From: a virus
Length of the DNA stretch: 39,453 nucleotides
Virus record (IMG/VR): IMGVR_UViG_3300009128_000051
Location: 1-39,453 of that record
Reading direction: 5' to 3' (one strand)
Shown: in pieces, positions 1 to 39,453 of the stretch
Layout of the letters: every line of letters starts with the position of its first letter
How positions within the stretch are numbered: the first letter of the stretch is position 1
Program-made: the position numbers and the translations under genes
The notes under the pieces: model-generated
Database searches by the model: none
The model's input: only the letters and a program-made list of their open reading frames with translations
Told to the model about the DNA's origin: nothing

Positions 1-1749
1 CTTGAGAACCAGGCTGCTGAGCTACTTCGTGAGTTCAACTCAGTCTCGACAGGTGGAGCGGCTAACACCGCCTCCGGCGACCTTCGTGGTTTCACCAACA
101 TAGCGTTCCCAATCGTCCGTCGCGTCTTCGGCGGTCTGGTGGCCAACGAGCTCATTTCGGTTCAGCCGATGAGTCTCCCCTCTGGCCTCCTCTTTTACCT
201 TGACTATACATACGGCAATGCTGTAGGTGGTGATGCCAATGTCGGCACCGGCGCTTCTGCTGGAAATGCAGTGTATACTCGAGGCCAGTCAATCTATAAC
301 AACCCTCCAGGTTCTGGGGTCCAGTCGGGCTCCCTTGCCGCGGGTGGTATGTACGACCTCGTTGGTGCGGGCTTCTCCCGTGTCCAGAGTGGTTCATCAG
401 CTATTGGCGTGACAAACCTCCGTTCAGGCTCATTTGTTAGCAACGGTGATACCCTTACTGAGGGCCTTTCTGTTAGTGCTGTCGGTGAGGTATCAGGTAC
501 CAACGGTCGTTTCCTCGGTTATGATCCGCAGCTTGTAGCTGCACTTGATAACGGCACGATTGCTGAGCTGCAGTTCCTTGCTCTTCCAACAGCGTTACTG
601 CCTGCGTCAGCAGACCTAACGCAGGTCGACCAGATTGCATTGTATGCTACACCTGGTCCTGGTGCCGGACACCCAACTGCTTGGGGTGAGGCCTATCAGG
701 CAGGCGCGGTATTCAACCTTCGTCGACACAATCAGAGGGTTCAGGGAACCCCTGCGGCAGGCGCGCTTAATAGCGTTGTTTCCTCACCAATGAATGGAAA
801 TACCATTCTTATGGTGGTTAAGAAGCCCGCCGGTCCATGGAACGCAGCAACAACGTTGTCTGTCTCGACTGTGATCGGTGATACACTAGACGTTGGTGGT
901 GCTGCTTCGACGCTGGTGATTCCATCGTTCGAGTCGAACTTTGGTACTACACCTAGTCCGAACATCCCCGAGATCGATATTAAGGTCGAGTCCATCGCGG
1001 TTACCGCGCAGACTCGTAAGCTCAGGGCACGTTGGTCCCCAGAACTCGCCCAGGACTTGAACGCTTACCACAGCCTCGACGCTGAGGTTGAGCTGACACA
1101 GATCCTGTCCGAGCAGGTGGCCCTCGAGATCGACCGTGAGATCCTTAATGATCTGCTCTCCCAGGCGAATGGCGCGAACCTATTCTGGTCGCGTGCTCCT
1201 GGTAAGTTCGTCAACAAGACTAACGGTAATGAGATCGCTAAGAGCTCCGCCACCGCTCCTGGTCCGGCATTTACCGGTACCGTCCGTGAGTGGTATGAGA
1301 CCCTGATCGAGACCATTATTGACTGTGCTAATACCATCCACCGCAAGACTCTCCGCGGCTCGGCGAACTTTATCGTCGTCTCCCCGGACGTGGCCACCAT
1401 CCTGGAGGCCTCGGTCTACTACCGTCCAAGCTACAGCGTGGATGGAGACGGTCAGGTCAGCTCCCCGTTCAACCTGGGAGCCGAGAAGGTTGGTACCCTG
1501 AGCAATCGTTTCACAGTCTACAAGGACCCCTACTTCCCCCGCAACAAGATTCTTGTTGGTTACAAGGGTGGTAGCTACCTCGAGACTGGTTACGTGTACG
1601 CTCCTTACGTGCCGCTCATCGTCACTCCGACGATCTTCGCCCCCGAGGACTTCACACCTCGTAAGGGCGTCATGACACGTTATGGTAAGAAGATGGTTCG
1701 TTCCGACTTCTACGGTACCGTTACGTGCCTTGATATGAACATCATCTAG
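1..1749 (+). CDS. Major capsid protein, gp23-like (5' end missing)
   Basis: This is the main shell protein of the phage head. The reading frame is open from base 1, so the N-terminus, which in T4 gp23 is removed by the prohead protease, lies outside the window; 582 residues remain. The segment FPIVRRVFGGLVANELISVQ followed by PMSLPSG (about residues 36-60 of the visible part) matches the conserved N-terminal region of mature gp23-type capsid proteins. The C-terminus carries the usual 'RYGKKMVRSDFYG' type ending of the HK97-fold family. A GTG at 139 could be mistaken for a start, but homology-like sequence continues upstream of it. The gene ends 27 bases before a strong terminator, so capsid transcription probably stops here. 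Family assignment is by recognition of motifs, without a search. Confidence 0.88.
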   Translation, partial: LENQAAELLREFNSVSTGGAANTASGDLRGFTNIAFPIVRRVFGGLVANELISVQPMSLPSGLLFYLDYTYGNAVGGDANVGTGASAGNAVYTRGQSIYNNPPGSGVQSGSLAAGGMYDLVGAGFSRVQSGSSAIGVTNLRSGSFVSNGDTLTEGLSVSAVGEVSGTNGRFLGYDPQLVAALDNGTIAELQFLALPTALLPASADLTQVDQIALYATPGPGAGHPTAWGEAYQAGAVFNLRRHNQRVQGTPAAGALNSVVSSPMNGNTILMVVKKPAGPWNAATTLSVSTVIGDTLDVGGAASTLVIPSFESNFGTTPSPNIPEIDIKVESIAVTAQTRKLRARWSPELAQDLNAYHSLDAEVELTQILSEQVALEIDREILNDLLSQANGANLFWSRAPGKFVNKTNGNEIAKSSATAPGPAFTGTVREWYETLIETIIDCANTIHRKTLRGSANFIVVSPDVATILEASVYYRPSYSVDGDGQVSSPFNLGAEKVGTLSNRFTVYKDPYFPRNKILVGYKGGSYLETGYVYAPYVPLIVTPTIFAPEDFTPRKGVMTRYGKKMVRSDFYGTVTCLDMNII

Positions 1750-1775
1750 CAGTAGACGATATTCAGTGAATTGAG

Positions 1776-1812
1776 ACGGGTCGTCCTTCGGGGCGGCCCG
1801 TTTTCATTTTTT
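1776..1812 (+). terminator. Rho-independent terminator after capsid gene
   Basis: An 11-bp stem pairs ACGGGTCGTCC (1776-1786) with GGGCGGCCCGT (1791-1801), with two G-T wobbles, closed by a TTCG tetraloop and followed by TTTTCATTTTTT. It lies 27 bases after the capsid stop codon and separates the head operon from the FtsZ-like gene. Confidence 0.9.
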
Positions 1813-1836
1813 ATGGTGTTTAACCACGAAAAGAGC

Positions 1837-1850
1837 CATATTTATCATGT
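1837..1850 (+). promoter_or_regulatory. Candidate late promoter element (TATTTATC)
   Basis: TATTTATC occupies 1839-1846. The same 14-base string CATATTTATCATGT recurs at 3123-3136, just before the neck gene. The element lies between the capsid terminator and the FtsZ-like gene, which fits a fresh transcription start for that gene. T4 late promoters are TATAAATA, so this would be a related but different signal. Its function is inferred from position and repetition. Confidence 0.4.
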
Positions 1851-1872
1851 CACTTAATTTTACTTTCACCAT

Positions 1873-1902
1873 CACGTCACTATAGTTTTAACGTGGTATT
1901 AT
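1873..1902 (+). promoter_or_regulatory. Possible promoter -10 with CACGT/ACGTG dyad
   Basis: TATTAT at 1897-1902 is a reasonable -10 box, but no good -35 is present 16-18 bases upstream. A small inverted repeat, CACGT (1873-1877) and ACGTG (1891-1895), lies where an activator or repressor could bind. A weak call based only on sequence shape. Confidence 0.25.
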
Positions 1903-2036
1903 TGGAAGCATGTACACTTGTTTAGAATATGGGCTCGACCGTAAGAAACACGTATTTTAATTTAGATAAAAAACGTAGCACAGGAAAGAAGGGCAAGAAG
2001 CCCGAAGAAAATAAGGACAATCAGGAGATATTAATA

Positions 2037-3101
2037 ATGTCAGACGACGAAATTTTAGCAGCCGCAGATGATTTTGACTTTGTAGGTCACTACGGAGATC
2101 CAGTTCAGGACCAGGGAGACGAGCTGCTTCCAGATAATGTGGCGGGTAGCGCTATTTCATGCGGATTCATTGGCATCGGCGGTGGTGGTGGAAAGCTTGC
2201 AAAGGCGTTTATTGACGTTGGCTTTAATAAGACTGTCCTGGTCAATACGACAGAGAAGGACCAGCCTAATGGCGTAGACCCTGCGCACTTTCTATTGCTG
2301 CCAGGTGCTGATGGGGTGGGCAAGGATGTGAATCTCGGTCAAAAGGTTCTAACAGAAAATAGTACACTGCTAGAGGACGTACTTAAAAACAGGATAGGCC
2401 AGGTTGACTGGTTGTTTGTCCTCGCCGGTGGAGGTGGAGGTACAGGATCGGCATCAGGATGGCTTCACGGTTCATTTGAGCGATACCTGAAGGCATCCGG
2501 GGGTACTGGTGATGTTGTGTACGTTCTAACAGCTCCATCGGCCCAGGAGCTTCTCAATCCGACTATCAAAAACAATTATGAGATGGCCCTGGAGAAGGTT
2601 GTCAATTACTCACATATTGTCCTAGACAATGAACGACAGCTGCAGCTTTTGCGAGGCAAGGTTGGTGTTCTCAATATGTTCTCATTGGCTAACATTACGT
2701 TTGCCAAGATGCTTGCACAGGTATTTAGGCTAGCCGGCGCTAGTTCTCCTGTGCAGGCATTTGACACAAAGGATCTCGAGCGTTGCCTACGTGAGAAGGG
2801 TCGCATATTTCTCGGTACCACTGTTGTGCCAGAGCCGTCAGTTACCGGCCTAGGCAGTCGTATATATCAGGAGTGTGTAAAAAATTCGCCGTGTCCGTCT
2901 CCTGGTGGTCAGATATCAGTTGGATCTCTGCTTTTATGTGTCACTGAGGAAATGGCGTCAGATCCCACTATTTCCAATCACATGGAGTCAGCTGTCGCAT
3001 ATGTTGGAGCTAGATCCGGCGCGCTATTCTCAGGAATATATGTTCGCAACGGCCTTCCAGGTCTCGTAGCGATGGTCTTGCTGGGAGGTTTAAAGAGTTA
3101 A
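2037..3101 (+). CDS. FtsZ/tubulin-superfamily GTP-binding protein
   Basis: Predicted 354-residue filament-forming GTPase relative. The N-terminal Rossmann strand and loop read GFIGIGGGGGKLAKAF (residues 43-58). The tubulin/FtsZ signature loop appears as AGGGGGTGSAS (130-140). DNERQL near residue 197 resembles the NDRL region of FtsZ. At the T7-loop position the sequence is LANITFAKML (N219, T221, K224), where FtsZ has NxDxxD; both catalytic aspartates appear replaced, suggesting a weak or inactive GTPase or a regulatory paralogue. ATG 2037 is chosen because AGGAGA stands 7 bases upstream. An in-frame ATG at 1929 would add 36 lysine-rich residues but has no ribosome site. Jumbo phages use the tubulin PhuZ to centre a phage nucleus; a filament role here is only inferred. 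The gene stands alone between a terminator and a new promoter motif. Confidence 0.75.
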   Translation: MSDDEILAAADDFDFVGHYGDPVQDQGDELLPDNVAGSAISCGFIGIGGGGGKLAKAFIDVGFNKTVLVNTTEKDQPNGVDPAHFLLLPGADGVGKDVNLGQKVLTENSTLLEDVLKNRIGQVDWLFVLAGGGGGTGSASGWLHGSFERYLKASGGTGDVVYVLTAPSAQELLNPTIKNNYEMALEKVVNYSHIVLDNERQLQLLRGKVGVLNMFSLANITFAKMLAQVFRLAGASSPVQAFDTKDLERCLREKGRIFLGTTVVPEPSVTGLGSRIYQECVKNSPCPSPGGQISVGSLLLCVTEEMASDPTISNHMESAVAYVGARSGALFSGIYVRNGLPGLVAMVLLGGLKS

Positions 3102-3122
3102 CCTGACGAAAGCTTCTTTTCG

Positions 3123-3136
3123 CATATTTATCATGT
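3123..3136 (+). promoter_or_regulatory. Candidate late promoter element (TATTTATC)
   Basis: TATTTATC at 3125-3132 within CATATTTATCATGT, identical to the copy at 1837-1850. It lies 21 bases before the neck-gene ATG at 3154, leaving room for a short leader containing AGGAG (3142-3146). Confidence 0.45.
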
Positions 3137-3153
3137 AGAATAGGAGCTCGATA

Positions 3154-4347
3154 ATGGCAACATTTGCAAACACTTTGAATCCGACTCCCTTTGGTTTTTT
3201 TGACCAGGAGTCGGATTTTCAGTCAGAGGCAGACAATATTGTCACATTTGTAAAGCGTAAGCTTGGTGATGATATTTTAAGCGTTGAACTGACTAAGAAA
3301 CAGATTTGGGCCTGTTTCGAGGAGTCATTCCTGGAGTACGGCTCCCTTATTAATCAGTACCAGGCAAAGTCCCAAATGCTAGATTTTTTGGGCACACCTT
3401 CCGGCTCCTTGCTTTCAGGCTCTGAACAGAAATATCCACGAAAGACACTGGAATTTTTAAGGCGCCAGGCAGAACCATACTCAACCGAAGGTGGTGTGGG
3501 TGGAGCACAGAACCCAACGTCAGGCTCCATTAAGCTCATTGATGGACAACAGGATTATGATATTTATGATGACCTAATGACAGAGCCGGGAGGTGCTACA
3601 ACTGTAGTAAGCACCCAGACTGCTGGTCGAAGGACAAAGATGAAAGTGCAGGAAGTTTATCACTTCTCTCCGTCAGCTGCTTATAGATTTTTTGATTCAA
3701 CGTCAGCTATCAACTATCTAAATAATGAATTCTCTTTTGAGTCATTTACCCCGGAAAGTATTTTCTATGTATTACCTGTTTTTGAGGATATACTTCGGGC
3801 TGGGCAGATGGATGTATCGCAGCGAGTAAGAAGGTCAAATTATAGCTACAGGCTACAAGGAACGAAGATAAGAATCTTTCCAGCTCCAGTAACACCTCCA
3901 AATGGACCTAGCGTTCGTTACTTATGGATTAGGGTTGTTGTCAATGCGCAGGATCCATTAAATCCTCCATATACTGATGATACTATTTACGGTGTCTCTA
4001 ATTTGTCGAATATTCCATATGGAAATTTACAATATGATAGGGTCAATAGCGTCGGTCGCCAGTGGGCTCGGCAGTTTACGTTGGCACTTTGTAAGGAACT
4101 GCTTGGTTTAATCAGGTCAAAGTTTGGGAATATTCCAATCCCAGGCCGAGAGCTTACACTTAATGGTACTGATCTCGTAACGCAGGGCAGAGAGGATCAG
4201 GAGAAATTACGAACTCAGATAAATGAGATGCTTGAATCCATGACATATGATAAATTACTTGAGATTCAGGCGGTGACGTCTGAGAATATAATGAAGCAGC
4301 TCAAGACAATTCCGGTGCCTAATGGCGAAGCCATAACCATGGGATAG
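3154..4347 (+). CDS. Neck protein, gp13-like
   Basis: A 397-residue structural protein, probably part of the neck that closes the filled head and joins it to the tail. The N-terminal part (about residues 10-75) contains NPTPFGFFDQESDF, TFVKRKLGDDILSVELTKKQ and IWACFEESFLEYGSLINQYQ, a block I associate with the gp13-type neck proteins of marine T4-like phages. It is longer than T4 gp13 (309 residues). AGGAG lies 7 bases before the ATG. The next gene starts 4 bases after its stop, and the series continues with gp14- and gp15-like genes in the T4 order. The assignment rests on remembered family motifs and on order. Confidence 0.6.
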   Translation: MATFANTLNPTPFGFFDQESDFQSEADNIVTFVKRKLGDDILSVELTKKQIWACFEESFLEYGSLINQYQAKSQMLDFLGTPSGSLLSGSEQKYPRKTLEFLRRQAEPYSTEGGVGGAQNPTSGSIKLIDGQQDYDIYDDLMTEPGGATTVVSTQTAGRRTKMKVQEVYHFSPSAAYRFFDSTSAINYLNNEFSFESFTPESIFYVLPVFEDILRAGQMDVSQRVRRSNYSYRLQGTKIRIFPAPVTPPNGPSVRYLWIRVVVNAQDPLNPPYTDDTIYGVSNLSNIPYGNLQYDRVNSVGRQWARQFTLALCKELLGLIRSKFGNIPIPGRELTLNGTDLVTQGREDQEKLRTQINEMLESMTYDKLLEIQAVTSENIMKQLKTIPVPNGEAITMG

Positions 4348-4351
4348 TCTG

Positions 4352-5020
4352 ATGGCTCGTCTTTTTATAACTCCTCGGGAGATTGATTACATCAGCGATG
4401 TCACTAAAGAGATCGTCAAGGATGTTATAGGTCAAAAGATCTATTACTATCCTATTAGTGATACCAAGACAAAAATTCACGAGATATATCGAGAGTCACC
4501 AGAGAAGGTCTTCGATAATCCTATTGAGATAAACTGTCTTGTCGAGTACCAGGAGACGGAGGTAACCACCAACCGGTTTGGTACTGACGAGTTCTACAAT
4601 ATTTCAGCATTTGTCCAGAATCGTGACATGATTGACAAGGGAATACAGCTTTATATTGGCGATTTCTTTAGTTATGGAACTCTTTTCTTTGAAGTCATTC
4701 AGGTCATTATATTGGACAACATTTATGGGCAGGCTGAGTATACTGCTGGGGTTAAATTAGTAGGTAAGGAGGCCAGGAAGAGCCAGTTCACCTCCAAGCT
4801 GTTTGGACCGACAGACGAATCCTACTCCGATCCCGACGCGACGCAAAAGACATTTATTCAGCAGCGCGGATTTGCCGAGAATGCCGAAGGTCCTACCGGT
4901 GACAAGCGCGCTCTTATTGAACAGGGTAAGGTAGAGCTGCCCCCGCGTCCTGCCCCGGGTGAGGTTTCACCAAAGGGTGCTGATAATGATGGTACATCTG
5001 CATTTTATGATGAGTCCTAG
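4352..5020 (+). CDS. Neck/head-closure protein, gp14-like
   Basis: A 222-residue protein that most likely completes the head-tail connector. The body is a mixed alpha/beta domain with FGTDEFYNISAFVQNRDMID and GDFFSYGTLFFEVIQV (roughly residues 75-120), followed by KSQFTSKLFGP (about 144-154), reminiscent of the C-terminal segment of gp14-type neck proteins. The last 60 residues are proline- and acid-rich and look disordered. It sits between the gp13-like and gp15-like genes, separated from the latter by 10 bases containing AGGAGA. The name depends mainly on synteny with T4 (13-14-15). Confidence 0.5.
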   Translation: MARLFITPREIDYISDVTKEIVKDVIGQKIYYYPISDTKTKIHEIYRESPEKVFDNPIEINCLVEYQETEVTTNRFGTDEFYNISAFVQNRDMIDKGIQLYIGDFFSYGTLFFEVIQVIILDNIYGQAEYTAGVKLVGKEARKSQFTSKLFGPTDESYSDPDATQKTFIQQRGFAENAEGPTGDKRALIEQGKVELPPRPAPGEVSPKGADNDGTSAFYDES

Positions 5021-5030
5021 GAGATAAATT

Positions 5031-6257
5031 ATGGCCAGACAGAATATACGCCAAGAGTCTATTAATAGAATTTCATCTGGATATGAGGGTGATAATATTC
5101 CTGAGGATTTCTCTATACCAGCATGTAGCGTGGAGGATGTTGACAAGGCAGTGTTTGATTTGTTTGACACACAGATGGCACACCCATTATTTGTGGGACA
5201 ACAGGAGAATGCAACAAAGGTTCCTGTTATATTTGCCACTGGTGAGAGATTTGCACTAGTCAAGAGAAAAATTCCGATTAGGGACAAGAACAATACATTG
5301 ATCCTGCCATTAATTTCAGTGAGGAGGACAGGCATTGAGTTGGTGCCTTCTAGCGAGTACGGACTCCCTGGGGCAACAGGTCCGCTGTCAATTAAGAGAA
5401 AATTGAGTTCACGTGATCCCAAGTACCAGCAGGTTATAAACAGGGCAAAACTGATAAATCAGAAGAATGTAGCATCTAGAAAGAATTTTATAGATGCGCC
5501 TAATGAGACAGGCTCTGATCCAAATACAGTGGCATCAAGAAGAAAATTACAGCAAACATTTTCAGAGAGGTATGACTTTGACAAGGGGAGGCTACTCAGC
5601 CCCAACTTAGGAAATAATATTTTTGAGACTATAACAATACCATTTCCAAAGTTTTACAAGGCCAACTATGAGATAACATACTGGACGCAGTACACATCAC
5701 ATATGAATCAAATGCTGGAGAATACAGTAAACTCAGTTGAGACCCAAGGTAAGAATTTTAAGGTTACCACTGATAAAGGTTACTGGTTTGTTGTTCATCT
5801 AGGTGATAGTTTCGAGCCTGATAATAATTTTGATGACTTTACTAGCGACGAGAGAATAATCCGTCATACATTTAATGTTCACGTCTACTCATATTTTATT
5901 GCTAACCAGAATCCAGGACAGCAGTCTCCGTTTAGGTACAAGCTATCAGCACCTCAGATAAATTTTGGCGTGTTTAGTATCAATGGGCAGATAACTGTTC
6001 CTGGAGCTCTTACATCTGACGTTGGCAGCGGCGATATTAATAAGTTTATCCTGAGTGATGTGGAGGTACTAGATAATAAGGGTGACCTCATAGACTCCAA
6101 CAGTCAGATCGTAGAGAGCGTTGTCGAGACACTTTCTGATCCATTTAGTGATGACACTGAGCAGCGTGAAGTGAAGATCGTGACTAGGAACCAGAGGCAA
6201 GGCGAAACGGTGGCCAGAAGTCGCATAGTTAGGAAAATAGACGATTTCAGTCCTTGA
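5031..6257 (+). CDS. Tail completion / sheath stabiliser, gp15-like
   Basis: A 408-residue protein, longer than T4 gp15 (272 residues), which caps the tail tube and sheath at the neck. The N-terminal motif ACSVEDVDKAVFDLFDTQM (about residues 30-48) is typical of this group in marine T4-like phages. The central part has IPFPKFYKANYEITYWTQYT, then SHMNQMLENTVNSVETQG (about 203-242), and later the FNVHVYSYFI strand, resembling the gp15 core fold. The C-terminus is acidic and probably flexible. AGGAGA precedes the ATG. In T4 the terminase genes 16 and 17 come next; here the sheath genes follow directly. Confidence 0.5.
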   Translation: MARQNIRQESINRISSGYEGDNIPEDFSIPACSVEDVDKAVFDLFDTQMAHPLFVGQQENATKVPVIFATGERFALVKRKIPIRDKNNTLILPLISVRRTGIELVPSSEYGLPGATGPLSIKRKLSSRDPKYQQVINRAKLINQKNVASRKNFIDAPNETGSDPNTVASRRKLQQTFSERYDFDKGRLLSPNLGNNIFETITIPFPKFYKANYEITYWTQYTSHMNQMLENTVNSVETQGKNFKVTTDKGYWFVVHLGDSFEPDNNFDDFTSDERIIRHTFNVHVYSYFIANQNPGQQSPFRYKLSAPQINFGVFSINGQITVPGALTSDVGSGDINKFILSDVEVLDNKGDLIDSNSQIVESVVETLSDPFSDDTEQREVKIVTRNQRQGETVARSRIVRKIDDFSP

Positions 6258-6325
6258 ATAGGTTTTTAGACATCTAAACTCATAATTATAAAAGATTGCT
6301 TAAGCATGTTAATTGGGAGACCGAA

Positions 6326-9300
6326 ATGGCCGAGAGAACATTTAGATCGCCAGGATTTTTTGACACTGAGATTGATTTGTCTCAGAGACAGAAGGCACCA
6401 CTTGGCACACCTGCTGGAATAGCAGGCACTGCCGAGAAGGGTCCCGCATTCGTTCCGATTTCTATCGGGTCGCTTGCGGACTTTAAGACGAGGTTTGGAA
6501 ACTTAGATTCCAAGAAGTTTGGTCCCTATGCTGTTACTGAGTTTTTAAAGAATCGAAATGCGGTAACGTATGTCAGGACGCTAGGCGCTGGTGTAGTTAC
6601 TTCATCCGCTGATATTGAGAATGAAAGAACCAAGGGAAATCTTCCTGGTGCAGGATTTTTTCTGAAGCCTGTAAGCGTTCCTGACGACTCAGGTCATACA
6701 GGCGCAATGCAGTTCCTTGTTGCGAACCATTATATTTCTGCATCTGAGACAATTGGCATGCCAATGTTTTCGGATAATGATAGTTTTAATAACGCCTCGG
6801 AAGGTGCCGGCGCTCAAATAGTCAGAGGAATGATAGCACCTTCCGCCGGATCTAGAATTATGATTATAGATCATGACCAAACCTACAGTCCTGCTGTTGT
6901 TGCTAACGACACGGCAACTGTGGGTGCTGCGGCAGCTGGTCAAATGGCAACATGTTTTAAGATAATTGTCTCATCCTCCGCCGGTAGCGTTTTTGCAAAC
7001 GATGATGGCGCCCCCGGAATTAAAATTTACACGGCATCATTGGATCCTGACAATGATAACTTCATTTCCAAGGTTCTGAATACAGACCCTGAGCAGTTTA
7101 ACACATTTAAGCACTATCTATACGCATCATTTAATGTTGATGCTCAGCTAGCAGCTGTTACCACAGCAGCCGACGCAGTCGGTATTCTATCAGGATCATC
7201 AAGGACGAATTCACACGCCGTACCATTTCTTAATGCTTATGGTCGATTTAATGCAGCATATACAACACCAATTACTCCATCTGTTATATCACAGCCTTTT
7301 GGAACCAAAGAGTACGATCTGTTTAGTGTAGAGGCTATTTCTGACGGTGCTTATGCCAACACAGATATTAAGATATCCATTAGTAACATTCGCGCGTCTA
7401 CTAATCCAAACAGCGAATTTGGATCATTCACGCTACAGGTTCGAAAATTCAGTGACACAGATTTAAATCCTGAAGCCTTAGAGGAATATCCTAACCTATC
7501 ATTAGACCCACAGGCTTCAAATTACATCGCCAAGGTTATTGGCACAAAGAAGGCATCATTTAACTTCCTTGCTGAGCAGACAGAAGAGCGTCGCCTGGTT
7601 ATAACAGGTAAATTCCCTAATGTGTCAACGATGATTAGAGTAGTAGAGAGCGATGACTTGAAGAATGGACGAATTCCTAAGGACGCACTTCCATTCGGGT
7701 TTAGGGGATATGCCCTTTCACGAACATCTCCAAGTAATAACGATTTTATGCCGGACCCCAAAGGTGGACTAGGGGACGCTCTTATTACGGGGTCTATAGG
7801 GGCCACATCCCCACTTTCATCTTCAATTCTTCCACCAGTGCCATTGAGGTTTAAGGCAACACGCGGTGAGCTTAATAAGGCACCCACATATGTCGGGGAA
7901 AAGGGTGATCAGGAGATTACAGACGCTAGGTTTTACTGGGGCGTTAAATTTGAGAGGAATACCTCCCCCTATGATGCCAACCCGATACAGACAGCTAATG
8001 CATGCATTCCGGCCTTCGCCAAGTTCCTTGGTATGGCCAAGCAGGGCGTTTTGGTGTCAGGAAGTAATCGGGATTCGTTTAATAATAACAAGTTTACATT
8101 GGCCCGAGTTGCACTAAGCCCGAGTGCATCGCAGTGGAGTCAGGTAAATACGTCCACTGTCTCTGATATGATGAAGGAGGTTGCATACCTACGAAATGGG
8201 GTTGTCAATCCTGCTGCATCTGGGAGCGACTCGGCATTGTACACGCTTTCCGATGCCGTATCACGTGATACCAGGCTGGGGATGGGAAGCCTCTTGGCTT
8301 CTGGCGCTCTAACATTTAATAGGTTCTCTAATTTTAATAAGTTCTCAATGTTTATGGCAGGTGGTTGGGATGGCCTTAATATTCTGGATAAGAATGCCGG
8401 TCGAATGAATGATAAGGCTTCTTCCACATCAGCTGGCGGAGGTGCTTCGTCGGCTTTCACATCACCAGGCCTGTCAGCTAACATGGCCGGCGTTGGAAAG
8501 AATAACTCTGCTATCTCCGCTTATAAGACAGCAGCTGATATCTTGACGGATCCGTTCGCCTCTAATATTAATATCCTGTCGATACCTGGCATTAGGGAGC
8601 CACTAGTTACAGATCACGCTGCAAAGAAGACAAAGGACTACTCCATGGCTGTCTTCCTAATGGACATAGAGAATTACGATGATGATGGCAATAGGCTGTT
8701 CAACGATCGAATTGTTCGCCCCAGCGTTCGAAAGACAAAGGAGCAGTTCGAGAGTCGGGCAATCGACAATAACTACTCTGCTGTGTACTTTCCAGATGTC
8801 ATTATTGATACACCGTCTGGTCAGCACGTGAGGACACCTCCCAGTGTTGCTGCTCTTGGAGCTCTAGGGTATAATGATAAGGTTGGCTATCCATGGTTCG
8901 CCCCCGCTGGTTTTAACAGGGGAGCTCTGGATTTCGTCAAGAATGTCGATGTCCGACTGACAAAGGGTGACAGGGACGACCTGTACGATGCGAGGATTAA
9001 TCCGATTGCCACATTCCCACGACAGGGATTCGTAATATTCGGACAGAAGACCCTTCAATATGCCCAGTCATCACTGGACAGAGTGAATGTCAGGAGGCTA
9101 ATGCTGGAGATAAAGAGGATAATCGTCAATATTGCCGAGGGTATCCTCTTTGAGCCAAATACCTCAGCGACCAGAGCATCATTTATTGCTCAGTCAGTCC
9201 CACAGCTTGCATTAATTCAGGCACAGGCTGGCATCGAGAGCTTTAAGGTCGTGATGGATAATACTAATAATACCGCAGCTGATGTCGAGCAGAATAAGCT

Positions 9301-9391
9301 GAACGGTAGAATTGTTGTGGTACCGACTAGGGCGATTGAATTTATCGCAATTGACTTTATCATCACAAATTCTGGCGTAAGCTTTGAATAA
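6326..9391 (+). CDS. Tail sheath protein, gp18-like, copy A
   Basis: Contractile sheath subunit of 1021 residues; T4 gp18 has 659. The start begins MAERTFRSPGFFDTEIDLSQ, with GGGAGA 5 bases upstream of ATG 6326; an alternative in-frame start at 6296 has no good ribosome site. N-terminal features are GTPAGIAGTAEKGPAFVP and KKFGPYAVTEFLKNRNAVTY. The C-terminal sheath core includes INPIATFPRQGFVIFGQKTL, then DRVNVRRLMLEIKRI, and FEPNTSATRASF, followed by PTRAIEFIAIDFII, all typical of gp18-type sheaths. The middle (about residues 150-700) is enlarged and probably forms outward-facing insertion domains. It is followed after 37 bases by a clear paralogue, so the virion may carry two sheath species. 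Confidence 0.88.
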   Translation: MAERTFRSPGFFDTEIDLSQRQKAPLGTPAGIAGTAEKGPAFVPISIGSLADFKTRFGNLDSKKFGPYAVTEFLKNRNAVTYVRTLGAGVVTSSADIENERTKGNLPGAGFFLKPVSVPDDSGHTGAMQFLVANHYISASETIGMPMFSDNDSFNNASEGAGAQIVRGMIAPSAGSRIMIIDHDQTYSPAVVANDTATVGAAAAGQMATCFKIIVSSSAGSVFANDDGAPGIKIYTASLDPDNDNFISKVLNTDPEQFNTFKHYLYASFNVDAQLAAVTTAADAVGILSGSSRTNSHAVPFLNAYGRFNAAYTTPITPSVISQPFGTKEYDLFSVEAISDGAYANTDIKISISNIRASTNPNSEFGSFTLQVRKFSDTDLNPEALEEYPNLSLDPQASNYIAKVIGTKKASFNFLAEQTEERRLVITGKFPNVSTMIRVVESDDLKNGRIPKDALPFGFRGYALSRTSPSNNDFMPDPKGGLGDALITGSIGATSPLSSSILPPVPLRFKATRGELNKAPTYVGEKGDQEITDARFYWGVKFERNTSPYDANPIQTANACIPAFAKFLGMAKQGVLVSGSNRDSFNNNKFTLARVALSPSASQWSQVNTSTVSDMMKEVAYLRNGVVNPAASGSDSALYTLSDAVSRDTRLGMGSLLASGALTFNRFSNFNKFSMFMAGGWDGLNILDKNAGRMNDKASSTSAGGGASSAFTSPGLSANMAGVGKNNSAISAYKTAADILTDPFASNINILSIPGIREPLVTDHAAKKTKDYSMAVFLMDIENYDDDGNRLFNDRIVRPSVRKTKEQFESRAIDNNYSAVYFPDVIIDTPSGQHVRTPPSVAALGALGYNDKVGYPWFAPAGFNRGALDFVKNVDVRLTKGDRDDLYDARINPIATFPRQGFVIFGQKTLQYAQSSLDRVNVRRLMLEIKRIIVNIAEGILFEPNTSATRASFIAQSVPQLALIQAQAGIESFKVVMDNTNNTAADVEQNKLNGRIVVVPTRAIEFIAIDFIITNSGVSFE

Positions 9392-9396
9392 GCTAA

Positions 9397-9404
9397 TATT
9401 TATT
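9397..9404 (+). promoter_or_regulatory. Candidate late promoter element (TATTTATT)
   Basis: TATTTATT lies 24 bases upstream of the second sheath ATG at 9429, with AGGAG at 9416-9420 between them. It would allow copy B to be transcribed more strongly than, or separately from, copy A. Confidence 0.35.
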
Positions 9405-9428
9405 CGATGAATTTTAGGAGTTAACAAC

Positions 9429-12400
9429 ATGGCCGAAAGAACATTAACAAGCCCAGGCGTCACAACGCGTGAAATTGACCTTAGCGGACCTACGAATGCT
9501 ACAGCATTCGGTGTCCCCGCCGGAGTGATAGGAACCGCTGACAGGGGGCTCGCATTTGTGCCTGTTACATTTGGCACCCGCCAGGATTTTGTCGCCAAGT
9601 TTGGTGACACTGATGGTAAGAAATTTGGGCCGCTAGCGGTGACCGAGTGGATGAGAAATGCCACTGCTGGTTCCTACCTTCGTATCCTGGGTGCCGGCGA
9701 TGGCAAGAAGCGATCCACGTCAACAGGAAAGGTTACAAATGCAGGATTTACTGTCGGTGCCGAGCAGGTACAGGCTAATGGACTGATTGGTCCTAATCCA
9801 TATGCTGTTGCTGGAAACCAACCTGGAAATGTGCATTTTCTTGCAGCAGCAATGGCACAGGCAGCTAATTCCACAATTTTTACCGATGCAGGCCTTAATG
9901 CGCAGACAGTCACTCTTCGTGGTGTGCTAATGGCACCTGATCAGGTTGTATTAATGCTATCAGGTACGACTACTGATAATAATACACCTACGGATGATTC
10001 AACAGCGGCTTCTTCTACAGGGCCTAGAGGAGCAATGACTGGCTCCCTTAATATAGCGTCAGGATCATCATCATTTGTCATGCTTTTAAACGGGCATAAG
10101 TCGACCGCTGCGTATCCAAACGTGATAACGGCATCACTCAACCCAACATCACCAGAATATTTTTCCAAGGTGTTCAATAAGGATGCAACCAAGATAGAGG
10201 AGGCAGGTCATCTGCTTTATGCTCACTATGATCTGGAAGAGGCTTTTTGCGTTCCGACAGGATCGAATCTCCTAGCCGCTGCAGCATACCATGATTCTAA
10301 TGGAAAGAGGCTAGAGGATATTGTTTTCCTAGCAACCGGTTCGGCGGATATGACAACCGGTGCCGCGACCCGGCCTGAGTACAAGGGGTTTGAGAATCGA
10401 TTTACTACATCCAAGTCACCATGGCTAACCAGTCAGGCAAATGTCAACCTATTTAGACTTCATGCTCTTGACGACGGCCAGCTACGTTCCACAGGTAATT
10501 CTAAGGCCCCAACAATGCAGGGTGCTAATGATAGATATAAGTTGTCAATAAGGAACATTAAAAAGTCGACATCAGCCACTGATTTATTCGGTACATTCGA
10601 CCTGGTGGTAAGGGACTTTTACGATACAGATGATGACCCAGTTGAACTAGAGACATTCTCAGGTCTTTCATTGGATCCTTCATCTCCCAATTATATCTCT
10701 GCAAGAGTTGGAGACATGACGACATACTTCGATTTTGACAAGGTCGATGATGAGCAGAGAATTGTGGTCGAGGGAAGCTATCCGAATGTCTCCAATTATA
10801 TTCGAGTTGAGCGCTCTATCGAGCTAGCCGCAGGCGATACGTCAGACGATTCCCTTCCAGTAGGATTCAGGGGTCCTGATCACCTGCTTCTATCGGGAAC
10901 AAACTGTCTTGCTCCTGCCTCACACGAAGCGGCCGTATACACAGGCCTCCCAGCCGACCTTGCAGGCTCTCCTATGGGAAGAATGAATGAACCACCAATA
11001 CCATTCAGGCAGCATCTAGTTGCAAACCAAAGTGGTACCATTAATTCCCGATTTAATGCCAACTTGTACTGGGGTATCCAGTTCGAGCGGGAGACGACGC
11101 TTGCTGGTCCAAATATAAGCCAGCTGCCAAATCCGACACTGGCCTCTATGACATCTTTCTTCCCCAACTTTAGGCTGGATGCGCTCAATGTTTCGACAGG
11201 CTCAAATGCCGGTGAGGCGCGCCTAAATGGTGGTATTTTGGATTCAGACCTATTCAACAATAATAAGTTTAGTCTATTAAACCTTAAGATCCTGACAGGC
11301 TCCGACGGCAAAGTGGATATTTCAACGGCACTGTCCTGGCAGTATGTCAGGAATGGTACAATCTCACCAAGCGCTGCTGGAAAGAGTCGAGCACTGAGTT
11401 TCACCGACGACTTCGTTCCTGCAATGAGTAGGTTCCTTAAGTTCAGCTTCTTTGTCGAGGGCGGATTTAATGGCCTGAACATGTTTAACAAGGACAAGGT
11501 GGAGATGAATAACACTGCTGTCCGCCGGGAGATGGATGACGTGAACGAATCGCAGAAGTCATCCTCGACAGTCGCTGCATATCTTAAGGCCTTGGATATT
11601 ATGGGTCGTACTAGTGACGTCGACCTACAGCTCTTGGCAATACCAGGAATTAGGCACTCGGCAGTCACAGACGAGGCCATTAACACTGTTGAAAATAGGT
11701 TTGATGCACTTTACATCATGGATATCGAAGAGCGTGATACGTTGAATATGGTGGTGACATCATCAGCACAGGTGCCACATGTCCAGAATACGGCGACTGC
11801 TTTTGGTAATCGCGCACTCGACACATCGTTTGCCGCGGCATACTTCCCCGACGTTATTGTCCTGGACTCAACAGTCAATACGCTGGTTAATGTTCCACCG
11901 TCAGTCGCTGTATTGGGTGCCTTCTCACTTAATGACAAGCTGGCACATCCCTGGTTCGCCCCAGCGGGCTTTGCACGCGGTGCCCTTGCTTCCACTGATG
12001 ATGTGGCTCTTCGAATCAACCAGGACAATCAGGACCGCCTCTACGAGACTGATATCAACCCAATCAGGACTTTCCCAGGTCGAAATGGTGTCGTGGTCTT
12101 CGGTCAGAAGACACTCCAGCAGGCACAGTCTGCACTAGATAGAATTAACGTCAGGCGTCTTCTCATAGACGTTCGACGTCAGGTCAGAAATATTGCCAAT
12201 AGGTTCCTCTTCGAACCAAACCGCGAGGCGACCCTCGCTGCATTCTCGGCTGCAGTCCAGCCGGTCCTTCAGAGGATTCAGCAGCAACAGGGCGTTGACA
12301 GGTACAAGGTGATAATTGACACAACCACTACTACCCAGGCCGACGTTGAGAATAACACGATCCGAGGTAAGATATTCCTACAGCCGACACGCTCTGTGGA

Positions 12401-12449
12401 ATTCGTCTCACTCGACTTTGTTGTCACAAATGCTGGCGCCGAGGAATAA
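9429..12449 (+). CDS. Tail sheath protein, gp18-like, copy B
   Basis: Second contractile sheath subunit, 1006 residues. The N-terminus MAERTLTSPGVTTREIDLSG and the segment KKFGPLAVTEWMRNATAGSY parallel copy A. The C-terminus closely matches copy A (INPIRTFPG, VVFGQKTLQQAQSALDRINV, RRLLIDVRRQVRNIANRFLF, PTRSVEFVSLDFVVTNAG), whereas the middle regions differ more. This pattern fits a tandem duplication in which the contractile core was kept and the exposed domains diverged. AGGAG is 8 bases before the ATG. The tail tube gene follows 56 bases later, as in T4 (18-19). Confidence 0.88.
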   Translation: MAERTLTSPGVTTREIDLSGPTNATAFGVPAGVIGTADRGLAFVPVTFGTRQDFVAKFGDTDGKKFGPLAVTEWMRNATAGSYLRILGAGDGKKRSTSTGKVTNAGFTVGAEQVQANGLIGPNPYAVAGNQPGNVHFLAAAMAQAANSTIFTDAGLNAQTVTLRGVLMAPDQVVLMLSGTTTDNNTPTDDSTAASSTGPRGAMTGSLNIASGSSSFVMLLNGHKSTAAYPNVITASLNPTSPEYFSKVFNKDATKIEEAGHLLYAHYDLEEAFCVPTGSNLLAAAAYHDSNGKRLEDIVFLATGSADMTTGAATRPEYKGFENRFTTSKSPWLTSQANVNLFRLHALDDGQLRSTGNSKAPTMQGANDRYKLSIRNIKKSTSATDLFGTFDLVVRDFYDTDDDPVELETFSGLSLDPSSPNYISARVGDMTTYFDFDKVDDEQRIVVEGSYPNVSNYIRVERSIELAAGDTSDDSLPVGFRGPDHLLLSGTNCLAPASHEAAVYTGLPADLAGSPMGRMNEPPIPFRQHLVANQSGTINSRFNANLYWGIQFERETTLAGPNISQLPNPTLASMTSFFPNFRLDALNVSTGSNAGEARLNGGILDSDLFNNNKFSLLNLKILTGSDGKVDISTALSWQYVRNGTISPSAAGKSRALSFTDDFVPAMSRFLKFSFFVEGGFNGLNMFNKDKVEMNNTAVRREMDDVNESQKSSSTVAAYLKALDIMGRTSDVDLQLLAIPGIRHSAVTDEAINTVENRFDALYIMDIEERDTLNMVVTSSAQVPHVQNTATAFGNRALDTSFAAAYFPDVIVLDSTVNTLVNVPPSVAVLGAFSLNDKLAHPWFAPAGFARGALASTDDVALRINQDNQDRLYETDINPIRTFPGRNGVVVFGQKTLQQAQSALDRINVRRLLIDVRRQVRNIANRFLFEPNREATLAAFSAAVQPVLQRIQQQQGVDRYKVIIDTTTTTQADVENNTIRGKIFLQPTRSVEFVSLDFVVTNAGAEE

Positions 12450-12505
12450 TTGAGAATGCATTTTTCAACAACGAGCATATATATCTTTAGCGGAGGAAAT
12501 TAGCA

Positions 12506-12994
12506 ATGGCCGAGACACTATCAGTCACAGAGATGCTTCCTAATAAGTTTGAGCCTAAAAGGAAGTTTAGATGGGTATTTCAGATAGAGGGCGTTGACGC
12601 TTTTCTGATAAAATCAGCCGCTCGGCCTACCATCAGTACCGAGGAAGTGACGCTTCCATTTATTAACCACACACGCTACCTTGCCGGTCGCACTACATTT
12701 GGGACGGTATCAGTAACGCTTTATGATCCGATTGCCCCCTCAGGTGCGCAGCAGGTAATGGAGTGGGTCAGGCTTCACTTCGAGTCAGTCTCAGGCCGTG
12801 CCGGCTACGCTGATTTTTACAAGCGTGATTGCCAGATTAAGCTCTTAGATCCTGTCGGTACAGTTGTTGAACTCTGGGATATGAAGGGTGCATGGTTAAC
12901 AGAGGCTAATTTCAACGAGTTGGATTATAGTGCCAGCGACGCCACTGAGATTGCTCTCACAATGCGCTTCGATAACTGCGTGCTTCAGTTCTAA
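12506..12994 (+). CDS. Tail tube protein, gp19-like
   Basis: Subunit of the inner tail tube inside the sheath, 162 residues against 163 in T4 gp19. Recognisable parts are NKFEPKRKFRWVFQIEGVDA (residues 13-32), the strand region VTLPFINHTRYLAGRTTFGT, then SVTLYDPIAPSGAQQVMEWV (about 72-91), and the closing strand EIALTMRFDNCVLQF. The ATG has AGCGGAGG about 10 bases upstream. It is the last gene before a perfect-palindrome terminator, so the sheath-tube unit ends here. Confidence 0.9.
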   Translation: MAETLSVTEMLPNKFEPKRKFRWVFQIEGVDAFLIKSAARPTISTEEVTLPFINHTRYLAGRTTFGTVSVTLYDPIAPSGAQQVMEWVRLHFESVSGRAGYADFYKRDCQIKLLDPVGTVVELWDMKGAWLTEANFNELDYSASDATEIALTMRFDNCVLQF

Positions 12995-13020
12995 GATTAA
13001 TTATACTAACTTTTTAAGGA

Positions 13021-13043
13021 CCCCGCCTGCAGGCGGGGTTTTT
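13021..13043 (+). terminator. Rho-independent terminator after tail tube
   Basis: A perfect 7-bp stem CCCCGCC / GGCGGGG (13021-13027 and 13032-13038) with loop TGCA is followed directly by TTTTTATTTTTG. It lies 27 bases after the tail tube stop codon. Confidence 0.93.
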
Positions 13044-13067
13044 ATTTTTGTAATAATTAATATTGGT

Positions 13068-13163
13068 CGATACCGGGCCCTACATGCGCCATTATTATAT
13101 TAATGTTAGTTAAAAAGGCGCAGATTTTAAATAAAATTTCATTTACACCGCTGCCTGGTATCG
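13068..13163 (+). repeat. Nested inverted repeats in intergenic region
   Basis: Outer arms CGATACCGGGC (13068-13078) and GCCTGGTATCG (13153-13163) are complementary except for one G-T pair. Inner arms TGCGCC (13085-13090) and GGCGCA (13117-13122) are perfect. The whole could fold as one branched hairpin of about 96 bases. The right outer arm falls inside the spacer of the promoter at 13142-13169. An operator, a structured leader or small RNA, or a protein-binding site are all possible. Confidence 0.5.
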
Positions 13164-13169
13164 TACAAT
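13142..13169 (+). promoter_or_regulatory. sigma70-like promoter for the baseplate block
   Basis: TTTACA (13142-13147), a 16-base spacer and TACAAT (13164-13169) make a good bacterial promoter just after a terminator. It would start an mRNA near 13176 with AGGAGA before ATG 13202. Confidence 0.55.
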
Positions 13170-13201
13170 TTACATGAGCATCCCTAGGAGAACTATTTTA
13201 T

Positions 13202-14044
13202 ATGTCTAACAGAAGGAACGAAGTATTTAACTCACCAGGACCTGAAGAGTCGTTACGAGGCACCCCAGGTGTACAGACACAGGAACTGGATTTTGAGATA
13301 CCCGTAGAGACAGTTCCGCTTCCAAGTCGAGGAATGGCGTATGCAGTTGATCACCCGCTTCACGCATGTGATACTGTTGATATTAAGGCAATGACTGCAC
13401 GGGAGGAGGATATTCTCACCTCGAAGGCATTTATTAAGAAGGGGACTGTCATTACGGAATTGATTAGGTCATGCCTGGTTGATAAGCGAATTGATCCTAA
13501 TACGCTGCTGTCCGGTGATAGGAATGCATTAATGGTTGCAATTCGAATTACGGGCTATGGCGTCGAGTATAATACGGAGGTCGAGTGTCCTTCATGCTCC
13601 ACAAAGGATTCACATGAGTTTAACCTTGCAGAGTTACCCATTACCTCTCTTGGTGATGACCCAATAGAACCTGGAATGAATGCTTTTGAGTTTACACTTC
13701 CCATGACCAAAAAGCGTGTCACATTTAAGTTTCTGACAGGACGTGACGAACAGGAGATAATGATTGCTTCTGAGCGACGTAAAAAGGGCGGTATTATGGG
13801 CGATAATCTTGTGACGAACAAGCTTCAGTATACCCTGTTGACTGTGGATGGAAAGACCGAGCGCAGTTCTATTAATCACTTCATCCGACACATGCCTGCT
13901 AGAGACTCATTAGCCCTTCGACGTAAGATGGATAAGATTGAGCCTGGAATTGAGATGAAGAGTTGGATGGACTGCCAGCACTGCTCAGAGTCGGCGGAGG
14001 TACAGCTCCCAATCGGAGCCTCGTTTTTTTGGCCTGACGCCTAG
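13202..14044 (+). CDS. Baseplate hub assembly / tail chaperone, gp26-like (PF12322 type)
   Basis: A 280-residue protein of the T4 baseplate-assembly family. The N-terminal half has VPLPSRGMAYAVDHPLHACD, then IKAMTAREEDILTSKAFIKK (about residues 38-80), the hallmark of this group. Two CxxC pairs, C129/C132 and C258/C261, probably form one zinc site. T4 gp26 and gp51 help build the hub and are not clearly part of the virion. The position, between tail tube and tape measure genes, is that of tail-assembly chaperones in other phages. The zero-frame product ends FFWPDA at TAG 14042-14044. A run of seven T at 14024-14030 permits shifting into an open downstream frame. Confidence 0.75.
   Translation: MSNRRNEVFNSPGPEESLRGTPGVQTQELDFEIPVETVPLPSRGMAYAVDHPLHACDTVDIKAMTAREEDILTSKAFIKKGTVITELIRSCLVDKRIDPNTLLSGDRNALMVAIRITGYGVEYNTEVECPSCSTKDSHEFNLAELPITSLGDDPIEPGMNAFEFTLPMTKKRVTFKFLTGRDEQEIMIASERRKKGGIMGDNLVTNKLQYTLLTVDGKTERSSINHFIRHMPARDSLALRRKMDKIEPGIEMKSWMDCQHCSESAEVQLPIGASFFWPDA
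14024..14030 (+). promoter_or_regulatory. Candidate frameshift site (T7)
   Basis: The zero frame reads TCG TTT TTT TGG. Slipping forward by one base (or back by two) on the T run gives FF-GLTPSDKEIFLEHTF and then MYYGGFTYTE, with no stop until 14283. GGAG lies 6 bases upstream of the run and the zero-frame stop is 12 bases downstream. A one-base homopolymer error would look the same. Confidence 0.45.
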
Positions 14045-14285
14045 CGATAAGGAGATATTCCTAGAGCACACATTCATACTTATGTACTACGGTGGCTTCA
14101 CGTACACCGAGTGTTATACTATGCCTATTAGTTATAGGATATGGTTTATCAGGCGAATTAACCAGGAATTTGAGCGCTCGTCGAAGACGGCGTCCAAGGC
14201 TATTCACGACAATAATCCAACAGCTAACATGCTTTCTGGAAAACACAGGGCAGAAACTCCTGCTAGAATGCGGAGATTCACCTGA
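14031..14285 (+). CDS. Frameshifted C-terminal extension of the gp26-like protein
   Basis: This frame, +1 relative to the upstream gene, is open from the T7 site to TGA 14283-14285 and would add 84 residues, giving a fusion of about 360. The content looks real rather than chance: LEHTFILMYYGGFTYTECYT and MPISYRIWFIRRINQEFERS form a compact aromatic and helical module that I associate with the C-terminal part of PF12322-type proteins. The ATG at 14082 could start a separate 67-residue peptide, but it would remove conserved-looking residues and has no ribosome site at a suitable distance; AAGGAG at 14049-14054 is 27 bases away. A fusion analogous to the lambda G-GT pair is my preferred reading. 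Confidence 0.55.
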   Translation, partial: GLTPSDKEIFLEHTFILMYYGGFTYTECYTMPISYRIWFIRRINQEFERSSKTASKAIHDNNPTANMLSGKHRAETPARMRRFT

Positions 14286-14291
14286 TGGCAA

Positions 14292-14299
14292 TATTTATA
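14292..14299 (+). promoter_or_regulatory. Candidate late promoter element (TATTTATA)
   Basis: TATTTATA lies 8 bases before GTG 14308. The complementary strand reads TATAAATA, the T4 late consensus, but no minus-strand gene is seen. If used on the + strand it would give a nearly leaderless mRNA. Confidence 0.3.
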
Positions 14300-14307
14300 A
14301 GGTAATA

Positions 14308-14592
14308 GTGAGTGTGGCAGCAATGCATGATGACTACTCAATTATGTCTAGGATGTTTCCTGCGCTAGCTGCGGCCAGCGTGGTGGGACACCAATCAGCG
14401 CCAATTGTTGATTTGGGCGGAACGCGACAGCAGGTCATGGCGACTGCTCGTGTGATGGCTGCAACAAGCGACCTGAATGATATGCTGGCCTCTGAAAATC
14501 AGGGCCTTGAGAACGTTATGAAATCTGTCGACAGGAAGAATGCAGCGGCCGCCGAGTTCCTTCAGCATGTCGGATCTCCCTGGCCACTATAA
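14308..14592 (+). CDS. Small tail-region protein, unknown
   Basis: A 94-residue, alanine- and methionine-rich, mainly helical protein lying between the gp26-like chaperone and the tape measure gene. I do not recognise it. The frame is open further upstream to 14092, but that part overlaps the chaperone extension and reads as a low-quality arginine-rich stretch, so I take GTG 14308, which has AAGG 5 bases upstream; ATG 14323 (MHDDYS) is an alternative. Its position and size would suit a second tail-assembly factor or a hub component, such as a gp28-like role, which is inference from location only. Confidence 0.5.
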   Translation: MSVAAMHDDYSIMSRMFPALAAASVVGHQSAPIVDLGGTRQQVMATARVMAATSDLNDMLASENQGLENVMKSVDRKNAAAAEFLQHVGSPWPL

Positions 14593-14609
14593 CTTAGATG
14601 GACTGACAC

Positions 14610-17600
14610 GTGGCAGAGAATCTCAAGACAACACAGGCTATTAATAAGCTGCTCAAGGAGCGCCAGGCGCTTATGAAGAGCATGAATAATGACCTGACTC
14701 GTCAGGTGGCATTACAGCGTGATATGTGCTCCGCGTTGGAGTGCGCCGACACAGACGCATTTGAAAACCTGAGAAATTCTGGCAAAGAAGCGGCCGAAGC
14801 GATCAAGGAGGCCGAGAAGGCAACTGAGGATACGACAAAAGAGATCGGCAAGATGGAAAAGGCAGTCCGAAAAGCCAAAGCTGGGTTTAGGAAGTTTGGT
14901 GCTGGTATTCGCGGGGTCTTTGGCGGGATTATGAGTGCCATCCTGGCATCTATTGGGGTATTAAAGAGTTTCTATAAGCATTACATAGATAAAATGCACG
15001 AGGTCATCAAGCAACTAGAGCGTGTCCAGGAGGCCCAGGAGAATGTTCGTAAGAAGTTTGGCAGCCTGACAAAAGGCCCAGGCAAGATGGTGATAAAGGA
15101 TGCCCAGGCCATGGGTCGAGCATTTTCGAAGATGGGCGTCTCAGCAGGTTTCGGCTACGATGCGGCCATAAACCTGATAAATAAGATGGGTGAACTCTAT
15201 GGCGCCATGGATCCTGGACAGCTGGCAGGCTTTGCTAGGATGTCACAGGATAACAGGATTGAGATGGGCAAGCTAGCTATGGCTGCCGGCTATTCAGGAG
15301 AGGAGATCGGTCAGCTAAATAACACGTTCCGCGCGATGGGCGAGGACGGCGTCTCAGCCGTGAAGGACGTCACCCTTCGCTCGCATCGCCTATCGGCCAC
15401 ACTAGGTATATCAGCCAAGCAGGCCCACAAAGGCTTCAGTCAGATGATCAGGAATGTCAAGGCATTCGGCAATGCCAACCGTGCTGAGATGGAGTCAGCG
15501 ATGTCAAAGGCTACACAGCTTGGCATATCGATCAAGGATCTTGCCGGGATCTCCGACGCCTTCTTCACGTTCGACAAGGCAGCTGAGAATGTCTCCAAGC
15601 TCAGCCAGGCGTTCGGAACGCAGATAGACACGATGAAGATGCTGAATGCTGCCAGCCCCGCAGACCAGTTGGATCAGATGCGGGAGGCCATGTTCCGCGC
15701 CGGCAAGTCAGCAGAGACCCTGAGCAGGCATGAGCTCGCCCTGCTAGCACAGTCATCGGGCCTCTCAGAGGAGGCAGCTCGACTGGCATTCTCACAGGAA
15801 TCACAGTACATGTCTCAGGAGGAGCTGGCAGCCAAGATGGCCGAGACAGATCCACAGCAGCAGATGGTCAAGGCAATGCAGGACGTCGCCAAGGAGATCG
15901 AGAATGTCGTTGTCAAGATGAGCGACATGATGTTGGATGGCAAGGGTTTCTTTGAGTCATTTATAGAGGGCATAAGCCAGTCGCTGTTCCTTTTTGGCAG
16001 GATCACAGGCGCATCAGCATCGTTTAGAACAGCGCTTGTCGAGGTCTACGAAATAGGCAGGGAGCTTGGAGACACGCTGCTGGATTTTGATTTTATACGA
16101 GAGATGTTTGAGGGGACTGATAATACCATCTCTAAGATGCCCAAGTTGTTTCAAATGCTGTCGAATGCTATAAAGTCAACAGTCGCCCCAATAAATGCCG
16201 CCTATAAGTCATTTAAAGCATTCTTTGGGGCCTCGACCCAGGCGGAACAGACAAAGGCATTCAATAAGATGCTTAAAAACCTGAAGAAGGCATTTACTAA
16301 TTTTACGACTAGTTTATTTGGTGGCAGCGGTGCCAGTCAGATGGGTGGTAAGATAAAACACTTTTTAAATATGACGGCGGATGTTGTGATACCACAAGTG
16401 GTGAAGTTGATTACAATGATTGCTAAACGAATCTGGAAGGAATTTAAGAAGCTACCATGGAAACAGCAGCTAGGCGTCGCCGTATTCACAATGGCTGCAC
16501 TTCTCCCCGGCCTCCTCCTTTCCGCAATTGGGGGAGTTTTTAAGGGTATAGGAAAATTGCTTTGGAAACCCCTTAAATGGGCATTCAAAAAGATTCCGTG
16601 GAGTAGACTGGGCAATTTCATTAAGGGTCCTGGTCTTCGAGGCATAGGATCAGCATTTACGTGGATTATTAAAAAGATTCCACTAATACTTTTGCTCTGG
16701 GCTGCGGTAAAGCCAGTGATAGGCTTGTTTGGCGATATTAAGAAGCGGTTTATGGACGCTGCTCGAGCTGGCGGCGGATTTATGGACAGTATTAAGGCCC
16801 TAGGTGGCATAATGTCTGATTTTATTGGTCGGGCATTAGAGTGGGCTGTCGGCGTTGCAGACCTGGTATCATTTGGACTCTTGTCGAAGTGGCTCGATCC
16901 GGATAAATTTGCCGCCTCGTGGGACACGTTTACATACGAGGTCAAAGACATGTTTAAGGGTCTGTGGTCTAACACGATTATGCCCGCTATCGAGACGTGG
17001 CTGACAGGAGTTGGAGAGCTTAAGAGAATAGGAAAAGAGATTATAGGCGGCGTTTGGGACGGTCTCAAGGAGCAGTGGACGCTAATATCAACCTGGTGGA
17101 GAGATAAGTGGCAGCAATTTAGGGATTGGCTACCGGGCAGCGAACCAAAAGATCCGTCTAGCCCATTTCGTAACCTTGCGAATGCTGGAAGGGCAATGAT
17201 GGGGAATGTTCTCGATGGCTTAAATAAGATTCCTGGTGTTGCAAAAGCCAAGGAGGCGTTTGCTAATGTCGCGAATATCATAAAAGATCCAGGTGCTGCA
17301 CTAAAGGCTGTCGGTGAAAAGGTAAAAGCCGGTGTTGACTTCGTTAGTAGCGCGATGGCAGGGGCCAAGAATATCCTACTCGAAGGCCTTCGATCATTTT
17401 CCGGCGCTATAATTGAAGGTGTGAGTATTATGGCACCAGCACTTTTGAAGGTCACAGAGCTCTCGGGCTCGGCTAGCACAGCTTTCAGATCATTCGCCGG
17501 TGTGTTTAAGGAGGTTGGTGATATATTCTCTGGTGTGGGCAGGGGTTCTGTCGATGTAGACGTGGTGACAAATAAGCTCGCTAGGGCAGCCGCCGGAATT

Positions 17601-17798
17601 GCCAAGATGACAGAAACACTGGCCACTGTCGACACCGTCAATCTACAAACTAAAGTGGAGGAGATCCTCGGTTCAGGCGTATTTGCCGGAGAGAACTCTG
17701 CCGATAAGGGCAAGGTCCAGATTAATTTGAATGTACATATGGATGCAGCCAAGCTCGCACGTGCTATTGTTGAGACACGAGTCATACCGGGAACATGA
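14610..17798 (+). CDS. Tape measure protein
   Basis: A 1062-residue protein with the layout expected of a tail-length ruler. There is a helical, charged N-terminal third, including a coiled-coil-like stretch around residues 45-95 and 130-150. A hydrophobic segment follows at about 108-125 (GVFGGIMSAILASIGVL). A long alanine/methionine-rich helical region leads to further hydrophobic segments near 626-650 (AVFTMAALLPGLLLSAIGG) and 690-705 (IPLILLLWAAVKPVIGLF). It begins at GTG 14610, with only a weak GGAC upstream. It follows the chaperone genes and precedes a baseplate series. At about 0.15-0.17 nm per residue it predicts a tail of roughly 160-180 nm, longer than that of T4. It shows no peptidase or lysozyme motif that I can see. 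Confidence 0.72.
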   Translation: MAENLKTTQAINKLLKERQALMKSMNNDLTRQVALQRDMCSALECADTDAFENLRNSGKEAAEAIKEAEKATEDTTKEIGKMEKAVRKAKAGFRKFGAGIRGVFGGIMSAILASIGVLKSFYKHYIDKMHEVIKQLERVQEAQENVRKKFGSLTKGPGKMVIKDAQAMGRAFSKMGVSAGFGYDAAINLINKMGELYGAMDPGQLAGFARMSQDNRIEMGKLAMAAGYSGEEIGQLNNTFRAMGEDGVSAVKDVTLRSHRLSATLGISAKQAHKGFSQMIRNVKAFGNANRAEMESAMSKATQLGISIKDLAGISDAFFTFDKAAENVSKLSQAFGTQIDTMKMLNAASPADQLDQMREAMFRAGKSAETLSRHELALLAQSSGLSEEAARLAFSQESQYMSQEELAAKMAETDPQQQMVKAMQDVAKEIENVVVKMSDMMLDGKGFFESFIEGISQSLFLFGRITGASASFRTALVEVYEIGRELGDTLLDFDFIREMFEGTDNTISKMPKLFQMLSNAIKSTVAPINAAYKSFKAFFGASTQAEQTKAFNKMLKNLKKAFTNFTTSLFGGSGASQMGGKIKHFLNMTADVVIPQVVKLITMIAKRIWKEFKKLPWKQQLGVAVFTMAALLPGLLLSAIGGVFKGIGKLLWKPLKWAFKKIPWSRLGNFIKGPGLRGIGSAFTWIIKKIPLILLLWAAVKPVIGLFGDIKKRFMDAARAGGGFMDSIKALGGIMSDFIGRALEWAVGVADLVSFGLLSKWLDPDKFAASWDTFTYEVKDMFKGLWSNTIMPAIETWLTGVGELKRIGKEIIGGVWDGLKEQWTLISTWWRDKWQQFRDWLPGSEPKDPSSPFRNLANAGRAMMGNVLDGLNKIPGVAKAKEAFANVANIIKDPGAALKAVGEKVKAGVDFVSSAMAGAKNILLEGLRSFSGAIIEGVSIMAPALLKVTELSGSASTAFRSFAGVFKEVGDIFSGVGRGSVDVDVVTNKLARAAAGIAKMTETLATVDTVNLQTKVEEILGSGVFAGENSADKGKVQINLNVHMDAAKLARAIVETRVIPGT

Positions 17799-18091
17799 TG
17801 ATGACTGAAAAGAAAGTCAACATAGATATATACGATGAGGTGAAGGGGCACAGTATTTATGAGCTGCTTATTAAGGGACTTGACCCAGAACAAGCTAAAG
17901 CCCTTGATGGTGTCATAAAAGAGTTCTCTGTTTACATGCAGGATCAAGTTCTTGGTCCGGCAATGGATACAGTTGAACGAGCCAGGACTGCTACAGCACA
18001 GAAATTAGTTATGAACGCTGCCAATAAGATGGGCACCGAAGTTACGTTCGAAGAGGCATCGAGTGGGGAGGAGGAAGTAGACAATGGATGA
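17795..18091 (+). CDS. Small baseplate-region protein, unknown
   Basis: A 98-residue acidic protein whose ATG overlaps the tape measure stop codon (ATGATGATG: starts at 17795, 17798 or 17801 are all in frame), which suggests coupled translation. It begins MMMTEKKVNIDIYDEVKGHS, has a helical middle, and ends in a glutamate-rich tail. I do not recognise the family. Its own stop overlaps the next ATG (18084), so the three genes are tightly linked and probably made in fixed ratio. Confidence 0.65.
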   Translation: MMMTEKKVNIDIYDEVKGHSIYELLIKGLDPEQAKALDGVIKEFSVYMQDQVLGPAMDTVERARTATAQKLVMNAANKMGTEVTFEEASSGEEEVDNG

Positions 18092-21000
18092 AACAACTCC
18101 GTTAGGCCCCAACAATCCAGGACCTTATATTGTTGACGGTGAGTCTGGTGATGCGGATCGATTCGAGCCAGGCATTGACGACCTTACAGAACCACTCAAG
18201 AGGCGACTGGGCGATTATCTGAGTCAAAATACAGCTCATGGCCACGATAATGGCTATTCTCCAACTAGGGGAAATGCATATACTGTTCCTCCCGATTCTA
18301 CAGAATTCACATTTTCCGATGCCAACGGAGCCCCGGTACCGATAGTTACAGCTGGAGGTTCTACAGACTCACAGCATGTTTTTGCCCCTCTGGCAGGAGC
18401 ATTGGACGAGGGGAATGCCAATGGAAGCCCATTCGCCGAGACCCAGTCAGGAGGCCTGACACTCGGACAATTGCTCTCGAAGGGTGGTGGTGATACAGCA
18501 GCGCCATATACCGGCAATACATTTTTAAAGGACGGCGTACTAGCTTCAGGAATTGGTACCAGCGGTCAAGCATCAGCTCCTAACCTACAGGATCCTGCCT
18601 CGGTACCAGTCTCAAACTTAGTCTCCCAGGCCCTGTTAAAAAATAGGTGGAACTCTCGTCGAGACCAGACACCCTTCGATCCTGAAGGCGAGCGTGTTCA
18701 TGACAGTGCCATGCCAATCGCCGGATTTCAGAAGAAATTGGGAGAGTTCGATCCAGAGGGTGAGTCTATTACATTTGAACAGCTTCAGAATGTTGGCCTC
18801 TCACTGATGTTGTTGGCTACTGGCGATGATGCAGACGTTAGTAATCCTATAGATCCTAGGACAAAGACAGCAAAGGACCTAGGGCCAGGCACCACCCAAA
18901 TGGGAATCCCTAGAACGTATCCGCAGGTTGATCCGGTAAATGCATATGGTGCTCCTGGTCATGCCGGTGGCGCAGCCTCGGGAAATACCCGCCCACATGT
19001 CATGGCGGGTTCAGGCGTCTCAAATATTAGAAAGACATCGACAGGAAATCTTGATATAGGTGATGGAATAGCACCATTTAGCTTTGGCAGCTATAATAAT
19101 TTTTTAGATCGCTTTAGCGATAATAGTGAGGCGACATTGGCACTCGCCGGTGCGTTAGCTCTGGCCGTGGGCATAGCAGTTAAGCCCCTGCAATTAATAA
19201 TATCATCACTGATGGAGCCTGTCACGGCCCTTGAGGCCCTTGCCAGGGTGACGCCAATTGGTGCCATGAAGGTTGCCACACGTGCAGGTTTACCTCTGGG
19301 TATAAATCTTAATGACATATTGGCTAGGATAGATTCAGCTGGTAAATCCCCTCTTATATTTACTGGCAGATCATCCCGCAGGTCATTGTTGCTGACTCCA
19401 ATCCCACTCGAGAATTTAGGTATTGTGGTACCTGATAATCAGTCAGGTCTTTCTGGTGCTACCAGATCAGGCGGACCAGTAAGTGCCGGAGGTCTAGCTC
19501 CTCCTGACGGCTTTGTAGGCGATAAATTTAACTTATATATCAGGGCTATCGAATGGGGTCTCCTGGTAATGTTCTTCCCAGGTACAGTCGTCCAGTCCCC
19601 TGGTTTTTATATTACTGTTGCTCGTGATGTCATAAGATCAGCACTTAATCTGTCAACTGACGTAGCTGGGCGGACTGGCACTGTTTCACCGAGGACGGCG
19701 GCTGAACTGACCAGCGTTTCAAATATCCAGACAACAATTGATGCGGGATCAGATGTTCTGACAGCTCTTCTAACATCGAAGATGGCTAACTTCTTAAACG
19801 TAATGACCACAATCGGTAATGCTTCCCTTAAGCAAAATCCTGCGCTGTTCCAGATCCCATTACCTGAGGCGATAAATCGAGGCGCACCAATATTGGGTCC
19901 ATCCGGTGAGACCGTCTTTCCAGTTCCAGTTCCGTTCCTACCCCAGAGCTATGTGAGCATGCTACCTGCAGATTATGCTATGTCCTCGAAGATGGCCTCA
20001 GGCCTAGGCCAGATGGGTCGAGGCAGCGGCTATCGAGCTGGAAATGCACTGTCAATGCTACTGCTACCTAATGATTTTAAGGCGGCCAGTAGTAGGATGA
20101 CAGATCTGACCGACGCGTCTAGCGAAGCCTTCCAAGAGGCCATCCTGGAACAGACCAGGCAGGTCCACTCCGCAGGAGGTGTCCTCGCGATGCTCGCCTC
20201 GGCCCAGTCAATTGCACTAAATCCAGGAATCTATACCCGTAAACCATCGGCGGCATACGGACAGCTAAGTGATAGGGAAGGCGACCCGACAGGATTTGGT
20301 AAGCTCGGTAATTTTAGGTTTGAGAATAAAATTGATACAAAGACACGTGCAGAAGTGGAGGCCGAGCTCGATGCCGAGTACATGCCATTCTATTTTCACG
20401 ACCTGCGCACCAATGAGATCGTGGCACTTCAGGCATTCCTATCGACGCTAACAGACAACTATAGCGTTAGTCACCAGTCTACATCAGCTTATGGTAGAGT
20501 GGATGATGTTATGATATATCAGAAGACAAAGCGCGCCATCAGCATTAGTTTCACTATTGCCTGCACTAACCATGCAGATTTCGAGATAATGTACACAAAG
20601 ATAAACAAGTTGGTAACACTTATATATCCGCAGTGGTCTCCAGGGCGTGTGTTAATAAGTGCTGACGGACAGCAAAAAATAGTCGCGCCGTTCTCCCAAA
20701 TACCGACATCGTCTCCTGTCATCCGTCTCCGGATAGGTGATATTATCAGGACAAATAGCAGCAAGTTTAGTTTGCTTAGGCTTTTTGGTGTTGGAACAGA
20801 GAATTTCAGTCTGAGTGCTGCTTCATACGCTCAGGGGGAGCTGCTTGCCGCAATTGAGTCGATTTCCAGTCAGCTTGGCAGTATTCCGCTTGTTCAGGAG
20901 GCGATTAACCAGGTTCAGGCGGAGCTAGCTCAGGCTGACCTGGAATACGGTATATTTTCCAGCGAGGAGAACAATCCAATACTTAAATCGTTCAATGCCG

Positions 21001-21353
21001 TCGGTGGTAAGGGTCTGGCTGGTGTTATAACATCCATGAACTTTGACTGGTTAGGTGGTGCTACATGGGAGGTCGCACGTTACGGCTCTCGTGCTCCAAA
21101 ATTATGCAAGGTCTCTATAGCATTCTCGCCGATCCACGACATTGCCCCAGGTATTGACGCCTCTGGCATGAATCGAGCTCCTCTATATCCAGTTGGAGAA
21201 ACTATGTCGGCCATTGCCGGTCAGTCAGGCCGTGACAGTGCCCTGGGCCCGACAGGCATTGGAGGTCGTAAAAAGTTTAATGAAGCCAAGAAGATAATTG
21301 ATGATATTATTAACAAGATGATTGACAAGACTGGTATAGTCGACTACACGTAG
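18084..21353 (+). CDS. Large baseplate/tail structural protein (gpU-like C-terminus suspected)
   Basis: A 1089-residue virion protein. The first 350 residues are glycine-, proline- and aspartate-rich and probably extended. A hydrophobic helical segment (LAGALALAVGIAVKPLQLII) lies near 355-375. The most family-like part is C-terminal: ALQAFLSTLTDNYSVSHQST, then SISFTIACTNHADFEIMYTK (about 780-840), and GVITSMNFDWLGGATWEVAR followed by KVSIAFSPIHDIAPGID (about 975-1035). This looks like a phage tail module that binds the tube end. Position between the tape measure and a LysM-like gene mirrors P2 gene order T-U-X-D, so a gpU- or gp48/54-like job is plausible. GGAGGAGG precedes the ATG. Confidence 0.6.
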   Translation: MDETTPLGPNNPGPYIVDGESGDADRFEPGIDDLTEPLKRRLGDYLSQNTAHGHDNGYSPTRGNAYTVPPDSTEFTFSDANGAPVPIVTAGGSTDSQHVFAPLAGALDEGNANGSPFAETQSGGLTLGQLLSKGGGDTAAPYTGNTFLKDGVLASGIGTSGQASAPNLQDPASVPVSNLVSQALLKNRWNSRRDQTPFDPEGERVHDSAMPIAGFQKKLGEFDPEGESITFEQLQNVGLSLMLLATGDDADVSNPIDPRTKTAKDLGPGTTQMGIPRTYPQVDPVNAYGAPGHAGGAASGNTRPHVMAGSGVSNIRKTSTGNLDIGDGIAPFSFGSYNNFLDRFSDNSEATLALAGALALAVGIAVKPLQLIISSLMEPVTALEALARVTPIGAMKVATRAGLPLGINLNDILARIDSAGKSPLIFTGRSSRRSLLLTPIPLENLGIVVPDNQSGLSGATRSGGPVSAGGLAPPDGFVGDKFNLYIRAIEWGLLVMFFPGTVVQSPGFYITVARDVIRSALNLSTDVAGRTGTVSPRTAAELTSVSNIQTTIDAGSDVLTALLTSKMANFLNVMTTIGNASLKQNPALFQIPLPEAINRGAPILGPSGETVFPVPVPFLPQSYVSMLPADYAMSSKMASGLGQMGRGSGYRAGNALSMLLLPNDFKAASSRMTDLTDASSEAFQEAILEQTRQVHSAGGVLAMLASAQSIALNPGIYTRKPSAAYGQLSDREGDPTGFGKLGNFRFENKIDTKTRAEVEAELDAEYMPFYFHDLRTNEIVALQAFLSTLTDNYSVSHQSTSAYGRVDDVMIYQKTKRAISISFTIACTNHADFEIMYTKINKLVTLIYPQWSPGRVLISADGQQKIVAPFSQIPTSSPVIRLRIGDIIRTNSSKFSLLRLFGVGTENFSLSAASYAQGELLAAIESISSQLGSIPLVQEAINQVQAELAQADLEYGIFSSEENNPILKSFNAVGGKGLAGVITSMNFDWLGGATWEVARYGSRAPKLCKVSIAFSPIHDIAPGIDASGMNRAPLYPVGETMSAIAGQSGRDSALGPTGIGGRKKFNEAKKIIDDIINKMIDKTGIVDYT

Positions 21354-21361
21354 GATTTGAG

Positions 21362-21655
21362 ATGCCGATATCAAGATATGCCAAAGACTCTATTATTTTA
21401 AAGGGTACCACGATGTCCACAGCTACCGCATTTCGTAAGATAAAGAAAGCTGTGGCATCTAATAGTTTGAGCACCAGCACAATAACAACACAAGGTTTAG
21501 GTCGTCTTGACGAGCTGGCTGGAAATTTATACGGTGACAGTCGCTACTGGTGGATCTTGGCGGCCGCATCTGATATTGGCTGGGGACTCCAGATTCCTGG
21601 TGGAACTATGATTACAGTTCCAGACCTTTCTCAGGTAGTAAGTCTGCTGACATGA
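21362..21655 (+). CDS. LysM-like baseplate protein, gp53/gpX-like
   Basis: A 97-residue protein with the pattern of phage LysM-fold baseplate proteins. GRLDELAGNLYGDSRYWWIL, followed by AAASDIGWGLQIPGGTMITV (about residues 47-87), matches the usual 'RLDxLAxxxYGDxRYWWxIAxxN...PGxxxxIP' form. Such proteins (P2 gpX, domain of T4 gp53) bind the hub or wedge rather than peptidoglycan in the assembled virion. Its stop overlaps the next start by 4 bases (ATGA), so translation is coupled to the hub-like gene. Confidence 0.75.
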   Translation: MPISRYAKDSIILKGTTMSTATAFRKIKKAVASNSLSTSTITTQGLGRLDELAGNLYGDSRYWWILAAASDIGWGLQIPGGTMITVPDLSQVVSLLT

Positions 21656-24528
21656 CTGAGGCATCGAAAGGACTTATTGATGATCCGACGGACGCGCTGA
21701 AGCAGTTCTTTCTTGATCCTCTCATACTTTCACCGCAGGTAGGCGGTGGTCAAAACCAGGCCAACAAGAATCTTATTATATCACGATTGATTTTTGGCGA
21801 TCCAGCACGAGGATCTCGCACTATTGACAATGTTATTAGCGAACTGTCTGATCTTGATAGCGACACATTACAAACACCAATTATAATATTAGGCCCTTCT
21901 AACCAGGCATTTAATATTTTTAATGGTTGGGAAGACATTAATGCTGGTAATATTGGATTGATTACTGCTAATGAAGCGGAGACAGAAACGAATCTGTCAC
22001 TTATATTTGTAATGTCCCAGGCATTCGGGCCAGCAGCACGTGACACAAATGGATTGCAGGTATTTTTTAACTCTATACCCACTGTGCAGATGTCGATGTG
22101 CCAGCCTTTTTTAACTCTCCAGCTAATATCAGATAGGACAAATCCTAGTGAAGGTGACCCGGCTGCAGGCGCATCTATTTATAAGTTTCTTCACGGCGCA
22201 ACAGGATTGAATGACGAACCAAATTTTGTCAAGATGCTTGCAGGCACTGGTATATCAGCTTCAGGTGAGCCAGGAAATATTTCTGAGAATGAGGGTGGCG
22301 CAGGAATGGAGCTCTTTCTGTCACCACAGACAATGGTCCCAGACAGCGACTATGCTAATCATGATAGTAATCTTAGGGCAACACCAATAATTGATAGGTT
22401 TCGTCCATTTATGTCATTAAACGATTTTACAATTAGTTCGTATAACGCTGGTGCAGGTGCATTATCTTACAAGACAGCAAGAATGAGTATAACGTTACAT
22501 GATCGATCGCGAATGACTGAGATTGCCGAGATTTTAAATCCAGGACAGTATCAGTCTGCAAAATTTATATGTGAGTGGGGATGGAGTCATCCTCATGGTC
22601 AGCCGGGATGTGCAATTGAAAATCCGTATGGAAGATTTTTAAACAGTCTTAGAAGGAAAGAGTTGTTTAGGGTGACGAAGTATAAGTTGAATATGGATAC
22701 AGTCGGACAATTTAAGATCGAAATTGATCTTCACTCGCCAGCTGGCCTAGACCTTCAAAACCAAAAAATTTCGGCGGCACCTAACGGTATGGGAACTGAC
22801 AATATTGTGCACCAATTAAATGAGCTAATTACTAGAATTGGTGAGGCTCTTGGTATACTAAGGAGTAAGCAGCAATTAACTAATATTAGTGGATACAGGG
22901 TTCTTGGAAGAATGGGCACCCTGACATCAGTACCTAGATTGACAGACAAAATAGGTGATGGTGATAAGACCGTTGGAGACATGCTAGGAGAAATTATAGA
23001 ATCACTCACGACGACCAAGGAAGAAGGCGAGGATGCACAATGCAGGGAAACGGCTGGCGAATTAATAGCAGATATCGGTAAGCTATACAGTTTGGATGAC
23101 TCATCTGACAGTGATACTATGATAGATGATGCCTATCGAACTGTTGCTAATGCTATAGAAAGAAAAATGGTATCTATCACAGGCGGGCCCACCGGCGGTG
23201 ACGGTGCTGTGCGAGCTGCCACATCTGATCCATTTAAGAACCTGACTAAAAATTGGAACAGTTTAAAAAATGACTCTGATCCTGAATTCCCAGATGAGGA
23301 ATATAATTCTCCAGCCCCATCTTTTGTATCTCTGGCCAAGGTTTTTGCTGTGTTTATAGGTCAGTCGCTGCAGGCGACCAGTCCATATACTGACATTCAG
23401 ATGATATTTCATAATTTTAATGATCAGGCTGGCCTTATGGGAATGACGAAGGCTGATGGTGGTCTACCTGCTAAAAATATTGGTGAGTTTAAGATTCATG
23501 CTGGTAATTTTAGATCTATGCTTACCCATGCGTTTCAACGTAATCGCTCATTAGAAATGGACCTGACTGGATTTATTAGTCTTGTTATTAATAATTTTCC
23601 CGACGACATGTCTAGTATAAATTATGGACTACAAGGCCTCTATCAGACTGTTCAGGATCCTGAAACGGGAAGGATAACAGCGGAAAAGACCGAGGAAGCC
23701 AAGGAAAATGATGCACTTCAAATGCGTGATGCTGTCGCTGCCCGTCTTCGTACACATTGTGTATACACGGAATTTAGGATGCCCCAACTTGAGGTAACAG
23801 TTGAAAGTCAACCTGTTTGGCATGTCGATGGCGGTGAAGACGAGATCATTAAAAATGAGATACTCAAGATTCATGTATATGACAAGCAGGCATCTAATAA
23901 TCCGGCTGCCCAAAATACACTTAGATCTGCGTATAATGCTTTCAATTCAGGCAATGTAAATCAGGAACCCACGGATATATCAGCAGAAGAGGGTACACCT
24001 GCGACAGATGGGGCGCCTACCACCGAAGCAGCCGGCGCCGGCGAGGGGCTGGCGCCTTTGGGTGGCGATATCGACCCAATAGCGCTATTTCGTGCCGTTA
24101 GGAGTGCTGTTCCAACAATTACATATGGCAGCTCTGCATCAATGATTAAGAATGCAAGTTTATCCACCGAGGCGGATCAATTGTTTGCTGCCAATATTAT
24201 GACAGGTGGCGGCCCTAATCCAGGTCCGTTAATGCCGACAGGATTAGGATCGGGAGAGCTTCCGCTTGAGGTATTTCCGACTAGGCTGACACTAGGCTTG
24301 GTGGGATGTCCTCTAATTGAGTATATGCAGCAGTTCTTTGTTGATTTTGGGACAGGAACGTCAGCTGATAACATGTATCACGCTATTAAGGTCAATCACA
24401 AAATATCACCCGGGACATTTGAGACGTCTATCGTTTGTTCATTTGTTGATGCCTATGGCACATTTAGAACACATGCAAGTGGGCTTAGTGCGATTAACGC
24501 CGCGAATGAGGCCAACAAAGATTCCTGA
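21652..24528 (+). CDS. Large baseplate hub-like structural protein
   Basis: A 958-residue virion protein, tentatively the hub (P2 gpD position). Identifiable stretches are FNSIPTVQMSMCQPFLTLQL (about residues 137-156), RPFMSLNDFTISSYNAGAGA, then LSYKTARMSITLHDRSRMTE (about 243-283), and near the C-terminus EYMQQFFVDFGTGTSADNMY followed by VNHKISPGTFETSIVC, which resembles the C-terminal barrel of hub proteins. An acidic, low-complexity linker rich in Glu, Ala, Thr and Gly (about residues 765-800) separates that module from the rest. It is the last structural gene in the window; a promoter and a replication gene follow 46 bases later. Family placement is by context and partial motif memory. 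Confidence 0.55.
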   Translation: MTEASKGLIDDPTDALKQFFLDPLILSPQVGGGQNQANKNLIISRLIFGDPARGSRTIDNVISELSDLDSDTLQTPIIILGPSNQAFNIFNGWEDINAGNIGLITANEAETETNLSLIFVMSQAFGPAARDTNGLQVFFNSIPTVQMSMCQPFLTLQLISDRTNPSEGDPAAGASIYKFLHGATGLNDEPNFVKMLAGTGISASGEPGNISENEGGAGMELFLSPQTMVPDSDYANHDSNLRATPIIDRFRPFMSLNDFTISSYNAGAGALSYKTARMSITLHDRSRMTEIAEILNPGQYQSAKFICEWGWSHPHGQPGCAIENPYGRFLNSLRRKELFRVTKYKLNMDTVGQFKIEIDLHSPAGLDLQNQKISAAPNGMGTDNIVHQLNELITRIGEALGILRSKQQLTNISGYRVLGRMGTLTSVPRLTDKIGDGDKTVGDMLGEIIESLTTTKEEGEDAQCRETAGELIADIGKLYSLDDSSDSDTMIDDAYRTVANAIERKMVSITGGPTGGDGAVRAATSDPFKNLTKNWNSLKNDSDPEFPDEEYNSPAPSFVSLAKVFAVFIGQSLQATSPYTDIQMIFHNFNDQAGLMGMTKADGGLPAKNIGEFKIHAGNFRSMLTHAFQRNRSLEMDLTGFISLVINNFPDDMSSINYGLQGLYQTVQDPETGRITAEKTEEAKENDALQMRDAVAARLRTHCVYTEFRMPQLEVTVESQPVWHVDGGEDEIIKNEILKIHVYDKQASNNPAAQNTLRSAYNAFNSGNVNQEPTDISAEEGTPATDGAPTTEAAGAGEGLAPLGGDIDPIALFRAVRSAVPTITYGSSASMIKNASLSTEADQLFAANIMTGGGPNPGPLMPTGLGSGELPLEVFPTRLTLGLVGCPLIEYMQQFFVDFGTGTSADNMYHAIKVNHKISPGTFETSIVCSFVDAYGTFRTHASGLSAINAANEANKDS

Positions 24529-24539
24529 TTGTTAATAGC

Positions 24540-24569
24540 TTGTTCAATTTGCTAATGGCATGATAAAAT
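24540..24569 (+). promoter_or_regulatory. Extended -10 promoter before the polymerase gene
   Basis: TTGTTC (24540-24545), an 18-base spacer and TGATAAAAT (extended -10, hexamer 24564-24569). The expected start of transcription is about 24575-24576, the A of the ATG, so the mRNA would have almost no leader. Confidence 0.5.
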
Positions 24570-24574
24570 AGTGC

Positions 24575-25774
24575 ATGCGATTGCACATTTCACGACGACT
24601 AATCGATAATCAGGACGGTATAACATTCGATCGTGATGGTGCTATTGTCGCAATAGGCACACCTGAGACCGACGACTGGACTGTCGGCTGTCAGGACTCA
24701 GGCCTTCGTGTTGAGGACCTCGCCGCCGTCACAGGTCACCAGCTTAATATAATGCCTGATCGAAAGTATATTGCAGCCGTCTCAGCTGTCTCTCAGCCAA
24801 GAGATTTCCCGCTTAAGTGGTCAATGCCTTCCTTGACGTACAGGAACTATCTTAGGAGGCTCCAGGATGAGTCCTGGGATGTCCTAGACTCATCTCCGAT
24901 GGAATACTATCATGACCACTTCGTGTCAACCAGAGACCTCCTGGGAGCCTTGAAGCCTGCAAGGATCGATGCTGACAGGCACCAACGGGCAATCCGTGCC
25001 GAGATGACACCTGGCCAGAGGTCAGTCCTGATCTCATTTACACCCGATGATGATGGATTTGCCAGGTCCGTGGCATATAATCAGCATGGCTCCAGGACCG
25101 GTCGATTGACAGAGAGGTCGGGCCCACAGATTCTTCGACTTCGAAAGGATCTTCGAGGCATCATAGGCTCTCGGTTTGACGGCGGCCAGATATACCAGGT
25201 CGACTTTGTCTCATTGGAGGCACGTATCGCTGCTGCTATCGGTGGCCTGATCGCTGAGCGTGATGTCTATAGCCAGGTCGCCCGCGATGTCTTCGATAAC
25301 ATGTACAGTCGAGATCAGGTTAAGCTGGCATGCCTATCAGTCATCTACGGTGCAGGTCCCAAGAGATTATCATCGCAGTTGGGAATCAGTCGGCTGGAGG
25401 CTAACCTGCTTATCACAAAGATATCCTCAACTTTCGGTGTCCAGGAACGAGCCAGAGAGCTTCTTGGGGATGCTATGGCAGATGATAGGATTAGGAACCA
25501 CTTCGGCCGAGTCCTGACAGCAGATGATAAGGCATCCCACGTCCTGTACAACAACTTCATCCAGTCGACCGGTGTAGACGTCGCCATGTCAGGATTTAGG
25601 AAGATAATTGAAATGACAGACACCTCGACCGTCGTTCCAATATTTCTGCTCCATGATGCTATTATTTTCGACGTCCATCCTGATAGTATCGATGACCTTA
25701 CGGCGATCTCAAGCGGGGTGATTGGGATCGAGGGATTTGACGCTCCTTTTTACGTCGATGTTTCGAAATTTTAG
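24575..25774 (+). CDS. Small family A DNA polymerase (palm/fingers only)
   Basis: A 399-residue polymerase of the DNA polymerase I family, without a 3'-5' exonuclease domain and with a reduced thumb. SRTGRLT precedes motif A. Motif A is QVDFVSLEAR, with D210, E215 and R217. Motif B is RDQVKLACLSVIYG, with R246, K250, Y258 and G259. Motif C is LLHDAIIFDV, with H360 and D361. The two metal-binding aspartates are kept, but the residue after the motif C aspartate, normally Glu, is Ala362, and the fingers position usually Phe or Tyr (F762 in E. coli) is Leu254. It could be a gap-filling or lesion polymerase, or one half of a split replicative enzyme. No ribosome site precedes ATG 24575. It lies between tail genes and the replication block. 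Confidence 0.82.
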   Translation: MRLHISRRLIDNQDGITFDRDGAIVAIGTPETDDWTVGCQDSGLRVEDLAAVTGHQLNIMPDRKYIAAVSAVSQPRDFPLKWSMPSLTYRNYLRRLQDESWDVLDSSPMEYYHDHFVSTRDLLGALKPARIDADRHQRAIRAEMTPGQRSVLISFTPDDDGFARSVAYNQHGSRTGRLTERSGPQILRLRKDLRGIIGSRFDGGQIYQVDFVSLEARIAAAIGGLIAERDVYSQVARDVFDNMYSRDQVKLACLSVIYGAGPKRLSSQLGISRLEANLLITKISSTFGVQERARELLGDAMADDRIRNHFGRVLTADDKASHVLYNNFIQSTGVDVAMSGFRKIIEMTDTSTVVPIFLLHDAIIFDVHPDSIDDLTAISSGVIGIEGFDAPFYVDVSKF

Positions 25775-25786
25775 TTCCACGGCGCC

Positions 25787-25794
25787 TATTTATA
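25787..25794 (+). promoter_or_regulatory. Candidate late promoter element (TATTTATA)
   Basis: TATTTATA ends 4 bases before ATG 25799, and no Shine-Dalgarno motif is present between them. If the element is a promoter, the transcript would be leaderless or would start just inside the gene. Confidence 0.3.
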
Positions 25795-25798
25795 ACGT

Positions 25799-26377
25799 AT
25801 GAAAAACATCAAGCAGCTTATAAGAGAAATAATCCAGGAGACGTATCCCAGTCGACGGGCTATGCATATTACTCCTATCGACTATCGTTCTCGTGGCGGC
25901 CGCGGCGCTGGCGTGCCAGCAGCATCTAAGTTTACCAGTGATACACCGCAGAGAACTAGGCTGGGTCGTCCACCTAGGCCGACTCCTATGCATGGCCAGA
26001 TCGGCGATCCCTCAGTTTCAGGCGTTGACTACATGGGATCTAAGATGATCCAGAACTCTGGTGACTCATACTATCACATGGCTGATTATGACGATCCAGG
26101 ACAGCCAGTTCCAAATCTTGGTGATGAGCAGGTCAGGGATGAGAGGGAGCTTAGGCTTCTTCGGAATATGCTGCTGCTAGATCCTTCTGAGCCTGGTGAC
26201 ATTCCAGATGATGACGTCGATGAGATTTCGGCGGGCGGTGTCGCAGGAGCCACAGTGCCCCTCGGTGCAGGTCCAAACTATCCCAACCCGTCCAAGCGCG
26301 GGAAGCAGCCACCATCGTGGCAATACTACCTCAAGGCCTTAGGCCCTGGGGCTAAAGTCGTCGATCCAGAATTTTAA
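25799..26377 (+). CDS. Unknown phage protein
   Basis: A 192-residue protein of unknown role. It opens with MKNIKQLIREIIQE, a short amphipathic helix pattern (MKxIKxLIRxIIxE) that recurs at the start of many unrelated phage proteins. The remainder is rich in Pro, Gly, Arg and Asp with little regular structure. The C-terminus is basic and aromatic (KRGKQPPSWQYYLKALGPG). There is no ribosome site before ATG 25799, and the TATTTATA element is unusually close. The gene stands between the polymerase and the SSB; a late-type promoter motif would favour a virion protein. Confidence 0.6.
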   Translation: MKNIKQLIREIIQETYPSRRAMHITPIDYRSRGGRGAGVPAASKFTSDTPQRTRLGRPPRPTPMHGQIGDPSVSGVDYMGSKMIQNSGDSYYHMADYDDPGQPVPNLGDEQVRDERELRLLRNMLLLDPSEPGDIPDDDVDEISAGGVAGATVPLGAGPNYPNPSKRGKQPPSWQYYLKALGPGAKVVDPEF

Positions 26378-26385
26378 TATTTGGC

Positions 26386-26421
26386 TTGTACACATCAAGC
26401 TTACTGGGTATTTTATACCCA
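26386..26421 (+). promoter_or_regulatory. Promoter with overlapping operator-like palindromes
   Basis: TTGTAC (26386-26391), a 17-base spacer and TATTTT (26409-26414) form a promoter about 75 bases before the SSB gene. A perfect dyad TGGGTA-TTTTA-TACCCA (26405-26421) covers the -10 box. A second dyad, GCTTG / CAAGC (26384-26388, 26396-26400), covers the -35. This layout suits repressor or activator control. Confidence 0.5.
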
Positions 26422-26435
26422 TGAACACGAACTGC

Positions 26436-26457
26436 CGGAATTAGCCGGGAGATTCCG
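26436..26457 (+). promoter_or_regulatory. Leader hairpin before the SSB gene
   Basis: CGGAAT (26436-26441) pairs with ATTCCG (26452-26457) around a 10-base loop containing GGGAG. It lies in the predicted 5' leader, 20 bases before the AAGGAG of the SSB gene. T4 gp32 represses its own translation by binding its leader; a similar role is only a suggestion. Confidence 0.35.
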
Positions 26458-26490
26458 ATTTGTCACTGAACAACACTGAAGGAGAAAAAG

Positions 26491-27321
26491 ATGGCAATTG
26501 ATTTCGATGCAATTAGGCGCAAGGTCGCCGAACTTTCTGGCGAGGGCTCTCGCGGAACCTCTAACTTTTGGAAGCCAGATGTAGGGACACACACTGTCCG
26601 ACTGCTTCCGTTTACAGATAACGATGGTCAGCCGTTCAAGGAGCGGTACTATCACTACGGTCTTGGTACTCGAGGCTTTATCTCGCTTCGTTACCTCGGC
26701 CAGCAGGATCCTATTCAGGAGCTGCAGGGCAAGCTCTACGATGAGGGCACCCCTGGCGCTCGGGAGATGGCCAAGAAGCTTTATCCTAAGATGCGGGCAT
26801 ACTGTCCTGTTGTCGTCCGTGACAATGAGGGAGCCGGTGTCCAGCTCTGGTCATTCAGCAAGATGATCTACCAGCAGTTGCTCAATATTATGCTGGACCC
26901 TGACTACGGCGATATTACTGATCCTCTAGAGGGCCGTGATATTAAGGTGACGGTTATCAAGAAGGATGGCTTCAAGTATCCGATGGTAGACTCCGTCATG
27001 CCACGTGGTAAGGCATCTAATTTGAATGATGACTCCAAGGCCGCAAAGGAGTGGCTGGGTGCTGTTCCTAACTTGGATGATATTCTTAAGAATGACCTGA
27101 AGACGTATGAGGAGGTCGAGAAGATTATTAACGATTGGGTTAATGGCGGTGCGCCTAGCGACTCGATGGGAACGTCTCGATTCGGTGGAACCACCACCAC
27201 GACAACCACAACCACCAATAAAGTCAATGTTACTGGAGAGACTGCTACTAAGACTACTGAGGGTGAAGGCTCTGCCGGATACTCTGATCTTGACGCCGCA
27301 TTTGACGACCTGCTCAGTTAG
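26491..27321 (+). CDS. Single-stranded DNA-binding protein, gp32-like
   Basis: A 276-residue SSB of the T4 gp32 type (301 residues in T4). It binds ssDNA and organises the replisome and UvsX recombination. SNFWKPDVGTHTVRLLPFTD (residues 24-43) and FKERYYHYGLGTR are the typical OB-fold beginning. The T4 zinc ligands (H-C-C-C) are not present; only one Cys (in YCPVV) is visible, so the zinc subdomain seems lost. A run of nine Thr (234-242) links to an acidic tail, YSDLDAAFDDLLS, the usual partner-binding tip. AAGGAG lies 8 bases before the ATG. The UvsX-like gene follows after 13 bases. Confidence 0.85.
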   Translation: MAIDFDAIRRKVAELSGEGSRGTSNFWKPDVGTHTVRLLPFTDNDGQPFKERYYHYGLGTRGFISLRYLGQQDPIQELQGKLYDEGTPGAREMAKKLYPKMRAYCPVVVRDNEGAGVQLWSFSKMIYQQLLNIMLDPDYGDITDPLEGRDIKVTVIKKDGFKYPMVDSVMPRGKASNLNDDSKAAKEWLGAVPNLDDILKNDLKTYEEVEKIINDWVNGGAPSDSMGTSRFGGTTTTTTTTTNKVNVTGETATKTTEGEGSAGYSDLDAAFDDLLS

Positions 27322-27334
27322 GCTGGGTGTGTAG

Positions 27335-28480
27335 ATGGCAGGCTCGACAAAGAAACAGGTCCAGGACTTTACGGCAGATCTTATCAAGTCCCTTAATAAG
27401 GAGCACGGAAGTAAGATTGCCTATAATCTGTCTGTAGATGAATCACCTACTAATATTAATAGGTGGGTCTCAACAGGCTCTAAGCAGCTAGACTATATTG
27501 TCTCAAATCGAAGGGATGGAGGAATTCCAGAGGGTCGAATTATCGAGATATTTGGTCCACCTAGTATTGGCAAGTCGCACATCGCGATTCAGCTAGCTAG
27601 GTCCGCCCAGAAGATGGGTGGTATTGCTGTCTATATTGATACTGAGAACGCGACCTCAATTGAGAACTTGCGACGTCTCGGCGTCGATGTGTCCAAGAGA
27701 TTTGTCTTTGTCGAGACTGCCTGCACCGAGGAGGTCTTCAAGATCGCCGAGAATACGATTAAGAAGTCAAAGGCGATCAGTTCCGACGTCCCGGTCGTAA
27801 TTATTTGGGATTCTGTCGCCGCCTCGACTCCCAAGGATGAGCTGCTAGGAGACTACGATAAGAATGCCATCGGCCTTCAGGCTCGTGCCATATCCAAGGG
27901 AATGAGAAAGATCACCCAGGTGATTGGTGCAGAGAATGTGACGTTTGTGTGTCTTAACCAGACGCGTACTAAGATCGGTGTCATGTATGGCGATCCAACG
28001 ACGACACCAGGTGGTATGGCAATTCCGTTCCATGCTTCTGTTAGGGTTAAGTTAGGTGCCGGCCAACAGTTAAAGAACAAGGCTGGTGATATTATTGGCA
28101 TCAACGTTTCAGCCAAGACAATCAAGAATAAGGTTGCCCCACCATTTAGGACATGCAATTTTGAGATTCACTTTGGCATTGGGATCAAGGAGCATGAACA
28201 GCTCTTCGATATGTTACGTCGCGCTGGCTCTTTTATTGATGGCGACCAAGAGGTCACTGTCGGAGGCACAGGCAGCTGGAAGACATTCACTGTTGTCAAT
28301 ACAAAGACTGGTGAGGAGCTTGTCAGTAAGAAGTTCTATAAGGCTGAATTTGATAAAATTTTATCCGATAAAGAGTACAGTGCGTATTTAGATGATTTTA
28401 TTGAACACGTTATGATCAAGGAATTTAATGTCGACGAGCTCGAAGAGGGTAACGTTGCCGATTCGCTAGACCTAGAGTAG
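27335..28480 (+). CDS. RecA/UvsX-like recombinase
   Basis: A 381-residue ATP-dependent strand-exchange protein (T4 UvsX has 391). Walker A is GPPSIGKS (residues 74-81). Walker B is VVIIWDSVAA (about 152-161). The DNA-binding L1/L2 area contains GVMYGDPTTTPGG (about 215-227), which is the RecA signature. FGIGIKEHEQLFDML follows, as in RecA. The C-terminus is acidic. With the SSB it would drive recombination-dependent replication. The start has only a weak TTAGG upstream. The gene is followed after 7 bases by the 5' nuclease gene. Confidence 0.88.
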   Translation: MAGSTKKQVQDFTADLIKSLNKEHGSKIAYNLSVDESPTNINRWVSTGSKQLDYIVSNRRDGGIPEGRIIEIFGPPSIGKSHIAIQLARSAQKMGGIAVYIDTENATSIENLRRLGVDVSKRFVFVETACTEEVFKIAENTIKKSKAISSDVPVVIIWDSVAASTPKDELLGDYDKNAIGLQARAISKGMRKITQVIGAENVTFVCLNQTRTKIGVMYGDPTTTPGGMAIPFHASVRVKLGAGQQLKNKAGDIIGINVSAKTIKNKVAPPFRTCNFEIHFGIGIKEHEQLFDMLRRAGSFIDGDQEVTVGGTGSWKTFTVVNTKTGEELVSKKFYKAEFDKILSDKEYSAYLDDFIEHVMIKEFNVDELEEGNVADSLDLE

Positions 28481-28487
28481 GAGAGTT

Positions 28488-29432
28488 GTGTCAAATATCT
28501 TGCTAGTGGACGGCTACGGTCTGTTCATAAGGCATTATTCTGCAAATCCCACTATATCTTCCAATGGATATCATGTAGGCGGAGTGGTGGGATTTTTAAA
28601 AGCGCTGCAGTTCGCAACTCAGAAACACTTTGCCAGCAAGATATACATCGTCTGGGAGGGCGGCGGCTCCGGATTTAGACGAAGCCTACTAAGCACATAC
28701 AAGGATAAGCGTCGTCCCGTTAGGATGAATGCCTATTACGAGGAGCAGATTGACGACACGTATGAGAGTAGGAACAGACAGATACTGACGCTAATAAAAC
28801 TTCTAAAACACACACCATTCTGTCAGTTATACGTGCCTGACTGCGAGGCTGATGATATTATTGGATACCTCTGTAAGTACGTCCATCCAGACGAGGATAA
28901 GATAATCCTATCATCAGACAAGGACTTCTACCAGCTGCTCGATGACAGGACCAGGATATCCACAACCATTCGGAAAAAACTCATAGGAAAGGACAGCGTC
29001 ATGGAAGAGTTCGGTGTCTCGTATCGAAATTTTGCGCTGGCAAAGGCCATTGTCGGAGACCGCTCAGACAAGATCGACGGGATTAAGGGAGCGGGCTTCA
29101 AATCTTTAGCAAAAAGATTTCCTATCCTGGCCGACGAAGAGGACATATTGCTGCAAGATTTTTTCGAATATGCCCAACAACACGCCGGCAGCAAGATACT
29201 TTTATATAGGAGGATTCTTGATGGTCGTGAGCTGATCACTAGGAACTGGAAGCTGGTCCACTTAGACACAGCATCGCTTACCAATCAGCAGATCAACAGG
29301 ACCAAGGAACTAATTGAGAATTTTTCGCCAAAGAATAATAAATTTGACTTCATGCGAGTAATAATAGAGTGCGGCCTAAACAACTTCGACGTGGACGGCT
29401 TTTTCTTTCCAATGAAAACGATAAGGTGGTAG
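28488..29432 (+). CDS. 5'-3' exonuclease / RNase H, FEN family (T4 rnh-like)
   Basis: A 314-residue flap-type 5' nuclease (T4 RNase H has 305) that removes RNA primers from lagging-strand fragments. The metal-binding acids are present: D8 in LLVDGYG, E120, D122 and D123 in CEADD, D144 and D146 in SSDKD, and D191 and D194 in GDRSDKIDG. GIKGAGFKSLAKRF forms the helix-three-turn-helix. It begins at GTG 28488 with GGAGAG just upstream (AGGAGAGTTGTG). The helicase gene starts 1 base after its stop. Confidence 0.87.
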   Translation: MSNILLVDGYGLFIRHYSANPTISSNGYHVGGVVGFLKALQFATQKHFASKIYIVWEGGGSGFRRSLLSTYKDKRRPVRMNAYYEEQIDDTYESRNRQILTLIKLLKHTPFCQLYVPDCEADDIIGYLCKYVHPDEDKIILSSDKDFYQLLDDRTRISTTIRKKLIGKDSVMEEFGVSYRNFALAKAIVGDRSDKIDGIKGAGFKSLAKRFPILADEEDILLQDFFEYAQQHAGSKILLYRRILDGRELITRNWKLVHLDTASLTNQQINRTKELIENFSPKNNKFDFMRVIIECGLNNFDVDGFFFPMKTIRW

Positions 29433-29433
29433 A

Positions 29434-30825
29434 ATGGATTCACTAAGTAACCCAAGCTTTGCGGAGCACGGAACATCATTTCAAGAGAAAATTATGCAGG
29501 CCCTTCTTTCGGATCACCAGTGGGCCCAGCAGATGTCAGAGGTTATTAAGTTAGAATATTTCGACCTAAAACACCTTAAGTTCCTATCTCAGAAATATTT
29601 TGAGTACCACGTTCAGTATAAGACATTTCCAACACTCCAGCTGTTGGTGACAATTATTCGCGATGATCTCAGGACAGGAACAGATATTATCTTGCGTGAC
29701 AAGATTGTCGAGTACCTCCAGCGAATTAAATTAAATCCTGATATGGGTGATATTCAGTATGTCAAGGACAAGTCACTAGACTTCTGTCGAAAGCAGGCTA
29801 TGCGTGGCGCTCTGGAGCAGGCTGTAGACATGATAGCAACTGGGCAGGATGAGAATGTCATTAATATTATTCGAGAGGCATTGACTGTTGGCACTACACC
29901 GTCTATTGGTCATGAGTTTATTGAGGATATTGAGAGTCGCTTCGTTCGCATAATTAGGAACACCTGTCCGACTGGTATTAAGGAACTTGATGACCGAAGG
30001 GTGATGAACGGCGGTCTTGCTAAGGGTGAGATCGGTGTTGTTGTTGCCAATACCGGAGTAGGGAAATCCCATTTCCTGGTGCAGGTAGGTTCCCAGGCTC
30101 TAATGGCTGAGAAGAACGTTATCCATTACACATTTGAGTTGTCTGAAATTTCTACAGGCCTGCGATATGACTCACACATTTCAGGAATTCCTATCGATGA
30201 GCTTCTCGAGCGTAAGGACGAGGTTATTGAGAAGTATAAGGGGCTCGACCTCGGCCGCCTGATTATCAAGGAGTATCCCACAGGATCCGCCTCAGTTGTT
30301 ACAATTAGAAATCACATTGAGAAGTTAGCTCTTAAGAGCTTTAAGCCTGATATGATTGTAATTGACTATGCTGATATTATGCGATCTACACGCTCATATG
30401 ACTCACTTCGCCATGAGCTCAAACTGATCTATGAGGAGCTTAGGAACATGTCGATGGAGCTTAAGATTCCAATTTGGACAGCCTCGCAGGCTAATAGGTC
30501 TTCAGCACAGAGTGATATTGTTGGCCTAGAGAACATGTCAGAGGCATACGGTAAGGCAATGGTCGCCGATGTTGTCCTCTCACTGTCACGTAAGTCTCAT
30601 GAGAAGGCCGACGGCGCCGGCCGATTGTTCGTCGCAAAGAACAGGGCCGGCCGAGATGGCCTGATTTTTCCCATTAAAATCGATACAGCACAGTCTAGAA
30701 TCCGTACATTAACAGATAGCGAAATCGTTGAACTGAACAATAAGAAGGAAGAATCGGAGGCAGACATGAAAGAACTCCTTAGGAAAAAGTGGCGTGAGGT
30801 TGCCAAAGATAGAAAAGTAGTTTAG
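29434..30825 (+). CDS. Replicative DNA helicase, DnaB/gp41-like
   Basis: A 463-residue hexameric helicase (T4 gp41 has 475). A helical N-terminal domain occupies residues 1-150. The RecA-type motor follows, with Walker A ANTGVGKSH (205-213), FELSE (about 233-237), Walker B MIVIDYADIM (about 308-317), the Gln motif WTASQANR (about 348-355) and the arginine-finger region VAKNRAGRDG (about 402-411). It unwinds DNA ahead of the polymerase. AAGGTGG precedes ATG 29434. It ends the replication block, and the reductase gene follows after 12 bases. Confidence 0.9.
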   Translation: MDSLSNPSFAEHGTSFQEKIMQALLSDHQWAQQMSEVIKLEYFDLKHLKFLSQKYFEYHVQYKTFPTLQLLVTIIRDDLRTGTDIILRDKIVEYLQRIKLNPDMGDIQYVKDKSLDFCRKQAMRGALEQAVDMIATGQDENVINIIREALTVGTTPSIGHEFIEDIESRFVRIIRNTCPTGIKELDDRRVMNGGLAKGEIGVVVANTGVGKSHFLVQVGSQALMAEKNVIHYTFELSEISTGLRYDSHISGIPIDELLERKDEVIEKYKGLDLGRLIIKEYPTGSASVVTIRNHIEKLALKSFKPDMIVIDYADIMRSTRSYDSLRHELKLIYEELRNMSMELKIPIWTASQANRSSAQSDIVGLENMSEAYGKAMVADVVLSLSRKSHEKADGAGRLFVAKNRAGRDGLIFPIKIDTAQSRIRTLTDSEIVELNNKKEESEADMKELLRKKWREVAKDRKVV

Positions 30826-30837
30826 GGAGGATATGCG

Positions 30838-33354
30838 GTGAAGAAGAGCGCAGCATTAAAGAAGTCTCTAAAGTATTTTAATGACGATAACTTAGCGGCT
30901 AGTGTTTTTGTAACGAAGTATGCTCTAACTGATCCTACTGGCAAGTTGCTAGAGGCAACGCCGGAGGACATGCACCATCGCCTAGCAGCTGAGTTTGCCA
31001 GGATTGAGAGCAAGTACGATAATCCTATGACAGAGGAGGAGATCTTTTCCCTTCTTGACAGGTTCCGTTATGTTGTTCCGCAGGGATCCCCGATGGCAGG
31101 AATTGGTAATCCACACCAGGTGCAGTCTATCTCCAACTGCTTTGTTATTGATGCCCCTGAGGACTCGTACGGAGGCATACTGAAGAGTGACCAGGAACTT
31201 GTTCAAATTGCTAAGCGTCGAGGTGGAATTGGGTTCGATATTTCCACTATTCGCCCTAAGGGATTAAATACGGCGAATGCTGCTAGGACAACAGACGGAA
31301 TAGAAGTCTTCATGGATCGCTTCTCTAACTCCTGCCGAGAGGTGGCACAAGGAGGCCGCCGCGGTGCCCTGATGTTGACAATATCAGTTCATCACCCTCA
31401 AATTCGTGACTTCATAAAGATTAAACGGGATCTAACTAGAGTGACTGGCGCCAATATATCAATTCGCCTGACAGACGAGTTTATGAATGCCGTAAAGGAT
31501 GACACAGATGTACAGCTTAGGTTCCCTGTGGAAAAGGACGCAGAGCACACAGTCGTCATGCAGGCTTCGGCTGGTCAGATATGGAATGAGATGATTGAGT
31601 CAGCTCACGCCTCAGCTGAGCCAGGCCTGCTGTTCTGGGATAATGCCAAGCGAACGACACCGTCGGACATATATGAGAATGAGGGCTTTGGTTCTGTTTC
31701 GACAAATCCGTGCGGTGAAATTATCCTGTCTCCATACGATTCATGCCGACTGATGCTAGTTAACCTTACATCATTTGTCCAGGATCCCTGGACACGTGTG
31801 TCATATTTTGACTATAATGCCTTTGCCAAGGTCGTGCAAAAGACACAACGTCTTATGGATGATATGATTGACCTGGAGGTTGAGCAGATTGATGCCATAC
31901 TGGCCAAGGTAGCCAGCGATCCAGAGTCAGGATCGACTAAGGCGATTGAGATACAGCTGTGGACACAGATTCGTGAGCAGGCGCTTAGGGGTCGTCGTAC
32001 AGGATTGGGAATTACTGGGCTTGGTGACACAATGGCGATGCTTGGTATTCGCTATGGCAGTAATGAGAGTATTACCGAGACCGAAAAGATATACAAGTGG
32101 CTGTCTTCGCATGCATACATATCTTCCATGAACTTAGCCAAGGAGCGTGGAGCATTTGAGGTTCATGATCCTGACCGTGAAACTGGCCACCCGTTCCTTG
32201 AGAGAATTTTTAGCGCTATCGATGAGATGCCGGTCGAGTCCATGGACGTCCCACTTGCCTACAAAGCGAGGCAGATGAACCAGCGGTGGGGACGCAGGAA
32301 TATTGCAATTACCACGACGGCCCCCGCGGGTAGTGTCTCTGTCCTGACACAGACAACATCTGGCATTGAGCCGGCTTTTATGCTTCACTACACACGCCGG
32401 AGAAAAGTAGCCGACGGCGAACAGCACGATTTTATTGATGACGTTGGAGATCGCTGGAAAGAGTATGATGTCTATCATCATAAATTTAGTGAGTGGATTG
32501 CTAATACATCGGCTAGCGGTACACCTGGTGAGCTGATCGAGGACAGCCCATACGTCGGGGCAACGGCAAATAATATTGACTGGGTCCAGAAGGTAAAGAT
32601 GCAGGCAGCAGCACAGCGGTGGGTCTGTCATGCAATTTCTAATACGACAAACGTCCCTGAGGACACATCAGTTGAGACGATTAAGGACATCTACACGGCC
32701 GGCTGGGAGTCTGGTTGTAAAGGTGTCACTGTCTATCGTGACAACTGCAGGTCTGGTGTCCTTGTCAACAAGGAGACGGTGACAGAGAAGTGCTCGGCTG
32801 GCTTTATGTCAATGTCGGCTCCAAAACGACCCGAGTATCTAGCGTGCCACATTCATCATGCCACAATCCAGGGTGAGAAGTGGACGATCCTAGTCGGTCT
32901 CATGGATGAAAAGCCATATGAGATTATTGGAGGCCTGTCAGAATACGTCGAGATTCCACGAAAGTATCGCGAGGGGCGCATAAAAAAGAACCCTCGCAAG
33001 TCGATGAACTCAATTTATGACCTGGCTTTTGGTGAGAACGGCGATGAGATTATTCTTAAGAATATCGTTGCGCTATTCGATAATCCGAATTACTCCTCAT
33101 TTACTCGCATGATATCACTCGGTCTTCGTCATGGAGCACCTATTCAGTATGTCGTTGAACAGCTACAAAAGGACAAGGATGCAGACCTGTTTTCGTTCTC
33201 AAAGGTTGTCGCAAGAGTGCTAAAGAATTATATTATTGACGGTACTAGGTCAACGGCTGAGAAGTCATGTTCATCATGTGGGGCATCTGATTCCTTCGTA
33301 TACCAGGAAGGCTGTATAACATGCTCTAGTTGTGGTTGGTCAAAGTGCTCATAG
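30838..33354 (+). CDS. nrdJ: Adenosylcobalamin-dependent (class II) ribonucleotide reductase
   Basis: An 838-residue reductase that makes deoxynucleotides using vitamin B12 coenzyme. SISNCFVID holds the first redox cysteine (C101). NPCGEI (C292, E294) is the thiyl-radical site. DSCRLMLVNL supplies the paired cysteine (C303). TTAPAGSVSVLTQTTSGIEP is the phosphate-binding region. The C-terminus has the domain usual in class II enzymes (CHIHHATIQGEKWTILVGLM, then EIIGGLSEYVEIP) and a zinc-ribbon-like end with CSSCG and CSSCGWSKC. No NrdB-type partner is next to it, as expected for class II. The start is GTG 30838 with GGGAGGA 7 bases upstream; the nearer ATG 30833 stops at once. Confidence 0.9.
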   Translation: MKKSAALKKSLKYFNDDNLAASVFVTKYALTDPTGKLLEATPEDMHHRLAAEFARIESKYDNPMTEEEIFSLLDRFRYVVPQGSPMAGIGNPHQVQSISNCFVIDAPEDSYGGILKSDQELVQIAKRRGGIGFDISTIRPKGLNTANAARTTDGIEVFMDRFSNSCREVAQGGRRGALMLTISVHHPQIRDFIKIKRDLTRVTGANISIRLTDEFMNAVKDDTDVQLRFPVEKDAEHTVVMQASAGQIWNEMIESAHASAEPGLLFWDNAKRTTPSDIYENEGFGSVSTNPCGEIILSPYDSCRLMLVNLTSFVQDPWTRVSYFDYNAFAKVVQKTQRLMDDMIDLEVEQIDAILAKVASDPESGSTKAIEIQLWTQIREQALRGRRTGLGITGLGDTMAMLGIRYGSNESITETEKIYKWLSSHAYISSMNLAKERGAFEVHDPDRETGHPFLERIFSAIDEMPVESMDVPLAYKARQMNQRWGRRNIAITTTAPAGSVSVLTQTTSGIEPAFMLHYTRRRKVADGEQHDFIDDVGDRWKEYDVYHHKFSEWIANTSASGTPGELIEDSPYVGATANNIDWVQKVKMQAAAQRWVCHAISNTTNVPEDTSVETIKDIYTAGWESGCKGVTVYRDNCRSGVLVNKETVTEKCSAGFMSMSAPKRPEYLACHIHHATIQGEKWTILVGLMDEKPYEIIGGLSEYVEIPRKYREGRIKKNPRKSMNSIYDLAFGENGDEIILKNIVALFDNPNYSSFTRMISLGLRHGAPIQYVVEQLQKDKDADLFSFSKVVARVLKNYIIDGTRSTAEKSCSSCGASDSFVYQEGCITCSSCGWSKCS

Positions 33355-33366
33355 GGAAAAGTATTA

Positions 33367-33972
33367 ATGAATATAATTAGCAAGATTGATCCGCGTATTA
33401 AGGAAGTAGAACTTAGGAGTAATCCTGTCTACATCAGGGTTAATAAGTTCGATGAGTCAGCTGCCAAGAAGTTTGCTGATGACATGTCAAAGGCACAAAA
33501 TACAGGTCAGACAGTAATTCCTGTTGTTATTGATTCATATGGTGGCCAGGTTTATAGCTTAATGGCAATGATAAGTGCTATTAATGCCTCACACCTTCCA
33601 GTGGCAACAATTGTATCAGGTAAGGCGATGTCATGTGGCGCGATTCTATTTTCCTGCGGTGAAGAGGGAATGCGATATGTGGACAAGGACGCCACTATTA
33701 TGATTCATGATGTTTCTTCACTTGAGCGCGGTAAGGTTGAGGAGATTAAGGCTTCCGCCGAGGAGACCGAGCGACTGAATCAGAAGGTCTACGAGATCAT
33801 GGCGACTAATTGTGGAAAGCACAAGGATTACTTTTTGGATATAGTCCATGACAGGGGACACGCAGACTGGTTTTTAGATGCCAATGAGGTTGTCAAGCAC
33901 AACTTGGCGAATCACATAGGAACGCCACGGCTTGAGGTCCAGGTCGGAGTCTCATTTAATTTTTACGCTTAG
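33367..33972 (+). CDS. ClpP-like serine protease
   Basis: A 201-residue peptidase of the ClpP/crotonase fold. The catalytic triad can be placed: S89 in GKAMSCGAILFSCG, H114 in TIMIHDVSS, and D167 in HADWFLDANEVVKHNLANHI. VVIDSYGGQVYSLMAMISAI forms the oxyanion-loop region (ClpP: 'INSPGG'). It ends the reductase operon and precedes a new promoter. Its target is unknown: it could process phage proteins, or join or replace host ClpP with host unfoldases. The prohead protease of T4-like phages is of a different family and would be expected near the capsid gene. Confidence 0.8.
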   Translation: MNIISKIDPRIKEVELRSNPVYIRVNKFDESAAKKFADDMSKAQNTGQTVIPVVIDSYGGQVYSLMAMISAINASHLPVATIVSGKAMSCGAILFSCGEEGMRYVDKDATIMIHDVSSLERGKVEEIKASAEETERLNQKVYEIMATNCGKHKDYFLDIVHDRGHADWFLDANEVVKHNLANHIGTPRLEVQVGVSFNFYA

Positions 33973-33973
33973 C

Positions 33974-34002
33974 ATGTAAATTTACACTTCCTGCTGTATT
34001 AT
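33974..34002 (+). promoter_or_regulatory. sigma70-like promoter (ATGTAA-17-TATTAT)
   Basis: ATGTAA (33974-33979), a 17-base spacer and TATTAT (33997-34002), starting right after the ClpP-like stop codon. The bases before the -10 are CTGCTG, the same as in the promoter at 38513. The AAGGAG of the next gene follows at 34010-34015. Confidence 0.65.
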
Positions 34003-34023
34003 TCTATGTAAGGAGTGAAAGAC

Positions 34024-34293
34024 ATGGATCGACAGTTGCAACTACAACATGTGCAGCATGAGGCTCTAGAACTATTTACTAGGAAGAACATTGATTACGG
34101 AGATGCATTTACTGACTACGGTCCGGTAGGTGTGATTGTTAGGATTGGTGACAAGATCAGGCGTCTCTCGCATATTACATCATCTGGTGTTAATATGGTA
34201 AATAACGAGTCAGTCCGTGATACACTAATTGACCTGCACAACTATGCTGCTATGGCGGTAATGTTGATTGATGAGGAGTCGATTGATGCCTGA
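34024..34293 (+). CDS. DUF1599 / nucleotide modification associated domain 1 protein
   Basis: An 89-residue helical protein. The pattern ALELFTRKNIDYGDAF, VRIGDKIRRLSHI, then SVRDTLIDLHNYAAMAVML is that of DUF1599 (Nmad1), a domain described in phage clusters linked to DNA base modification. ATG 34024 is preferred over GTG 34015 because AAGGAG lies 8 bases before it, and the GTG overlaps that motif. It is the first gene of the operon driven by the promoter at 33974 and overlaps the glycosylase start by 8 bases. Its exact reaction is not established. Confidence 0.72.
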   Translation: MDRQLQLQHVQHEALELFTRKNIDYGDAFTDYGPVGVIVRIGDKIRRLSHITSSGVNMVNNESVRDTLIDLHNYAAMAVMLIDEESIDA

Positions 34294-35092
34294 GGGTCCG
34301 GAGTGCAGAAGGATTGGAATTCAGCTAGCAAAGAGGGTTTCTGGTCGCCAGCTTACTGATATAAAAATCTTGAGTGGTCGATACCAAAAGAATGATCCGC
34401 CAACAGGGTTTGACAAGATTATGGAGTGGACGCCAGTTGGTATCCATGGTGCCGGTGTTCACGGTAAGTTCATTTTCTTTTTGCTAGAAGGTGAGTGGTC
34501 AATTTGGTCCACCCTAGGAATGTCAGGTTCCTGGACAAATGACTCCACTAAACACAGCAGGGTTGAGTTTGTCCTAAATGATGGATCTGTATTTTTTACT
34601 GATCCTCGTAATTTTGGGACGCTAAAGTTTGTCCGTGGAAAACAGCAGCTGATTGATAAGTTGGAGTCACTCGGTCCTGATCTGTTGGCCGAGGAGATTG
34701 ATGACTGGAAGTTTGCCGAGCACTTATTAAAGAAGAAAAAGAAGACGATTTCTCAGGCACTTATGGATCAGAGCGTGCTGTCAGGCGTTGGCAATTATGT
34801 CAAGGCAGAAGCCCTGTACAACGCCAAAATTTCACCACACAGGATAATTTCTGACCTGGGAATGCATGAGATTTCTGATCTAAACAAATCCATTAGGAGT
34901 GTTTTAGTTGAGAGTTTTGAGTCAGGTGGCGCAACAATTAAAACATATGCCGATATGAGCGGTAAAATTGGAGAGTTTAGTCAGCAATTTGCCGTCTACG
35001 GACAAAAGTTTGACCCTGATGGCAATGAGGTTGTAAAAGAAAAAACAAAGGATGGTAGGATGACACATTGGGTGCCGTCTGTCCAGAAATAA
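34286..35092 (+). CDS. Formamidopyrimidine/endonuclease VIII-type DNA glycosylase (Fpg/Nei)
   Basis: A 268-residue base-excision glycosylase/AP lyase (E. coli Fpg has 269). It begins MPEGPE, giving the catalytic Pro2 and Glu3, which fixes the start at ATG 34286 with GAGGAG 7 bases upstream. K61 in HGKFIFF and the H2TH segment ALMDQSVLSGVGNYVKAEAL are intact. The usual C-terminal Cys4 zinc finger is replaced: AVYGQKFDPDGNEVV then DGRMTHWVPSVQK keeps the hairpin outline and the Arg of 'GR' but has no cysteines, as in 'zincless finger' enzymes such as NEIL1. It would remove oxidised bases; with modified phage DNA it might instead act on host or damaged bases. Confidence 0.85.
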   Translation: MPEGPECRRIGIQLAKRVSGRQLTDIKILSGRYQKNDPPTGFDKIMEWTPVGIHGAGVHGKFIFFLLEGEWSIWSTLGMSGSWTNDSTKHSRVEFVLNDGSVFFTDPRNFGTLKFVRGKQQLIDKLESLGPDLLAEEIDDWKFAEHLLKKKKKTISQALMDQSVLSGVGNYVKAEALYNAKISPHRIISDLGMHEISDLNKSIRSVLVESFESGGATIKTYADMSGKIGEFSQQFAVYGQKFDPDGNEVVKEKTKDGRMTHWVPSVQK

Positions 35093-35105
35093 AAAAGGAG
35101 ATAAG

Positions 35106-35327
35106 ATGACAACATTTAGACTTGATGACAACGTTTTACGAAGGATTGTGCAGATCATGCAGGAAGGCATGTTGACAGGTACAGATGTGGCCGATCACAT
35201 GCGTATGATCAGACTTCAGTCCAGTGAAGAGGATACAGATGTCCTTGTCCTTACTGAGGACTATACCGAGCTTGTCAGCGGGCAGCATGAGACAATGCTT
35301 CAAGAGGCCAAGGATATTTCTAGTTAG
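35106..35327 (+). CDS. Small conserved-looking phage protein, unknown
   Basis: A 73-residue acidic protein. The first 45 residues (FRLDDNVLRRIVQIMQEGML, then TGTDVADHMRMIRLQ) form two likely helices; a form I associate with small proteins of marine T4-like phages. The remainder is acidic. AAGGAG lies 5 bases before the ATG. It lies between the glycosylase and the pyrophosphatase genes with gaps of 13 and 8 bases. No function can be assigned. Confidence 0.65.
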   Translation: MTTFRLDDNVLRRIVQIMQEGMLTGTDVADHMRMIRLQSSEEDTDVLVLTEDYTELVSGQHETMLQEAKDISS

Positions 35328-35335
35328 GTGTTAAG

Positions 35336-35713
35336 ATGAGTTCTGATAGATTGGCAGAGTTATTCGAGCTGCGAGTTCGATTTATGGAAGCTATAAAGGA
35401 GAGTCCCGCATCAGGAGCTCCTCAGTGGCCGCTGGATCTTTCTGACAAGCAGAACCAGCAGTATATACGTGATATTGCGCTTCGAGGCGTTGAGGAGATG
35501 TTTGAGGCCCTACAGCACCTTAAGAACTGGAAGCCACATCGACAGACCGATGTCACCGAGTTTGACAGGGATGAGTTCCTCGAAGAGATTGTTGATGCAT
35601 TCAACTACTTCTTTGAGCTGATCCTGCTGGCAGGATTTTCGGCCGATGATTTTTTTGAAATGTACCTAAAAAAGGACAAGGTGATACATGACAGGCTCAA
35701 GACGGGATATTAA
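35336..35713 (+). CDS. All-alpha NTP pyrophosphatase (dimeric dUTPase/MazG-like)
   Basis: A 125-residue helical protein with the two acid motifs of this superfamily: EEMFE (residues 53-57) and EEIVDAFNY (83-91). These would bind magnesium and cleave a nucleoside triphosphate to the monophosphate. The surroundings (FLEEIVDAFNYFFELILLAG) resemble dimeric dUTPases, for which the product dUMP would feed the ThyX-like enzyme downstream. AGGTG precedes the ATG, and the next gene overlaps its 3' end by 26 bases. The substrate is inferred from family and context. Confidence 0.75.
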   Translation: MSSDRLAELFELRVRFMEAIKESPASGAPQWPLDLSDKQNQQYIRDIALRGVEEMFEALQHLKNWKPHRQTDVTEFDRDEFLEEIVDAFNYFFELILLAGFSADDFFEMYLKKDKVIHDRLKTGY

Positions 35714-36662
35714 TAGCTTAAGCCGACTTCAGGCCATTCAGTCAGAGTTTTCGGAACTGTTTTTTGACAGGAAGGAGATGACGAGGGATGACAGGGAGGA
35801 GATGACTAGAAGCTTTGCACTGGCTCTGCATAGTGAGATAAGCTCCATGGTGGGTGAGATAAGTTTCAGGGATCACGTGACAGCAGGACGTCATGTGGAC
35901 ACCAAGAAGATCCTATATGAGACAGTCGACGCATTTAGGTACATGCTAGCAATTTTAAACCTGTGGGGTCATACCACGGATGATTTTCTTAATGCGTTCG
36001 AGAATAGGGACGCATTTCTACATACCAGGTATCAGCTCGAGAAGAGGCAGTGGTCAGGTGAGCCAGTCATCATTGTGGACGTTGATGAGGTTGTCTGCGG
36101 CTTTAGAACAGGTTTTACCGAATGGATCATAAATGAAAAGGGTGTCGATGTCGACGTCAACTCTCCAGAGTACTATCACATCCAGCCAGTAAAGGAGGCA
36201 GGTCTACAGCCTGAGGGGCTCTTCGAGGAGTTCATTGACGGAGCAAACCTAAGGTCACTCCCAGAAATTTCATCTACGATTGAAGCGCTTAATGAATTAA
36301 AGAGAAGAGGATTTTGGATCCAGCTGCTGACTGCACGTCCTGCTAAAAATATGCAGTGCCTGTACGACACATACTTTTGGCTGAACCGTTCGGGGCTAGA
36401 CTTTGACCGTGTGGCATTCTCTCCTGAGAAGATGATCTGGCTGACAAAGTCAGACTACTTTAATCACGGTGCAGTTGTGTGTGCCATTGACGACTCAGTT
36501 AAGCACACGATGGAGTACGCTAAGCACGGCGTCCATGTCATGTCACCGATCATGTCTTATAATGAAGAGCTGCGAGGCATGCGTAATGTTACGATGTATG
36601 ACACGCCAGGTGAGCTCTTGGATGGCGTCTTGAATTTGACGGAGGTAAAAAATGAACGATGA
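35688..36662 (+). CDS. NTP pyrophosphatase-like domain fused to HAD phosphatase
   Basis: A 324-residue two-domain protein. Residues 10-120 form an all-alpha pyrophosphatase-like domain with LHSEISSMVGEI and ETVDAFRYML, paralogous in outline to the preceding gene. From residue 126 a HAD-superfamily phosphatase begins: motif I IIVDVDEVVCGF (D131, D133), motif II LTARP (T215), a lysine in LTKSDYF (about 254), and motif IV AIDDS (D268, D269). It resembles small 5'-nucleotidases. Together the domains could carry a (d)NTP to a nucleoside. The start overlaps the upstream gene, with AAGG about 7 bases upstream of it. Order of domains and acids is seen; the reaction is inferred. Confidence 0.75.
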   Translation: MTGSRRDINSLSRLQAIQSEFSELFFDRKEMTRDDREEMTRSFALALHSEISSMVGEISFRDHVTAGRHVDTKKILYETVDAFRYMLAILNLWGHTTDDFLNAFENRDAFLHTRYQLEKRQWSGEPVIIVDVDEVVCGFRTGFTEWIINEKGVDVDVNSPEYYHIQPVKEAGLQPEGLFEEFIDGANLRSLPEISSTIEALNELKRRGFWIQLLTARPAKNMQCLYDTYFWLNRSGLDFDRVAFSPEKMIWLTKSDYFNHGAVVCAIDDSVKHTMEYAKHGVHVMSPIMSYNEELRGMRNVTMYDTPGELLDGVLNLTEVKNER

Positions 36663-36894
36663 CAGGGACTATCAGCAGATGTATTTTATGTGCAGGCGAA
36701 GTTCATTCGTCTCAAGGGTTGCACACACCAAGGGAATTGAGCTGGTAAATTTAATTCTAAATCCTGGCTCAATTGGCAGCATTGAGGAGTGTGCCAAGGA
36801 GTTTAGGCGTGCAGTTAAGTCAGCTGAGACATCATTGCTAGATGCCGCCAACGACGAAGACCTCGCCGCATACTTTGACCTAGGTCCAGCCTGA
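36652..36894 (+). CDS. Small unknown protein
   Basis: An 80-residue protein of mixed charge, starting inside the end of the HAD fusion gene (11-base overlap) with GGAGG upstream. It has a helical middle (IGSIEECAKEFRRAVKSAET) and an acidic tail. I do not recognise it. Its stop is followed after one base by another small gene, so it belongs to the same operon. Confidence 0.6.
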   Translation: MNDDRDYQQMYFMCRRSSFVSRVAHTKGIELVNLILNPGSIGSIEECAKEFRRAVKSAETSLLDAANDEDLAAYFDLGPA

Positions 36895-36895
36895 C

Positions 36896-37060
36896 ATGTT
36901 CCTCAGCGGCTCTTTGGTGTCTTTCGATTTTGATGAGTCTTCATCTTTCGGAATTGTCATAGGACCGTCTACTAGATCTAAACAAATGTACCGTGTATTA
37001 TATGATAATAAGGTTGGCCATTTTTTTGGAAAACAACTTAAAATTATAAAAGGAGAATAA
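36896..37060 (+). CDS. Small beta-rich phage protein, 54 residues
   Basis: A short frame filling what would otherwise be a 167-base gap. It runs from ATG 36896, one base after the previous stop, to TAA 37058-37060, one base before the next start. The product has alternating hydrophobic residues (SLVSFDFDESSSFGIVIGPS, then QMYRVLYDNKVGHFFGKQLK, then IIKGE), the shape of small SH3-like barrel proteins common in T4-like phages. There is no strong ribosome site, so translation is probably coupled to the upstream gene. Its last codons contain the AAGGAG used by the following gene. Confidence 0.6.
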   Translation: MFLSGSLVSFDFDESSSFGIVIGPSTRSKQMYRVLYDNKVGHFFGKQLKIIKGE

Positions 37061-37061
37061 G

Positions 37062-37499
37062 TTGAAAGTTTATATTGCATCCCCATTTTTTAACCCCAAG
37101 CAGGTCGAGCAGGTCGAGTTTATTAAGGAGACTCTCACGCGACTTGGGTACGAGTATTTTTCACCCAAGGACTTCTTTGTCCTGAACCCCAATGCTACGG
37201 CCGAGGATCGAAAGAGGATCTTTGACGTTAATGTTGAGAAGATTGAGTGGGCCGATTTCGTCCTGTGCAACACCGAGGCAAAGGATCTCGGGACAATCTG
37301 GGAGGCTGGTTACGCCTACGGTACAGGCAAGCCAGTTGCTTTCTTTGCAGAGGGTCTTCCTGAGGGCAAGTTTAACGTTATGCTCTCCGAAGCTGGCGTG
37401 TCAGTCAATACGACTAGGAGTCAGCTGGAGCACTACCTGCGTGATTGCAAGGCAGAGAACTTCTTGATTAACATCCCATACACGGGACTGACGCAGTAG
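37062..37499 (+). CDS. Nucleoside 2-deoxyribosyltransferase
   Basis: A 145-residue enzyme that exchanges the base of a deoxynucleoside, or hydrolyses the bond. KVYIASPFFNPKQVEQVE at the N-terminus is the substrate loop of the family. WADFVLCNTEAKDLGTIWEA, followed by GYAYGTGKPVAFF (about residues 64-96), carries the active-site acids, with E81 as the likely nucleophile. It starts at TTG 37062 with AAGGAG 6 bases upstream; no ATG is near. It sits in the salvage cluster and may supply or remove unusual deoxynucleosides. The glutamine synthetase gene begins 2 bases after the stop. Confidence 0.85.
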   Translation: MKVYIASPFFNPKQVEQVEFIKETLTRLGYEYFSPKDFFVLNPNATAEDRKRIFDVNVEKIEWADFVLCNTEAKDLGTIWEAGYAYGTGKPVAFFAEGLPEGKFNVMLSEAGVSVNTTRSQLEHYLRDCKAENFLINIPYTGLTQ

Positions 37500-37501
37500 A
37501 T

Positions 37502-38512
37502 ATGTACACCAAGCTTGAGTATGTTTGGATTGACGGAGGATCTCCGTGGGGCTTACGTTCCAAGATTAAGGTAATGTCGGGGGATTTTGATCCTGAGACT
37601 GATACCGCTCCGCCATGGAATTTCGATGGTTCTTCCACAAACCAGGCTGCGGGAGATGATTCCGACTGCCTACTTCAACCTGTCAGATACTACCTTCATC
37701 CCTATGTGGAGGACACATGGATTGTCCTGTGTGAGGTCCTAACACCCGCCGGCGACCGCCATCACACTAATACACGGGGTAGTTTTATTGATGCGCTCTC
37801 CGCTCGTGCTGAGACAGAGCCATGGCTGGGGTTTGAGCAGGAGTACTCTATTATTCACAATAATAGGCCGCTGGGTTTCCCAGACAATGGATATCCAAGT
37901 CCACAGGGAATATACTACTGCTCTGTCGGTGGGGATCGATCTTTTGGTAGGCAGGTCTCTAACGCTCATCTTGAGGCGTGCCTTGATGCTGGTGTCAATA
38001 TTTGTGGCACCAACGCTGAGGTTGCACCAGGGCAATGGGAGTATCAGGTCGGTGGTCCGGAGATCCCGGCCGATGTTACCTGTGATGACCTATGGATGTC
38101 ACGATATCTATTGCTCTATACAGCTGAGCATGCTGGGCTGACTGTGACATTTGAGCCCAAGTGCGTTCCTGGCGACTGGAACGGTGCTGGATGTCACACT
38201 AATTTTTCGACTGCTGAGATGCGTGCTGAAGGTGGCATTAAGACAATTGAACGAGCATGTGAGGCCCTCTCCAAGAGGGCAGCTGACCACTTAGCTGGGT
38301 ACGGTGCTGATATCGAACTCCGGTTAACAGGTGATCACGAGACATGTTCATATAGGGAGTTTAAGTGGGGCGTCGCCGACAGGACCGCGTCCATTAGAAT
38401 TCCCAGGCATGTCGCGACAGACGGTTGCGGTTATTTGGAGGACCGCCGCCCTAATGCTAATTGCGATCCTTATGTGGTCGCGCAATTAATGATTGAAACA
38501 ACGGCCAATTAG
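37502..38512 (+). CDS. glnII: Glutamine synthetase, eukaryotic-type (GSII)
   Basis: A 336-residue, apparently full-length type II glutamine synthetase, which joins glutamate and ammonia using ATP. Hallmarks are WNFDGSSTNQAAGDDSDCLL (about residues 38-57), GFEQEYSI, CGTNAEVAPGQWEYQVGGPE (about 168-187), PGDWNGAGCHTNFST (about 223-237), LTGDHETCSYREFKWGVADR and YLEDRRPNANCDPYVV. The glutamate, ammonium and nucleotide site residues seem intact. GSII is usual in eukaryotes and in some Actinobacteria and Alphaproteobacteria. It lacks the adenylylation loop of type I, so host control may be escaped. It would supply amide nitrogen during infection. It is the last gene of the operon. Confidence 0.92.
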   Translation: MYTKLEYVWIDGGSPWGLRSKIKVMSGDFDPETDTAPPWNFDGSSTNQAAGDDSDCLLQPVRYYLHPYVEDTWIVLCEVLTPAGDRHHTNTRGSFIDALSARAETEPWLGFEQEYSIIHNNRPLGFPDNGYPSPQGIYYCSVGGDRSFGRQVSNAHLEACLDAGVNICGTNAEVAPGQWEYQVGGPEIPADVTCDDLWMSRYLLLYTAEHAGLTVTFEPKCVPGDWNGAGCHTNFSTAEMRAEGGIKTIERACEALSKRAADHLAGYGADIELRLTGDHETCSYREFKWGVADRTASIRIPRHVATDGCGYLEDRRPNANCDPYVVAQLMIETTAN

Positions 38513-38541
38513 TTGTAAATGACGACAGGCTGCTGTATAAT
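38513..38541 (+). promoter_or_regulatory. sigma70-like promoter (TTGTAA-17-TATAAT)
   Basis: TTGTAA (38513-38518), a 17-base spacer and a consensus TATAAT (38536-38541), preceded by CTGCTG as in the promoter at 33974. It begins directly after the GSII stop codon and drives the ThyX-like gene. Confidence 0.75.
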
Positions 38542-38568
38542 ATTCTAGCATCTTAATAGGAGAAAAAT

Positions 38569-39453
38569 ATGACAAATTGCACCAATGGATTTGGCCACAT
38601 TCAGGTCGAGCTTCTCAGCTCGCCAGATGTGCCATTTAGGACTTTCTGGAACTGGTTTAGGCAGACGTGGATTAGCCTTCACAATGAGGAGTATGACCAT
38701 ATGAACCCTGCACATATTAAGGCATGTCATGATGTCGCGAATCGCAGGGCTCTTCCTACCCCAATGGAGGCGACTACGTTTCAGTTCAAGGTAACAGGCC
38801 TGTCTCGGGTTGCTCTCGCTCAAATTACACGTGGACGAGTTGGCTGGGCCTATAACGTCGAATCACAGATGCCACAGCACATTAGGCATGCTGTGACAGT
38901 ACCAAAGAATATCTACGAGCATCCTGAATTTGGCGAACGTGCCAGAAATCTTACAGATCAGCTACAGGGACTTTATGATGATATGTACGAATCAGGTATT
39001 CCACCACAGGACTGTCGATATCTTACTATGCATGGACAACATACTAGTATGGTTTTTAGTGTCAATTATGCAGCGCTGCTAGGCTACTTTGCTCGTCGTT
39101 GCGAGAACGGACTAACAGATGAGTTAAATCTTGTCGGTCGTCTAATGAGACATCAGTTGATTACAACGCACCTTAATGATGATGGTACCGATACGATTAC
39201 AGGTTCAGGATGGTCATATCTAATTGGAAAGTTTGAGGCTATGGGTGCCGATAAGACATGCCTTAATGGCGATCTAGTGTTTGGAAACACCGGTCGGTCA
39301 CCATCCGCCGGCGACTGGGTTCCAAGTCTACTCGATGGAACATGCGATTATGACTTCTCTAAGTCAGCATGGTACTATGAACTTCAGGAGCTGCCAGATC
39401 ACCTCCTGTTCCCGGGCGAACGTGAGATGGTCGAGGACTTTAAGTCCGTTGGC
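38569..39453 (+). CDS. ThyX-like flavin-dependent thymidylate synthase, divergent (3' end missing)
   Basis: At least 295 residues, open to the window end. AGGAGA lies 5 bases before ATG 38569. FKVTGLSRVALAQITRGRVG, then WAYNVESQ and HIRHAV (about residues 74-110), and GIPPQDCRYLTMHGQHTSM, then FSVNYAALLGYFARRCENGL and MRHQLITTHL (about 144-208) follow the ThyX outline: sRxxxxQxxRxR ... ES ... xxDxRxxLP ... N. The signature RHRxxSxNExSxR is altered (RGRVGWAYNVESQ), so chemistry or substrate may differ from dUMP methylation to dTMP. The upstream dUTPase-like gene would make its substrate. The sequence after about residue 210 is less family-like, and the gene's true length is unknown. Confidence 0.72.
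   Translation, partial: MTNCTNGFGHIQVELLSSPDVPFRTFWNWFRQTWISLHNEEYDHMNPAHIKACHDVANRRALPTPMEATTFQFKVTGLSRVALAQITRGRVGWAYNVESQMPQHIRHAVTVPKNIYEHPEFGERARNLTDQLQGLYDDMYESGIPPQDCRYLTMHGQHTSMVFSVNYAALLGYFARRCENGLTDELNLVGRLMRHQLITTHLNDDGTDTITGSGWSYLIGKFEAMGADKTCLNGDLVFGNTGRSPSAGDWVPSLLDGTCDYDFSKSAWYYELQELPDHLLFPGEREMVEDFKSVG

Follow-up and report, generated by a model that had tools for sequence, protein, structure and literature searches.

To our knowledge, phage cytoskeletons have been studied almost solely as part of the phiKZ-like phage nucleus. PhuZ (phiKZ gp39 family) positions phage DNA or heads (PMC13282480) and needs its acidic C-terminal knuckle for polymerisation (PMC3678025), and TubZ serves in phage and plasmid partition (PMC7824862). 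A first-pass annotation of the DNA analysed here equated known phage tubulins with PhuZ, which is incomplete, as gp138 of Bacillus phage G (AEO93400), whose annotation reads putative FtsZ-like cell division protein, is the nearest annotated phage relative that we found. Here, we have characterised an FtsZ/tubulin-like gene in a virus record of 39,453 bases (the window, that is, the whole stretch of DNA analysed), which is a fragment of a T4-type phage. This large T4-type phage encodes its own FtsZ relative, whose family is widespread and undescribed: no description of it in T4-type phages was found in the literature covered, preprints and most subscription papers lying outside the search.

Genomic Setting and Transcription Signals

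The T4-type markers of the window are gp23 (Pfam Gp23, E = 2e-71), a T4 baseplate protein, and tail sheath and tube proteins. The closest cultured gp23 proteins are those of Microcystis and Flavobacterium phages (36-50%), and, as to the host, the sole match in genome collections is a 15-kb contig in a Flavobacteriaceae MAG whose binning may be wrong. The tubulin-like gene directly follows the major capsid gene, as had been proposed, with gp23 on one side and the head-tail adaptor gene on the other (Table 1). The reading frame at 139-1749 does not mark the true gp23 start; gp23 of relatives begins about 95 codons earlier.

A strong terminator separates the tubulin-like gene from gp23, and a promoter-like element, CATATTTATCATGT, precedes the gene, its first copy beginning 92 bases before the ATG at 1929. 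The terminator and the repeated element fit a separate transcription unit, so the earlier suggestion that the gene has its own unit gains support from these signals. In addition, a 12-mer, ATATTTATCATG, occurs in just two exact copies in the window, and its 11-base core was found, among the loci then searched, in L047 and L001 alone (L001 belongs to the window); a promoter role for this 12-mer can be proposed only tentatively.

Table 1. Features of the tubulin-like gene and its surroundings in the window (all on the + strand; residues are numbered in the long reading).
Feature	Position	Details	Evidence
Major capsid gene gp23	1..1749	5' end truncated at window edge	Pfam Gp23
Intrinsic terminator after gp23	1773..1804	14-pair hairpin	Same hairpin in L003, L050
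Promoter-like element, first copy	1837..1850	Upstream of tubulin-like gene	Exact 14-nt repeat
Tubulin/FtsZ-family gene, long reading	1929..3101	390 aa	Open frame, relatives' upstream starts, AF2, Foldseek
Disordered N-terminal leader and acidic tail	1929..2144	Residues 1-72	AF2 pLDDT <50, residues 1-62
Shine-Dalgarno-like AGGAG	2023..2027	For internal start	Sequence
Short reading from internal ATG	2037..3101	354 aa	AGGAG ahead of start
DFDFV motif	2070..2084	Residues 48-52, family signature	Motif count among the loci's ORFs
T1 loop GGGGGK	2178..2195	Residues 84-89; K89 at E. coli FtsZ N24 position	Alignment
T2 region NTTEKDQ	2244..2264	Residues 106-112, family-invariant, in place of FtsZ NTDAQ	Alignment
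T4 glycine loop GGGGGTGS	2427..2450	Residues 167-174	Family alignment
T6 region DNERQ	2625..2639	Residues 233-237; N234 aligns with FtsZ N165	Alignment
LANITFAKML	2685..2714	Residues 253-262, part of central helix H7	AF2 helix, FtsZ alignment
T7 motif FDTKDL	2760..2777	Residues 278-283	FtsZ alignment; 79/79 distinct relatives
Promoter-like element, second copy	3123..3136	Before gp13-like gene	Exact repeat; similar in L002, L003, L050
Head-tail adaptor gene (gp13-like)	3154..4347		phrog_211, E = 1.2e-9

Two Nested Start Codons

The start originally assigned at 2037 is an ATG with a good ribosome-binding site, but the frame is already open from the ATG at 1929. In about 30 of the 80 distinct relatives, too, an in-frame upstream start gives a protein that begins M[AGP]S[ST], and an internal ATG follows downstream; the remaining relatives begin at the second site only. 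Nested starts of this kind were recorded in the window (1929/2037), in L003, L009, L012, and L013, and at about 25 other loci. The internal starts are preceded by a Shine-Dalgarno-like match in nearly all relatives that have them, and in many cases this match exceeds the one before the first start. When leaders were compared in 12 pairs, conservation was highest over the first six to ten residues, and most change fell at third codon positions. Judging from these patterns, long and short isoforms are likely to be made from the two start codons.

Predicted Fold, Nucleotide Pocket, and T7 Loop

Most of residues 71-390 were modelled by AlphaFold (AF2) with pLDDT >90, and the model has the two-domain tubulin/FtsZ fold. 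Among solved structures, Foldseek ranked FtsZ best (E = 2e-19) and CetZ second (4e-19), with TubZ also matched (range from about 1e-19 to 1e-16), so that structure prediction recovers the tubulin fold. Pfam Tubulin was matched by all 34 aligned family members, phmmer with the window protein reached FtsZ structures at E = 5e-6, improving to 5e-10 with the family profile, and profile searches placed FtsZ closest among cellular families. This is a genuine gene that, according to the model, encodes a full tubulin/FtsZ fold, which bears out the initial recognition of an FtsZ/tubulin-like reading frame at 2037-3101.

The glycine loop reported earlier (AGGGGGTGSAS) is indeed present; it is of the GGGTG(S/T) type, and G169-S174 are invariant. 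FtsZ residues N43, T44, N165, and N186 are retained in the family. Three others are changed without exception in the 34 members (N24 to K, D45 to T, and Q47 to K), and D187 is in most cases K (position 256). The FtsZ-specific T2 motif NTDxQ and the guanine-side residues N24 and D187 are thus absent, their places being taken by NTTEK, K89, and mostly K at 256. Because these guanine-side and T2 residues are replaced, neither GTP use nor the mechanism of hydrolysis is assured, and we infer that the pocket changes may affect nucleotide choice.

The first-pass annotation had read LANITFAKML as a T7 loop without the NxDxxD aspartates. This segment, however, is part of helix H7: it lies inside a 20-residue helix predicted by AF2 (residues 250-269) and in the profile alignment pairs with AANDVLKGAV of E. 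coli FtsZ, likewise helix H7. The T7 loop itself comprises residues 270-282, after H7, and ends in QAFDTKD. Its stretch SSPVQAFDTKDLERCL is aligned opposite GLMNVDFADVRTVM of E. coli FtsZ, which places D279 and D282 opposite D209 and D212, so that the T7 positions are acidic after all; both aspartates are invariant in the family, and FDxxDL is found in every one of the 79 distinct relatives that include the T7 region. The FtsZ T7 asparagine N207 is replaced by A or T in the family. Alignment, structure, and family conservation agree in ruling out missing T7 aspartates. Since the aspartates are present, the proposals that the protein forms stable filaments or caps and poisons FtsZ, both of which rested on their absence, are not supported, and the loops lend no support to a dead enzyme or a capping poison. 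The sequence suggests an active enzyme that forms filaments, neither dead nor poisonous.

At the C-terminus, the protein stops at the last core strand and has no tail: the FtsZ C-terminal linker and the FtsA/ZipA-binding peptide are absent, and FtsZ-like anchoring is not expected because that peptide is lacking. The acidic tail is N-terminal instead, and it is acidic in nearly all relatives. The DFDFV-type motif occurs 74 times among all ORFs of the loci, 72 of them in the tubulin-like family.

Comparison with Known Tubulin-Like Proteins

The family shares with FtsZ the fold, the T1, T4, T6, and T7 loops, both T7 aspartates, and the C-terminal domain, but identity is only about 20%, the C-terminal peptide is missing, N24, D45, Q47, and D187 are replaced, and the score against the NCBIfam ftsZ equivalog (23.6 bits) lies far below the cut-off of 295. 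CetZ, the second-best fold match, is cellular and archaeal and shows about 18-22% identity.

Phage G gp138 is related to the family in sequence beyond what chance would give: in an hmmsearch of a 4-protein set with the family profile, it scored highest of the phage proteins (55 bits, compared with 30 bits for E. coli FtsZ). A tblastn search of the window protein against 50,697 phage records (INPHARED) gave no match, and by tblastn only L109 reached phage G (E = 2e-5). The gp138 protein has the T7 sequence NFDKNDL at the same place and the T6 pattern IIDNEK..Q. It differs in its low identity (about 23%), the lack of a long acidic N-tail, a longer C-terminus, an N at the K89 position of the family, different T1 and T2 sequences, and its Bacillus host. 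Among predicted viral structures, the best match was A0A6J5RW92 (FtsZ Cell division GTPase, uncultured Caudovirales phage, E = 1e-21), and A0A8S5UFG9 (Myoviridae sp. ctcyQ27) was also matched (E = 8e-17); in structural alignment the two show just 17-18% identity.

PhuZ is likewise a phage tubulin of large phages, and its fold match is weak (TM 0.47-0.51, BFVD). Sequence similarity to PhuZ was not significant (phrog_4733, E = 0.047 with the window protein; none with hmmsearch --max), and chimallin (phrog_4795) was found in none of 13 large, possibly incomplete records, with phiKZ as positive control at E = 2e-232. The PhuZ tail is acidic and C-terminal, whereas the acidic tail of the new family is N-terminal. 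Membership in PhuZ was rejected on the lack of a sequence match and of chimallin, and the earlier view that the protein is distinct from PhuZ by sequence and sits in a T4-type genome is upheld. Judged by predicted fold, the protein is nearer to FtsZ, CetZ, and TubZ than to PhuZ.

Distribution, Selection, and Genomic Contexts

Close relatives of the window protein number 47, all in IMG/VR, and a profile scan raised the number of IMG/VR copies to at least 134. From these, 80 loci were retained as distinct relatives, and 78 members were taken into the tree. Each of the 15 large records tested has exactly one copy of the gene. A dN/dS of about 0.05, taken from three pairs with unsaturated dS, indicates strong purifying selection. 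One family copy found by whole-record search (L218) carries one in-frame TGA, which might reflect a pseudogene, a sequencing error, or recoding.

The neighbour table and the tree of 78 members reveal at least six genomic contexts. The gene does occur beside gp23 in other phages, the gp23/gp13 context being found in 27 of the 80 distinct relatives and spread over several branches of the tree, but the remainder lie elsewhere; to account for the gp23 context, the tree requires a minimum of six changes. A GroEL/PhoH context with a small sigma-region-4 protein accounts for 20 of the 80, and in two large records the gene lies 77-88 kb from gp23. When 12 IMG/VR records were searched whole, the gene was elsewhere in the genome in two. 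Its distribution is patchy: the gene is missing from a 273-kb record whose gp23 is related, and from the surroundings of gp23 in 46 of 47 newly fetched gp23 relatives with downstream room, a proportion that is not a prevalence, since loci that had already been collected were probably left out of the list. The gene is accessory. In gp23 relatives, the gap between gp23 and gp13 ranges from about 100 bases to more than 5 kb, with variable inserts at the junction, and this junction looks like a cargo site because related phages without the gene carry variable inserts there.

Several neighbours in these contexts deserve mention in their own right. GroEL (Cpn60) was present in 11 of 13 large records (L009, L015, L022, L024, L041, L057, L059, L067, L081, L109, and L099). 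A stationary-phase kinase module made up of PrkA, SpoVR, and a YeaH-like gene lies beside GroEL and the tubulin gene in L026, L036, L044, and L023, and the PrkA and SpoVR identities in GroEL-context phages were confirmed by Pfam. The small sigma-70 region 4 protein of the GroEL/PhoH context is encoded next to the tubulin gene, on the other strand (L019:6413-6736, minus strand, and equivalents).

Proposed Function and Alternative Explanations

On balance, we lean towards the view that the protein is a polymerising GTPase with a positioning role during infection of the cell, comparable to that of PhuZ, although the protein belongs to a different branch and comes without chimallin; a cytoskeletal role, as the first-pass annotation had suggested, is the most likely one. 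This view builds on the fold, the conserved loops, the purifying selection, and the presence of one copy per large contig. The tubulin-superfamily GTPase would polymerise head to tail with nucleotide bound in one subunit, and D279 and D282 of the next subunit would complete the hydrolysis site and permit nucleotide turnover. With less certainty, the filaments might position phage DNA or heads in the manner of PhuZ or TubZ, and the acidic DFDFV N-tail might take the part played by the PhuZ C-terminal tail in contacting a neighbouring subunit or cargo; two protein lengths may arise from the two start codons. Because genomic neighbours vary, they do not name the cargo.

A more elaborate proposal, in which T4-type phages lacking a chimallin nucleus carry a separate phage tubulin family with a rebuilt pocket, an N-terminal acidic tail, nucleus-independent transport or positioning, and two nested-start isoforms, is put forward tentatively and may well prove wrong in part or whole. 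A widespread tubulin family in chimallin-negative T4-type phages would make it testable whether large phages generally need filament positioning, and the pocket changes together with a tail at the opposite chain end represent a natural experiment on the indispensable parts of the tubulin machine.

It is unlikely, though conceivable, that the protein instead co-assembles with or caps host FtsZ, stopping division so that the host stays large; halting division is a role that phages otherwise assign to small peptides (T7 Gp0.4 and lambda Kil). A capper needs just one interface, yet here strong purifying selection maintains the T7 loop as well as the nucleotide loops, and FtsZ identity is low. On the other side, FtsZ is known to be a target of phages (PMC13423816), it is the closest cellular family, and the protein is without the C-terminal peptide that it would need to build its own ring.

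A head-assembly or scaffolding factor working with gp23, as first proposed, seems to us improbable. The gp23/gp13 placement on several branches and the position of the gene after GroEL in another group would suit such a factor, but many contexts are distant from gp23, and in gp23 relatives without the gene the same junction holds other inserts. Any connection with the head is accordingly weak, and the number of contexts and the variable junction weaken the case for a conserved one. We give still less credence to a TubZRC-type partition protein segregating phage DNA in a plasmid-like or pseudolysogenic stage. Neither an iteron or repeat array flanking the window gene (a centromere farther away may exist) nor a conserved small DNA-binding, TubR-like partner across contexts was found, the sigma-region-4 neighbour being limited to one context, and TubZRC membership was rejected on these grounds, although TubZ is among the structural matches.

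Other Features of the Window

Two consecutive large tail-sheath-like genes are present at 6296-9391 and 9429-12449, the first of which matches phrog_23, with the second clustering with the first. By eye, further ORFs resemble glutamine synthetase (37502-38512), a ClpP-like protease (33367-33972), and class II ribonucleotide reductase (30838-33354).

Follow-up and report, generated by a model that had tools for sequence, protein, structure and literature searches.

The phage locus considered here ends, in its own reading frame, with a stop codon shortly behind a run of seven T residues, and a second frame stays open across that stop. This raises the question of whether the second frame is translated as part of the same protein and, if so, by which route. 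The window (the whole stretch of DNA analysed, 39,453 nucleotides) is a 39-kb virus record from a contractile-tail phage whose head and tail genes are of T4 type; a phage nucleotide search with its positions 1–24000 gave no match. The features of the locus are:

13202..14044, + strand: frame-0 gene, predicted short chaperone form of the T4 gp26/gp51 family, 280 amino acids
14024..14035, + strand: conserved slip box TTT TTT TGG CCT, from the sequence and its relatives
14042..14044, + strand: frame-0 stop codon TAG, from the sequence
14031..14285, + strand: +1-frame extension, putative T-like domain, 84 codons and TGA, kept in relatives
13202..14285, + strand: predicted long form, 360 amino acids, with one base skipped at the slip box (TTTT read as one step)

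The final frame-0 codons are TTT TTT TGG CCT GAC GCC TAG, such that the frame-0 protein has the C-terminus GASFFWPDA. The T7 run occupies 14024–14030, its last T being the first base of the TGG codon in frame 0, and 11 bases lie between it and the TAG at 14042. In the +1 frame no stop interrupts the sequence between 13959 and the TGA that ends at 14285, and exactly 84 residues are encoded from GGC (14031) through 14282, which bears out a sequence-only reading of this DNA, according to which frame 0 ends in FFWPDA and the +1 frame adds 84 residues. The conserved module that the same reading placed in the extension is present but begins earlier than the 'MYYGG' quoted there, at GLTPSDKEIFLEH, directly behind the slip site. 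The in-frame ATG at 14082, the only ATG, GTG or TTG of the window between slip site and core motif, therefore falls 51 bases inside the module.

The gene very probably encodes a tail assembly chaperone of the T4 gp26/gp51 family in two forms, the longer of which is made by programmed +1 ribosomal frameshifting. We infer both the slippage step in the P site and its rate: the majority of ribosomes would read through FFWPDA to the stop and release the short form, and some would pause when UUU, held by tRNA-Phe, occupies the P site and UGG (Trp) has reached the A site. The tRNA-Phe would then slip +1 to the overlapping UUU (UUU_U, 14027–14030), the A-site codon would change from UGG in frame 0 to GGC in the +1 frame (9.5 and 25.0 uses per 1000 codons in the window, respectively) and 84 further codons would be read, giving a long form that ends in a T-like domain. 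If lambda G/GT is a guide, the N-terminal part common to both forms would serve to coat the tape measure protein, and tail tube subunits would be recruited by the extension.

The neighbouring genes are consistent with such a role:

12506..12994, + strand: T4 gp19-type gene for the tail tube protein, immediately before the chaperone gene
13015..13044, + strand: terminator-like hairpin of 13 pairs with a T run, between the tube and chaperone genes
14610..17798, + strand: ORF of 1062 amino acids in tape-measure position, assigned by position

The tube gene was identified through phrog_4542 (tail tube, E 2.2e-33) and PF06841 (E 3.5e-6, slightly below its cut-off). The 1062-residue ORF has no family match that would name it, only one to phrog_2990 (unknown function, E 1.5e-4), and its position is that of the annotated tape measure gene in Flavobacterium phage immuto, Bacillus phage SP-15 and Listeria phage LIS04. 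The chaperone gene thus sits between the tube gene and this ORF, with a small ORF also in between, and the tail-chaperone position claimed for it in the sequence-only reading holds. Terminator-like sites number 3 in the region against 1.3 in shuffled sequences, and a terminator is annotated in the SP-15 record at the place matching this strong hairpin. The same gene order, with a short and a long form made by a shift near the 3′ end, occurs in the E/E′ genes of phage P2. For lambda G/GT the same arrangement is described in those parts of the literature that were available. Both of these systems shift −1, and neither showed a sequence relation to the window gene in family searches.

The frame-0 protein belongs to the T4 gp26/gp51 family (PF12322, E 6.3e-15), its 55.9 bits exceeding the curated cut-off of 24.5, and also matches phrog_150, annotated as baseplate hub (E 4e-18); the extension alone has no family match in Pfam, PHROGs or NCBIfam. 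T4 gp26 and gp51 both match PF12322, and gp26 ends in EFFELL, resembling the short form. The extension is related to the end of gp51 through an intermediate set, the extensions that other relatives carry in the −1 frame: in profile comparisons the +1 extensions match the −1 extensions with a probability of 95.7, and the −1 extensions match the C-terminus of gp51 with a probability of 96.8. The direct match between the +1 extensions and gp51 is weak (probability 17, against at most 0.35 in 20 column shuffles). Taken together, these links indicate that T4 encodes short and long form in two separate genes, unlike the window, where one gene and a +1 shift would provide both. The available part of Atkins 2016 describes the G-T frameshift as conserved in long-tailed phages 'except T4'.

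The structure model of the frame-0 product has a mean pLDDT of 85.6, and the best of 485 aligned chains is the HK97 tail assembly chaperone 2ob9 (rmsd 4.1, 83 of 104 residues aligned), with a Z of 6.1 that is on its own below the safe level of the tool and is followed by 2.5 in the next row. A Foldseek search of the PDB with the same model returned no match at E≤0.001 (2ob9, E 1.6), and sequence searches for solved structures with the long form and T4 gp51 gave no credible match. The modelled resemblance to 2ob9 is supportive of a chaperone fold and is not proof of it.

A different assignment would accept the frameshift and make the proteins baseplate hub parts, or hub-assembly factors, instead of a chaperone of the tape measure. 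The family annotation 'baseplate hub' and a review of the T4 tail, which in its available part places gp26 and gp51 among the hub assembly chaperones, agree with this assignment; the gene position, the two-form design, the T-like extension, the structural match to the HK97 chaperone and the title of Vladimirov et al. 2022, as cited elsewhere, all speak against it, and it appears unlikely. That title, known here through citing papers, claims gp26 and gp51 as tail assembly chaperones of T4-like phages, such that the proposal of the sequence-only reading that this family acts in tail assembly and has two forms here, both predicted, is supported without being new. The papers on PRFect and on phage Adele, in the parts available, cite the same work for a short gene and a fused long gene, and also for poly-T −1 signals. 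Chaperone activity in this lineage would follow from these likenesses.

Conservation of the layout was surveyed among relatives. A first IMG/VR scan with the frame-0 protein yielded 27 loci, all of which (27/27) have the slip box followed by the frame-0 stop, together with a similar +1 extension. Together with two further scans and the named phages this gave 200 usable loci; since each large scan contributed the best 80 of at least 600 matches, the counts describe those neighbourhoods rather than the whole family. Among the matches listed, the frame of the extension is +1 in 191 of the 200 loci and −1 in 8, and no extension was detected in 1; after removal of copies at 95% identity, the corresponding figures for the 170 non-redundant loci are 161, 8 and 1, again among the matches listed. 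The single 'none' is RM378 (L042), in which a 68-codon +1 ORF accompanies a TTT TTT TGG site but went unrecognised by the extension profile. The window (L035) and T4 (L036) were excluded from the survey, and five loci lie outside the 200: L040 and L041, missed by the frame-0 profile, and L070, L162 and L191, which run off their contigs. The sequence-only reading asked whether the T7 run and both frames are conserved in relatives; both frames are, and the T7 run is in most of them. The T count at the junction is the same in three further metagenome contigs (L001, L002 and L006), with T7 also in the diverged L003, L004 and L005, so that the miscounted T run named in that reading as a refutation did not turn up in these contigs. 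The +1 layout is found in these named phages: Microcystis phage Mel-JY01, immuto, SP-15, LIS04, Streptococcus phage GXN1 and Streptomyces phages BRock and LuckySocke. One locus with TTT TTT TGG and a +1 extension (L296, CP070664.1) is in a 2.8-Mb chromosome of a WOR-3 metagenome-assembled genome (MAG), either as an integrated phage or as one wrongly joined.

The extension evolves as a protein. In 87 gap-free pairs its pN/pS is 0.22 in the +1 frame and 1.17 and 1.58 in the other frames, and pN is below pS in the +1 frame in 87/87 pairs; judged by these substitution patterns, selection at the protein level is confined to the +1 frame. A rival account makes the extension a separate small gene, expressed by re-initiation after the frame-0 stop. 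A small ORF is annotated at the extension in the records of Mel-JY01, immuto and SP-15, and ATG, GTG or TTG occurs in the +1 frame between the slip site and the core motif in 85 of 153 loci, 53 of these having ATG. None of the three is present in that stretch in the other 68 loci (the motif search behind this count was a rough one; it failed for 26 of the 153, where a stretch of 20 codons was used instead), which argues that an own start of the extension is not general. The only candidate start of the window lies inside the module, as noted above, and the slip codon, itself invariant, goes together with the frame of the extension; neither point favours re-initiation, and a separate gene is very unlikely. 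An evidently separate gene for the extension with its own start, named in the sequence-only reading as grounds for abandoning it, was not encountered in the +1 relatives examined; the nearest case is a −1 relative, Pseudomonas phage Cygsa01 (L041), which reads AGC ATT TTC ACC TAA TG without a heptamer, the ATG of its extension overlapping the stop (TAATG), and which perhaps re-initiates.

The signal for +1 frameshifting is concentrated in the slip codon. Among the matches listed, the 153 TGG-bearing non-redundant +1 loci have TTT (140) or CTT (13) before TGG and no other codon, the base at −1 being T in 153/153. TTC is found there in 0 of the 153, yet it accounts for 369 of the 1285 Phe codons elsewhere in those genes (TTT, 916/1285; CTT, 758 of 3425 Leu codons). 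Information at the third positions from −10 to −22 is 0.01–0.18 bits, compared with 2.0 at the third position of the slip codon in the 153 loci. The codon after TGG is CCT in 150/153, part of which may stem from double coding, as two frames are read beyond TGG, and the third base of the slip codon is on this comparison more telling than the conservation from TGG onward. Shared ancestry means that 153/153 does not equal 153 independent events. Both UUU and CUU before U can re-pair one base forward, and all 153 loci therefore have a YUU_U P-site codon that is re-pairable forward, followed in the window by a less used A-site codon. Base −7, ahead of both slip codons, is T in 2/153 (1%), against 11–28% at other third positions; its rarity indicates that the heptamer U_UUU_UUU, which would favour −1, is avoided. 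In three distant +1 members (L032, L034 and L305), UUU_CGN takes the place of UUU_UGG, as TTT CGT in GXN1 and a MAG contig and as TTT CGC in BRock.

In its slip tetranucleotide (UUU_U in 140 and CUU_U in 13 of 153) the site resembles that of the bacterial RF2 gene prfB, CUU_UGA_C; the available part of Atkins 2016 gives CUU_U for RF2, and UUU_U for a small fraction of species. The two differ in that RF2 has the stop codon UGA in the A site, whereas the window clade has the sense codon UGG and no evident Shine-Dalgarno stimulator. Upstream Shine-Dalgarno-like cores occur in 46/153 loci, compared with 101, 26 and 3 of 153 in windows farther upstream, and so do not exceed the nearest control window. 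No downstream RNA structure was seen in the first 60 of the 153 loci (mean z −0.58). To judge by its sequence, YUU_UGG_C resembles an RF2 site with a sense codon in place of the stop. A +1 site with neither a stop codon nor an obvious stimulator, present in 153/153 TGG-bearing +1 loci, would be a clean and readily tested bacterial +1 signal.

The interrupted T runs bear on two further routes into the extension. Polymerase slippage on the T7 run could give mRNAs with six or nine U, from which ordinary translation would make the long form, and a run of 7 T precedes GG in 128/153 loci. The remaining 25 have runs of 3 (13), 4 (9) or 6 (3) T, in 22 of which the run is seemingly too short, and T ahead of the run is avoided rather than favoured; this route is highly improbable. 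A ribosomal shift of −2 would lead to the identical final frame with a product one residue longer, and the T7 of the window would permit it, but the P-site tRNA cannot re-pair in this way at TTC TTT TGG (9 of 153) or TTT CTT TGG (13 of 153), where it can do so by +1. A −2 shift is accordingly even harder to credit, and of the '+1 (or −2)' in the sequence-only reading the +1 stands and the −2 does not. As the same 22 loci combine a T run of 4 or 3 with the lack of −2 re-pairing, neither −2 nor polymerase slippage is the common mechanism; on these interrupted runs and on the start-codon counts, −2 shifting, polymerase slippage and a separate gene were each rejected as general explanations. Homopolymers are error-prone, but a sequencing or assembly error within one continuous gene has a negligible probability and is refuted as a general explanation by a layout common to 161 of 170 non-redundant loci from many samples, interrupted runs included, and found in the records of Mel-JY01, immuto, SP-15, LIS04, GXN1, BRock and LuckySocke.

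The proposed +1 frameshifting in the window clade has a counterpart of opposite direction in the same family. In cyanophage-type T4-like chaperones the shift falls where the frame-0 product ends in FF, and a related extension is reached by −1 at U_UUU_UUC instead of by +1 at YUU_UGG. Extensions in the −1 frame are carried by Cyanophage S-RIM8, Agrobacterium phages OLIVR6 and Atu_ph07, Sinorhizobium phage phiM9 (slip sequence U_UUU_UUG), Pseudomonas phage PA5oct and Aeromonas phage 65.2. A scan that used the S-RIM8 protein as query (best 80 of at least 600 matches; 78 usable loci, 73 non-redundant; L232, L250 and L306 left out at contig ends) found the −1 extension together with an in-frame T TTT TTC in 73/73 non-redundant loci among the matches listed. 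The motif and the frame of the extension were compared in 255 loci (173 +1, 81 −1 and RM378; L291 and L292 omitted as copies of SP-15 and L008). Among the matches listed, the heptamer is present in 81/81 −1 loci, and YUU_Y without the heptamer in 171/173 +1 loci. The exceptions are L302, with a heptamer and yet a +1 extension, and LIS04 (L031), with neither motif as defined. The window reads TCG TTT TTT TGG with a +1 extension, and an in-frame X_XXY_YYZ heptamer with a −1 extension was not found in it.

Two loci, L074 (AAT TTT TTC TGG) and L096 (AAT TTC TTC TGG), lie within the +1 clade and have the extension in the −1 frame. In a FastTree tree they fall in separate places, and at least three changes of direction are needed to account for its well supported branches; the tree has long branches, and chiefly the nesting of L074 and L096 is drawn upon. 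It seems probable that the tail-chaperone family has flipped the direction of its frameshift several times, with a large YUU_UGG_C +1 clade of mostly uncultivated contractile-tail phages, −1 branches using U_UUU_UUC, and at least L074 and L096 gone over to TTC and −1. Selection against a U just upstream of the +1 site, which would create the −1 heptamer, and the two genes of T4 would form part of this history with similar plausibility. A comparable case, according to the available part of the Atkins review, is the fungal Rab-GDI displacement factor, a single gene that shifts −1 in most species and +1 in some; it is eukaryotic and its protein is unrelated to that of the window gene.

If several flips did occur, the family would be a natural experiment on what sets the polarity of frameshifting, and close relatives of opposite polarity would allow the determinants of slippage direction to be tested directly. 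Sequence in any case ties the wider T4-like family to −1 shifts, +1 shifts and the two-gene solution of T4. As far as the literature was searched, the +1 direction and its site are new for this family; +1 shifting in tail chaperones is not, as the available part of Atkins 2016 considers it very likely in HSTV-2, a virus of haloarchaea. No printed account of the +1 branch or of the changes in direction was found, although Vladimirov et al. 2022, known through citations, may describe +1, and the literature searched gave no mention of a frameshift product from this lineage. The literature behind these comparisons, available in part, is PMC5009743, PMC10885494, PMC12846349, PMC12671138, PMC3004832 and PMC3711429. 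The layout also corrects annotation: in the public records examined the extension is split off, shortened or missing, and two records are unannotated altogether.

Other features of the window were recorded alongside. The frame-0 protein (13202–14044) has two CxxC pairs, CPSC and CQHC, possibly a zinc site, both of which are absent from Mel-JY01 and immuto. In 21652–25774 a 399-residue ORF matches the C-terminal part of family A DNA polymerase only and is preceded by a 958-residue ORF without a family match. A 390-residue protein adjoining the major head protein (1929–3101) gives a weak match to Tubulin/FtsZ GTPase (E 1.7e-4, below the Pfam cut-off). Upstream of the tube gene, 6296–9391 and 9429–12449 encode tandem tail sheath paralogues of about 1000 residues each, with the sheath domain at the C-terminus.
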